Virus record (IMG/VR): IMGVR_UViG_3300033553_000148
Location: 1-38,102 of that record
Strand: one strand, 5' to 3'
DNA: 38,102 bases
DNA from: a virus
The notes under the pieces were generated by a model, which did no database searches, was not told the DNA's origin, and was given only the letters and a program-made list of their open reading frames with translations. Below, piece by piece: positions 1 through 38,102 of the stretch. The stretch's first letter is position 1. Each line of letters opens with the position of its first letter. The position numbers were made by a program, and so were the translations under genes.

Positions 1-2498
1 AATGAGATAGCTAGTAAGGCAGAAGACGAACCAGTGTACATAATCGAACCGTCAGAGTTTATCTTTTGTGGAGTTGAAGCAGTATAGTTAAACGCACCGC
101 CTGTAGTTGGAGTGAAAGTGATCACTTGGTGTTCGTACCCAGCCTTCTTAACCACCACTTTCCAAGTACCTGTAGCAGTTACACCAGTGAAGTATGAGAA
201 TGAACCAGTGACCGAAGCGTTGTAGTCAAGCTGTGTACCCACATTGTTTTGTAGTAGTAGTGAATGTGCCGAAAGTCCTGACACTGTTAAGTAACCAGTC
301 TTACCATTAAGAGCGTTGATACTAATTGTTGAAATATCACTCGCACCCATTGTTAGAGTATTGGCTACCATGTTGATAGTACCTGTTCCAGTGATGTTAG
401 CTCCTGATGTAGTGATGGCACACTCGGCTGTATAAGTAACACCGTCAGCCGAAGTAAAGATTGGCTCAAGTTGATTGCTAGTTTCATACCACTTCATCCA
501 GTCATAAATTTGACTGATGGTTTTGTTGCTTGTTATCGTAAGAGTGCCTGCTGAGTAAGCGATACCAGTTAAAGCGGCAGCACTTGCTTCACTAAGTACC
601 ACAACAGGGTCAACGGTAACAGAAGCACTAGTCGGATTATATAGATATCCATAGTGGTATACCCATGCTATAAATGATGGAAATGGAACACCAGCGAACC
701 AGAATGACCCCCATTGTACAGGGGCTTGACCAGTAATTGTAATTGTTAGGGAACCTGTAGTAACAGGAGTCACTGTTATCACCTGAGAATAAACCGTGTC
801 AACAGTACTGCCAGCAGTAAATGTTTGAGGGGTTATACCAAGCCCACTTACTGTCACAGTTGGTGGCGTACCACTGGTATATGTAGCATCGTATTTTAGA
901 TAAAACTTAAACGAAATAGGGACACCAGCAGTAGCTAAAGCTGTGGTTGTTTCTACGAATGGTGTATTGGCAATGAGTGGCTGAAATTTCATTGTACTTC
1001 GCGAGTTCATTAGAACCGCATTATCACGATAGTAAACACCAGTCTTCTGCCACACCTCTTGGTCAGTAGTGTCAGCATTTTTATTCTTCAAGATAAGTCT
1101 AGTAGACGGTAGACACGCATTGATAGAAGCGGATGCGATAGTTGTTTTTACTGGGAACAAGCAATCAACAAAAGTGGTAGTTTGAGCTGCCCCGTTATTG
1201 GCGTTCATTATAGTAGTGCCGCTCATTCCAATACTCTGACCAATAGCAGTACCGTTTATTGTAACGTCACCAGCAATCATAATGTTGGTAGTAGTACAAC
1301 AATCAATTACACCACCTTGAATAGATAGGTTAATAGCTGGAGTAGAATAGAAAGCATACGATACTAAATTAACCCAGATAGGGTCTATGTACTCAACCCC
1401 TACACCACCCTGCGAATATGAAGATTGTGACGCAAGTGTTGCTCCACAACAGGCGTACCTCTCAAACCTTGCTGAAGAACCAGAAGATGTAAAGACCCCG
1501 TTAGATACGTTGTAGCCAGTACGACTAAATACGATAGCATCTTGTATTGTTGGTCTTGTAATTAAAGCCCTTGTACCAAAGCATGAGTTTCCCGTTGCTG
1601 TCTGATTAGAACCATCTCTCCGAATAGATGGTGTAGATACTTGACCTTGAATCGTTCCAAATGGAGTTACTGCATCTGCATAAAGAGCATTACCAATAGA
1701 ACCAAACATGAATCCTGAACGGTCTTGGTAAGAGGAAGCTATACCATGATATGAAACATTCTTGATATTGATGATGTTCGCCGCCATTCCAGTCTTAATA
1801 GCAACATAAATATGTGCTCCGTAAGCAGAGGTTCCGTTTTCCCAATAGACATTACGAGTTAGATTGAATATGTAAGCATCAGCAGTATGAGCATTAGTTA
1901 GTGCAGCTACTGTAACATCAACGCCCGGTGTTATAGCAGTAATCTGCCTGTGTTCTCGTTCATTAAAGTTTGACGAAGCAACGTTGGTGCAGGAAATACC
2001 TATCCAGTCACCGACTTCCCAGCCAGTTGTTGTAGTTACAGGAAGTACTGTTTGTGCTGCGGTAAAAGCCGAAGAAGGGCGAGCAATATAGTCTTTGTCA
2101 GCTCCCCATTCATAGAAGCCTCCGAGGTTGTTAGTTTCACCAAAAACAAAAGGGTATTTGTCTGCCGCTGGAGCAGCTGAACTATTTATAATAACACCAC
2201 TGACTACACCAGCTGGAATAGGGTCTGCTTGTGTTCCTCTGTCCCAGATTGCACCAACACCATTCGCAACTGTTCCTCGTAGAGTTAATACATGACTAGT
2301 TGTGCGACTGAACTTCACTGTGCCATTATTAGTTATCGCTGGAGTAGCAGTATCAGCACCAACAGTAACGTCACCATCGACTGTGACCACATGACCTGCT
2401 GCGATGGTAGCTGTGTCTCCAGTTGTCGGAGCTATACCACCCACCCAAGTAGCTCCAGTCAACCAATTACCTGTAGCTGTAGATGTAATGGCAGCCAT
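1..2498 (-). CDS. Tail fibre/spike protein, N-terminal 832 residues (gene runs across the window ends)
   Basis: The frame opens at ATG 2498 and stays open to base 1, leaving two bases that complete a codon with base 38102. The fragment at 37970..38102 then finishes the protein (876 aa in total). Residues about 8-45 (GNWLTGATWVGG then APTTGDTATIAAGHVVTVDG) resemble a G8-type beta domain. The middle is rich in Asn, Gly and Thr with beta-helix-like repeats, and the last third looks like Ig-like or beta-sandwich modules (for example TPPTVTVSGLG and GSLTITITG). This composition suits a receptor-binding fibre or spike, possibly acting on surface glycans. It follows the 61-aa gene by 3 bases in the late operon. 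No catalytic residue set was recognised. Fibre identity is inferred from composition and position. Confidence 0.75.
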   Translation of the reverse strand, partial: MAAITSTATGNWLTGATWVGGIAPTTGDTATIAAGHVVTVDGDVTVGADTATPAITNNGTVKFSRTTSHVLTLRGTVANGVGAIWDRGTQADPIPAGVVSGVIINSSAAPAADKYPFVFGETNNLGGFYEWGADKDYIARPSSAFTAAQTVLPVTTTTGWEVGDWIGISCTNVASSNFNEREHRQITAITPGVDVTVAALTNAHTADAYIFNLTRNVYWENGTSAYGAHIYVAIKTGMAANIINIKNVSYHGIASSYQDRSGFMFGSIGNALYADAVTPFGTIQGQVSTPSIRRDGSNQTATGNSCFGTRALITRPTIQDAIVFSRTGYNVSNGVFTSSGSSARFERYACCGATLASQSSYSQGGVGVEYIDPIWVNLVSYAFYSTPAINLSIQGGVIDCCTTTNIMIAGDVTINGTAIGQSIGMSGTTIMNANNGAAQTTTFVDCLFPVKTTIASASINACLPSTRLILKNKNADTTDQEVWQKTGVYYRDNAVLMNSRSTMKFQPLIANTPFVETTTALATAGVPISFKFYLKYDATYTSGTPPTVTVSGLGITPQTFTAGSTVDTVYSQVITVTPVTTGSLTITITGQAPVQWGSFWFAGVPFPSFIAWVYHYGYLYNPTSASVTVDPVVVLSEASAAALTGIAYSAGTLTITSNKTISQIYDWMKWYETSNQLEPIFTSADGVTYTAECAITTSGANITGTGTINMVANTLTMGASDISTISINALNGKTGYLTVSGLSAHSLLLQNNVGTQLDYNASVTGSFSYFTGVTATGTWKVVVKKAGYEHQVITFTPTTGGAFNYTASTPQKINSDGSIMYTGSSSALLAIS

Positions 2499-2501
2499 AT
2501 A

Positions 2502-2687
2502 CTATATTGTTGGTTTACCTTTCTTGATAATCTTGTCGGCTTTGTCATACGCTTCAACAGCAGCGTAATACTCTTTCACTTTAGTTTGTAGTGATTGCTT
2601 TTCAGCTAGTAGTACATTAAGAGCGTCTTGTGCTGTTTGAATCTTCTTGTCTAGCTTCTGATTGATTTTGAGTAGGTCGTTTTGCAT
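2502..2687 (-). CDS. Small coiled-coil protein of the tail-fibre block (61 aa)
   Basis: A 61-residue, mostly helical protein. Heptad-like spacing runs over residues 5-45 (LLKINQKLDKKIQTAQDALN, then LLAEKQSLQTKV), and the C-terminus is lysine-rich. It sits one base after the preceding fibre-adaptor gene and 3 bases before the large fibre gene, so translation is probably coupled. A short coiled coil between two fibre genes could be a trimerisation or assembly factor, but no family was recognised. The upstream gene's stop lies within the same few bases, and no Shine-Dalgarno sequence is visible. Real gene likely, function unknown. Confidence 0.6.
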   Translation of the reverse strand: MQNDLLKINQKLDKKIQTAQDALNVLLAEKQSLQTKVKEYYAAVEAYDKADKIIKKGKPTI

Positions 2688-2688
2688 A

Positions 2689-3600
2689 TTATGAGTATAG
2701 TATACCAGTTAAATCACTACCCGAATAAGTTAGTGTCTTAGTTAGGCTAATCCCTGCTGGTGTAGTTCCTGATAAGACAATGCTAGTAAGGTCTGTTCCT
2801 GTGTAGTTAAAAGTCTTAGTGATACCGTTTGTATATACGATAGAAGTAAGGTCTGTACCAGTGTAGTTGAGGGTAGCTCCAACACTGTCTAGGTTCTTTG
2901 ATACGGTTTCAAAGGTGGAAGCTACGTCAGCTAGTGTCATAGTATCAGGAGTCCATGTCTTAGTTACTCCGTCATATTTCAAATACTGACCGTTCGTAAC
3001 GCCAGAAGTATTTACATCACCTATTTGGTCTAGTCTACGAGCAATAATAGCTCCACTTCTTTGATTAGATTGAGTGATTGATTTTGCTAATTCATCTAGT
3101 TCCTTACGGAGATTACCAATGGCTTCGATTTTTAACTTATCATCTTCTGTTGGTAGAGCTTCGAGGGCATTGCGGATATTCTCACCCGTTATCAATAAAG
3201 ACAATCCGTCTAATGAGTCACGTTGACCATTGAGCATATTAAATATCTCGGTGGCATCAAACTCATTTGGCAATGCAGGGATATTAGATTCAATACGTTT
3301 TGCTTCACTCGTTATTAAATCGCGTACCTTAGTTATTTCTTCTTTAGATACTTTCTCACTCTCCTGAACCATCCTCTGAATAGAATTGTTAGCCTCTATG
3401 ACTCCAATTGTGACGTTCTTTAGTTCACCCTCTAATTTATCAGTGTTATCAGTTATTTTCTTATTGAGAACATCTTGTGTTTTCTTAATAATTTGTACAA
3501 CCACGTCAATAGCTTGAGATAGTTCTTCAGGTTGAACTGCGCCACTGTCAAAGATGTCAAGGAGTTCTTCGAGGCGTTTCATTTCCTTGTCATTTGGCAT
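2689..3600 (-). CDS. Tail-fibre adaptor/short fibre with N-terminal anchor shared with the 848-aa fibre
   Basis: A 303-residue protein. Residues 1-215 align by eye with the start of the fibre at 35402..37948: both have KEMKRL or KKMKRL, FDSGAVQPEEL or FDSGAVQPDEL, GENIRNALE, and a GDVN/ADVN...G.T.GQ segment. This is probably the domain that attaches fibres to the virion. Between them lies a long helical, coiled-coil stretch (about residues 40-180). The C-terminus (about 241-303) has three repeats of the type YTGTDLTSIV or YSGSDLTGIL, which suggests a short beta-stranded shaft. It precedes the 61-aa coiled-coil gene by one base. Family names cannot be assigned from sequence alone; fibre anchor is inferred from the paralogy. 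Confidence 0.7.
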   Translation of the reverse strand: MPNDKEMKRLEELLDIFDSGAVQPEELSQAIDVVVQIIKKTQDVLNKKITDNTDKLEGELKNVTIGVIEANNSIQRMVQESEKVSKEEITKVRDLITSEAKRIESNIPALPNEFDATEIFNMLNGQRDSLDGLSLLITGENIRNALEALPTEDDKLKIEAIGNLRKELDELAKSITQSNQRSGAIIARRLDQIGDVNTSGVTNGQYLKYDGVTKTWTPDTMTLADVASTFETVSKNLDSVGATLNYTGTDLTSIVYTNGITKTFNYTGTDLTSIVLSGTTPAGISLTKTLTYSGSDLTGILYS

Positions 3601-3673
3601 ATTATTATAGTAATTGTAACACGGTGGATAAGTGGGTTGCTTTATTTAAGGATTGGGCGTATGGTTTGGGGAT

Positions 3674-3790
3674 ATGACAAACACAGATACATTACTTGCA
3701 ATTATTCTAGCTGTCCTCTTTCCTCCTATTCTTATAGTGTATGCTATCATATTTGTTTTAGGTATTTACGGGTTTATTTCTGACCGTTAG
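3674..3790 (+). CDS. Tiny hydrophobic membrane protein, plus strand within the late region (38 aa)
   Basis: ATG 3674 to TAG 3790 encodes 38 residues with one or two tightly packed hydrophobic segments (LLAIILAVLFPPILIVYAII, then FVLGIYGFISDR). The ILAVLFPP stretch recalls the small Pmp3/YqaE membrane proteins, but the match is short. It is the only plus-strand gene I support between 1 and 23 kb. It lies in the gap between two late genes, and its end overlaps the end of the convergent 876-aa gene by 17 bases. No strong promoter is visible. If expressed it could be a moron, for example an exclusion protein; that role is speculation. A chance ORF cannot be ruled out. Confidence 0.45.
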   Translation: MTNTDTLLAIILAVLFPPILIVYAIIFVLGIYGFISDR

Positions 3791-6404
3791 CTTTGTTCCA
3801 GATGTCGGTGAGTTGGGATTTGGTTGGCAGTATAACCTCCCCGTAGTTGTCTCTTGAGTAGAGTCCGTCATACCCTTCATCTAGTGCTTTCTTGAGAACT
3901 GATACCAAGTCTACGCTTGGGTCACTTGCGTATGTACCGTTAGTAAATATCTGGAAGTTTGCCAGCTTCTTTCCTGAAATATCTACAGCACTGATTGGAG
4001 CATTGTCCATTGCATACCCTTCTGCCGTTCCTAGGTCAGCAGAATGGTAAACACCATCATTGCCACCCCTAAAGACTACGCTTTTTGGTGGCATAACTAC
4101 CGATGATTCTTTTTTATTATAAGAACTCTCTAGTATCTTGTATGTTTTTGTCTCACCATAATTACTTACGTTTGTTGTCACTGGTTTATTTGGTATTGTT
4201 TTTTTCACAAAATCCTCCGCACTCTTATACTTCTTAGCTTCTTCTAGAAGATTAGGGGTTGCGCCTTTAACTTGTCGAGAAAGACCATCTTTACTGTCTA
4301 TCACATCTTTTGCGAAGGAGACCACTTCATCATCAGTAGCTTTACCGAGTCCCATATTGTCTAATAGACGGTTGGCGCCTGGAGACATTCGTGCACCTTT
4401 TATATCATCAATAACAGCAGCAAGAAACTTGATGTCTTCTTTATCTGCTTTCTTGGCAACACTTTCTGGGGTGATGCTCTTACGAATAGACATACCTAGA
4501 GGGATGCCGTTCTTTTTGTAGTCTTCAATTAATACCTTTAACTCTGTTACCAGTTTTTGATAAACGACCTTTAGCTTTGCTACCAGTTCAAAGTCATTCG
4601 CTTTAATGGCAGCTTTTTGTGAGTCTACATTCTTTGCAATCTTAGCTTCAAGGGCAGTTATTTCCTTAGTTTTAGGAACGCCAGCTTTGACTACAATCTT
4701 CTTGTCAGGTACTTTCAAATCAACCTTTTTTGCACCTGCATTAATACTCTTTAGAAAGGCGCGTGTTTGTTCTGCGGGAGTTCCTGCTATCACTCGCTTA
4801 CCGACACCAATCCCATAATCTAAAGCCGCCCCAGCAAAACCAGCTTTACTTACTGGTATACCTCCATCTTTCATGGCTTGCAACAGTGAAAGACCACGGA
4901 AGTCCCCTGCATCTTTCATTGCTTGTAGGGCAATCACCGCATCGTCTAAAGCATTATAACCAGTCAAAGCTTCGAGCTTTAACATCCAGTCCTTCTTTCC
5001 GTTGTTTAAGATAGACTGCACCGCACTCTTAGCAATTGAAGCGTCTTTAGCAAAGTCTCCTGATTGAGTTTTCTTACCTAAGTAACCTGCTCCCTCTTCT
5101 ACAAAGTCTGATAAGTCTGAGTAGGTTTTATTAGCGTTCCAGTATTTTCTGAGCTGTTGTATACCGTTTTTACCCGGGTCAAGTGATTCTTTCAGACTAG
5201 CAATAGCCCCAGTAATAATACGTTCAGCGTTGGTAGTTTTCATCACTCCACTAGCACCCTTAGCGAAGTCTAGCTCAGTGCGCATACGAGAGACAAAGTT
5301 ATCAATGTCACGCACAGTTGGCGAGTCACCTAAAAGGCGCATTCGACCAACAAAACTATTAAGCATGTCCACTTCTTGCGGGACAAACTTGTTACCTTGA
5401 AATGAAGTGAGTTGACGGTTTTGAGGGTTATATGAAAGACCACTCCCATCAAGGTCTTCAATAATTTTATTAAAAGAGTCTTTGACACTCACGCGCAACT
5501 TGCCCCATTCATTTAATTCACTACCAAGAACCTTCCCCACCGCTTGTCTTTGACGAATAACTTCCTCAAAGGAGTCACCCATCTTACTGCCTACCTCTGA
5601 GATAGCTGGGTCTATTTTAATATCATTAATAGCTTGCTCTGATTGTGTAAGGTAACGGTCATATTTTGTCACTACATCTTCGGCTCGTTTACCTGAGCCT
5701 GTGAGAAAATCCTTGTTAGATTCGAGCGTCTGTGGCTTTGTCACGGCACGTTCAGCGGAGGCTTTAAATTGTGGTTCTACAGACTTCTCTCCCACAAGGG
5801 ATTGAATATTCTGACGTAAGTTCTTACCTTGCTTTACAACGTCATCAGGTGTCGAGACTAGGCTGGCGGTCTTTTTAGCCAACTCCTTAGTGCCTGTCAC
5901 TACGGGAGCAGTGGCAGTTTTAGCAGCAGAACCACCGACAAAATATGAAAGTACCTCAGCCACACCCAGCTTGTTGCGTTGATTGAGCTGCTCCTGTGGA
6001 GACATCATGTCGTAGCCTTCGATAGTCTTCATGGCAATCTCGCCAACGTAATCTTTAACTGGTTCTGGGGTGATAACATTACCAAAAGAAGTCAGACCTT
6101 CGACTGCTTTCCCAGTGATATTTTGTGCAGTTTCAGTTCCCATTATCCCCGCACCAAAGGCGCGTGGTACTGAAAGACCTCCCTGAATAAAGTTTGTAGC
6201 CCCAGCCTTGAGTAGACTACCCATGGAGTTATTCTGCTCCACACGGTTTTGTTTGGCGAGGTTTATATCATCAGCCGCTTGAGTGAAGACGTTTCCAGCA
6301 GCTTTAAAGTCAAAGCCTCCTGATGCTGGCGTTGGTTGAGAAAACTCCTGAGTGGCGTTAGTCCCGTATAGTCTCTCAAATTCTTCTTTTGTAAGTGTCT
6401 TCAT
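3774..6404 (-). CDS. Large virion/ejection protein with C-terminal ADP-ribosyltransferase-like domain (876 aa)
   Basis: An 876-residue protein following the 612-aa virion gene by one base. The N-terminus (1-170) has small-residue, helix-prone and glycine-rich stretches (GATNFIQGGLSVPRAFGAGI, SYFVGGSAAKTATAPVVTG). The middle (about 200-700) is helical and Lys/Glu-rich. The last 130 residues look like a separate globular domain: VVFRGGNDGVYHSADLGTAE, then GYAMDN, then GYDGLYSRDNYGEVILP. An Arg, a Ser-x-x-x-x-x-x-Glu/Tyr region and a late Glu in that order fit the ADP-ribosyltransferase-like domains seen in phage polyvalent and ejected proteins. Large helical proteins at this place in podoviruses are usually ejected with the DNA. 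Position supports a virion role; the enzyme call is inference and needs structure prediction. Confidence 0.65.
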   Translation of the reverse strand: MKTLTKEEFERLYGTNATQEFSQPTPASGGFDFKAAGNVFTQAADDINLAKQNRVEQNNSMGSLLKAGATNFIQGGLSVPRAFGAGIMGTETAQNITGKAVEGLTSFGNVITPEPVKDYVGEIAMKTIEGYDMMSPQEQLNQRNKLGVAEVLSYFVGGSAAKTATAPVVTGTKELAKKTASLVSTPDDVVKQGKNLRQNIQSLVGEKSVEPQFKASAERAVTKPQTLESNKDFLTGSGKRAEDVVTKYDRYLTQSEQAINDIKIDPAISEVGSKMGDSFEEVIRQRQAVGKVLGSELNEWGKLRVSVKDSFNKIIEDLDGSGLSYNPQNRQLTSFQGNKFVPQEVDMLNSFVGRMRLLGDSPTVRDIDNFVSRMRTELDFAKGASGVMKTTNAERIITGAIASLKESLDPGKNGIQQLRKYWNANKTYSDLSDFVEEGAGYLGKKTQSGDFAKDASIAKSAVQSILNNGKKDWMLKLEALTGYNALDDAVIALQAMKDAGDFRGLSLLQAMKDGGIPVSKAGFAGAALDYGIGVGKRVIAGTPAEQTRAFLKSINAGAKKVDLKVPDKKIVVKAGVPKTKEITALEAKIAKNVDSQKAAIKANDFELVAKLKVVYQKLVTELKVLIEDYKKNGIPLGMSIRKSITPESVAKKADKEDIKFLAAVIDDIKGARMSPGANRLLDNMGLGKATDDEVVSFAKDVIDSKDGLSRQVKGATPNLLEEAKKYKSAEDFVKKTIPNKPVTTNVSNYGETKTYKILESSYNKKESSVVMPPKSVVFRGGNDGVYHSADLGTAEGYAMDNAPISAVDISGKKLANFQIFTNGTYASDPSVDLVSVLKKALDEGYDGLYSRDNYGEVILPTKSQLTDIWNKANGQK

Positions 6405-6405
6405 A

Positions 6406-8244
6406 TTACTTTAATTGTGTATATGTTCCATCACTATTAACGACCCAGATGGTATTGTCTTCTTTAGTAATTGCTCCGACTGATGCTGGGTCTGCACCCT
6501 TAAGAATGGCATCTAGTTTAGCAAAGTTATTAATCACATCCATTTCTTTTTTGAAAGCAGCCTCAGATGCATCGTAGCCAGTTACCGTTTCTCCGTCTTT
6601 CATTGCCCAAGTTCCTAGTTTTGTAGCGGCAGCGGATAGGGTTACTCGTTCACCGTCACTTAAGGCACCAAAAGTAGCACCGTTTTCTTTTGCTTGTACG
6701 AGTTTATCAAGTGTAAGCTGTGACCGTAGTTGCTCAACCGAACCGATGAAGTTTTGTCTGTCTCCCGTTAATTCTGCCTTACTTCCCTTAAGGGCATTAA
6801 TAGTTCCTGTCGTGAGGGCACCAATAGCTGCACCCGGTACTGCGCCAACTCCACCAAAGCCAAGTCCTACCGCTCCACCTGTAGCCCCTCCAGCTAGCGC
6901 TCCTGAGAAGAACCGCTTAGTTGCTCCCCATAAACCACCACCTGCTGAACGTGAAAGTCCTGATGTTCCTACTACCGAACTCAAACCCTTACTACTAAGG
7001 ATGTTGTTTATATTATTAATATTTTGTGACGCAAGGGCGTTACCAAGAACACTACCTTTTACACCGGGGCTTAAATCACTAATTACTTCCCCTGTCTGTA
7101 AGTCAATAAGTTTACCGTCTACAACTTGTGTATCTCTCTTCGCCGGTCCTCTATTAGCTCTGTCACTTGCCGCAATACTCGCATAACTCTGAGCGATGTT
7201 AGCCCGTTGTGCTTCTTGTTGAAGTAGGTCTCCGTTGTACTTACCAAGTGCAGCAACTACACCGTTTTCATCCGTTGCTAGTTGAATAGCAGAAATAACA
7301 CTGGCTCCACCCGGTTGAGATAATGCCTGTGACATAGCTTTAGTCTTAGCAGAAGCAAGAGCAATATCTTTATTCTTCTTTTCAGTAGCTTGGGCTTGGA
7401 GTGAGTCAAACTTTAGTTTATCTTGTGATGTACCGAAGTCATAGACTGCTTTAATAGTAGCTGTTGTTTGATTGTATTTATTAGTCGCGTCTTGGAAGAG
7501 TAGGGTTCCCCATTTATTGATATAGTCATTAGCTACTTGGATTTTCCCTTGTACACCAGCAAGTTGAGCTTGGATTGGTAGAGCAGCAATAGCAGCTTCT
7601 TTGTTTAATTGCGCTTGTTGTCCACCGATGATAACGTCAGTGATTCCCCGACCTTGTCCTTCTAATTTTAGAACATTAGCATCACGGTTTTTTACGATAG
7701 AATCAATCTGACCAGTATATTCAGCCTCTTGGTTCTTAAGAGCATCAATACCTGTTTGTCGGTCTAGCTTTCTTTGAATACTAACGGCTGATGGCATGTC
7801 GGACTTAGCTTCATTTAACTTTTCCATCATGGCTTCAAAGTTTGTGCGACCACTTGTCATTGCTGCGTCTGTAATAGGGTCAACAGTGAAGCCACCAACA
7901 CTATCAACATTAGTTCCAGTGATGGGATTCTTTAGAGCGCTATTTAAAGCTGTAATATCTGGTACGCCTGTTGGTTTGATTGGTGGTGGAAGAACAGCAG
8001 CAGAACTAGGCCCTAAAGCTCCCGGTGTAATGACTGCACTAGCTGGAGCAAAACCAGTACCACCCTTATCTCGGCTATATGATTCTCCACTGATTGAAAT
8101 ACCGCCCTTACCTTTTACTTTTAGTCCTTTGTCTGAATAGGTCTTTACGCCGTCTTTTACACGAACGCTTCCACCACCAGCTAGACTAGTTGCGTAGTTT
8201 TGGTTTGATTTCTTCTTTTGGGAACTGCTATTTGGGTGAGACAT
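6406..8244 (-). CDS. Internal virion/ejection protein with glycine-zipper segment (612 aa)
   Basis: A 612-residue protein with a low-complexity, Ser/Lys/Gly-rich start, a long helical middle (about 130-370, many Ala, Gln and Lys), and a glycine-zipper-like hydrophobic hairpin at roughly 435-480 (GALAGGATGGAVGLGFGGVG and following). The C-terminus is short and polar (TIWVVNSDGTYTQLK). Glycine zippers that could insert in a membrane, together with its place between tail and fibre genes, fit a pilot or ejection protein that helps move DNA across the host envelope. Upstream is an extended -10 box (8259..8267) with a 14-base gap to the ATG and no Shine-Dalgarno sequence. Function is inferred from position and composition. 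Confidence 0.6.
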   Translation of the reverse strand: MSHPNSSSQKKKSNQNYATSLAGGGSVRVKDGVKTYSDKGLKVKGKGGISISGESYSRDKGGTGFAPASAVITPGALGPSSAAVLPPPIKPTGVPDITALNSALKNPITGTNVDSVGGFTVDPITDAAMTSGRTNFEAMMEKLNEAKSDMPSAVSIQRKLDRQTGIDALKNQEAEYTGQIDSIVKNRDANVLKLEGQGRGITDVIIGGQQAQLNKEAAIAALPIQAQLAGVQGKIQVANDYINKWGTLLFQDATNKYNQTTATIKAVYDFGTSQDKLKFDSLQAQATEKKNKDIALASAKTKAMSQALSQPGGASVISAIQLATDENGVVAALGKYNGDLLQQEAQRANIAQSYASIAASDRANRGPAKRDTQVVDGKLIDLQTGEVISDLSPGVKGSVLGNALASQNINNINNILSSKGLSSVVGTSGLSRSAGGGLWGATKRFFSGALAGGATGGAVGLGFGGVGAVPGAAIGALTTGTINALKGSKAELTGDRQNFIGSVEQLRSQLTLDKLVQAKENGATFGALSDGERVTLSAAATKLGTWAMKDGETVTGYDASEAAFKKEMDVINNFAKLDAILKGADPASVGAITKEDNTIWVVNSDGTYTQLK

Positions 8245-8258
8245 GTTGTTTGTTTATA

Positions 8259-8267
8259 ATTATACCA
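8259..8267 (-). promoter_or_regulatory. Extended -10 promoter TGGTATAAT before the 612-aa virion gene
   Basis: On the minus strand the box TGGTATAAT lies 14 bases before ATG 8244, in the short gap after the 90-aa gene. The same TGGTATAAT followed by TA-rich sequence stands before the fibre at 37948. It would give a leader of about 7 bases. No -35 was found. Confidence 0.5.
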
Positions 8268-8268
8268 T

Positions 8269-8541
8269 TTATGTTTGAGTTCCTACTGTCGTAAAAGTTG
8301 GTGCGGTTAATGATGCGACTGTACAGATTTTCAACACGCCTCCAACTGACACAATATCTCCCACTTCCCCAACAATGGGGTTTGCTGATACGGTTGGTAC
8401 TTTCAGTCGTGAGTTGAAGCGTGAGTACTTATTGTAGTCCTTAGATGATGTGAAATTATTAGCATAAAATTCATCTGTTAACTCTTGTAAGTCTCGCTTT
8501 AGTTTTTCAAACTCTTCTCTAGTTGGTGGTTGATTAGGCAT
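8269..8541 (-). CDS. Small structural-region protein (90 aa)
   Basis: A 90-residue protein. Residues 1-40 are helical and charged (REEFEKLKRDLQELTDEFYA). The second half is beta-rich and small-residue-rich (ANPIVGEVGDIVSVGGVLKI), like the short beta domains found on phage fibre or head-decorating proteins. It follows the 503-aa tail gene by one base, so the two are probably coupled. No family was recognised. Its place in the tail block and its two-part make-up suggest a minor virion protein. Confidence 0.55.
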   Translation of the reverse strand: MPNQPPTREEFEKLKRDLQELTDEFYANNFTSSKDYNKYSRFNSRLKVPTVSANPIVGEVGDIVSVGGVLKICTVASLTAPTFTTVGTQT

Positions 8542-8542
8542 A

Positions 8543-10054
8543 TTATGGTGTGTCGTTCACTCTGGCAGAGACACTAAGACCAGTTATTTCAAGTCCACCT
8601 GTTGATTCAAGTCTAATCATTAGTTCTTTTCCCGAAGCGAAACTTAGTCCTGTTGATTCGATATTTAGAAAAGTACGCGCTGTCTTCCCTTCTGTAGAAA
8701 AACTACCAACTGTAGTGAAGACTGGTATACCAAGCTCTTTTTCTTCGTCCCATCTGTATTTCACAGTTAGACTTTCTCCGTATATTAGTCTTCTGAATGA
8801 TACTTTAATACTTAGGAGTGTCTTATCACTACTTAAATCACCAAAATTAAGAAGCTGACTTTCATAAATACTAGTGTAGGAGAAACCACCGTTTTCTGTT
8901 TTTGAAATACTCCCATCACCACTATGAGATATAAAGAAGTAATTTCCTGCTACCCCTATACTTTCGATTCCATTCACTGAATCAGCTTCTTCACAAACAA
9001 TGTCTAGTGAAAGAGCAAAAGGGTAATTAGCATTTTTTCTCCCGAAACTCCATATACCTTCACTATAAGAAGACCCTCCCTCAATATCCATTATTTTAGC
9101 TGCGAAGAATAGACGATTATTTTTAACCACTTTAGAGATTGGAATTACCTTACCTGTGAGGTCTTGAGTAAATACCTCCTTAACCACTTGTGGTGAGCCT
9201 CCTTGATAGATTTGGATAATCATTGAACCTTTATCAGCTCCCGTTACATTATTCAAATAGCGGTCTGTTACTCCTACTAAGTACCCTTCAACAGTTTCTA
9301 GGATTCTTAACTCACCCTCGCCCCAGTCAATTGCTTCCTGTACGTCTGTTGATGTAAGGTTCCAAAGGAATACTTTTGAAGCTCCATTAAAAGTAGAGAT
9401 AGGCGCACAAGCAATAGCTAGATAGTTACCGAAGTTACAAATAGAAGTAATCTTGAAGTTAGTTGGTAGGGTTAAGACAGCATCTTGGACAGTTCCGCCA
9501 GCGTTTACTCGTACTAGCTTGTTATTGTATGGAAGGTAAAGGTTGTCATCCTTTGCAATGACTCCCTGAGCCACAGAACTGATTGTAGCGACTGTTCCAG
9601 CAGCATTAGTGATAGTTGGTGTGCCTGAGAGCAAACCCCACTTAAAAACGCTTGTAGAGCCTTGAAAGCCCCATAGGTAGTCTTTGTATTCAACAAGACA
9701 GCCACTTTTAACGGCTCCGTTACCTTCTGATGAGGGTGGAAGTAACCAGATACCTGTTGTTGCATCGGTTCTGTATACAATTTTAGTTAGCCCCCCAGCG
9801 GTTTTACCTAGTCCGTAGATTTTAGAACTAGCAGAAGCATACACAAAGTCTTTGACAAAATATTGCTTCATGCCAGTTGGGGTAATATTATCATTTACAT
9901 CCAAAGCAAGGGTTCTGTATGGTGTTAATTTAGAGGCATCTGAAAAAATGTCAAAATGTTTTGCTATAGCAAATTTTGTGGTATTTTTTTCTCGGTGCGA
10001 ATCTGATACGCCACCCGAGAAGTTGTTTACTATTATTGGGATAGTTTTAGGCAT
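8543..10054 (-). CDS. Tail protein, probable beta-propeller/nozzle component (503 aa)
   Basis: A 503-residue, beta-rich protein beginning NNFSGGVSDSHREKNTTKFA, a start style common in podovirus tail or stabilisation proteins. Repeated short strands with Trp, Gly and Asp (LWGFQGSTSVFKWG, LYLPYNNKLVRVNAGG, FFISHSGDGSISKTENGG) suggest a propeller of several blades across residues 60-400, followed by a beta-sandwich end. It comes after the adaptor gene and a 29-aa ORF, the usual place of the tail nozzle. A TGTATAGA stretch just before the ATG may be a weak -10. The fold is inferred from composition; the exact family is not known. Confidence 0.6.
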   Translation of the reverse strand: MPKTIPIIVNNFSGGVSDSHREKNTTKFAIAKHFDIFSDASKLTPYRTLALDVNDNITPTGMKQYFVKDFVYASASSKIYGLGKTAGGLTKIVYRTDATTGIWLLPPSSEGNGAVKSGCLVEYKDYLWGFQGSTSVFKWGLLSGTPTITNAAGTVATISSVAQGVIAKDDNLYLPYNNKLVRVNAGGTVQDAVLTLPTNFKITSICNFGNYLAIACAPISTFNGASKVFLWNLTSTDVQEAIDWGEGELRILETVEGYLVGVTDRYLNNVTGADKGSMIIQIYQGGSPQVVKEVFTQDLTGKVIPISKVVKNNRLFFAAKIMDIEGGSSYSEGIWSFGRKNANYPFALSLDIVCEEADSVNGIESIGVAGNYFFISHSGDGSISKTENGGFSYTSIYESQLLNFGDLSSDKTLLSIKVSFRRLIYGESLTVKYRWDEEKELGIPVFTTVGSFSTEGKTARTFLNIESTGLSFASGKELMIRLESTGGLEITGLSVSARVNDTP

Positions 10055-10059
10055 ATTTT

Positions 10060-10149
10060 CTATACAGGTTTCGTTTGGTTGATAATTGTTGTAGACGGCT
10101 TACTTGTGTTAGTGATAGTAGTTGTAGGTTTTGATGTGTTAGTTATCAT
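10060..10149 (-). CDS. 29-residue protein made of three decapeptide-like repeats
   Basis: ATG 10149 lies one base after the adaptor gene's stop, and the frame ends at TAG 10060, six bases before the next ATG. The product is almost wholly repeats: ITNTSKPTTT, ITNTSKPSTT, IINQTKPV. Repeats of this kind (TNxxKPxTxx) occur in longer phage structural proteins. Tight spacing on both sides argues for a translated gene, perhaps a small virion linker; the alternative is a relic of a longer repeat protein. Confidence 0.5.
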   Translation of the reverse strand: MITNTSKPTTTITNTSKPSTTIINQTKPV

Positions 10150-10150
10150 A

Positions 10151-10873
10151 TTAACGATTGTTTTGTTGAGTTACCTTTAGCTTAGTAGGCTCGTCAGTGT
10201 TTCTAATAGAAAAGTATTGCTTCATCTTTGCTTCTTCCTTTTGCATTTCAACTGAGATAGGTTGTAGGTTGGCTAGCCCTAGAGTAATAGCACCATCGTA
10301 AGCGGCAGCAATAACGAAGCCACGATGCAATAAAGGAGCCACACCCGGAGACTTAGTTGTGTCTGTAGCAGCAAAGTAACTACCAGAGCGTTGGAAGTAG
10401 AATTTAAGACCAGCAGTAACAGATGCAATTGGTTTTGGATATAGTCTGATTATATTATCAGCGATTTTATCGTAGCCTGTTGGAAGTCCAGCAGTAACTA
10501 GCTCTGTGTCTATTGCTCCTGCAATGTCTGATTCGTTTATTACGTCTAGTTGTCGATAGATACCGCTAGCATCGAGTATATCAATGCGAGTAAGGCTTAA
10601 TATTGAGTTTCCTTGTTCGTCTGTAAGGAATGAATAGTCAGATTGGTTCGCTACTAGGTTAGTTGTTCCGATTGGTAGCTTAGTATGCGAACTATCATCC
10701 CACTGAAACCGTCGGTCAGCCGTAATTGCATAACCAGTAATAGTATCAAGGTGGTTATTTACGGAGTTCACAATACGTGCTGTAGGCCATTGTGTAGCGT
10801 CTACACGCATGAAGTTACGTACTTGCTGGACAATTCCTGTGTTGTTTGTGGCTTCTGAAAATGCTAGTGACAT
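10151..10873 (-). CDS. Head-tail adaptor/connector protein (240 aa)
   Basis: A 240-residue protein with a helical N-terminus (IVQQVRNFMRVDATQWPTAR and VNNHLDTITGYA) and a mixed beta region containing RLYPKPIASVTAGLKFYFQR, then a helical end (VEMQKEEAKMKQYFSIRN). This order and length resemble the adaptor or DNA-stabilising connector proteins that bind under the portal in tailed phages. It sits directly after the capsid and decoration genes and before the tail protein, the expected place. The start codon follows AATTAAAATAAT with no Shine-Dalgarno sequence. Confidence 0.65.
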   Translation of the reverse strand: MSLAFSEATNNTGIVQQVRNFMRVDATQWPTARIVNSVNNHLDTITGYAITADRRFQWDDSSHTKLPIGTTNLVANQSDYSFLTDEQGNSILSLTRIDILDASGIYRQLDVINESDIAGAIDTELVTAGLPTGYDKIADNIIRLYPKPIASVTAGLKFYFQRSGSYFAATDTTKSPGVAPLLHRGFVIAAAYDGAITLGLANLQPISVEMQKEEAKMKQYFSIRNTDEPTKLKVTQQNNR

Positions 10874-10927
10874 ATTATTTTAATTGCTATATCCACGCCC
10901 CCATAATTGAGGGAGTGAGAATAGCCG

Positions 10928-11377
10928 TTAAGCTGCTGCTACGTAGTAAAGAAGTGTTACCTCGATTACTCCGGCAGTAAGAGCTGCGGTGGCGATGGTT
11001 ACTGTTACGTTTCCTGCTGCTGTCAATTTCACTGGTGTAGCAAAGACTGGTACAGCGTTGATTCGTGCGTCTGCTGAAAGTGAAGCAACGGCTGTAGCTG
11101 CAAGTAGGGCTGTGGTTGAAGAACCAGCAGATGTTCCTACTGCTACTGTAGCTGCACCACCTGATGTACAGGCAGTAGTTGAGTTTATTGTTCCAGCAAC
11201 GATGACTGCATTGTCTGGTAGAGAGACTGTTCCAACTGGTGTGATGGTAGAGACTGCTCCTCCGTCTGTTGCAAAGCTATAAATAGCTCGTGCTGTTCTT
11301 AGTACACTGTCACCTGCGCCGTTTCCGGTTAGCTTTACGCTATCGAATGTTGGACTAATTCCATTAGAGACTGCCAT
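10928..11377 (-). CDS. Capsid decoration/head-stabilising protein (149 aa)
   Basis: A 149-residue, almost wholly beta protein rich in Ala, Thr, Val and Gly (SLPDNAVIVAGTINSTTACT, SADARINAVPVFATPVKLTA). It lies directly after the major capsid gene, separated by a 97-base gap holding two hairpins. Proteins of this size and composition next to the capsid gene usually sit on the outside of the head as cement or decoration trimers. No diagnostic motif is visible, so the call rests on place and composition. The leader before the ATG is A-rich (TAAATAAAAA) without a Shine-Dalgarno sequence. Confidence 0.6.
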   Translation of the reverse strand: MAVSNGISPTFDSVKLTGNGAGDSVLRTARAIYSFATDGGAVSTITPVGTVSLPDNAVIVAGTINSTTACTSGGAATVAVGTSAGSSTTALLAATAVASLSADARINAVPVFATPVKLTAAGNVTVTIATAALTAGVIEVTLLYYVAAA

Positions 11378-11424
11378 TTTTTATTTAGTGTTAGTTCTTA
11401 CTGAGGGGATTTAAGGCGAAACGC

Positions 11425-11468
11425 TGGTGGGGACATTTCACCCTAAAGCCCCCCAATAAGAGGGCTGT
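11425..11468 (-). terminator. Two hairpins between capsid and decoration genes; weak terminator or RNA-processing site
   Basis: Arms AGCCCC (11447-11452) and AGGGCT (11461-11466), pairing with one G-U, form a stem on the minus strand that is followed by only CTTTAG. A second stem pairs GGTG (11426-11429) with CACC (11439-11442). The short U-run suggests partial termination or transcript stabilisation downstream of the highly expressed capsid gene. Confidence 0.35.
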
Positions 11469-11474
11469 TAATGG

Positions 11475-12332
11475 TTAAGCTAGGGTGATGTCGATTGTGT
11501 GAGTAAGACGTGGTGTCCAAGCCTTGAAACCGATGTAGCCGTAAGTTACGACTTCCATACCTGTTTTACCTGATACCATCTTTTCATCAGTCTTGACTCC
11601 TCCCGGCATTGCTGTAGTTGAAACGTTCTTAACGCCAGCTACTCGGTGTGCTAGGTTTGTCCATGTCTTTGTTCCAACAGTTGCATCAGTGAATGTTCCT
11701 GTTCGTACAACGAAGATGTCAACACCCATCCAGTTAGTTACCTTTCCGTTGTTTAGTACTGCATCTGAGTTGTTGAAACCGTTAGAAGCTCCAGCTTGGA
11801 TGATACCTACAAGGTCAGTGTTTTCTACTACACAGTACATGTTACCGTAGTAACCTTCTGCGTAACCACCGAGTTGTGACACGATGTTAGAGAAGATAAC
11901 GTTAACGTTAGCTGGTGTAGTGAATCCTCCTACTGGTGTTGTGTATGCTCCTGTTCCGTCTTCTGTAAGGTTGTTTAGTACGAATTCGTCAATCTTCTTT
12001 GCTACGTTGAACGCCATTTGTTCAGTTCGTGAAGCGAATAGGTTGAAGTTACTCATCAACTCTTGGAAGTCCATTACGTGTTCTGAAACGATAAACTCGT
12101 CAGTAACGTCTAGGGCTTCGTCAGTAGTTGTGAAGTCTGCTGCTGTGTATGTACCAGCAAGAGCTTGTACAGTTACAGTTGGTGTTGAGCCGTATGGAGA
12201 TTGGATTCGCTTGTTTCCAGAACGGTCTACGATAGTGATTTTTTCAGTTACCATCGCTCCTCGTAATAGAGTATCGATAGTTGCTGAACGGTATTTGTCT
12301 CTGTAAGTCCTGCTAGAAATCGTGTTTGCCAT
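11475..12332 (-). CDS. Major capsid protein, HK97-fold type (285 aa)
   Basis: A 285-residue protein with the layout of short HK97-fold capsid proteins. The start is polar, and the E-loop/P-domain region includes GAMVTEKITIVDRSGNKRIQ. A long central spine helix covers residues about 100-125 (FASRTEQMAFNVAKKIDEFV), then an A-domain with AEGYYGNMYCVVENTDLV and a beta-rich end (VVTYGYIGFKAWTPRLTHTI). It follows the scaffold gene, with an HNH gene inserted between, and precedes the decoration gene. One of the 33-base inverted repeats, carrying a TGGTATATT box, lies just upstream and may supply a promoter. No protease or delta domain is seen. Confidence 0.8.
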   Translation of the reverse strand: MANTISSRTYRDKYRSATIDTLLRGAMVTEKITIVDRSGNKRIQSPYGSTPTVTVQALAGTYTAADFTTTDEALDVTDEFIVSEHVMDFQELMSNFNLFASRTEQMAFNVAKKIDEFVLNNLTEDGTGAYTTPVGGFTTPANVNVIFSNIVSQLGGYAEGYYGNMYCVVENTDLVGIIQAGASNGFNNSDAVLNNGKVTNWMGVDIFVVRTGTFTDATVGTKTWTNLAHRVAGVKNVSTTAMPGGVKTDEKMVSGKTGMEVVTYGYIGFKAWTPRLTHTIDITLA

Positions 12333-12356
12333 TTTAATTAGGGTTTAATTTGCGTA

Positions 12357-12389
12357 CTTTACAATTAAATATACCAATTAACTTACGAT
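12357..12389 (+). repeat. Left arm of a 33/34-base inverted repeat flanking the HNH gene
   Basis: Read on the minus strand, this arm is ATCGTA, AGT, then TAATTGGTATATTTAATTGT and AAAG. The arm at 13017..13050, read on the plus strand, is ATCGTA, TTC, the same 20 bases, then CAAAG. About 30 of 34 positions match. The arm overlaps the last codons and stop of the HNH gene, and on the minus strand it carries TGGTATATT upstream of the capsid gene. Confidence 0.85.
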
Positions 12390-12982
12390 ATTAGTTTGAT
12401 GAAAAGTTCTCTCATTTCTTCTTCTGATGCCTTCTTTCTCGGATGATGGAAATGACAAAGTGTAATGCCGTTGGAAAGTTCGTAGCGTAGGTCTGGGTAT
12501 TCAGAGAATCTAAAGATGTGATGCACCTCTAGTTGTCCTGAACATCCTTTATTTCTAAGTTTGCATTTCTTGCCGTCTCTTTCTTTACAGGCTTTCACCC
12601 AGTCAAAGTGATTACTACCCACTTGCCTGTTAAACTTTTTAAGTTTACTCCGGTCTGCTATCCAGTTGGCGTTCTTTTCGCCAGCCATAAAGCCTTTTAG
12701 ACCCTTGTTCCAAGCAGTCCTGCCCCTACCAGCAAGTCCAATCTTGATGCGAGCCTCTGGAGACATAACCTTCCCCTTCTGACCCTCACCGATTCTTTTC
12801 TTATGCTCCTCTGTAAGTGGTCTACCTTTTCGGTAAGTCCTGAGCATCTCTAGGTTACTAGGTATCTTACCTATATGTGACTTAGAAAGATTTGCTTTGT
12901 GTTCATCTGTGAACACCTTGCCCTTCTTGGCAAGTGAGAGTTTCAATTTTAGTTCATCCGACATCTTTTCTCCTTTTTTCAT
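12383..12982 (-). CDS. HNH homing endonuclease with NUMOD-type repeats, inserted between scaffold and capsid genes
   Basis: A 199-residue protein. Residues 5-100 hold several NUMOD3-like DNA-contact repeats (KLSLAKKGKVFTDEHKANLS, RKGRPLTEEHKKRIGEGQKG, SPEARIKIGLAGRG). Residues about 130-185 form an HNH nuclease: CKERDGKKCKLRN, CSGQLEVHHIFRFSE, NGITLCHFHH. Its fold resembles the 29647..30294 protein in this window. It breaks the usual scaffold-capsid adjacency and lies inside an inverted repeat (12357..12389 and 13017..13050). It has its own TGCTATAAT box exactly 6 bases before the ATG, so its mRNA would be leaderless. Probably a selfish mobile gene. Confidence 0.8.
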   Translation of the reverse strand: MKKGEKMSDELKLKLSLAKKGKVFTDEHKANLSKSHIGKIPSNLEMLRTYRKGRPLTEEHKKRIGEGQKGKVMSPEARIKIGLAGRGRTAWNKGLKGFMAGEKNANWIADRSKLKKFNRQVGSNHFDWVKACKERDGKKCKLRNKGCSGQLEVHHIFRFSEYPDLRYELSNGITLCHFHHPRKKASEEEMRELFIKLIS

Positions 12983-12988
12983 ACCTTT

Positions 12989-12997
12989 ATTATAGCA
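12989..12997 (-). promoter_or_regulatory. Extended -10 TGCTATAAT giving a leaderless HNH mRNA
   Basis: On the minus strand TGC then TATAAT lies with exactly 6 bases (AAAGGT) before ATG 12982, so the predicted start of transcription is the A of the ATG. No -35 is visible. Confidence 0.7.
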
Positions 12998-13016
12998 TGA
13001 GTATATAGAGATAACT

Positions 13017-13050
13017 ATCGTATTCTAATTGGTATATTTAATTGTCAAAG
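13017..13050 (+). repeat. Right arm of the inverted repeat flanking the HNH gene
   Basis: Contains TAATTGGTATATTTAATTGT on the plus strand, the exact reverse complement of 12361-12380, with the match extending outward and inward to about 33 bases. It lies between the HNH promoter and the end of the scaffold gene. Confidence 0.85.
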
Positions 13051-13075
13051 AACTTGTTAACCCCACCAGTGGCTA

Positions 13076-13594
13076 CTAGCGCTTGGCGAACTTCAAACGA
13101 GTGAGTCGGGCAATGTCTTCTTCCGAGTCTGGTAGGATTCCTTTACTGGAATCTGCCAAGAGTCGTTCGTCTGAGATTACTCCACTTGCTGCTCGTCTTC
13201 CTGTACCCGTATTGACTGCCATTGCAGATGTACGTTGTTCTGCCTTTTCAGCGAGAGTAGCTTTTAAGAATGTAGATTTAAGGGCTTCGGCAACACTAAT
13301 CTTTTTATAGTTAGCATAGTCGGTTACTTCATCTAAATCTTCTTCGGTTTCAATGTTAGCCTTTTGAAGTGCCAGCATGTCAAAGGTCGAAAGTCCACTT
13401 TGATTTTTTGGAGTGTCTGAATGTTTTGCTTTAGCCTTGATGATAGCTTGTTCAGCTTTCTTAGCACGAGCTTCCCAGTCAATTTGTTCCACTTCCTCTT
13501 CTTGTTCGGTTTCTACTTCCACCACTTCATCGTTATCTTGAGATTCCTCTACTTCGATAACTTCATCTTCTGTATCTTCGCCGTAATTATCCAT
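13076..13594 (-). CDS. Capsid scaffolding protein (172 aa)
   Basis: A 172-residue protein with a very acidic start (residues 4-40, runs of Glu and Asp such as EVVEVETEQEEEVEQ), a helical middle (WEARAKKAEQAIIKAKAK) and a basic end (LTRLKFAKR). This acid-helix-basic order, with position just before the capsid gene, is typical of phage scaffolds, whose basic tail binds the capsid protein. An extended -10 box lies upstream (13649..13657), with a leader holding a small TTCCG/CGGAA hairpin. The call is by composition and context rather than a recognised motif. Confidence 0.65.
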   Translation of the reverse strand: MDNYGEDTEDEVIEVEESQDNDEVVEVETEQEEEVEQIDWEARAKKAEQAIIKAKAKHSDTPKNQSGLSTFDMLALQKANIETEEDLDEVTDYANYKKISVAEALKSTFLKATLAEKAEQRTSAMAVNTGTGRRAASGVISDERLLADSSKGILPDSEEDIARLTRLKFAKR

Positions 13595-13648
13595 ACGCTT
13601 GGGTTAGTGAAGGCATGTTTTGATTCCGCCAACTCGGAAGTTACTAAT

Positions 13649-13657
13649 ATTATAACA
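13649..13657 (-). promoter_or_regulatory. Extended -10 TGTTATAAT before the scaffold/capsid genes
   Basis: On the minus strand TGTTATAAT would start transcription near 13642, giving a leader of about 48 bases to ATG 13594. The leader contains a hairpin with arms TTCCG and CGGAA. This could boost capsid and scaffold expression within the late operon. Confidence 0.55.
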
Positions 13658-13667
13658 CGTAGAGTCT

Positions 13668-14003
13668 TTACTTCGCACTATCTTTCTGGAGACGTGCAAG
13701 CACTTGCTCTGGGCTTTCGTCTTTCTTTCCTACTAAGGTCTTAATAACAGCAAATGAGCCTTCAATGTGGCGCACTAGTTGCTGTCGTGCTGTGACGGCT
13801 AGTAAGGCTTGCTCTGGTGACATTTCACTGATTTGTAGCTGAGTAAGGAAGTCGTTATTAAGGTGAATTGGATTACCGGCTGACAGTTCTGGATAAAATA
13901 TCTTTCGTAATGCTTCAATCGCTCCTTCACGTTCTTCAAACATAGCCTTTAATACGGCAATGTCTTGTGCAGTCATGCGTGGCTCTGTGCTGGAAATATT
14001 CAT
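13668..14003 (-). CDS. Helical protein of the head block, function unknown (111 aa)
   Basis: A 111-residue, predicted mainly helical protein (MTAQDIAVLKAMFEEREGAI, SPEQALLAVTARQQLVRHIE, and a C-terminus ending in SPEQVLARLQKDSAK). It begins one base after the 87-aa gene's stop and precedes the scaffold gene. Small helical proteins between portal and scaffold in tailed phages can be head-assembly or closure factors. No motif was recognised, so no function is assigned. The start follows the pattern of very short gaps without a Shine-Dalgarno sequence. Confidence 0.6.
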   Translation of the reverse strand: MNISSTEPRMTAQDIAVLKAMFEEREGAIEALRKIFYPELSAGNPIHLNNDFLTQLQISEMSPEQALLAVTARQQLVRHIEGSFAVIKTLVGKKDESPEQVLARLQKDSAK

Positions 14004-14004
14004 A

Positions 14005-14268
14005 CTACTTAGCTTTCTTAGGTGTTACTAACTTTGCTTTCATTTCTGCTAGCTCAATGTCATTTGCATCTGGTTCTGGTTCAATAACATCTTCTGGAGT
14101 AAGTCCGTACTTAGCAAATAGTGCGGCTTTCTTTGCCTCATATTTAACAGGGTTCTGTACCTTGTATTTTGCTAACGTGTCGAGAATCTCCACTTGAGAC
14201 ATCGGGGTAGCACCTTGTAATACTTCTTCTGGACTTGGTCGAAACTTTTTGAATTTAAGTTCTGCCAT
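14005..14268 (-). CDS. Small protein of the portal-scaffold interval (87 aa)
   Basis: Taken from ATG 14268 (MAELKFKKFRPSPEEVLQGA). An upstream ATG at 14298 would add ten residues that look like leader (IIKSY). The protein is charged and helical, with KYKVQNPVKYEAKKAALFAK in the middle and a Lys-rich end (TPKKAK). It lies between portal and the 111-aa gene, with one base to the next gene. The family is unknown to me. The repeated use of SPEE/SPEQ and TPED helix-capping turns is shared with the next gene and may reflect a related fold. Confidence 0.6.
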   Translation of the reverse strand: MAELKFKKFRPSPEEVLQGATPMSQVEILDTLAKYKVQNPVKYEAKKAALFAKYGLTPEDVIEPEPDANDIELAEMKAKLVTPKKAK

Positions 14269-14312
14269 ATATGATTTTATTATTTTTATTAACTGCATAA
14301 TTTAATCCCCAC

Positions 14313-16112
14313 CTATGGTGTTGCTTGGGGAAGGGCTGCTTGTTCTTGTTCTATTGGTGTAGGCGCAGTAGCGACATCTACGAGTTGCATTGGTGAGAAA
14401 ATACCAGTCTCTTCTAGAATCTTAGCGAGTACTAGTCTTGAGTTTTCAATATCACCAAGTTGAGCTAGGTTTCCTAGTACACCTGTGAGGGTTGCTAGCG
14501 TGGCTTGCTTGTCTGATTGCTCATTAGTGACTTCTACTTCAATATCCCACTCAAAGTCCTTAAAGACTTCTTTCCATGTTTTTTCGTCAAGGTCATCTGG
14601 CTTGAAGTAACGAGTGTTACCGAGTGTTTTCATTTCATTAGTGACTTCTTTCTCCGCATTAGTTGGGTCAAAAGGAGTTGGTAAGGCTGAATCGTCATCA
14701 TTTTCTAGAGCTGTGATTACCTTTGCTACCGCTATTTTGTTGTATCGTCTTACTGCTTCGCTTGGAACATAGAGAGTATCAATCTGTTTAATACTCATAT
14801 CGTCTAGTACAGCTACTATCTCATCTTTAGTGTTGAGTTGCTTCTTGATGTGAGGGATAACAAATGTTCGCCAGATTTCTTCTAGTGCTAGTCCTTTATT
14901 CTCGGTCATCAGTTCAAAGAGTGAAAGACCTTGAGCTGTAGTTATCTGTACAGTACCCAGAGCCGTGCCTGATGGTGGTGTGGTGCCTCGTACTGCGTCT
15001 GGTGTGCTTGATGCTTCAGTAGCTTGTCCTCTCCAGTCTGTCTTAGCACTCATTAGAGAACCAATGTCATGTGAGTTGTTAGCTATTTGTGTTAGTGGTT
15101 GGTTCGGGTCGTGGATTAACACTGAGCCAGTGTCCATAGACATAGCGTTCTTACCTTGGAAATCAGGGTCAGAGGTTTGAAAGATGAGTTTAGAGGCAAG
15201 GTCGAGCTGGTCTTTAATAGCCTTCTCGTTATGGTTCACCATCCACTGTGCTTCAAAGAGATGTTCTACTGCACCAATAGCCATAACACGGCCATCTTCT
15301 TTGATGAGGTGTGCGATATGGTATGGGTTCTTCTCTTGTCCTGAATAGAGTGTGAAGTCGTTGTATTCGCCGTTCTCTACTGTAGTAAATGAACAGACAT
15401 GAACTTGCTGTACGTAAATACCATCGTCTGTTTCCTTTCCAGTTAATAGAGACTTCTCTAGTTCACCGTGTAGCTCATATACTTCGATGTATTCAGCGTT
15501 GTTGCTGTCTACGTTATTACCTCCACTTGTTTCGCGCGACTGCATTGATTGAGAAATCAATACCTCCACTTGCTCTTGGTCATACAGTTTATTCTTTCTA
15601 AGTTGTGCTGGAGTGTAGTAGTTCTTTTCAATAACAGGATTACTATAGAAATCCATAGCATCCACAATTAGACGATTCCACGGTACTACTGTTGACACTA
15701 GTTCACCATCAATCTCTACGAACTTAGAAACGGCAGAGCCATAGCGAGATAGAACACGGCCCCAGTCGTTTAGCCATACACCAAATCCACTCTTACGCAT
15801 CCATTCCTTACTCTTAGCGTTAGCTAGTAGTGATGTTACGTGGTCAGAGCTTTTAGTTCCTTTGATACGGATATTTGCTCGGTCAATATCAGTTGCTCGA
15901 TACCAGATGTTTACCGCTGCTGTGACAATATTGAAGAAAGGCTTTTCTCTACCTAGTGAATCAGTAAGACCACTAGTGTGTTTACTATTTAAATATGCTT
16001 CAATCTTATCTACGTTCTCTTTTGGAGAAAAGCTAACATACTCACTAATCTGAGTGTTGCCGTTGATATAGTTTTGTTCTTGTCTACGGATTATTTCGTG
16101 TACGGTTTCCAT
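14313..16112 (-). CDS. Portal protein (599 aa)
   Basis: A 599-residue protein directly after TerL with a two-base gap, the standard place and size for a portal. The start (ETVHEIIRRQEQNYINGNTQ) and the early KPFFNIVTAAVNIWYRATDI region match the clamp-domain opening of podovirus and siphovirus portals. The middle contains VPWNRLIVDAMDFYSNPVIE and a Gln/Ser-rich region. SSTPDAVRGTTPPSGTALGT near residue 370 precedes a long helix, and the C-terminus is helical and acidic (LATLTGVLGNLAQLGD). It forms the dodecameric DNA channel at one head vertex and docks the terminase. Confidence comes from both size and context. Confidence 0.8.
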   Translation of the reverse strand: METVHEIIRRQEQNYINGNTQISEYVSFSPKENVDKIEAYLNSKHTSGLTDSLGREKPFFNIVTAAVNIWYRATDIDRANIRIKGTKSSDHVTSLLANAKSKEWMRKSGFGVWLNDWGRVLSRYGSAVSKFVEIDGELVSTVVPWNRLIVDAMDFYSNPVIEKNYYTPAQLRKNKLYDQEQVEVLISQSMQSRETSGGNNVDSNNAEYIEVYELHGELEKSLLTGKETDDGIYVQQVHVCSFTTVENGEYNDFTLYSGQEKNPYHIAHLIKEDGRVMAIGAVEHLFEAQWMVNHNEKAIKDQLDLASKLIFQTSDPDFQGKNAMSMDTGSVLIHDPNQPLTQIANNSHDIGSLMSAKTDWRGQATEASSTPDAVRGTTPPSGTALGTVQITTAQGLSLFELMTENKGLALEEIWRTFVIPHIKKQLNTKDEIVAVLDDMSIKQIDTLYVPSEAVRRYNKIAVAKVITALENDDDSALPTPFDPTNAEKEVTNEMKTLGNTRYFKPDDLDEKTWKEVFKDFEWDIEVEVTNEQSDKQATLATLTGVLGNLAQLGDIENSRLVLAKILEETGIFSPMQLVDVATAPTPIEQEQAALPQATP

Positions 16113-16114
16113 GT

Positions 16115-17569
16115 TTAACGAGTTGAATTTTCCACCATAGAACCTCGGCTTATAATATACTGGTCGTTTTGCTTCTTCTTAGCTAATGCTTGTTCGGGGC
16201 TGTTATTTAAACTGGCGGTCTTTTGGAGTTCAAACCACATGCGGTAAATGATAGTGTCCCCAATGTCTGGTGAGCGGCCTAGTTCTACCTTTACTTCATC
16301 TTTTGGTTTGATTTGTAACTTACCATCACTGTCAACATTCTTCTGGCGCAGTAAGGCGGTTAGTTCCTCAATTATTATACCACGATAGTCTACTACCTTA
16401 AACGCAATCTTATGTTCGTTGATGAGTTCAGCTAACTTAAACGCGCATTGTGCTTTAAGGTTTGCGAAGTTTCTTTTTGCTATTAAGTGACTCTCTATCT
16501 TTGAGTTACGTTGTCTGATTTCACTAGCAGTAGGGAATGGGGTTGATTGAGCAACAAAGCTTTTAACGCCATAGAGTTGATCTACTACTGAGCCACCAAT
16601 ACCGTCAGCATCAACAATGATGTTTGAGTAGGGGATTTGTTCGCTTGAAGCATAGTCTCTGGCTTGTTGAGCAGTCTTAGTGGTGTCTTGTTTACCGAAC
16701 TGTTCTACTCGATAGAGTTCTAGACCATCCCAGAACGTGAATACTGTGGTGTCCTTACCTAATCTAGCAACGTCTATAATGAGATACTTCTGATTATCTT
16801 TAATGATGGTATTACTAAAACAGTCAGTCAGTGAGTCAAAGGTAATGAGGCTGTCTTGGTCTTCATCATAATCCCAGTTACCTTCAAAGAGCCGTTGTCG
16901 GCGTACTGTATCCTTCTCATTTCTTAGAGTTTCAACGTAGTCTTCTGGTAGGTAGGGATTATCTACAACTAAGGCAGGTATAAACTTACGTGAGTGGGGT
17001 AGCAGGTTCTCTTTCCAAAGGTCAATGAAGTCTCGTTTCATCCAGCCCTTCTTAGGGTTGGCGGTAATGAGCAGTTTCTTCTTGAGCTTATATTCTTGGT
17101 TCTTCCAACGGCCAATAGAGAGCCATAGGTTAGACTTAGCAGCTTCGGCTATTTCTCCTCCTTCTTCTATCCAGCCTCTAGTCATCTGCATGGAACCAAA
17201 GCGTTCAAATAACGGGTCAGATGGTATCTCCTTACAAGCTAACAAGAATACTTTAGAGCCGTTCTTTAAATTGAAGCAGTTGTCTTGTCCGTTAAAGGCA
17301 GCGTAATCGTCTATCTTTAAATTCCAGTTCTTAAATACTTCATGGATAGTCGGAATGGTGAACTTTCTTAAGTCAGTGAGTTCTGCTCGGGCAATAAAGT
17401 AATGCGTGTCAGGATAGATAAGAGCATCGCCAAAGATTAAAGATGCCCCTAGATATGACTTACCGCCTCCCTTACCTCCACCGTATAGTATTTCTTCAGT
17501 AGAGTCATCAATCCAAGCCTCGACTGCTTGAAGCTGTTTCTCGTTCTTAGTTGAGAAGGTTATTTCCAT
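16115..17569 (-). CDS. terL: Terminase large subunit (484 aa)
   Basis: A 484-residue packaging motor ATPase and nuclease. The Walker A loop is at residues 30-38 (GGGKGGGKS). A Walker B-like segment follows near 135 (RGWIEEGGEIAEA, Glu-Glu pair), and a coupling-type segment near 165 (LLITANPKKGW). The nuclease half has acidic motifs in YLIIDVARLGKDTTVFTFWD (about residue 235) and NIIVDADGIGGSVVDQL (about 300), and a late SPDIGDTIIYRMW. The ATG overlaps the TerS stop (TAATG), so the two are translationally coupled. A circularly permuted genome would fit headful packaging. The call is firm. Confidence 0.92.
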   Translation of the reverse strand: MEITFSTKNEKQLQAVEAWIDDSTEEILYGGGKGGGKSYLGASLIFGDALIYPDTHYFIARAELTDLRKFTIPTIHEVFKNWNLKIDDYAAFNGQDNCFNLKNGSKVFLLACKEIPSDPLFERFGSMQMTRGWIEEGGEIAEAAKSNLWLSIGRWKNQEYKLKKKLLITANPKKGWMKRDFIDLWKENLLPHSRKFIPALVVDNPYLPEDYVETLRNEKDTVRRQRLFEGNWDYDEDQDSLITFDSLTDCFSNTIIKDNQKYLIIDVARLGKDTTVFTFWDGLELYRVEQFGKQDTTKTAQQARDYASSEQIPYSNIIVDADGIGGSVVDQLYGVKSFVAQSTPFPTASEIRQRNSKIESHLIAKRNFANLKAQCAFKLAELINEHKIAFKVVDYRGIIIEELTALLRQKNVDSDGKLQIKPKDEVKVELGRSPDIGDTIIYRMWFELQKTASLNNSPEQALAKKKQNDQYIISRGSMVENSTR

Positions 17570-18003
17570 TAGTCTTTAACAATCTTCATACCAGTAATCT
17601 GTTGTATCTCTATAGCTCCACCGTCTTTGCCAGTTTGTTCTACTCGTTCACTATACTTTGCTTTTCCTATTCCTTTTGCTACTAGGGTAACAGCTCTCAT
17701 TTGGTTTGCGATAAGTGAGTTGTCTATCTTTCCTTCTTCGTCTACTGGTTCAAAGTCAAGTATCTGATTGAGTCTTTTTTCAGCTTTCTGTAGTAGTGAG
17801 TTGTCACTAAGCGATTCTGATAACCAGAGTAAGTCTTGATTGAGTATTGTACTAGCATATTCTTCTTCATATCCTGCTCTTAATGCAGAACGGTATGCGT
17901 TAGAAAACGTCTCGCTTTTAGGGTCTATGTAGTATGAAAGAAACAAAGACTGTCTAGGGTCTGGTTGTGTATGTTGATTTACTTTGTTTGGGTTACTTGC
18001 CAT
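17569..18003 (-). CDS. terS: Terminase small subunit (144 aa)
   Basis: A 144-residue protein with a helix-turn-helix-like N-terminal half (RQSLFLSYYIDPKSETFSNA, then YRSALRAGYEEEYASTILNQ), a central oligomerisation region and a short C-terminal tail (IEIQQITGMKIVKD). The SLFLSYYIDP...AYRSALRAGY pattern is typical of small terminases, which bind the packaging site and start DNA cutting. It is the first gene of the late operon, preceded by a 143-base structured leader and followed by the overlapping TerL gene. Confidence 0.85.
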   Translation of the reverse strand: MASNPNKVNQHTQPDPRQSLFLSYYIDPKSETFSNAYRSALRAGYEEEYASTILNQDLLWLSESLSDNSLLQKAEKRLNQILDFEPVDEEGKIDNSLIANQMRAVTLVAKGIGKAKYSERVEQTGKDGGAIEIQQITGMKIVKD

Positions 18004-18152
18004 ATTTTATGCGCCTAGTGAGGTCTTGCACCTCGGTTGTAATAGAAAAGTTGGGGAATGTAAGTTAAAAGAAACTATTACAGGAGTCACCGTTCTCAAT
18101 TGAATGAGCTGTGCTAGGGCGGCTAGGTAGGAGTCGCGGCCTACCTTTGTTT
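18004..18152 (-). other. Structured late-operon leader before TerS, possible packaging site
   Basis: No protein gene is seen here. On the minus strand the predicted leader holds several hairpins: GGTAGG with CCTACC, a CTAG...CTAG dyad, and GAGGT with ACCTC just before the TerS gene. Packaging sites often lie in or next to terS, so the block could be a pac site as well as a translation-control leader. Confidence 0.45.
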
Positions 18153-18375
18153 AGTTTACCACACTTTTCTCTGTCTTTTTAGTAAAGATTCTCCTTAGTG
18201 TGTAGCTCCTGATGATTGATATTATAGTAAAGTAAAATCCTATTACAAAGTTTTCCCATAGTGGGATATGTATATCGAATAGGGGGAATATTACTATCTG
18301 ACTACCAACTGCTACTAAGTACCCTATTAGTACGTTGACTAGTGATTCTATTAGGCTGTGGGTTTTAGATTGCAT
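18151..18375 (-). CDS. Two-helix membrane protein, DUF7220-like (74 aa)
   Basis: A 74-residue protein opening MQSKTHSLIESLVNVLIGYL, with two hydrophobic segments (about 14-35 and 42-62) and an Arg/Lys-rich end (YTLRRIFTKKTEKSVVN). The HSLIESxxNxxIGYxVAxxxQ start, the FPLF(D/G)IHxPL turn and the IRSYxLRR motif match a widespread small phage membrane family that I know as DUF7220; its role is unknown. It overlaps the end of the 109-aa gene by 11 bases, and the late promoter lies inside its last codons. Confidence 0.75.
   Translation of the reverse strand: MQSKTHSLIESLVNVLIGYLVAVGSQIVIFPLFDIHIPLWENFVIGFYFTIISIIRSYTLRRIFTKKTEKSVVN
18153..18161 (-). promoter_or_regulatory. Candidate late promoter TGGTAAACT upstream of terS
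   Basis: On the minus strand TGG then TAAACT lies just inside the end of the 74-aa gene. Transcription would start near 18146 and read the structured leader into the late operon. The identical 9-mer TGGTAAACT stands before the lysin gene at 31980..31988. Confidence 0.6.
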
Positions 18376-18694
18376 GTTGTTTCTTTCTCAATGAATTTAT
18401 CCACTTAGTATTTGGATAACGATATTTACCCCAAGGGTCTACTGTAAATCTACCCTTTTTATCTTTAGCTTGAACTTTGTAGTGTGTGTTTATCCAATCT
18501 GGATTATCATAATCAAATTCATTCTCTATCTCATCAATTAACTCAACGAAGCGGTGCTGCCATTCTTTTGGCATTGCTTCTAAAAGAGTTCGTGAAAGAA
18601 CTAAGTATTGTGTTCTGTATAATATATCTGCTTCATTTATTGGGTCACACCATTTATGATTTGGTGATGAACATTGTTTTATCTTATTTATCAT
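18365..18694 (-). CDS. Conserved-looking small phage protein, function unknown (109 aa)
   Basis: A 109-residue soluble protein with a Cys/His-bearing start (CSSPNHKWCDP), a helical middle (TQYLVLSRTLLEAMPKEWQH, ELIDEIENEFDYD) and a basic Tyr/Trp-rich end (GRFTVDPWGKYRYPNTKWIN). The end overlaps the 74-aa membrane gene. The start overlaps the stop of the zinc-binding gene by four bases, typical of a coupled operon. I do not recognise a domain with confidence. The aromatic, Lys/Arg-rich C-terminus might contact nucleic acid. Confidence 0.6.
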   Translation of the reverse strand: MINKIKQCSSPNHKWCDPINEADILYRTQYLVLSRTLLEAMPKEWQHRFVELIDEIENEFDYDNPDWINTHYKVQAKDKKGRFTVDPWGKYRYPNTKWINSLRKKQHAI

Positions 18695-18807
18695 GCTTTT
18701 TGGTTACATTCACAACAATATACCTTGTTCCCGTCACAGTATTTCACTTCATCGGTAATATCCTTTTGACACTTTGGTTCACTACATCTGATAACGTCTT
18801 TAGCCAT
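18691..18807 (-). CDS. Small zinc-ribbon protein (38 aa)
   Basis: Taken from ATG 18807 (MAKDVIRCSEPKCQKDITDE); an in-frame ATG at 18816 adds only three residues. Four Cys residues in two pairs (C-x4-C in CSEPKC and CC-x-C in YCCECNQKA) could bind one zinc ion. The start overlaps the end of the 88-aa gene by eight bases and the stop overlaps the next start. Such minimal zinc ribbons are common in phage early regions, with unknown partners. Confidence 0.55.
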   Translation of the reverse strand: MAKDVIRCSEPKCQKDITDEVKYCDGNKVYCCECNQKA

Positions 18808-19066
18808 TCTTCCCATGATTAAACTTCTTTGGTAGAAGTGCGTAGCCAGAAATATCGTCCCATGAGTCATCGAAGTCAAACTGGCCTGATGTTATTCTTC
18901 CTATCTTGCCACAAATATACTCTATAGATTCTCTGTGTATATTATCCATCTTTTCCCAGTTAGGTGAGGTTCTTAGAACTGCTTTTAGTTCTTGTGAGAT
19001 TCTAGCGTTGTCTATAAAAGAACCGTGTGTTTCATTTCTTGTATTTAAAAGTTCTGTTGTTTCCAT
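18800..19066 (-). CDS. DUF6378-like phage protein (88 aa)
   Basis: An 88-residue helical protein with the pattern RxETHGxFxDNARIxQxLK near the start and a C-terminal HRESIEYICGKIGRITSGQF, then DDSWDDISGYALL. The final (D/N)xWxDIxGYAxL motif is the mark of a small phage family (DUF6378, to my recollection) of unknown function. Upstream is a TGGTATAGT box 8 bases before the ATG, with a perfect DnaA-like 9-mer a further 30 bases up. This makes it the head of a separate small operon running through 18151. Confidence 0.65.
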   Translation of the reverse strand: METTELLNTRNETHGSFIDNARISQELKAVLRTSPNWEKMDNIHRESIEYICGKIGRITSGQFDFDDSWDDISGYALLPKKFNHGKNG

Positions 19067-19074
19067 ATCTATTT

Positions 19075-19119
19075 ACTATACCACCTCATTGTTTTAATTA
19101 AAGGCTAGGGTGTGGATAA
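19075..19119 (-). promoter_or_regulatory. Promoter TGGTATAGT with upstream DnaA box TTATCCACA
   Basis: On the minus strand the -10 TATAGT (19080..19075) with TGG before it ends 8 bases from ATG 19066. The 9-mer TTATCCACA (19119..19111), a perfect DnaA-box match, lies 30 bases upstream of the -10 inside the end of the NinG-like gene. Six other promoters show the same arrangement. Confidence 0.6.
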
Positions 19120-19615
19120 ACTCTTTAAAATCAGCGATTTTATCAATGTACCAAGCTCTATCTAGTTTAAGTGAGATATGTCGTTTCTTTTTCATCACTT
19201 CAACGTATTCGGCTCCAAGTTCTTTCTTTAAGTTTTCTTCAAAGTCTAGGGGTTTACCGTTTCCGAATAGGTTACAACCAGCGCATTGGATTCTGCAATT
19301 ATTTTCATCCCAGCGAGTGGCAAGGTATTGTCTTGAAACGTAGTGACCGCATTGCATTGTCTTAATAGTTCCAGCCTTTCCACAGGTGTAACATTTATTG
19401 TTTCCGTCTTTGTCAGAGAACTTGGTTCTGATGTAAATTGAGAATTGCCTGTCTAACTCCTTTTTTAACCATGCTTGTGTCTTTTGTGCTTTCTTAGGTT
19501 TACTCTTCACCACGGGCTTTCTAGGGGCCTTAGAAGCGATGCTAGGTGCCTTACTCTTAAAGCTTGTACGCTTCATTGGCTTAGTAGGCTTCTTTGTAAA
19601 TCCAGTTCTCTTCAT
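19094..19615 (-). CDS. ninG: NinG/Rap-like recombination nuclease (173 aa)
   Basis: A 173-residue protein with a Lys/Pro-rich basic start (residues 1-45) followed by a Cys/His zinc-binding nuclease core: KCYTCGKAGTIKTMQCGHYV, NNCRIQCAGCNLFGNG, and a helical end (ELGAEYVEVMKKKRHISLKL). This Cys-pair, CGH, Cys-x2-Cys order is that of lambda NinG (Rap), a Holliday-structure and branch endonuclease that aids recombination. It fits the nearby helicase and the ERF annealing protein on the plus strand. Its own TATAAT lies exactly 6 bases before the ATG, so the mRNA would be leaderless. Confidence 0.8.
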   Translation of the reverse strand: MKRTGFTKKPTKPMKRTSFKSKAPSIASKAPRKPVVKSKPKKAQKTQAWLKKELDRQFSIYIRTKFSDKDGNNKCYTCGKAGTIKTMQCGHYVSRQYLATRWDENNCRIQCAGCNLFGNGKPLDFEENLKKELGAEYVEVMKKKRHISLKLDRAWYIDKIADFKEFIHTLAFN

Positions 19616-19621
19616 GTCTTT

Positions 19622-19627
19622 ATTATA
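19622..19627 (-). promoter_or_regulatory. -10 TATAAT, leaderless ninG-like mRNA
   Basis: On the minus strand TATAAT overlaps the stop codon of the preceding 59-aa gene and is followed by 6 bases (AAAGAC) and ATG 19615, so transcription is predicted to begin at the A of the ATG. Confidence 0.6.
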
Positions 19628-19802
19628 CTACGATGTCCTCTCTTCTGAACCATACGGTTTCCAAGTTAGCTTTTGGAGTAATGACTCGGCCTTCAGCTTC
19701 CGTTCCTCCTCCGTTCTCGGTTCTCGTCTTGCCAGTTGGAATAATTTGAATCGTCTCTCCGATTCTGAATCTGTTATTGATTGTGACATATCCGTTTTTC
19801 AT
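19623..19802 (-). CDS. Small beta-rich protein (59 aa)
   Basis: ATG 19802 to TAA 19623 encodes 59 residues: MKNGYVTINNRFRIGETIQI, PTGKTRTENGGGTEAEGRVI, and TPKANLETVWFRREDIVV. Alternating hydrophobic residues suggest a small beta barrel. The start overlaps the stop of the 74-aa gene (ATGA), and its stop codon forms part of the next gene's -10 box, an economical layout. No family was recognised. The frame-perfect overlap with the upstream gene supports it being real. Confidence 0.6.
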   Translation of the reverse strand: MKNGYVTINNRFRIGETIQIIPTGKTRTENGGGTEAEGRVITPKANLETVWFRREDIVV

Positions 19803-20023
19803 TTTTTATAAGTGTAGTAAAACTCGTCTTCTTTTTCGTAGTTATGAGATTGTATTCTGGTTTTTGTTTGTTCGTATTCTTCCATAAAGAAATCTAGGTG
19901 TGGTTTAATTCTTTCGCTGTCTCTGTTAGGTGCTAAAAGCTTTATCCACTCAATAACTTCATTAAGCCATACCTTGTCCTCATGTTTAACTGGAGAAAAC
20001 ATACTAGCCGTTAAACTCATCAT
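19799..20023 (-). CDS. Small helical protein after the helicase gene (74 aa)
   Basis: A 74-residue protein, charged and helical (HEDKVWLNEVIEWIKLLAPN, FFMEEYEQTKTRIQSHNYEK). Its start overlaps the end of the helicase gene by 20 bases and its stop overlaps the start of the 59-aa gene, so it is embedded in the replication operon. No motif was recognised. By position it might assist the helicase, but no sequence evidence shows this. Confidence 0.55.
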   Translation of the reverse strand: MMSLTASMFSPVKHEDKVWLNEVIEWIKLLAPNRDSERIKPHLDFFMEEYEQTKTRIQSHNYEKEDEFYYTYKK

Positions 20024-20951
20024 CTGCTTTTACTACTGAGCGCGCAACCTCTTCCATTTGTGATACCCAAGACTTACTCTTTTCGGTAATTTGGTATTCC
20101 CCGGACTTGTAGTCGAAGTTCATACCAATGTTTCCATTCCTTCCGTTAAAGCGGTTTTTCTGTAGTGATACTAAAACATCGTCTTCATACACCCTAACTT
20201 TCCCCTCGAGGCTATTCTTCCTCCAAAGAAATACAACCTTGTCACACTCCTGACGGATAGCTGATGAACCTTTAAGGTCTTTAAGGGCTGGTGCGACTGA
20301 TTCATCAAGTTGGTTAAGTTGGATTAGAATTACAACAATTACATTCCACTTAATTGCTAGGTGTTTAATATCCTGTAGTTTCTTTTCAATTTGGACATGC
20401 TCTCCAGTTCTTTCATAACGAGTACCTGCATCAATGTACCCCATGTGGTCAATGACTATCATGTGGGAGTTGTACTTTGCGATGGCCTCGACAATTCTTT
20501 CTTCTATCCAGTCGGGGGTTACTCTTGATTGGTGTTTCTTAGGAGACAAATAATTAGGAACGAATTGTTTGTTAGCGTAGCGTTGTTCGATAAGTTCCTC
20601 ACTGGACTGTTCTAGCGGTAGTAGTACGGGGTTTAGACTTTCGTACTGCTTGAGTGTCCAAAGACCGAAGGCTGTTTTTCCATGACCAGAGTGTGCGCCA
20701 ATTCCGATAAGCTGTTGTTCTCGGAAGCCCCCAGTAAGTTCATCAAGTTCCGCTACTCCCGACATGTGTGACACCCGTGGCGGTCTAGACTTGATTTCTT
20801 CCAACGTCTCTTTTGACCAAATAAGTTTATAGTCTCCGTTGTATTCTTTTGCGGTTTCTTTCAGTCTACGCATTCCTTCATCTGAGGCAAGGTCTTGTCC
20901 TAGTTCTTTTTGTTCCGCTTCTAGTTTTTTAATTAGCTCGTCTATGTTCAT
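20004..20951 (-). CDS. DnaB-like replicative helicase, short form (315 aa)
   Basis: A 315-residue RecA-fold ATPase. Walker A is GAHSGHGKT (residues 85-93), Walker B is in SHMIVIDHMG (about 165-172), and downstream are the helicase-family segments SSAIRQECDKVVFLWR and QKNRFNGRNGNIGMNFDY (arginine-finger and DNA-loop region). The N-terminal domain is short (about 60 residues) compared with full DnaB (about 450-500 aa), as in many phage helicases. It overlaps the initiator gene by four bases (ATGA). It probably unwinds phage DNA at the fork after loading by the initiator encoded just upstream. Confidence 0.8.
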   Translation of the reverse strand: MNIDELIKKLEAEQKELGQDLASDEGMRRLKETAKEYNGDYKLIWSKETLEEIKSRPPRVSHMSGVAELDELTGGFREQQLIGIGAHSGHGKTAFGLWTLKQYESLNPVLLPLEQSSEELIEQRYANKQFVPNYLSPKKHQSRVTPDWIEERIVEAIAKYNSHMIVIDHMGYIDAGTRYERTGEHVQIEKKLQDIKHLAIKWNVIVVILIQLNQLDESVAPALKDLKGSSAIRQECDKVVFLWRKNSLEGKVRVYEDDVLVSLQKNRFNGRNGNIGMNFDYKSGEYQITEKSKSWVSQMEEVARSVVKADDEFNG

Positions 20952-21787
20952 ACTTGTTTTTGTTTGAACTCACCTAGCTTAGTCCACTTGGAGTCTAGGT
21001 CGTAGGGGCTGGTAATCTGTGGGCAAAATTCTTTATCTTTGTTCTCTTGAAAATACAATAGCGCATTCTTGACTGCTTTCTCACCCCGTTCTGTGTATAA
21101 GTTCTCACTAGAGAGTAATTGCGGTTTGTGTTGTTTCCAAGTCGCAGGGTTTTTCCCTAGTACCTCTTGGAAAATTTTACGGATAGTTGGGGCGTTGGGG
21201 TATTTCTTGGTCGGGGTCTTTTTTTCTTCCTTTAGGGTTCCGTCACCATCTAGGTCAACAGTTAGTTCTTCCTCATCGTCTGGTTGTCTGTTCCACATAT
21301 CTTTTTCGTTATTTTTAATTAGCGAACTTGCTTCGCTTAATGTAGAAGCAGAAGCTAAAGCAGAAGCTAAAGCGGATACCCCCCCTATACCCTCTATAGA
21401 GGGTATCCGTTTTTCAGAAATATCCTTTATTTTAGCCACAACTGCCTCTGGAACCAGTTTCCACGCATCTTCCATGCCTTTTTTCTGCTGGGGGGACAAA
21501 CTGCCGTTGCCAGATAGGTGATATTTGTCCCATTTAGGTACATAAACCCAGCCGTCTATATAGACAACTTTAGGACTTAACCTTGGTAAAATTGTATTTA
21601 GTAAATCTCTTTCATCAATACCTGACTCGAAAGCCGCCATGCTTACGTCTAACTCGTATACCCCACACCATGTCGTGTGGGTATTAGTTAAAAAATAAAG
21701 GAAAGCATATCGGTCTAATGCGTTTAATTTTCGTACCCAATTATCAACCCAGAATCTAGTGTCAACTGACCTCATTGTTTTACTCAT
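20948..21787 (-). CDS. Replication initiator/helicase-loader-like protein holding the candidate origin (279 aa)
   Basis: A 279-residue protein. Residues 1-110 look like the winged-helix start of phage replisome organisers (TRFWVDNWVRKLNALDRYAF, YFLTNTHTTWCGVYELDVSM, DGWVYVPKW). A low-complexity linker follows (SALASALASASTLSEASSLI), then an acidic stretch and a C-terminal helical domain (NAPTIRKIFQEVLGKNPATW). It directly precedes the helicase and overlaps it (ATGA). As with lambda O, the DNA for the linker carries tandem repeats and strong dyads (21316..21410). The role is inferred from this layout; no exact family was recognised. Confidence 0.6.
   Translation of the reverse strand: MSKTMRSVDTRFWVDNWVRKLNALDRYAFLYFLTNTHTTWCGVYELDVSMAAFESGIDERDLLNTILPRLSPKVVYIDGWVYVPKWDKYHLSGNGSLSPQQKKGMEDAWKLVPEAVVAKIKDISEKRIPSIEGIGGVSALASALASASTLSEASSLIKNNEKDMWNRQPDDEEELTVDLDGDGTLKEEKKTPTKKYPNAPTIRKIFQEVLGKNPATWKQHKPQLLSSENLYTERGEKAVKNALLYFQENKDKEFCPQITSPYDLDSKWTKLGEFKQKQV
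21316..21410. other. Candidate replication origin inside the initiator gene
   Basis: Within about 95 bases lie an AT-rich stretch, a hairpin AGCGAA (21321-21326) with TTCGCT (21332-21337), two tandem 12-mers AGCAGAAGCTAA (21347-21358 and 21359-21370), and a perfect 20-base palindrome ATACCCTCTATAGAGGGTAT (21387-21406) nested in a larger dyad starting at CGGATACCC. Repeats in the initiator's linker-coding DNA resemble the lambda O origin. Confidence 0.55.
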
Positions 21788-22635
21788 AAACTATCTTCTA
21801 TTACCATTACGATAGTATCGCACACCATAAGTTGCAGATTTAATCCGCTTTTGTAGACAGTGTATTGCGTTTGATTAAAAATACTAGAGACTTCTTGTCT
21901 TAGTTTAAAGTTTTCACCGTAATTCTTAGACCAGAACTTTTGTATGAGTCTTATAACATCTTGGTGAAGCTCAATACCTAAATCGGCGTTATCTAAAATA
22001 AATCCCCTAGTTCTTCTATCCATTCTGTCATTTCTAAATATTTCATTATTGTATTCTTTTAGAATTTCAGAATGTTCAAATGGCAGACTGAGATTTCTAA
22101 CAACCCCACGTAAGTAATTAACAAAAACCTGACGTGTATAAGTATCTTGCGAAGAAAACTTATTTTCAGTTATTTCCAACGCTCTAAAAAAACAATCATT
22201 GTTGTTGATTTCCTTTTTAGCCTTGGCTAACAAATCTAGTGTTTTTTCGTCAAAGTGGAACTGACTTACTTCTAATATTTCCTCTCGGTCAAGTTCTGAT
22301 ATTTTCTGCTTGACCTGTTGAAGTTTCTTTCTTGATGAGGTGAGTTGTTTTAACTGCTCCAGTCTCTCTTTTGTTTCTTCAAGTTCTTTTTCAATATCTT
22401 TTTCAGATTTATTTCTTTTTAAGACGCTTGTTGCACTCTTTCCTAAATTGCAGTCACGACATGATGTAATTAAGTTTTGCTTATCTTCTGTACCTCCATC
22501 TTTTACCGAAATGATATGGTCTATATGTAGTATTACTTCGTCTTGGTCTGGTGTTCTTCCACAATACTGACAAGTAAATCCATCTCGATGGAAAATAGAA
22601 AAACGTAGTCGTTTTCCTAGGGGTTTTCTATTCAT
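21784..22635 (-). CDS. HNH nuclease with coiled-coil and C-terminal domain (283 aa)
   Basis: A 283-residue protein with an HNH core at residues 10-70 (FSIFHRDGFTCQYCGRTPDQ, LHIDHIISVKDGGTEDKQNL, CRDCNLGKSA): a zinc Cys-x2-Cys pair, an H-x-D-H catalytic region and a second Cys-x2-Cys pair. A Lys/Glu coiled coil follows (about 75-120), then a helical 160-residue domain not recognised. It heads the replication operon and overlaps the initiator by four bases. A place in a replication operon suggests a recombination or nicking role rather than a free homing gene, but this is inference. A structured RNA precedes it. Confidence 0.75.
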   Translation of the reverse strand: MNRKPLGKRLRFSIFHRDGFTCQYCGRTPDQDEVILHIDHIISVKDGGTEDKQNLITSCRDCNLGKSATSVLKRNKSEKDIEKELEETKERLEQLKQLTSSRKKLQQVKQKISELDREEILEVSQFHFDEKTLDLLAKAKKEINNNDCFFRALEITENKFSSQDTYTRQVFVNYLRGVVRNLSLPFEHSEILKEYNNEIFRNDRMDRRTRGFILDNADLGIELHQDVIRLIQKFWSKNYGENFKLRQEVSSIFNQTQYTVYKSGLNLQLMVCDTIVMVIEDSL

Positions 22636-22655
22636 AGGTTAATAAAAAACCGCAC

Positions 22656-22722
22656 AACAGAGTTAGGGAGTAACGCTAGAGTCTTCGCACTCTAGGGGTG
22701 TGACCCCCTCCCTCCCTCTGTT
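22656..22722 (-). ncRNA. Three-way-junction structured RNA in the leader of the replication operon
   Basis: The outer stem AACAGAG (22656-22662) with CTCTGTT (22716-22722) continues after an internal loop with GGGAG (22666-22670) and CTCCC (22708-22712). Inside are CTAGAGT (22676-22682) with ACTCTAG (22689-22695) and GGGT (22696-22699) with ACCC (22703-22706). On the minus strand a run of six U follows a few bases after the outer stem, just before ATG 22635, as in an attenuator. The gap 22636..22862 has no protein gene. Confidence 0.6.
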
Positions 22723-22795
22723 CTACGGTCTTGAATTATTGCGAAGAAGATTTATAACATATCAGATAGCGCGTTACAACTATTCTGACACGTTA

Positions 22796-22839
22796 AGTAT
22801 ACCATGCCACAAATACAACTTTTACAAGCCTGTGGATAG
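22796..22839 (-). promoter_or_regulatory. Promoter TGGTATACT of the replication operon with DnaA-like box
   Basis: On the minus strand TGG then TATACT (22801..22796) would start RNA near 22789, giving a leader of about 155 bases that carries the three-way-junction RNA. The DnaA-like 9-mer CTATCCACA (22839..22831) lies 29 bases upstream of the -10. No good -35 was found. Confidence 0.6.
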
Positions 22840-22862
22840 TAGCCGTAACAGTCTCTATTTTA

Positions 22863-23024
22863 TTACATAGTAGTATGCGAAACCTCCACAACCTCCCGTT
22901 TAGCAAGGTATTCGTCTACCTCTGCTTTAGTATCAAGACAGGCTACTTCTATTTCTAGGTCAGAATCAATAACCAAAAATCTTTCTGTCTGTGCTGGCAA
23001 GTGTTCAATTATAAAGCGGCTCAT
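22863..23024 (-). CDS. Small acidic protein at the divergent control region (53 aa)
   Basis: ATG 23024 to TAA 22863 encodes 53 residues (MSRFIIEHLPAQTERFLVID, SDLEIEVACLDTKAEVDEYL, AKREVVEVSHTTM), with alternating beta and helix propensity. A TGGTAGAAT box with exactly 6 bases before the ATG predicts a leaderless mRNA. It lies between the replication operon and the rightward early genes, the place where small regulators are often found. No DNA-binding motif is visible, so regulator is only a guess. Confidence 0.6.
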   Translation of the reverse strand: MSRFIIEHLPAQTERFLVIDSDLEIEVACLDTKAEVDEYLAKREVVEVSHTTM

Positions 23025-23030
23025 AGCCTC

Positions 23031-23039
23031 ATTCTACCA
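23031..23039 (-). promoter_or_regulatory. Extended -10 TGGTAGAAT, leaderless
   Basis: On the minus strand TGG then TAGAAT ends exactly 6 bases (GAGGCT) before ATG 23024. The dyad at 23065..23079 lies about 26 bases upstream, where a regulator could act. Confidence 0.6.
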
Positions 23040-23064
23040 TGTGTATAACTCTATTTACTTATCC

Positions 23065-23079
23065 TGTACATCATGTATA
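23065..23079. promoter_or_regulatory. Operator-like dyad TGTACATCATGTATA
   Basis: Seven-base arms TGTACAT and ATGTATA around one central base match at 6 of 7 positions. It lies between the divergent starts at 23024 (minus) and 23139 (plus). It resembles the TGTATACA palindromes at 26065 and 28647. Confidence 0.45.
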
Positions 23080-23120
23080 TTTATAGTATTAACAAGTAAG
23101 TAAGTTAGTTAATAAATATA

Positions 23121-23129
23121 TGTTATATT
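23121..23129 (+). promoter_or_regulatory. Extended -10 TGTTATATT before the first early gene
   Basis: TGT then TATATT ends 9 bases before ATG 23139, giving a leader of only about 3 bases. Upstream is AT-rich sequence with AAGTAAGTAAG repeats; no clear -35. Confidence 0.5.
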
Positions 23130-23138
23130 CATAGTACT

Positions 23139-23795
23139 ATGAAAATATGCACAAAATGTGGTGAAGAAAGAGACCTTTGTAATTACTATAAAGATAAGCG
23201 CACTAAGGATGGTTTATATTCAAGTTGTAAACTTTGCCATAATAAAACAAACAAGAGCAACTTATTATTTAATGTTCACTCACATCCTAATCCGAGTAAT
23301 GTTGCGGGATTATTTATAAAAAGAATCCTTGTCCGAGTTACTTACAACCAACGCTACATAAACACTCGATGTTTATTCTCAAGAAAAGAATTAGAAAATT
23401 ATTTGATTAAAAACTGGGAAATATATATGGAGTTGTGGCGGTCTTGGAAGGAAAATGGGTGGTTAATGGGAGATGCACCATCTATTGATAGAGTTAATTC
23501 TAAAGGAGACTATTCACTTAATAACATAGAAATAGTACCCCATAAGGAGAACTGCGGAAGAGCAAATAGGGGAAATCTTTGGTCAGACGAAAGAAAAGAG
23601 GCTCAAGTTAAGAACTATAGTGACAACCCACACAAGTGTCAGAAGAAGTTGACCTTGGGACAAATTAAAGAAATCTTAAAGAGGCATGAAGAAGGAGAAA
23701 CACAAACAAGTCTTGCGGAAGAGTTTGGTATTAATAGCAGTCTTATCTCCAATGCAAAAGCTGGAAGAATTTATAAGAAATTACTAAAAAACTAA
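23139..23795 (+). CDS. HNH-type endonuclease with zinc finger and helix-turn-helix (218 aa)
   Basis: A 218-residue protein. The N-terminal zinc finger has Cys pairs (ICTKCGEERDLCNYY, SCKLCHNK). The middle holds GDAPSIDRVNSKGDYSLNN, then IEIVPHKENCGRAN, the form of phage HNH/EDxHD-like endonucleases (SIDRxNxxGxY...N). The C-terminus (about 170-215) is a helix-turn-helix (TLGQIKEILKRHEEGETQTS, EEFGINSSLISNAKAG). It is the first rightward early gene. Probably a homing endonuclease, although the HTH could also serve control of the nearby operators. Confidence 0.7.
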   Translation: MKICTKCGEERDLCNYYKDKRTKDGLYSSCKLCHNKTNKSNLLFNVHSHPNPSNVAGLFIKRILVRVTYNQRYINTRCLFSRKELENYLIKNWEIYMELWRSWKENGWLMGDAPSIDRVNSKGDYSLNNIEIVPHKENCGRANRGNLWSDERKEAQVKNYSDNPHKCQKKLTLGQIKEILKRHEEGETQTSLAEEFGINSSLISNAKAGRIYKKLLKN

Positions 23796-23796
23796 C

Positions 23797-23907
23797 ATGA
23801 AAGAAGACATCTTTGAAAAAGAACGTAGAGAGTGGGAAGCTAAACATCCGAATCAAGACTACGACCAGTACATAGACAATTTACAAAACGCAGATAAGGG
23901 AAATTAG
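23797..23907 (+). CDS. Small charged protein (36 aa)
   Basis: ATG 23797 to TAG 23907 encodes 36 residues (MKEDIFEKERREWEAKHPNQ, DYDQYIDNLQNADKGN). It starts one base after the preceding stop and ends one base before the next ATG, a spacing that argues for translation. Its EREWEAxHPxxxYxxYxxxL pattern occurs in small phage early proteins of unknown role. Helical and highly charged. Confidence 0.5.
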   Translation: MKEDIFEKERREWEAKHPNQDYDQYIDNLQNADKGN

Positions 23908-23908
23908 T

Positions 23909-24115
23909 ATGAAACAAATCTATGACGAGGATAGTGCAAACGAAGCTAGCAGAGAAAGCAGAAAAGAGAACTACGACTACAACAGCAAGATGAGAACTAT
24001 CTCTACCTTACTGCACGACCTGCACCCAAAGTGTAATGTTGAGATAAGAACTAAGCTAGCACTAGAGGGACTGACCAGAGAGCAATTAGAAGAAGTTGAT
24101 AATATGGTTTACTAA
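23909..24115 (+). CDS. Small helical early protein (68 aa)
   Basis: A 68-residue charged protein (MKQIYDEDSANEASRESRKE, ISTLLHDLHPKCNVEIRTKL, LEGLTREQLEEVDNMVY). It is tightly packed between the 36-aa ORF and the YopX-like gene with one-base gaps on both sides. No domain was recognised. The C-terminal LTREQLEEVDNMV resembles helix-capped protein-binding segments, but there is not enough for a family call. Confidence 0.55.
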   Translation: MKQIYDEDSANEASRESRKENYDYNSKMRTISTLLHDLHPKCNVEIRTKLALEGLTREQLEEVDNMVY

Positions 24116-24116
24116 T

Positions 24117-24473
24117 ATGAGAGAGATAAAATTTCGACAATGGAATAATGGAAAGATGAGATTTTTCAACCTTGGTCAACAAGTGCAGGGTTTTCCTGAC
24201 CATGAGGAGAATAATGCGGTAATGCGATTTACTGGGTTGCTTGACCGCCTCGGCAAAGAGATTTATGAGGGGGATGTCTTGTGTATTGAAAATTACTATC
24301 ACGATTACCAAGACGGCATTGCTATCAATTCTTTACCAGATAACAAGATAGAAGCTGTTGAATGGGACTCTAAGCATGGCATGTGGATTACAGAAAGCGA
24401 CAGTCTTGCTGAACAATTAGACCTAATAGAAGTAATCGGCAACATCTATGAGAACCCTGAACTAATCAACTAA
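24117..24473 (+). CDS. YopX-family phage protein (118 aa)
   Basis: Taken from ATG 24117 (MREIKFRQWNNGKMRFF), one base after the previous stop; the longer frame from 24096 lacks support. The protein shows the YopX hallmarks in order: MREIKFRxWN at the start, MRFTGLLDRLGKEIYEGDVL in the middle and VIGNIYENPELIN at the end. YopX proteins are common in phage early regions; the function is not established, though they sit near recombination genes, as here (ERF follows). The length is usual for the family. Confidence 0.85.
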   Translation: MREIKFRQWNNGKMRFFNLGQQVQGFPDHEENNAVMRFTGLLDRLGKEIYEGDVLCIENYYHDYQDGIAINSLPDNKIEAVEWDSKHGMWITESDSLAEQLDLIEVIGNIYENPELIN

Positions 24474-24474
24474 T

Positions 24475-24630
24475 ATGCCAAAATTAAATAACTTTGAACG
24501 CCACGCCCTACGCTTTGACCTTAACTGGAACACAAGCATAGAGCGCATGGTATACGTAGAGATGAGAGAGACTAGGGAGACAGGGAGGGAGTTATTACGA
24601 GTAATTGAGAAGTTAAAACAAACAGTATGA
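24475..24630 (+). CDS. Small helical protein before the ERF gene (51 aa)
   Basis: ATG 24475 to TGA 24630 encodes 51 residues (MPKLNNFERHALRFDLNWNT, SIERMVYVEMRETRETGREL, LRVIEKLKQTV). Helical and charged. It starts one base after the YopX stop, and its own stop overlaps the ERF start (ATGA), so it lies in a coupled operon and is probably real. No family was recognised. Confidence 0.55.
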   Translation: MPKLNNFERHALRFDLNWNTSIERMVYVEMRETRETGRELLRVIEKLKQTV

Positions 24631-25106
24631 AAGAAATATCAAAAGCTATTCTCGAAGTAATGGCCGAAGTGAAGAATATCGACAAGACAATGGAAGTCGG
24701 AGCTGGTAACAGTTCATACAAAGGAGTAAGCGATAAAATTGTTAAGGAGATTCTACAGCCAGCGATGGTTAAGCATGGACTATGTATCGTGCCAACAGAT
24801 GTAAAAGCGTCAGCCGTTACAGAACGATGGGAAGAAGAAACACAATACGGGAAGAAGAACAAGCAATCCACACTCACAAAGGTACAGACAAAGTATCTTC
24901 TGATACACTCAGAGAGTGGGGAATCAATCGAACTAGCTGGATATGGACAAGGGGTAGACAGTCAAGACAAAGGAGCTGGGAAGGCAACAACCTATGCTCT
25001 CAAGTACGCACTACTTTACACTTTCCTAATTCCTACTGGAAAGATAGACGATTCAGATAACACACATTCAGACGAGCTGGATGTACCGAAGACTATAAGA
25101 CGCTAG
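24627..25106 (+). CDS. erf: ERF-family single-strand annealing protein (159 aa)
   Basis: A 159-residue recombination protein of the ERF superfamily. The diagnostic stretch is residues about 90-135: LIHSESGESIELAGYGQGVD, then SQDKGAGKATTYALKYALLY. GxGxDxxDKxxxKAxTYAxKYxLL is the ERF signature. ERF anneals complementary single strands to start recombination-dependent replication and genome circularisation, which fits a permuted, headful-packaged genome. The N-terminus (EVMAEVKNIDKTMEVGAGNS) matches the family start. It overlaps the upstream gene by four bases and is followed closely by a protein with an SSB-like tail. Confidence 0.88.
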   Translation: MKEISKAILEVMAEVKNIDKTMEVGAGNSSYKGVSDKIVKEILQPAMVKHGLCIVPTDVKASAVTERWEEETQYGKKNKQSTLTKVQTKYLLIHSESGESIELAGYGQGVDSQDKGAGKATTYALKYALLYTFLIPTGKIDDSDNTHSDELDVPKTIRR

Positions 25107-25108
25107 GT

Positions 25109-25504
25109 ATGGGAGACATGTCAGATGACCTTATGGACAAGGTAATAGATGAATTAGTAGAAGAAGAATTAAACGGTAATAAATATAATATGTCAGAACA
25201 AAAACAAGATGCAGTATTTCTATCAGGTATGTACCTAGACCGAGTACATGAAAAAGCCCCGGCTTTTATCATCACAAACCAAACTATTCACGTTGAACAA
25301 TTTATCAAGTGGCTAGAAGCAAACAAAGGACTAGCTAATGAAAAAGGTTATATCCGTATTCAAGGCAAGGAGAGTAAAAACGTAGATGAGAAAGGAAACT
25401 TCAAGCGATATTTTCAGGTAGACACTTACGTTCCTGAAAAGAAAGAAGATACTGCTACACCGCCAGCAGCTAATGAGCTAGACGAGTCGAGCATTCCTTT
25501 CTAG
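25109..25504 (+). CDS. DNA-metabolism protein with SSB-like acidic tail (131 aa; start may be 25190)
   Basis: A 131-residue product if it starts at 25109, or 104 residues from ATG 25190 (MSEQKQDAVFLSGMYLDRVH). The core is beta-rich (EKAPAFIITNQTIHVEQFIK, KGYIRIQGKESKNV, RYFQVDTYVPEKK), followed by a linker and an acidic end, ELDESSIPF, that imitates the DDDIPF tip of single-stranded-DNA-binding proteins. Such tips recruit SSB partners. It lies just after ERF. The fold is not a recognised OB-fold by eye, so it may be a partner or analogue of SSB rather than SSB itself. Confidence 0.6.
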   Translation: MGDMSDDLMDKVIDELVEEELNGNKYNMSEQKQDAVFLSGMYLDRVHEKAPAFIITNQTIHVEQFIKWLEANKGLANEKGYIRIQGKESKNVDEKGNFKRYFQVDTYVPEKKEDTATPPAANELDESSIPF

Positions 25505-25505
25505 T

Positions 25506-25853
25506 ATGAAAATACAATTATCGGCACACATGAGGAATCCGAGATTTAATAAGGATGGGTCTTGTACTCTATCTTTTACTTCGGGAACTGAGATAAAAGA
25601 TGAAGAAACTATTTATCTCTTAAATGCTGGTAGGCGTGATGAGTTAGGGTGGCTACTATGGTCACCTAACCCTCATCAGATTGAGGACTTACCAAAAGAA
25701 CAAGCTGAAGAGAATCAAAAGACATATGCTCAAAGGCTCCGGGCAACACTATTTGTCTATTGGCAGCAACAAGGTAGCAAGGGAAATTTTGAGACTCTTT
25801 ATGCTGAAAAGATGGAGAAGTTTATAGACCGTATAAAGTCAGAACTAGACTAA
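25506..25853 (+). CDS. Recombination-operon protein, function unknown (115 aa)
   Basis: A 115-residue protein with a beta-rich first half (IQLSAHMRNPRFNKDGSCTL, SFTSGTEIKDEETIYLLNAG) and a helical second half (YAQRLRATLFVYWQQQGSKG, ETLYAEKMEKFIDRIKSELD). It starts one base after the SSB-tail gene and is followed one base later by the winged-helix gene. Proteins of this pattern occur next to annealing proteins in other phages as far as I recall, without a proven role. Confidence 0.6.
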   Translation: MKIQLSAHMRNPRFNKDGSCTLSFTSGTEIKDEETIYLLNAGRRDELGWLLWSPNPHQIEDLPKEQAEENQKTYAQRLRATLFVYWQQQGSKGNFETLYAEKMEKFIDRIKSELD

Positions 25854-25854
25854 C

Positions 25855-26055
25855 ATGACCGAAAAACAACAACGTGTCTTAGACACAATCAAGCAGTATA
25901 AAAAAGAGCATGGATATGAGCCGTCTAAGATGGAGTTAAGTACACTTGTAAAGCTATCTAGAGTGACCATAGACGCTGTCTTTGATGAGTTTGATAAGCA
26001 AAATATCATTAAATATAAGCCTAAAGGGGCTAACTATTTCTTGTCCACACCCTAG
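25855..26055 (+). CDS. LexA-like winged-helix DNA-binding protein (66 aa)
   Basis: A 66-residue protein matching the DNA-binding half of LexA: MTEKQQRVLDTIKQYKKEHG, then EPSKMELSTLVKLSRVTIDA, then the wing KYKPKGANYF. The C-terminal protease/dimer domain of LexA is absent, so any autocleavage is excluded. It lies directly before a promoter whose spacer holds a 14-base palindrome (26065..26078), an obvious candidate target. It could act as an early repressor or activator; binding is inference. Confidence 0.75.
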   Translation: MTEKQQRVLDTIKQYKKEHGYEPSKMELSTLVKLSRVTIDAVFDEFDKQNIIKYKPKGANYFLSTP

Positions 26056-26086
26056 TGCTTTACATCTTGTATACAAGAGATATAAT
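26041..26086 (+). promoter_or_regulatory. Sigma70-type promoter with internal operator palindrome and DnaA-like box
   Basis: The -35 TTTACA (26059-26064) and -10 TATAAT (26081-26086) are separated by 16 bases, the best standard promoter in the window. The spacer contains the perfect palindrome TCTTGTATACAAGA (26065-26078), where a bound repressor would block polymerase. TTGTCCACA (26041-26049) lies 31 bases upstream of the -10. It drives the tiny membrane-protein operon. Confidence 0.8.
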
Positions 26087-26114
26087 CAAGTCATAGCAGT
26101 AAGTAGCTATCAGT

Positions 26115-26249
26115 ATGAAACTATCAATTAAAACCCAACGAAGCGAGCGAGAAGTAAAGACACTATCAATCAAGAACCAAGTAGCACATTATAAACTCCG
26201 ACACATTCCTAGCCAGTCATATTCGTTTCGGGTAATCGCCAAAATCTAA
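26115..26249 (+). CDS. Small basic protein (44 aa)
   Basis: ATG 26115 to TAA 26249 encodes 44 residues (MKLSIKTQRSEREVKTLSIK, NQVAHYKLRHIPSQSYSFRV, IAKI), strongly basic. It is the first gene after the 26059 promoter, with a leader of about 22 bases. It contains two copies of a LSIK(T/N)Q segment (residues 3-8 and 17-22), a small internal repeat. No family was recognised. Basic charge suggests nucleic-acid or membrane contact, unproven. Confidence 0.45.
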   Translation: MKLSIKTQRSEREVKTLSIKNQVAHYKLRHIPSQSYSFRVIAKI

Positions 26250-26251
26250 AT

Positions 26252-26383
26252 ATGAAAAAACACACAAACTTCCTAGAAGAAATTGAAGCACGTATCCAAA
26301 AGACAAACTGGTTCGATGTAGCCCTCATTGTTATCATCGGTATCGGACTAGCTATAGCGATAGGAGAAACGTTTTTGTGGTAA
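26252..26383 (+). CDS. Single-pass membrane protein (43 aa)
   Basis: ATG 26252 to TAA 26383 encodes 43 residues: a charged cytoplasmic-like start (MKKHTNFLEEIEARIQKTNW) and one hydrophobic helix (VALIVIIGIGLAIAIGETFL). It starts two bases after the previous stop, and the next ORF overlaps its end by seven bases. Tiny membrane proteins in early operons often act in takeover, exclusion or lysis timing; no specific role can be read from this sequence. Confidence 0.55.
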   Translation: MKKHTNFLEEIEARIQKTNWFDVALIVIIGIGLAIAIGETFLW

Positions 26384-26478
26384 AGAAACCCCAAGACGAC
26401 TTAATCAACAACCTAATAGTAGTAACCTTAATAACATTTGCCTTAGTCATGGCTTGGGCGATAACTAAATATTTATGA
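26377..26478 (+). CDS. Single-pass membrane protein with GTG start (33 aa)
   Basis: GTG 26377 to TGA 26478 encodes 33 residues (MVKKPQDDLINNLIVVTLIT, FALVMAWAITKYL) with one membrane helix over residues 12-30. The start lies inside the end of the preceding membrane gene and the stop overlaps the next ATG (ATGA), so it fills the gap exactly. GTG starts are rare in this window. Probably real from the packing, function unknown. Confidence 0.5.
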   Translation: MVKKPQDDLINNLIVVTLITFALVMAWAITKYL

Positions 26479-26720
26479 GAGATTTTTTAAGAAACGCCAT
26501 ACATGAGGCTTGTAAAATGTATGAAATTGGAAACAAAGGAACTTCAAGAAATGGCTTCATTCTAAAAATTCACCCTGAGACAACCTACATATTACGAGAA
26601 ACACCTGAATTTTGGATTGACTTTAACACTGAAAACTTGGAAAAACATTGGACAAACTGTCTTATAGAAGAAGACCCGAGTATAGTAATCGGTCACTTTA
26701 CTCTAAAAATAAAAAACTAA
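26475..26720 (+). CDS. Early protein, function unknown (81 aa)
   Basis: An 81-residue protein (MRDFLRNAIHEACKMYEIGN, FILKIHPETTYILRETPEFW, LIEEDPSIVIGHFTLKIKN), mixed helix and beta with several aromatics. It overlaps the upstream membrane ORF by four bases and is followed after one base by another small gene. No domain was recognised. By place it belongs to the host-takeover operon of tiny genes driven from 26059. Confidence 0.55.
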   Translation: MRDFLRNAIHEACKMYEIGNKGTSRNGFILKIHPETTYILRETPEFWIDFNTENLEKHWTNCLIEEDPSIVIGHFTLKIKN

Positions 26721-26721
26721 C

Positions 26722-26877
26722 ATGACACATAAATGCGATGAGGAGATAGTGGTGGCATATGATGGTCGAGGAGAAGCAATTAAAGCAATTATAAAAAGAA
26801 TCGGGTACGGAATCACATGGGAAACTGCTGAAAAGTTAATAGAGACTGTATTAAAAAACTGGAAATTAAAACCCTAA
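26722..26877 (+). CDS. Small early protein (51 aa)
   Basis: ATG 26722 to TAA 26877 encodes 51 residues (MTHKCDEEIVVAYDGRGEAI, KAIIKRIGYGITWETAEKLI, ETVLKNWKLKP). It starts one base after the previous stop. The pattern of a Gly turn followed by an amphipathic helix gives no family. The chain of one-base gaps across this operon supports it. Confidence 0.5.
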   Translation: MTHKCDEEIVVAYDGRGEAIKAIIKRIGYGITWETAEKLIETVLKNWKLKP

Positions 26878-26893
26878 TAACATTGTTAAAATT

Positions 26894-27022
26894 ATGAAAA
26901 TATCATTTTATTTACCGTCTAAAGATGGAATACCCGTACCGTGGATATTTGACCGAGGCTGGAATGTGAGTTGTGGGCCTACTTTTTTAGGGATTTATTT
27001 TATTAAATACTCTAACTACTGA
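26894..27022 (+). CDS. Small aromatic-rich early protein (42 aa)
   Basis: ATG 26894 to TGA 27022 encodes 42 residues (MKISFYLPSKDGIPVPWIFD, RGWNVSCGPTFLGIYFIKYS, NY), rich in Phe, Tyr and Trp and without a clear membrane helix. It follows the 51-aa gene by 16 bases and precedes the 104-aa gene by 10. No family was recognised; it could be a chance ORF, but composition and spacing fit its neighbours. Confidence 0.4.
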   Translation: MKISFYLPSKDGIPVPWIFDRGWNVSCGPTFLGIYFIKYSNY

Positions 27023-27032
27023 AACTAACACT

Positions 27033-27347
27033 ATGACACAACACGACAGAGAGGTGGATGAGCTTGTAGATGAGCTTGCCAACAAAGAATACAATCGTGA
27101 GGATGGGCGAATATATACTTATGGACAAATCCCTCATTTTGTAAGTAATTTACGCAACCTCCTCACCGCCCTCACCCAACAACGCCAACAGTGTGAGGAG
27201 GTGGTGAGAGACATTATAAAAATGGCAGATGAATTAGAGTCAGAGTGTAATAGAGATGGTGACAAAGGAACGGAACAGTGGAGAGCTTTCAAAGGATTTA
27301 GGAACGCCATTAGAGACAAGTACCTTAACCCAAAAGATACTGTATAA
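27033..27347 (+). CDS. Helical early protein (104 aa)
   Basis: A 104-residue, mainly helical protein (MTQHDREVDELVDELANKEY, FVSNLRNLLTALTQQRQQCE, DIIKMADELESECNRDGDKG). The pattern of a short N-terminal helix, an aromatic turn (RIYTYGQIPHFVSNL) and two long helices is seen in small phage proteins of no known role. It ends the tiny-gene operon before the structured RNA at 27376. Confidence 0.5.
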   Translation: MTQHDREVDELVDELANKEYNREDGRIYTYGQIPHFVSNLRNLLTALTQQRQQCEEVVRDIIKMADELESECNRDGDKGTEQWRAFKGFRNAIRDKYLNPKDTV

Positions 27348-27375
27348 TAAAAGACACCTGCCAAGGTAGTCTTTA

Positions 27376-27428
27376 AGCCCAACACGTTATCAATATCTCT
27401 TAGAGAGTGTAACGTGTAAGAGTGGGTT
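27376..27428 (+). ncRNA. Stem-loop RNA element between the 104-aa and membrane-protein genes
   Basis: A layered hairpin: AGCCCA (27376-27381) with TGGGTT (27423-27428, one G-U), directly stacked ACACGTTA (27382-27389) with TAACGTGT (27410-27417, perfect), and an inner TCTC (27396-27399) with GAGA (27403-27406). No U-run follows, so a terminator is unlikely. It may be a leader element or processing site for the gene at 27466. The 118-base gap has no ORF. Confidence 0.5.
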
Positions 27429-27465
27429 ACTACTATAGCCGTTTCAAGTTACTAATTATTACAAT

Positions 27466-27609
27466 ATGGAAATAATAAAACAATTTATAGATGGATTAGT
27501 TGACATAGTTACTATACTTGCCTTAGTAGCATTAGTTAGCTTTGTTGTTGGATATGCTGTAACAGGTGGAGTATTAAGAGCCTTGAAGAAAAAAGACACC
27601 CCTAATTAA
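27466..27609 (+). CDS. Single-pass membrane protein ending the early operon segment (47 aa)
   Basis: ATG 27466 to TAA 27609 encodes 47 residues (MEIIKQFIDGLVDIVTILAL, VALVSFVVGYAVTGGVLRAL, KKKDTPN) with a hydrophobic helix over residues 12-36 and a Lys-rich cytoplasmic-like tail. It is the last plus gene before the inverted cassette, and its final codons form part of a hairpin (27597..27616). Size and topology would fit a small holin or pore-forming protein, but no lysin is adjacent, so function is open. Confidence 0.5.
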   Translation: MEIIKQFIDGLVDIVTILALVALVSFVVGYAVTGGVLRALKKKDTPN

Positions 27610-27616
27610 AGGGGTG
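27597..27616 (-). terminator. Rho-independent terminator of the inverted cassette
   Basis: Stem CACCCC (27597-27602) with GGGGTG (27611-27616). On the minus strand it is followed by TCTTTTTTC, a good U-run, just after the last cassette gene's stop at 27622. On the plus strand no U-run follows, so it acts mainly on the cassette. Confidence 0.75.
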
Positions 27617-27621
27617 CTGGC

Positions 27622-27879
27622 TCATTCGCCTTTGGCCACATCAATGAGGTGGCAATCGTCACAAGTGGTTTCATCTTCTTCTTTCCTGATTGCGGCTTGT
27701 TGTAAATGCAAGGTGTAGGAAATCACATACGGTGCAACAATGTAGTGAATGTCATACTTGATAACATCAATCATGGTGTCGTGAAATTCTCCATACCGCC
27801 ATTTCATTGCACGATTAAAGTATTGCTCAGTTGTACATCCTGCCAATTTAATCTGCTGTTCAACATCCGCTGGTGTCAT
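27622..27879 (-). CDS. Cassette gene 4: small protein with Cys pair (85 aa)
   Basis: An 85-residue protein (MTPADVEQQIKLAGCTTEQY, NRAMKWRYGEFHDTMIDVIK, YDIHYIVAPYVISYTLHLQQ) ending with a CDDCH motif (TTCDDCHLIDVAKGE). It has a clear Shine-Dalgarno sequence (AAGGAG, 9 bases before the ATG), unlike most genes here. It is the last gene of the inverted cassette and ends just before its terminator. No family was recognised. Confidence 0.6.
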   Translation of the reverse strand: MTPADVEQQIKLAGCTTEQYFNRAMKWRYGEFHDTMIDVIKYDIHYIVAPYVISYTLHLQQAAIRKEEDETTCDDCHLIDVAKGE

Positions 27880-27890
27880 GATAATGCTCC

Positions 27891-28076
27891 TTAGTTGATG
27901 GTACGGTGAGGGGACAAGTCATCACTGTTCACAAGGTCATCAATATTCTTTTGAATCGCTCGCTCGGCAGCTTCGTCTTTAGGGGGTATCAACGTGAGTA
28001 TTTCAATTAAAAGTTCAACCTCCTCTGGCTTGATAATCAAACCCTTGGAGCCGTCCTCGTAATGTTCTACATACAT
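27891..28076 (-). CDS. Cassette gene 3: small acidic protein (61 aa)
   Basis: A 61-residue acidic protein (MYVEHYEDGSKGLIIKPEEV, ELLIEILTLIPPKDEAAERA, IQKNIDDLVNSDDLSPHRTI). GAGGAG lies 7 bases before the ATG inside the end of the HNH gene, a strong Shine-Dalgarno sequence. It starts two bases after the HNH stop. Function unknown; the IEILTLIPPKDEAAERAI helix may be a protein-binding surface. Confidence 0.55.
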   Translation of the reverse strand: MYVEHYEDGSKGLIIKPEEVELLIEILTLIPPKDEAAERAIQKNIDDLVNSDDLSPHRTIN

Positions 28077-28078
28077 GA

Positions 28079-28648
28079 TTAGTCTCCTCGTTTACGTTTA
28101 CGAATTAAACTCACTGGCTTTGTTAAAGCATCGTGATATGACATACCCTGGACAAATACTCGGTTATACACCGTATTTATACTAATCCCTAAAATACGAG
28201 CCCATTTACTCGGTGGATGAGAGACGTTGTTAATTGTTACGGCGTTGAATTTATCTCTTGCGATTTGCAACCTTTCCACTCTACCATCACCAACGATATG
28301 ACACCTTCGACATAAGTACTCCCAATTTGAGAAGTCTCTATTATAGACACCTTTATTTGCCAAATCATACGGAGGGACTTGTTTACAATTGTCACAAAGG
28401 TTTGGGGCAGGAAGATATTTTCTCACCCACTGATGTAGTTGTGCATATGACACTTTATCACCTTTCCAATTAACACTTTTGTCTCCTCGTTGTGAATCAG
28501 CCCGCCTCTTTATAGTCTCAGGAGGTATTTTTTTACCGATTCTTGACTTATTAAGTGGAACTAGAAAGTAGTGGATATGACACTTTTTACAATTATTACC
28601 CTTTGTAGTGCGGCTTAATTGTATGGAGCAATGTTGACATGTTTTCAT
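28079..28648 (-). CDS. Cassette gene 2: HNH endonuclease with zinc finger and HTH (189 aa)
   Basis: A 189-residue protein. Residues 1-30 form a zinc finger (CQHCSIQLSRTTKGNNCKKC). A basic linker follows (RIGKKIPPETIKRRADSQRG), then an HNH-like core with Cys pairs (NLCDNCKQVPPYDLANKG, NWEYLCRRCHIVGDGR) and a C-terminal helix-turn-helix (SKWARILGISINTVYNRVFV). This is the structure of phage HNH homing endonucleases. The start codon lies inside a 13-base-arm dyad (28646..28677), which could regulate it at DNA or RNA level. Confidence 0.75.
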   Translation of the reverse strand: MKTCQHCSIQLSRTTKGNNCKKCHIHYFLVPLNKSRIGKKIPPETIKRRADSQRGDKSVNWKGDKVSYAQLHQWVRKYLPAPNLCDNCKQVPPYDLANKGVYNRDFSNWEYLCRRCHIVGDGRVERLQIARDKFNAVTINNVSHPPSKWARILGISINTVYNRVFVQGMSYHDALTKPVSLIRKRKRGD

Positions 28649-28677
28649 GTATACATATTATCATATACGTATACATG
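28646..28677. promoter_or_regulatory. Operator-like dyad over the HNH start codon
   Basis: Arms CATGTATACATAT (28646-28658) and ATACGTATACATG (28665-28677) pair at 12 of 13 positions around six bases. It contains the palindromes ATGTATACAT (28647-28656) and ATACATGTAT (28671-28680) and shares the TGTATACA core with the operator at 26065. In RNA it would also hide the start codon of the gene at 28648. Confidence 0.6.
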
Positions 28678-28679
28678 TA

Positions 28680-28907
28680 TCAATCCATGTCTACACCTTT
28701 TACCCGAACTACTTCAAAACGATAACTTGGGTCAATCCAAATTTCATTAAGTATTTCAGCAATGACTTCTGGCGTGTAGTTTTGAAATAACCGATGAAAA
28801 CTTTCATGCTGTTTTACACATACCAGAGACAAATTATCCCTGTGATTATTTCCTCCTAATGATTGTGGTTTACGATGATGAATGTTCTTCGTTCCTTTCT
28901 TGGACAT
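28680..28907 (-). CDS. Cassette gene 1: small HNH-type protein (75 aa)
   Basis: A 75-residue protein with a minimal HNH pattern, KNIHHRKPQSLGGNNHRDNL, then SLVCVKQHESFHRLF, followed by a helical end (PEVIAEILNEIWIDPSYRFE). There are no zinc Cys pairs, unlike longer HNH nucleases. A Shine-Dalgarno AAGGAG lies 6 bases before the ATG and an extended -10 box 34 bases upstream. It heads the inverted cassette. Whether it cuts DNA alone or works with the following HNH gene is not known. Confidence 0.65.
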   Translation of the reverse strand: MSKKGTKNIHHRKPQSLGGNNHRDNLSLVCVKQHESFHRLFQNYTPEVIAEILNEIWIDPSYRFEVVRVKGVDMD

Positions 28908-28941
28908 ATCACTCTCCTTGTCGATGAACGGTACTGCCTTA

Positions 28942-28950
28942 AGTATATCA
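28942..28950 (-). promoter_or_regulatory. Promoter TGATATACT of the inverted cassette
   Basis: On the minus strand TGA then TATACT gives a start near 28935 and a leader of about 28 bases that carries the Shine-Dalgarno sequence AAGGAG. This is a normal leadered promoter, unlike the leaderless promoter that diverges from it at 28987. Confidence 0.6.
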
Positions 28951-28953
28951 CCC

Positions 28954-28995
28954 TGTGGACAGCCGACTTTTAAGTTATCAGACTAGTGGTAAGAT
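28954..28995 (+). promoter_or_regulatory. Leaderless promoter TGGTAAGAT with DnaA-like box
   Basis: TGG then TAAGAT (28987-28995) ends exactly 6 bases before ATG 29002. The 9-mer TGTGGACAG (28954-28962) lies 27 bases upstream of the -10 hexamer. No -35 at the normal place. Confidence 0.65.
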
Positions 28996-29001
28996 GTAGG
29001 T

Positions 29002-29325
29002 ATGAAAAAATACTGTAGGGAAACAAAAACTTGGATAGAAGAAGAGGAACACGTCTCTATAACCAAGAAGCGTAAAGCGTGTAAAGGCGGTCAAGAGCAT
29101 GACTGGATGCTATGTCTACCAAGCTGGGCGCACCATAACAACACCGAACTAGGTTTTGATGTGGCTAAAAAGTATTACGAGATAGAGGATGCCAGAGAAG
29201 ATATGGACATTGCTTTTGATGAAAAGTTAGAGGAGCTGGGTATTAAAGGGATGGAATTCAGAATTAGTAAATTATTAGGTAGACGAAGGAGTTACATCTG
29301 TTCTGTTTGCCAAAAAAGAAAATGA
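29002..29325 (+). CDS. Early protein with C-terminal Cys pair (107 aa)
   Basis: A 107-residue protein (MKKYCRETKTWIEEEEHVSI, CKGGQEHDWMLCLPSWAHHN, ELGIKGMEFRISKLLGRRRS) ending YICSVCQKRK. A CKGGxEHDWxLCLP...SYxCSVCxKRK pattern with two Cys pairs and His residues suggests a zinc-binding fold. It is expressed from a leaderless promoter. The stop overlaps the next ATG (ATGA). No named family. Confidence 0.6.
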   Translation: MKKYCRETKTWIEEEEHVSITKKRKACKGGQEHDWMLCLPSWAHHNNTELGFDVAKKYYEIEDAREDMDIAFDEKLEELGIKGMEFRISKLLGRRRSYICSVCQKRK

Positions 29326-29477
29326 ATCTGGAAATAACACACCTTAACCCCGGGTCAGAGAATCACGTTCAGTCAGTTCTTGAGAACCTACACTACAATC
29401 ACGAAGTAACGATTATAAGAATTTATCAGGAAGACAATAAGAAGATGGTTGAGTATGAAGTTAAAGATAAAAGTTAG
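29322..29477 (+). CDS. Small early protein (51 aa)
   Basis: ATG 29322 to TAG 29477 encodes 51 residues (MNLEITHLNPGSENHVQSVL, ENLHYNHEVTIIRIYQEDNK, KMVEYEVKDKS). It overlaps the previous stop (ATGA), and its own end overlaps the next gene by 23 bases. Alternating beta-strand pattern. No family was recognised; overlaps on both sides favour a real gene. Confidence 0.5.
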   Translation: MNLEITHLNPGSENHVQSVLENLHYNHEVTIIRIYQEDNKKMVEYEVKDKS

Positions 29478-29610
29478 AAGCAGGTCTACCTTCTGCCCTA
29501 TTAAATGTTGCAAGTGTCAGAAAGAAATTAAGATGGGTGATAAATACTATGCTCGCTCCAGTGGGTACGAGCGCCATGAGAAGTGTGGAATGTGGACTGT
29601 GGAAAACTAG
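29455..29610 (+). CDS. Small zinc-binding protein (51 aa)
   Basis: ATG 29455 to TAG 29610 encodes 51 residues (MKLKIKVRSRSTFCPIKCCK, CQKEIKMGDKYYARSSGYER, HEKCGMWTVEN). Four or five Cys and one His (C-P-I-K-C-C-K-C ... H-E-K-C) form a likely treble-clef or LIM-like zinc site, with GDKYYAR as the strand after the knuckle. Its last codons contain three tandem 7-base TGTGGA(A/C) repeats that double as the DnaA-like box of the next promoter. Confidence 0.6.
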   Translation: MKLKIKVRSRSTFCPIKCCKCQKEIKMGDKYYARSSGYERHEKCGMWTVEN

Positions 29611-29640
29611 ACATAACTTGTCAAGTTGACATGCTATACT
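29598..29640 (+). promoter_or_regulatory. Leaderless promoter TGCTATACT with TGTGGA repeats upstream
   Basis: TGC then TATACT (29632-29640) ends exactly 6 bases before ATG 29647. TGTGGAAAA (29598-29606) lies 28 bases upstream and is the last of three tandem 7-mers TGTGGAA, TGTGGAC, TGTGGAA (from 29584). Confidence 0.65.
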
Positions 29641-29646
29641 TCTGGT

Positions 29647-30294
29647 ATGGCAATCAAGCCACGCATACTAATATTTGATAATAAAAAAATAGTTTTTCAC
29701 AGTAAAGAACTGTTACAGATATTTGATTTTGTTCTTAACCACCCTGATGAATACACAACTACTGAAATTGCAGATAAATTCAACTATCCGTTTAAGAAGC
29801 TAGGGTGTTCGATAAGAAGGATAAAGCAAATAACCCCAGTTTATTTCAAACCCACTAAAAAATGGAACAAAGGTTTAAAAAAAGAAGACCACGAAGCATT
29901 GATGCGTATTGCTAAAAGAACTAAAGAAATAAAAGCTGGTGTAAAACTTTCCCTAAGTCATCGTTTAAAGATTAGTGAAGCACATAAAAAAATAATAAAC
30001 TGGAATTATAAAAACGGTGCAGAGCCAGAAAATAAACGGATTAGGAAATCATTAAAATATAAACTCTGGAGAGAAGCCGTCTATTCTAGGGATAATTACA
30101 CCTGTCAAAAATGTAAGGCGTATGGTGGAAACCTACATCCACATCATATTTTAAACTTCTCTGAGCATATCAGATTACGCTTTGATACTAAAAACGGCGT
30201 TACCTTATGTTCCTGTTGTCATAGATTTTTTCATAAGAAATATGGGCAAGTGGGAAATAATAGGCAACAGTTAGATAGTTATTTAAATATATAA
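29647..30294 (+). CDS. HNH homing endonuclease (215 aa)
   Basis: ATG 29647 (MAIKPRILIFDNKKIVFHSK) is chosen over TTG 29626 because the promoter predicts transcription from this A. The first 100 residues hold a DNA-binding region with helix-turn-helix character (TTEIADKFNYPFKKLGCSIR) and NUMOD-like KWNKGLKKEDHEALMR and KLSLSHRLKISEAHKK. The HNH core is at about 150-200: YSRDNYTCQKCKAYGGNLHP, then HHILNF, then NGVTLCSCCHRFFHKKYG. It is close in design to the capsid-block HNH. It precedes the exonuclease gene by one base. Confidence 0.8.
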   Translation: MAIKPRILIFDNKKIVFHSKELLQIFDFVLNHPDEYTTTEIADKFNYPFKKLGCSIRRIKQITPVYFKPTKKWNKGLKKEDHEALMRIAKRTKEIKAGVKLSLSHRLKISEAHKKIINWNYKNGAEPENKRIRKSLKYKLWREAVYSRDNYTCQKCKAYGGNLHPHHILNFSEHIRLRFDTKNGVTLCSCCHRFFHKKYGQVGNNRQQLDSYLNI

Positions 30295-30295
30295 T

Positions 30296-31036
30296 ATGGT
30301 TAAAATCCTTATCATGGATATAGAGACGAGTCCAAATCTAGGTTACACGTGGAGTAAGTGGGAAACAAATGTTTTATCCTTTGAGCGTGAAACCTACCTC
30401 CTCTGTTATGCGTACAAATGGTATGGAGAAACTAAAACAAAAGTAGTTTCATTACCAGACTTTCCTACATACAAGAAAAATAAAGCTGATGATAAATCCC
30501 TAGTTAAATCTCTATGGGATTTATTTGAAGAAGCTGATATTATCATCGCTCATAACGGTGATAAATTTGATATTAAATACTCCAATGGTCGGTTCCTCTA
30601 TCATGGATTTACTCCACCGACTACTTATAAAACCGTTGATACTTTGAAGGTAGCTAGAGGTAAGTTCAAACTAAATTCCAATTCACTTAATGACTTAGGT
30701 AAGTTCTTAAACGTAGGTAAGAAAGTTGAAACAGGTGGCTTTGAACTATGGCTTGGTTGTATGGAGGGAAACGAGGAATCTTGGAAAAAGATGTGTAAAT
30801 ACAACAAGCAAGATGTTGAACTACTAGAGCAAGTCTACATAAAGCTACTGCCTTGGGTAAGGAACCACCCTAACCTAGTTCTACACGAAGACACACCAGC
30901 CTGTACTCATTGTGAGTCATTAAAGGTATGGAAGATTGGTTTTGATAAGTTCAGTACTAGACAAAGATGGAGGTGTATGGGCTGCGGTACTAATTTATAC
31001 AGTAGTCTTAGGAACGAGAATCTGAAAGGAGTATAA
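30296..31036 (+). CDS. PolB-like DEDDy 3'-5' exonuclease with C-terminal zinc ribbon (246 aa)
   Basis: A 246-residue protein with an RNase H-fold exonuclease: motif I MDIETSP (Asp8, Glu10), motif II IIIAHNGDKFDI (about 85-97) and motif III YNKQDVELLEQVY (Tyr-x3-Asp). The last 50 residues add a zinc ribbon of the type found in transposase-like proteins (CTHCESLKVWKIGFDKFSTR, then RWRCMGCGTNLYSS). No polymerase domain is attached and no phage polymerase gene is in the window. It may trim ends for ERF-driven annealing or digest host DNA; this is inference. It lies one base after the HNH gene. Confidence 0.82.
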   Translation: MVKILIMDIETSPNLGYTWSKWETNVLSFERETYLLCYAYKWYGETKTKVVSLPDFPTYKKNKADDKSLVKSLWDLFEEADIIIAHNGDKFDIKYSNGRFLYHGFTPPTTYKTVDTLKVARGKFKLNSNSLNDLGKFLNVGKKVETGGFELWLGCMEGNEESWKKMCKYNKQDVELLEQVYIKLLPWVRNHPNLVLHEDTPACTHCESLKVWKIGFDKFSTRQRWRCMGCGTNLYSSLRNENLKGV

Positions 31037-31045
31037 TTGTAGGCT

Positions 31046-31240
31046 ATGCGACACGATTTAGACTGGTTCACAGCCAGAGAAGGAAGCTACGTTCTACGTG
31101 GCACAACAGAGGTATTTATTAGTAGTGACGTTGTAGCTACAAAGCTATTTAATTTACAAGAGGAGGGTTATTTATTTGATGTGAAGTTAAATATACATCG
31201 TGCGCCAGATATGGAACCTTGTCGTGCTTGTCAGGGCTAA
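31046..31240 (+). CDS. Small early protein with C-terminal CxxC (64 aa)
   Basis: A 64-residue protein (MRHDLDWFTAREGSYVLRGT, TEVFISSDVVATKLFNLQEE) ending DMEPCRACQG. A TATAAT 8 bases before the ATG (31032-31037) overlaps the exonuclease stop and predicts a leader of at most two bases. The single CxxC near the end cannot by itself bind zinc, so it may dimerise or be redox-active. No family was recognised. Confidence 0.5.
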   Translation: MRHDLDWFTAREGSYVLRGTTEVFISSDVVATKLFNLQEEGYLFDVKLNIHRAPDMEPCRACQG

Positions 31241-31242
31241 TA

Positions 31243-31301
31243 TGCTATACTGAATTACTTATATCCTGTTTGCAGGGGTTAAGAAATCAGAATAATAAAC
31301 T
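31243..31301 (+). promoter_or_regulatory. Promoter TGCTATACT and leader of the Acb2-like gene
   Basis: TGC then TATACT (31243-31251) gives a start near 31258 and a leader of about 44 bases to ATG 31302, unlike the leaderless genes around it. No DnaA-like box lies in the usual place. Confidence 0.55.
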
Positions 31302-31577
31302 ATGAGCACTTACCACTTGAACGACTTTGATTCCGAAAAAAGACCACCTCAATCAGTTTCTTTTTACGAAAAAGTTGAGGACGGAACAGATGACGGGGGA
31401 ACGACTATTGAAGAAATGCTACGAGTATCTATTGCTCGACTTTCAGAGCTAAACTCACGCTTTGGTTGTCGTGAGAACTCTGTAGCAATTACTAAAATGC
31501 AGGAAGCCTTAATGTGGCTTGAAGAACGAACAAAAGACCGAGTTAAAAGAGGGGTAGAAGGAAAACACGTAGCTTAA
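31302..31577 (+). CDS. Acb2-like cyclic-nucleotide sponge, candidate anti-CBASS/anti-Thoeris protein (91 aa)
   Basis: A 91-residue helical protein. Residues 55-86 read GCRENSVAITKMQEALMWLE, then ERTKDRVKRGVEGKH. The RExSxAxTKxxEAxMW core is, as I recall it, the conserved face of the Acb2 family (DUF7681), small hexameric proteins that soak up cyclic di- and trinucleotide signals and so disarm CBASS and Thoeris type defences. The helical region before it (MLRVSIARLSELNSRF) and the total length fit. It stands alone with its own promoter. The family call is from memory of the motif; binding is not shown here. Confidence 0.65.
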   Translation: MSTYHLNDFDSEKRPPQSVSFYEKVEDGTDDGGTTIEEMLRVSIARLSELNSRFGCRENSVAITKMQEALMWLEERTKDRVKRGVEGKHVA

Positions 31578-31609
31578 TAAATCGACCCCTGCAAATAGAG
31601 AGTAAGCCC

Positions 31610-31650
31610 TGTGGACAACGGCCTATTCTGCACATTGCATTGTGTATGAT
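31610..31650 (+). promoter_or_regulatory. Leaderless promoter TATGAT with DnaA-like box
   Basis: TATGAT (31645-31650) ends exactly 6 bases before ATG 31657. TGTGGACAA (31610-31618) lies 26 bases upstream. No TGn extension or -35 is present, so the box may be needed for activity. Confidence 0.55.
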
Positions 31651-31656
31651 GGGGGT

Positions 31657-31974
31657 ATGGTAAACGAGCAATACGAGGAAATACGGCAAGTAATTTTAAG
31701 GAAAGAGATACCTGATTTTATACAGCGAGAGATAGCTATGGAAAATATGCAGAAAAAGTATATTGCCTTAGTTGAGGAGAAGGAAGAGATGGAACAACGA
31801 CATTACATCGCCTATAAAGAAATAGTTGAGGAGAAGGAAGCAAATGAGGCTAAGAAGTTAAAACAGATACAGTTTCAGCTACTAGAAAACCACCAGTTAA
31901 AGAAGGAGCTAGACGAAGCGAGAGAACTTATTGACGAATACCAGTTGTCCACATGTAGCTCAAAACAGCTCTAG
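31657..31974 (+). CDS. Long coiled-coil protein (105 aa)
   Basis: ATG 31657 (MVNEQYEEIRQVILRKEIPD) is chosen over GTG 31642, which lies in the -10 box. The rest is almost one continuous coiled coil (ENMQKKYIALVEEKEEMEQR, then KEANEAKKLKQIQFQLLENH, LKKELDEARELIDEYQL) with two repeats of EEKE. It is between the Acb2-like and lysin genes. A structural or protein-binding role is likely; no family was recognised. Confidence 0.55.
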   Translation: MVNEQYEEIRQVILRKEIPDFIQREIAMENMQKKYIALVEEKEEMEQRHYIAYKEIVEEKEANEAKKLKQIQFQLLENHQLKKELDEARELIDEYQLSTCSSKQL

Positions 31975-32031
31975 GAAAATGGTAAACTAGTAGTAAGGCA
32001 ATAAGCCTATTCCCTCTCGGTGATACGAGAG
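31945..32031 (+). promoter_or_regulatory. Lysin promoter TGGTAAACT with DnaA-like box and hairpin leader
   Basis: TGG then TAAACT (31980-31988) matches the late promoter before terS. TTGTCCACA (31945-31953) lies 29 bases upstream of the -10. The leader of about 70 bases holds AGGC/GCCT and a perfect CTCTCG (32014-32019) with CGAGAG (32026-32031) stem, which could delay or time lysin translation. Confidence 0.6.
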
Positions 32032-32066
32032 TTTAATCGTTCAGACCAATAAGTATTAAAAAGAAT

Positions 32067-32372
32067 ATGTTCAAAACATTCATGATTGCATTGCTTGTGG
32101 TGGTGCTAATGGGTGTAGCATTAGAGACTAAATTTAACTCTGATGCGGAGGTAGTTAAAATTGATAAAGAAGTACAAGAAGAGATGCCAGTGGAAAAGAA
32201 GGATAATATTGATAAGGCTAAAGAAGAAATGGAACGGATTAGCCAAGAGCTAGACTCAGAAGAGTCAAAGATTTTAGAGGAGAAGGCTCAACTAGAAGCC
32301 GAGTACAAAGCAAAACAAGCAGAGAAAGATACCCGTCTTGAAAAGATTACAGAGATTAGACTGTCTTTTTAA
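32067..32372 (+). CDS. Membrane-anchored coiled-coil half of the lysin (101 aa, zero frame)
   Basis: A 101-residue zero-frame product: a signal-anchor or signal-peptide-like start (MFKTFMIALLVVVLMGVALE), then a long Lys/Glu coiled coil (residues 40-95). It ends LSF at TTT TAA. In the -1 frame the coding runs straight on into a lytic transglycosylase with no start codon of its own, so the two are probably halves of one exported or membrane-tethered lysin. If only the zero frame is made, this is a spanin-like coiled-coil membrane protein. Confidence 0.65.
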   Translation: MFKTFMIALLVVVLMGVALETKFNSDAEVVKIDKEVQEEMPVEKKDNIDKAKEEMERISQELDSEESKILEEKAQLEAEYKAKQAEKDTRLEKITEIRLSF

Positions 32373-32449
32373 TTAGCCCCAGAGCAGAACGATTAGCAGA
32401 CGCTATTGTTCAAACTGAGTCACAAGGAAAGTGTCACAGTAACGGGGCT
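32364..32449 (+). promoter_or_regulatory. Candidate -1 frameshift site with downstream stem
   Basis: Zero-frame codons TCT TTT TAA (32364-32372) contain five T in a row. A tRNA on TTT before the stop can slip back one base and still pair TTT. Downstream AGCCCC (32375-32380) pairs with GGGGCT (32444-32449), and the loop holds a hairpin of ACTGAGTCAC (32414-32423) with GTGTCACAGT (32431-32440), 8 of 10 pairs. Confidence 0.5.
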
Positions 32450-32731
32450 TCGGGTGAGTATGGTTGTTTCCAGTTTATGCCTCAAACGTGGGCATACTGG
32501 TCAAAATTAGTCTTAGGCTATGTTGCATCACAAACGCCAGTAAATGAGCGCTACGTGGCTCTCAGGAAGCTACAGAAGCATCTAGATGACGGATATAGTG
32601 AGTCACAAGTTGCACTTATTTGGAATCAAGGAAATGCCAGTAATTGTAAGGCAGGGGTGAATAGTAAAGGCGTAGCTTATGACTCATGTGCTTACGTAAA
32701 GAAAGTAATGGGGCATCTTGCAATGAGATAG
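32366..32731 (+). CDS. Lytic transglycosylase domain of the lysin, -1 frame (about 121 aa)
   Basis: The -1 frame is open from just after TAG 32357-32359 to 32731 and reads LISPRAERLADAIVQTESQG, then KCHSNGASGEYGCFQFMPQT, then VALIWNQGNAS and SCAYVKKVMGHL. Glu in TESQGK is the expected catalytic acid, and GEYGCFQFMPQTW is the goose-lysozyme/SLT-type motif GxxGLMQxMPxTW. The first in-frame ATG (32477) would lose the catalytic Glu, and no GTG or TTG precedes it. Expression therefore needs a -1 shift from the upstream frame, or the assembly has lost or gained a T. Confidence 0.75.
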   Translation, partial: FLISPRAERLADAIVQTESQGKCHSNGASGEYGCFQFMPQTWAYWSKLVLGYVASQTPVNERYVALRKLQKHLDDGYSESQVALIWNQGNASNCKAGVNSKGVAYDSCAYVKKVMGHLAMR

Positions 32732-32735
32732 CTTG

Positions 32736-32820
32736 TGGTATACTAAAAAAGCACTTCTCAGTGCATAACAAACTCTCAGTGCCGTACAGAGTAGACAGCC
32801 CGTAACAGGGCTGTTTTCTT
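32736..32820 (+). ncRNA. Candidate small RNA with own promoter and terminator
   Basis: TTGCAA (32718-32723), 15 bases, then TGG-TATACT (32736-32744) predicts a start at about 32751. The RNA begins with a GCACT (32751-32755) / AGTGC (32760-32764) hairpin and ends at ACAGCCC (32795-32801) / GGGCTGT (32808-32814) followed by TTTCTT. About 65-70 bases, no ORF. The terminator also ends the lysin transcript. Confidence 0.6.
32795..32820 (+). terminator. Rho-independent terminator after the lysin and small RNA
   Basis: A perfect 7-bp stem ACAGCCC/GGGCTGT with a six-base loop, followed by TTTCTT on the plus strand. It ends the rightward early/lysis transcription before the convergence zone. Confidence 0.8.
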
Positions 32821-32897
32821 ATTCGTGAACTAACACCTATTCATGCCATTCATTCACGTTAATCATGCCAGTTTGGCACGAATACATACAATGTATG

Positions 32898-32990
32898 TCA
32901 CTCTCTCCATCTAATTATAAAATATATCAACCAGAATACAGGGCACGAAATAACTATCAAGAAGATAATCCACTTACTAATTGAGTCCAT
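32898..32990 (-). CDS. Tiny membrane protein (30 aa)
   Basis: ATG 32990 to TGA 32898 encodes 30 residues (MDSISKWIIFLIVISCPVFW, LIYFIIRWRE): one hydrophobic helix with a charged end. It starts one base after the stop of the 44-aa gene, so the two would be co-translated. Function unknown; the size is like toxin or pore peptides. Moderate support only. Confidence 0.4.
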   Translation of the reverse strand: MDSISKWIIFLIVISCPVFWLIYFIIRWRE

Positions 32991-32991
32991 G

Positions 32992-33126
32992 TTAGTACAA
33001 ATCTTTATCCTCGTAGCTGTCTGTAAGAACTTCATCACAGTCGCTCTCTATTTCACATGAGCCTGAACCGTCTGGGTGTTCTTCTGACCACCACGCATCA
33101 TAAGTATCTTCTGGTATTGTATTCAT
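32992..33126 (-). CDS. Small very acidic protein (44 aa)
   Basis: ATG 33126 to TAA 32992 encodes 44 residues (MNTIPEDTYDAWWSEEHPDG, SGSCEIESDCDEVLTDSYED, KDLY), strongly acidic with two Trp and two Cys. TATAAT lies 7 bases before the ATG (33134-33139), predicting a leader of about one base. Acidic miniproteins of phages often mimic DNA to block host nucleases; the composition permits that here, but there is no direct evidence. Confidence 0.5.
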   Translation of the reverse strand: MNTIPEDTYDAWWSEEHPDGSGSCEIESDCDEVLTDSYEDKDLY

Positions 33127-33155
33127 CTCTAATATTATACAGTACGCAAACAAGC

Positions 33156-33189
33156 AAAAAGCCGCTCCTCTACAAAGTAACGGCTTTTT
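33156..33189. terminator. Bidirectional terminator AAAAAGCCG/CGGCTTTTT
   Basis: A perfect 9-bp stem (33156-33164 with 33181-33189) around a 16-base loop, T-rich on the plus strand and A-rich at the 5' arm, so it can stop transcription from both sides. It separates the 44-aa gene from the 47-aa gene. Confidence 0.8.
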
Positions 33190-33207
33190 ATTTTTTAACC
33201 TACTACT

Positions 33208-33230
33208 GGCAGTAACAAGCTGCCGTTTTT
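33208..33230 (+). terminator. Second hairpin GGCAG/CTGCC with U-run
   Basis: Stem GGCAG (33208-33212) with CTGCC (33220-33224), followed by GTTTTT on the plus strand. It is a second plus-strand terminator and overlaps the end of the minus-strand 47-aa gene by two bases. Confidence 0.6.
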
Positions 33231-33372
33231 ATTCTATCACAGTGTCTAAGATTTCTCTCGCTTGTTCTTCGGAAATAGGAACTATTGGCCCGTTATAATT
33301 AGTAGTAATCGGTGCGTGGAAAGATAGTAACCACCCTTCGTCTGCTTCATTTACATATGTTTTAATATCCAT
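33229..33372 (-). CDS. Small protein (47 aa), leaderless
   Basis: ATG 33372 to TAA 33229 encodes 47 residues (MDIKTYVNEADEGWLLSFHA, PITTNYNGPIVPISEEQARE, ILDTVIE), a beta-then-helix pattern. TGTTAAACT lies exactly 6 bases before the ATG (box at 33379-33387), predicting a leaderless mRNA started directly after the late-operon terminator. No family was recognised. Confidence 0.5.
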   Translation of the reverse strand: MDIKTYVNEADEGWLLSFHAPITTNYNGPIVPISEEQAREILDTVIE

Positions 33373-33390
33373 GCAAATAGTTTAACACAA

Positions 33391-33419
33391 AAAACCGCCA
33401 GTTCCACACTGACGGTTTT
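33391..33419 (-). terminator. Terminator at the end of the late operon
   Basis: Stem AAAACCGCCA (33391-33400) with TGACGGTTTT (33410-33419), one mismatch. On the minus strand a run of six T follows. It ends late/lysis transcription coming from 34199 and possibly the small RNA starting near 33464. Confidence 0.75.
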
Positions 33420-33477
33420 CCTATCTCCCTTAGCTAGATAATTGCCTCTAGCTACCACGAGACTACATTTAGTATAC
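33391..33477 (-). ncRNA. Candidate small RNA after the metallopeptidase gene
   Basis: On the minus strand GTGTATACT (-10 TATACT at 33476..33471) predicts a start near 33464. The RNA would contain a perfect 8-bp hairpin, TAGCTAGA (33431-33438) with TCTAGCTA (33447-33454), and end at the 33391..33419 terminator, about 75 bases. It may instead be only the 3' tail of the late mRNA. Confidence 0.45.
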
Positions 33478-33479
33478 AC

Positions 33480-34199
33480 CTAGAACTTACTCTTTTTACA
33501 GAGTTGTCCCCTTAATAAGACAATCAACTTAGGAAGTATGTTTGATATTTGTTTAAGCATACTCACTTTAGTATTATAGATAGTAGCTCTCTTTGCGTAG
33601 GCTTGTTTCAAATAAGGAGCAATGTATCTCAAAGCACCTAGATTCTCGGTATAGCGTATATATTGATAACCATACTTCCCGTCTTCTGGTCTACTGCCAT
33701 GCACAATGTCTTTGTCCCAGTTAGGGATATTCAAGAATGATGTCACATTCACACCTAAGTAGGTCTGTATTAAATTATCATGTGAGTGCATCACTTCGTG
33801 GTATAGGGTTCCTAAAGAGTTAGCCATCCTTGTATCAAACCGACAATACTGTACTTGATAGCCGTTGTACTTACTAGAATAGTTAGTTCCCCATATCTGC
33901 CGACCATCTCTTGGAGCTGACTTCCAATTCTTTTTATGGATAAGAAATACTACATGGTCTGTTCCTTCCCCTGAATATCTTTTATAAATATCGTCTGTTA
34001 TTGACTGCATGTATGTGTGCTTGATTCGCACATCTCCGTCACTATCTATCTCAGTAGGGTAGTCTGAAAAGTCTCTTTCTTCTACAAAGAACACAGGGGT
34101 TATATCAGCGTTTTCATAATACAAATCAATAAACTGACGCTCTAGTTCAATCATTTCATCGGTACTTATGAGTTTGTCTTTTAATACTAGTAGTTTCAT
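33480..34199 (-). CDS. Zinc metallopeptidase of the late lysis module (239 aa)
   Basis: A 239-residue protein with a zinc-protease helix TLYHEVMHSHDN at about residues 130-141 (HExxH, then Asp three residues on). Around it are DHVVFLIHKKNW, GRQIWGTNYSSKYNGYQVQY and a basic end (LLRGQLCKKSKF). No signal peptide is seen. It overlaps the 89-aa gene by four bases and ends just before the late terminator, in a block with two small membrane proteins, where an endolysin is expected. It could be a cell-wall or protein-cleaving lysin; the substrate is unknown and the fold is not a common endolysin type. Confidence 0.65.
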   Translation of the reverse strand: MKLLVLKDKLISTDEMIELERQFIDLYYENADITPVFFVEERDFSDYPTEIDSDGDVRIKHTYMQSITDDIYKRYSGEGTDHVVFLIHKKNWKSAPRDGRQIWGTNYSSKYNGYQVQYCRFDTRMANSLGTLYHEVMHSHDNLIQTYLGVNVTSFLNIPNWDKDIVHGSRPEDGKYGYQYIRYTENLGALRYIAPYLKQAYAKRATIYNTKVSMLKQISNILPKLIVLLRGQLCKKSKF

Positions 34200-34465
34200 T
34201 TATCTAAATGTTTCATTACTCGTTCCAGTGTCTTCGCTGTATCAGCCATTAGTTGATTGTTGTGGGCGAGCTGTCCAAGTATAGTGTTTCTTACTTCTGA
34301 TTCTACGTGCCTTAGTTGTGTCTCACGCTCTGTCATAGCTGATTCATGTCTGACAGTTCTTTCGTCTAGGTGCTTTAGAAAAGTAACTGTAACGTACACC
34401 AAAGAGAGAACAGAGATTACACCGATTGAAAGATTAGGGAGCGCTGATAAAAGTTCGGGAGACAT
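34196..34465 (-). CDS. Membrane protein with cytoplasmic/periplasmic coiled coil (89 aa)
   Basis: An 89-residue protein: one membrane helix (residues about 10-30, LSIGVISVLSLVYVTVTFLK) and a charged helical tail (RTVRHESAMTERETQLRHVE, then RNTILGQLAHNNQLMADTAK). This shape resembles small holin accessory or spanin-like proteins. It lies between the holin-like gene (3-base gap) and the metallopeptidase (4-base overlap), so the three probably work together in lysis. Confidence 0.6.
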   Translation of the reverse strand: MSPELLSALPNLSIGVISVLSLVYVTVTFLKHLDERTVRHESAMTERETQLRHVESEVRNTILGQLAHNNQLMADTAKTLERVMKHLDK

Positions 34466-34468
34466 ATT

Positions 34469-34648
34469 CTAGTAAGTTTGCTTCGGATTTATTCTGAAAT
34501 AGATAGCAAGGGCTGCCACTACACTGTTAATTAAAACCATTGCATCTGGTGCGACATAGACAGATACTATAGGTGCGACGTTTATAATATAACCAGTAAG
34601 AACCATCCAGTTAGTGCGACTCATCAATGCATTTATGATTGTTTCCAT
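34469..34648 (-). CDS. Holin-like membrane protein (59 aa)
   Basis: Taken from ATG 34648 (METIINALMSRTNWMVLTGY), since TATAAT lies 9 bases before it (34658-34663); the longer frame from 34717 overlaps the LamG gene and begins inside it. It has two hydrophobic stretches (VLTGYIINVAPIVSVYV and AMVLINSVVAALAIYFRINP). Two-helix, about 60-residue proteins beside a lysin are typical phage holins, which open the membrane at a set time. No specific family is assigned. Confidence 0.6.
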   Translation of the reverse strand: METIINALMSRTNWMVLTGYIINVAPIVSVYVAPDAMVLINSVVAALAIYFRINPKQTY

Positions 34649-34674
34649 ATACCTATAATTATACACTATCAACA

Positions 34675-35400
34675 TCACATAAAAGCTAGGAAGCCGGAGT
34701 TGATAGCAGAGGAACATGTGGACGGTGTTTCTGCTTCAAAAGTGGGGGTATTAACTGCTGTAAGAGTGTAAGCGTTCCCTGAAGCATCCGTGTATACGTT
34801 GTCCAAAGAGTATTCAGCACGCATCCCTGATTCTGCGGCTCCAAATACTGTACATTTATTGTCTGCTATCTGTGCTTGAGTGCGTACTGTACTCCATACT
34901 CTGAATAGAGACATGTTCCCGGTTGAGTAGTACATAAATGAGCCGTTGTTGTATGTGCCTCCAATTAAACTGTTGACGGCTTTTCCTGCCCCTCCTGTGA
35001 GGTTCATTGTTGCTGTCGCTACTTGCACACCGTCAAGATACAAGATTCCGTTACTAGCACCTGAATTACCGTTTTTTGTACATGCAATGTGATACCACTG
35101 ACCAGTGTTGAGCGTTATTGTATAGCTGGCAAGTCTTGTCTCAGTCCCCCATGTGTGTTGGTAAAAACGAAGATAGTAAACCCCTCCAACATTTTCATAC
35201 CAAAGGTGAACACCTTGATTAGTCCACCCAACTGTGCAGATTCCGTATATCGTCCCTGTTGCTGGAAGACTGTCAAACTTAAACCAACCCTCGATGCTTA
35301 TAGTAGCTAGTTGGGCGATACCAAACGTGTGGCTGGTTACTGTTGCGTACTCAGAACTAGCCGTCTCAACGTGCATTGATTGTGTAAGACCGTATGCCAT
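34675..35400 (-). CDS. LamG/concanavalin-like fibre-tip protein (241 aa)
   Basis: A 241-residue, all-beta protein of the LamG/concanavalin fold: ATISIEGWFKFDSLPATGTI, then GVHLWYENVGGVYYLRFYQH, then LNTGQWYHIACTKNGNSGAS, LYLDGVQVATATMNLTGGAG and MSLFRVWSTVRTQAQIADN. The W-Y-H-(I/V)-A and L-D-G segments are typical of the laminin-G superfamily, which binds sugars. It lies one base after the large fibre gene, so it is likely the receptor-binding tip or accessory protein of that fibre. Sugar binding is inference. Confidence 0.8.
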   Translation of the reverse strand: MAYGLTQSMHVETASSEYATVTSHTFGIAQLATISIEGWFKFDSLPATGTIYGICTVGWTNQGVHLWYENVGGVYYLRFYQHTWGTETRLASYTITLNTGQWYHIACTKNGNSGASNGILYLDGVQVATATMNLTGGAGKAVNSLIGGTYNNGSFMYYSTGNMSLFRVWSTVRTQAQIADNKCTVFGAAESGMRAEYSLDNVYTDASGNAYTLTAVNTPTFEAETPSTCSSAINSGFLAFM

Positions 35401-35401
35401 A

Positions 35402-37948
35402 CTAAGCTGATGCTACACACCTCCACTTACTAGTAACTGTATTCCATACAAAACCAACATCGAGTCGTGCTGTGGTAACAGTGGTGGTTGGAAGTGCTAC
35501 AGTAGAAGCCTCGAATGAAGCGCCCCATGTGATTGCTCTGGCTGCGGTTCCTGTTATAGCTATCCAGAGAGTCTGGTTCTCAGTTGGAGTTCCTGATAAG
35601 TTAGTTGTGAAAGATGTTATAGCTTCGGTCTGGGCTGTAATTGAATAGAAGTCTACGTTATCTGTGTTTATTGTTGGAGTTGCAGAAGAGGTGGTTGTAC
35701 CAGTTCTCTTAGTTACTCGTTTATTTGTCAGTGTATTTGTACTTGAAATAGTTGGCACTGCCACACCTCCTACTGTAGGAGCATTAGTGCTTTCAACATC
35801 AGTTGCCCAGAGTTTTGTCATTCTTGTTCCTGTAACTCCGAGAACACCTGCTACTACTGAGGCCGCTGGTAAGCCTGTACAGTTAGTGAGTGTTCCTGAT
35901 GCAGGCGTACCTAGAGCTGGGGTCGTTAAAGTAGGTGACGTTAATGTTTTATTAGTAAGTGTCTGAGCAGTAGTTTTATCTACTGTTACAGCTGTATCAA
36001 TCGCAACGGTCACTCCTGAAATAGAGATACCATTTCCTGCGATGAGAGACCCTGGGCCAGCACTTTGAATGAAGGTAATAGCGTCCGTTCCCATTACTGG
36101 ATTATCAGCAGAGTTTACGTCCCATGTAGTACCAGTGTAGGTTGTACCACTTACCACATAGGTAGTAGCACCTGTTTTAATATCCCCTGCTTGATTGAAG
36201 TCTGCGGAACGAGTAAGGACAAACATAGCGACTCCTGAACCAGTGGCTGTTACGTCATAGATACCGTTTTGGAATGTTGATACTTGATTCTTTACAAGAA
36301 TACGCTGTCCGACTGTTGGTGAACCTCCGTCTACAACCAATGCACCGACTGCTACACCTGTGAGAGTGGCACCTTGTCCTGCTGTACCGTTTGCATAAAC
36401 AATAGCTGGAAGTGCTGCTGTTGTTGCGTAGTTTGAAGCCTCCTTACTAGGCACACTTCTTACTGCTTGCTGTACGAAAGCAGTTGAGGCTATTTGAGTT
36501 GTGCTGTCTCCTGCTGTTGCTGTTGGAGTTGTAGGGGTGCCTGTTAGGGCTGGAGAGGCGAGAGGAGCTTTTAAGTCCAAAGCACTTTGTAGCCCTGATG
36601 TCTTAGCGATAGAAAGAGCAGCATCAGCAATAGCTGTAGCGTTACCAGTAGAGGTTACGGGACCAGTTAAATTTGCATTAGTAGTCGTAGTTGCAGCGTT
36701 ACCAGTAGTATTCTGGTTAAGAGTAGGGAAATCTCCTGCAACAGCGATACTTGGTACTCCCGTTGTTGTAGTATTCTTTAAAATACCAGTGGCTAGACCT
36801 GCCATATTTGTTCCGTTTATGGCTACTACAGTAAGTGCAGTTGCTCCAGTAGCATCACCAGTGTGAGTAGCATTAGAAACTAGTCCTGAGTATTGAGTAT
36901 TGGTGGCGTTATCTCCTGTGTTAGTTCCTGAATGAGTACCGCCAGACAGTGTTGTTGTAGTTCCATCTGTAGGTGTGATAGTAGCTGATGTGGCTGGTGC
37001 AGTAAGAGCTACCTTGTTTACACTAGTTGCTGTGGCCACTCCTAGGACTGGAGTTGTAAGGGTTGGACTAGTACCGAATACCAAAGCACCTGAACCTGTT
37101 TCGTCAGAAATAACTCCAGCTAGTTGTGCAGAAGTTGTAGCTGCGAATTGTGAGAGGGGGTTAGTAGTTAAGGCATTACCACCACCTGTTAGTGCTACCC
37201 ATGAAGAAGTGCCGTCACCGTCTGCTTGCAGAACCTTACCTATTGTTTCGGCTGTAGATAGAACGGCTGTTCCCTCAACACTACCACCGGCGTTACCCGG
37301 AATGAATTTGCTAGTAGTTGTGTCCCATAGTAGGGCCTGACCGTCTGTTATACCCTCGACATTAACGTCTGCTAAATATTGAAGTAGTCTAACTCCGAAT
37401 GACTGTTGATTGCCTGATGCTTTAGCTTGAATAAGTGCCTCTAGTTCTTCAATGCCTTTTATAGCTGACTTGTCGAGTCTATCATCTCCTTGTAATGATT
37501 CTAGGGCGTTACGAATGTTCTCACCTACGATTAAAGTAGCTAGTTTTCCTAGTTCGGTTCGATGGTTTTCAATCTCTCCAAAAACCTCGCTTAAATCAGT
37601 TTCTGGGGGTAAAACAGGAATAAGTGCCTCTACTCGTTTTACTTCGCGTAGCAGGGCATTTTTGACCTCTGAGACGGTAGTATCGGCTCCACTCTTAACC
37701 TGTGCAATGACTTCTTTAAGGTTACTCTTAGTTTGAGCTAATTCGCTTTCCAATACCTTAATGCCGTCATTTGAAACTTGTCGTGTCTCAACAATCTTTT
37801 CAGCTAATAGGGTTGAATTATTATCAAGAATACCCATCACCGCTTCAATGGCTTTGACTAGTTCATCTGGTTGAACAGCACCTGAGTCAAAGGTATCGAG
37901 TAGTGTCTTGAGACGTTTCATTTTTTTATCGGAGATTGGAGTAGTCAT
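35402..37948 (-). CDS. Long tail fibre with shared N-terminal anchor and phage-fibre repeats (848 aa)
   Basis: An 848-residue fibre. Residues 1-215 are the anchor domain shared with the 303-aa protein (2689..3600): KKMKRLKTLLDTFDSGAVQP, then a coiled coil, GENIRNALESL and ADVNVEGITDGQALLWDTTT. The rest is repetitive fibre shaft: TGDATGATALTVVAINGTNM, then STTQIASTAFVQQAV and LTNKTLTSPTLTTPALGTPA, typical phage-fibre repeats. A beta-rich end contains ENQTLWIAITGTAARAITWG. TGGTATAAT stands 11 bases before the ATG. It follows the 876-aa fibre gene and precedes the LamG gene. Confidence 0.85.
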   Translation of the reverse strand: MTTPISDKKMKRLKTLLDTFDSGAVQPDELVKAIEAVMGILDNNSTLLAEKIVETRQVSNDGIKVLESELAQTKSNLKEVIAQVKSGADTTVSEVKNALLREVKRVEALIPVLPPETDLSEVFGEIENHRTELGKLATLIVGENIRNALESLQGDDRLDKSAIKGIEELEALIQAKASGNQQSFGVRLLQYLADVNVEGITDGQALLWDTTTSKFIPGNAGGSVEGTAVLSTAETIGKVLQADGDGTSSWVALTGGGNALTTNPLSQFAATTSAQLAGVISDETGSGALVFGTSPTLTTPVLGVATATSVNKVALTAPATSATITPTDGTTTTLSGGTHSGTNTGDNATNTQYSGLVSNATHTGDATGATALTVVAINGTNMAGLATGILKNTTTTGVPSIAVAGDFPTLNQNTTGNAATTTTNANLTGPVTSTGNATAIADAALSIAKTSGLQSALDLKAPLASPALTGTPTTPTATAGDSTTQIASTAFVQQAVRSVPSKEASNYATTAALPAIVYANGTAGQGATLTGVAVGALVVDGGSPTVGQRILVKNQVSTFQNGIYDVTATGSGVAMFVLTRSADFNQAGDIKTGATTYVVSGTTYTGTTWDVNSADNPVMGTDAITFIQSAGPGSLIAGNGISISGVTVAIDTAVTVDKTTAQTLTNKTLTSPTLTTPALGTPASGTLTNCTGLPAASVVAGVLGVTGTRMTKLWATDVESTNAPTVGGVAVPTISSTNTLTNKRVTKRTGTTTSSATPTINTDNVDFYSITAQTEAITSFTTNLSGTPTENQTLWIAITGTAARAITWGASFEASTVALPTTTVTTARLDVGFVWNTVTSKWRCVASA

Positions 37949-37959
37949 TTGTTTATGTA

Positions 37960-37968
37960 ATTATACCA
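37960..37968 (-). promoter_or_regulatory. Extended -10 TGGTATAAT before the 848-aa fibre
   Basis: On the minus strand TGG then TATAAT lies 11 bases before ATG 37948, with the stop of the preceding fibre gene just upstream. It matches the box before the 612-aa virion gene, and would give a leader of about 4 bases. Confidence 0.5.
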
Positions 37969-37969
37969 C

Positions 37970-38102
37970 CTATGCACTCAGAGAGGCTGCTAAGGCTGCT
38001 TTGGATTTAGCGTCTAGTAATTCCTTTCCGGCTGTTCCTGTTGTTGTCATGTTGGTTGTATGGTAATTCCATACAGCCTCCGCTACCGCAGTAGGAGTAT
38101 CA
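37970..38102 (-). CDS. C-terminal 43 residues of the tail fibre that begins at 2498
   Basis: After the first base, which completes the codon left open at position 1, the frame reads DTPTAVAEAVWNYHTTNMTT, then TGTAGKELLDAKSKAALAAS, LSA and TAG. AVWNY...TTTGTAGK is a known style of phage fibre C-terminus. Joined to 1..2498 the protein has 876 residues with no stop at the seam, which supports a circular map. Confidence 0.8.
   Translation of the reverse strand, partial: DTPTAVAEAVWNYHTTNMTTTGTAGKELLDAKSKAALAASLSA

Follow-up and report, generated by a model that had tools for sequence, protein, structure and literature searches.

A phage membrane anchor and a lytic transglycosylase encoded in two reading frames and probably joined by programmed −1 ribosomal frameshifting

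Control of phage lysis is usually explained through holin timing, SAR release or internal translation starts. Endolysin genes that give two products by internal in-frame starts include CTP1L (PMC4777826), phi2638A (PMC12203907) and Ms6 LysA (PMC3111421). The lysin of the Lactococcus phage phi-vML3, for which we rely on secondary accounts, is encoded by two genes that overlap (Shearman 1994, cited in PMC3111421 and PMC10885494), and the PRFect paper counts lysins with the genes in which a frameshift is known and cites, among others, the phi-vML3 study. In dsDNA phages, −1 frameshifting is established for tail chaperones and for some capsid and tail proteins (PMC5009743); the portions of this review that were available to us do not mention an endolysin, a holin or a transglycosylase. 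We found no established frameshift case for a lysis enzyme in the literature.

Frameshifting at short Z_ZZN tetramers was measured in E. coli by Fayet and colleagues. With an IS3 pseudoknot, A_AAG was followed by U_UUC and then by U_UUU, and active tetramers gave 0.26–5.6% −1 shift; U_UUA was a few-fold above background in E. coli (PMC4066793). U_UUC and U_UUU tetramers occur in elements of the IS1 and IS3 families (PMC4066793).

The locus described here lies in an IMG/VR virus record (IMGVR_UViG_3300033553_000148), of which the whole stretch of 38,102 nt was analyzed and is called the window below. A membrane-anchored coiled-coil protein is followed there, in the −1 frame, by a lytic transglycosylase (LT) domain. 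As in IS1/IS3 elements (PMC4066793), the site is U_UUU or U_UUC, an RNA structure lies about 5 nt away and the −1 ORF forms a C-terminal extension, but the product is a membrane-anchored phage wall enzyme rather than a transposase and the stimulator is a long-range helix with a span of about 50–110 nt. The locus would share with lambda gpG/gpGT and the other dsDNA phage capsid and tail frameshifts (PMC5009743) a ratio of short protein to fusion set from one gene; here, however, the gene and product are others, the site is a tetramer and the product is non-structural. CTP1L, phi2638A, Ms6 LysA and phi-vML3 likewise obtain two products from one lysin locus, but they do so by internal initiation or overlapping genes, and internal-start endolysins share the C-terminus, whereas here the N-terminal anchor would be shared and the enzyme would be the extension. 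We propose, with a probability of roughly 87%, that both ORFs belong to a single recoded gene in which programmed −1 frameshifting, which is inferred, yields much anchor protein and a smaller amount of a 221-aa fusion. The features of the window on which this proposal rests, and those of its surroundings, are:

32067–32372, plus strand: anchor and coiled-coil ORF in the zero frame, 101 aa, from translation
32364–32369, plus strand: shift site TCT TTT (zero frame), with TCT TT invariant and variable flanks in nine lineages
32366–32369, plus strand: tetramer U_UUU, of the class described in PMC4066793
32370–32372, plus strand: zero-frame stop TAA, directly 3' of the shift site
32375–32380, plus strand: 5' strand of the downstream helix, AGCCCC, after a 5-nt spacer following TTT
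32444–32449, plus strand: 3' strand of the downstream helix, GGGGCU, with inner hairpins between the two strands
32369–32731, plus strand: SLT-like LT domain in the −1 frame, with 120 post-shift codons and TAG
32417–32419, plus strand: catalytic Glu codon GAG (in TESQGK), at the end of helix 1
32793–32816, plus strand: hairpin resembling an intrinsic terminator, 3' of the LT, by consensus match only
33480–34199, minus strand: HExxH metalloprotease-like protein, a convergent neighbor
34469–34717, minus strand: small membrane protein whose position and hydrophobicity are holin-like

By direct reading, the anchor ORF ends in CTG TCT TTT TAA with a T5 run at 32366–32370, and the open stretch of the −1 frame runs from 32360 to a stop codon at 32729–32731, with the product ...VFLISPRAERLADAIVQTESQGK... 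by translation. The earliest ATG, GTG or TTG of the −1 frame is the ATG at 32477, 3' of the catalytic Glu codon; an ATT at 32372–32374 overlaps the anchor stop TAA. These readings bear out three claims of the first-pass annotation of this DNA: that the anchor frame stops at TTT TAA with the LT in the −1 frame, that the catalytic Glu precedes any ATG, GTG or TTG (32417–32419 against 32477), and that a T5 run, a stop and an AGCCCC/GGGGCT stem, which is present in the minimum free energy (MFE) fold, lie at the switch. When adjacent long ORFs in a +1 or −1 frame relation were compared within the window, anchor and LT were the only such pair with a second start well past the first stop (35 codons); in the other genuine pairs about one codon at most separates the two, and one extra entry was a spurious overlap. 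Gene callers miss or truncate an LT of this kind, and standard starts give an 84-aa fragment without the catalytic Glu in the window.

The LT matched PF01464 in a profile search (E=4.6e-6, 26.6 bits against a cut-off of 21.3). An AF2 model of the domain reached a pLDDT of 94.9, with helix 1 at residues 6–20 and the Glu at 19, and the top Foldseek matches of the LT were Slt-type (probability 1.0, TMq about 0.65, E only 2e-3). By family and predicted fold, the −1 frame product is therefore an SLT-like lytic transglycosylase; activity on peptidoglycan is inferred. It has in common with Slt70/Slt (PF01464; Rpf-like PF06737) a Glu that closes helix 1, the GEYG..QF..TW motif and the fold match, but as a minimal domain it comprises about 120 aa, has conserved cysteines and would be joined by the shift to an N-terminal TM-coiled-coil. 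The AF2 boundary of the LT domain coincides with the switch point, so the switch sits at a domain boundary. The anchor has a hydrophobic segment at about residues 5–20, followed by a long charged helix or coiled coil, and ends in LSF; AF2 modeled helices at 2–25 and 42–100, with confidence only in the second. In a check for SAR-type features, for which a weakly hydrophobic, Gly/Ala-rich signal-anchor with later release from the membrane is expected, the window anchor was strongly hydrophobic (hydropathy peak 2.44, KD) and not Gly-rich; the anchors of L152 and L159 are Gly-rich (relatives are given by L number).

Motif and alignment searches of IMG/VR for relatives yielded the same arrangement of a TM-coiled-coil ORF and a −1-frame LT in 12 contigs from different metagenomes, including the window (the others being L159, L152, L157, L163, L161, L166, L170, L103, L137, L139 and L142); the search of homologues that the first-pass annotation had suggested thus found the split in 11 further contigs. 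The 12 contigs represent about nine lineages, with LT identities to the window of roughly 40–66%; L103 and L104 are identical and come from two metagenomes. Homologous anchors are present in the split-type relatives. Among the 12 coiled-coil-type members, anchor and LT never share a continuous ORF, and no LT domain opens with a start codon, so that homologues with a separate LT start, which would have refuted the frameshift idea, were not met among them. Several members carry an ATG or GTG at scattered positions in helix 1, none common to the whole family, and a protein begun there would lack some of this helix, whose end bears the catalytic Glu. In other relatives (L115, L141 and L143), the LT is part of the same polypeptide as a membrane segment or signal peptide.

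All sequences compared are metagenomic, and the terminase resembles those of Bacteroidota phages at 33–38% only. Single-sequence LT searches of IMG/VR and of INPHARED phages found no relative, no SLT match was present in the 41 records searched of exonuclease-neighbor phages, and nothing was found in 380 sampled genomes from the phylum of L082. The LT match in L082 itself, in a thymidylate-kinase-like gene, was rejected as false. The L103 record has a second weak LT-like match (G048:C1:43213-43356; E 1.8e-4) in a 178-aa open frame. A second break interrupts the −1 LT frame of L163 (7927-8284) farther downstream, near VALKRF, and reflects either an assembly indel or a decayed copy.

The zero frame at the switch reads NNN TCT TTN in nine of nine lineages:

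Window: CTG TCT TTT TAA
L103: TTG TCT TTT CTA TAG
L137: GTT TCT TTA TAA
L139: GTG TCT TTC GGG
L142: ATC TCT TTT TAG
L152 and L161: ACG TCT TTT CAA TAA
L170: AAT TCT TTT CAG TAA
L159: TCG TCT TTT TAA

Elsewhere in the split-type genes, TCT accounts for 16 of 107 Ser codons, and its use in all nine lineages by chance would have a probability of (16/107)^9 = 4e-8 if the lineages were independent. Because the base preceding TCT is variable, the lineages keep U_UUN but no heptamer, and the site belongs to the Z_ZZN class in all nine lineages (U_UUU in the window, U_UUC in L139, U_UUA in L137). The first-pass annotation was right that no X-XXY-YYZ heptamer is present, but it missed this known class of tetramer. 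The zero-frame stop follows TTN after zero or one codon in eight of the nine lineages; L139 lacks a local stop, and its zero frame continues for about ten codons past the site. Since Z_ZZN shifting has been measured in E. coli, there is no need to assume P-site slippage at a stop, which had been left open as an explanation, and L139 offers no nearby stop at which it could occur. Three points count against shifting at this site: tetramers are weak without a strong stimulator, L137 has one of the weaker motifs (U_UUA), and we saw no internal Shine-Dalgarno-like stimulator that is conserved.

A candidate stimulator is the RNA structure that follows the site. In the window, the AGCCCC/GGGGCU stem is part of the MFE fold (−26.4 kcal/mol; z −2.77 against dinucleotide shuffles). 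We compared the first 84 nt after the shift with synonymous-codon shuffles, which preserve the LT protein, and obtained z-scores of −3.4 (−3.37) for the window, −3.5 for L159, −4.2 for L152, −2.8 for L170 and −2.1 for L161. Scores for L103, L137, L139 and L142 lay between −0.8 and −1.5, and the weakness of L103, L139 and L142 over these 84 nt counts against the proposal; in L139 and L142, the helix spans about 90–110 nt and is missed by a stretch of this length. Over the nine lineages combined, the fold is stronger than in the shuffles (Fisher p=5e-7), and in the window, L152 and L157 the post-shift stretch is the most extreme of the gene. The base helix begins in every lineage 4–6 nt after TTN (10–12 nt after the T of TCT), and its strands differ while pairing is kept (AGCCCC/GGGGCU, GCCCC/GGGGC, GCCCUA/UGGGGC, CUCCCGA/UCGGGAG, GCCCCG/CGGGGC and UACCCCC/GGGGGUA). 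Because the 3' strand slides between lineages, we set aside column-wise covariation counts and instead searched for helices in the lineages and in their synonymous shuffles, a test that gave a milder result than the energy test (Fisher p=1.4e-4). The CCC of the 5' strand is partly set by conserved Ser-Pro codons, which makes the energy test the stronger evidence. Independence of the nine lineages is only approximate, and the combined p-values, including that for TCT, are therefore upper-end statements of strength.

An open downstream ORF lacking a start where its domain begins, a Z_ZZN motif, a close conserved structure and conservation in 12 contigs meet the sequence-based criteria for −1 frameshifting. 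In the mechanism that we infer, most ribosomes would remain in the zero frame and terminate at TAA, giving the 101-aa protein of membrane anchor and coiled coil. Where the helix follows C U_UUU at 5 nt, some would slip back by one base on UUU, the TTT-reading tRNA re-pairing in the −1 frame onto 32366–32368 (A-site slippage). These ribosomes would make a 221-aa protein of membrane anchor, coiled-coil stalk and LT domain, which by its inferred topology would tether the LT outside the membrane, facing the peptidoglycan. Surplus anchor-only protein may hetero-oligomerize with the fusion through the common stalk, also an inference, as are the efficiency and timing of the shift and the function of its products. 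The sequence supports a product ratio set by frameshifting; that the shift is regulated and serves lysis timing, as had been suggested, is unproven.

The strongest rival, which we weighed seriously for the split type and consider improbable, is that no fusion is made and the LT is translated separately by termination-reinitiation at the overlapping stop, from AUU in the window and from AUA in several relatives. Several members do carry such codons just after the junction, with ATA at the same codon in L103, L152, L157, L161 and L166 (overlap TAATT or ATAG). Relatives in which the LT is linked to a holin-like gene also have ATA (L107, L114 and L117) or ATT (L111 and L171) at the expected signal-peptide start, where L115 and L143 have ATG. 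The codon corresponding to the ATT of the window is, however, GTC in L139, GCT in L142, GTA in L170 and ATC in L137, and in L139 reinitiation would lack a local stop; L139, L142 and L170 in particular argue against this reading. Initiation at AUU or AUA would also leave the invariant TCT TT and the frameshift-spaced helix unexplained, and the separate LT would have neither signal nor anchor, in contrast to homologues that carry a membrane segment at the N-terminus.

Slippage during transcription of the T run could instead produce a mixed mRNA population in which the frame is restored, as the T5 run of the window (shared by L159 and L142) would favor. Slippage of this type is known at longer runs, the run is only T4 in L103, L152, L161, L170 and others and T3 in L137 and L139, and a polymerase would not need a stable RNA helix 5 nt away; we regard this explanation as very unlikely. 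To the same slight degree, the anchor could be the functional unit, for example as an i-spanin-like protein, with the LT frame a decaying or unexpressed remnant. The anchor does resemble Rz-like spanins, but only weakly (PHROG E 0.05–0.07, with no significant Rz-like i-spanin profile match), and we rejected a spanin reading that rests on non-significant matches. The LT frame, on the other hand, keeps its features in diverged phages: the Glu is invariant across 23 LT relatives, most cysteines are kept and the model is of high confidence. Differences after the junction fall at LT codon positions 1, 2 and 3 as 1, 1 and 8 between L152 and L157 (8 of 10 at the third position) and as 2, 1 and 9 between L152 and L163, and this third-position pattern between close relatives indicates that the LT frame is selected as protein. 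An assembly or sequencing error, such as a miscounted T that hides one continuous ORF, could not have been ruled out from a lone contig and might find support in the additional frame break of L163, but it is the least credible explanation and in substance refuted, since the frame relation is equal in 12 contigs of nine lineages at T3, T4 or T5, L103 and L104 are identical, and site and structure are conserved. Variation of the run from T3 to T5 across lineages means that neither a miscounted homopolymer nor polymerase slippage, both of which the first-pass annotation had left open, explains the split.

Apart from the −1 frameshifting that we favor for the split type, non-standard junctions of two other types occur among LT homologues. 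An in-frame TGA parts the upstream TM segment from the LT in L138 (~1085–1105), L140 (~2964–2990) and L160 (~10248–10270), in contexts such as CTA TGA AGA GAT CAY and GAT TGA AGG GGT CAG with a hairpin soon after, and L141 is laid out alike but lacks the stop. Against synonymous shuffles, the fold was strong in L140 (z −4.4) and not significant in L138 and L160. Programmed UGA readthrough is possible at these three junctions; an alternative genetic code was rejected, as the L140 phage has TGA as an ordinary stop elsewhere. In the second type, the LT follows a holin-like gene and has a signal-peptide-like segment (L107 ~2900, L114 and L117 ~2890, L111 ~2900 and, on the minus strand, L171 near 7940 of the reversed locus), and the codons at the expected starts suggest that these genes start at AUA or AUU. 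We raise only tentatively, as an idea that may well fail, that the join of membrane part and LT has come repeatedly under non-standard translation by independent means, namely −1 shift (12 contigs), UGA (L138, L140 and L160) and AUA/AUU (L107, L111, L114, L117 and L171), as convergent throttling of a lysis enzyme.

The HExxH protein, which adjoins the LT in the window (HEVMHSHD), L157 (NHEIMHSFD) and L159 (WHEISHSFD), has no Pfam or PHROG assignment and may be a lysis-module protease. The holin-like protein at 34469–34717 has no family match in Pfam or PHROG; similar small ORFs adjoin the protease-like gene in L157 and L159. In L159, tail genes, the small holin-like protein, the HExxH protease-like protein and anchor::LT follow one another on one strand, and anchor::LT of the window and of L157 faces convergent protease-like and holin-like genes. 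We presume, by position only, that these genes form a lysis module, and this neighborhood makes a role of anchor::LT in host lysis likely, by inference. Upstream, the 91-aa ORF at 31302–31577 (plus strand) matches an Acb2/Tad1 hairpin domain just below the cut-off (PF24729, E 7e-6) as well as PHROG 2428 and is a possible anti-defense sponge protein.

If the frameshift reading is true, ribosomal frameshifting would be added as a control point of lysis, with the LT made as a minor tethered extension of an abundant anchor. Translation itself would then set the amount of tethered LT in a family of uncultured phages.
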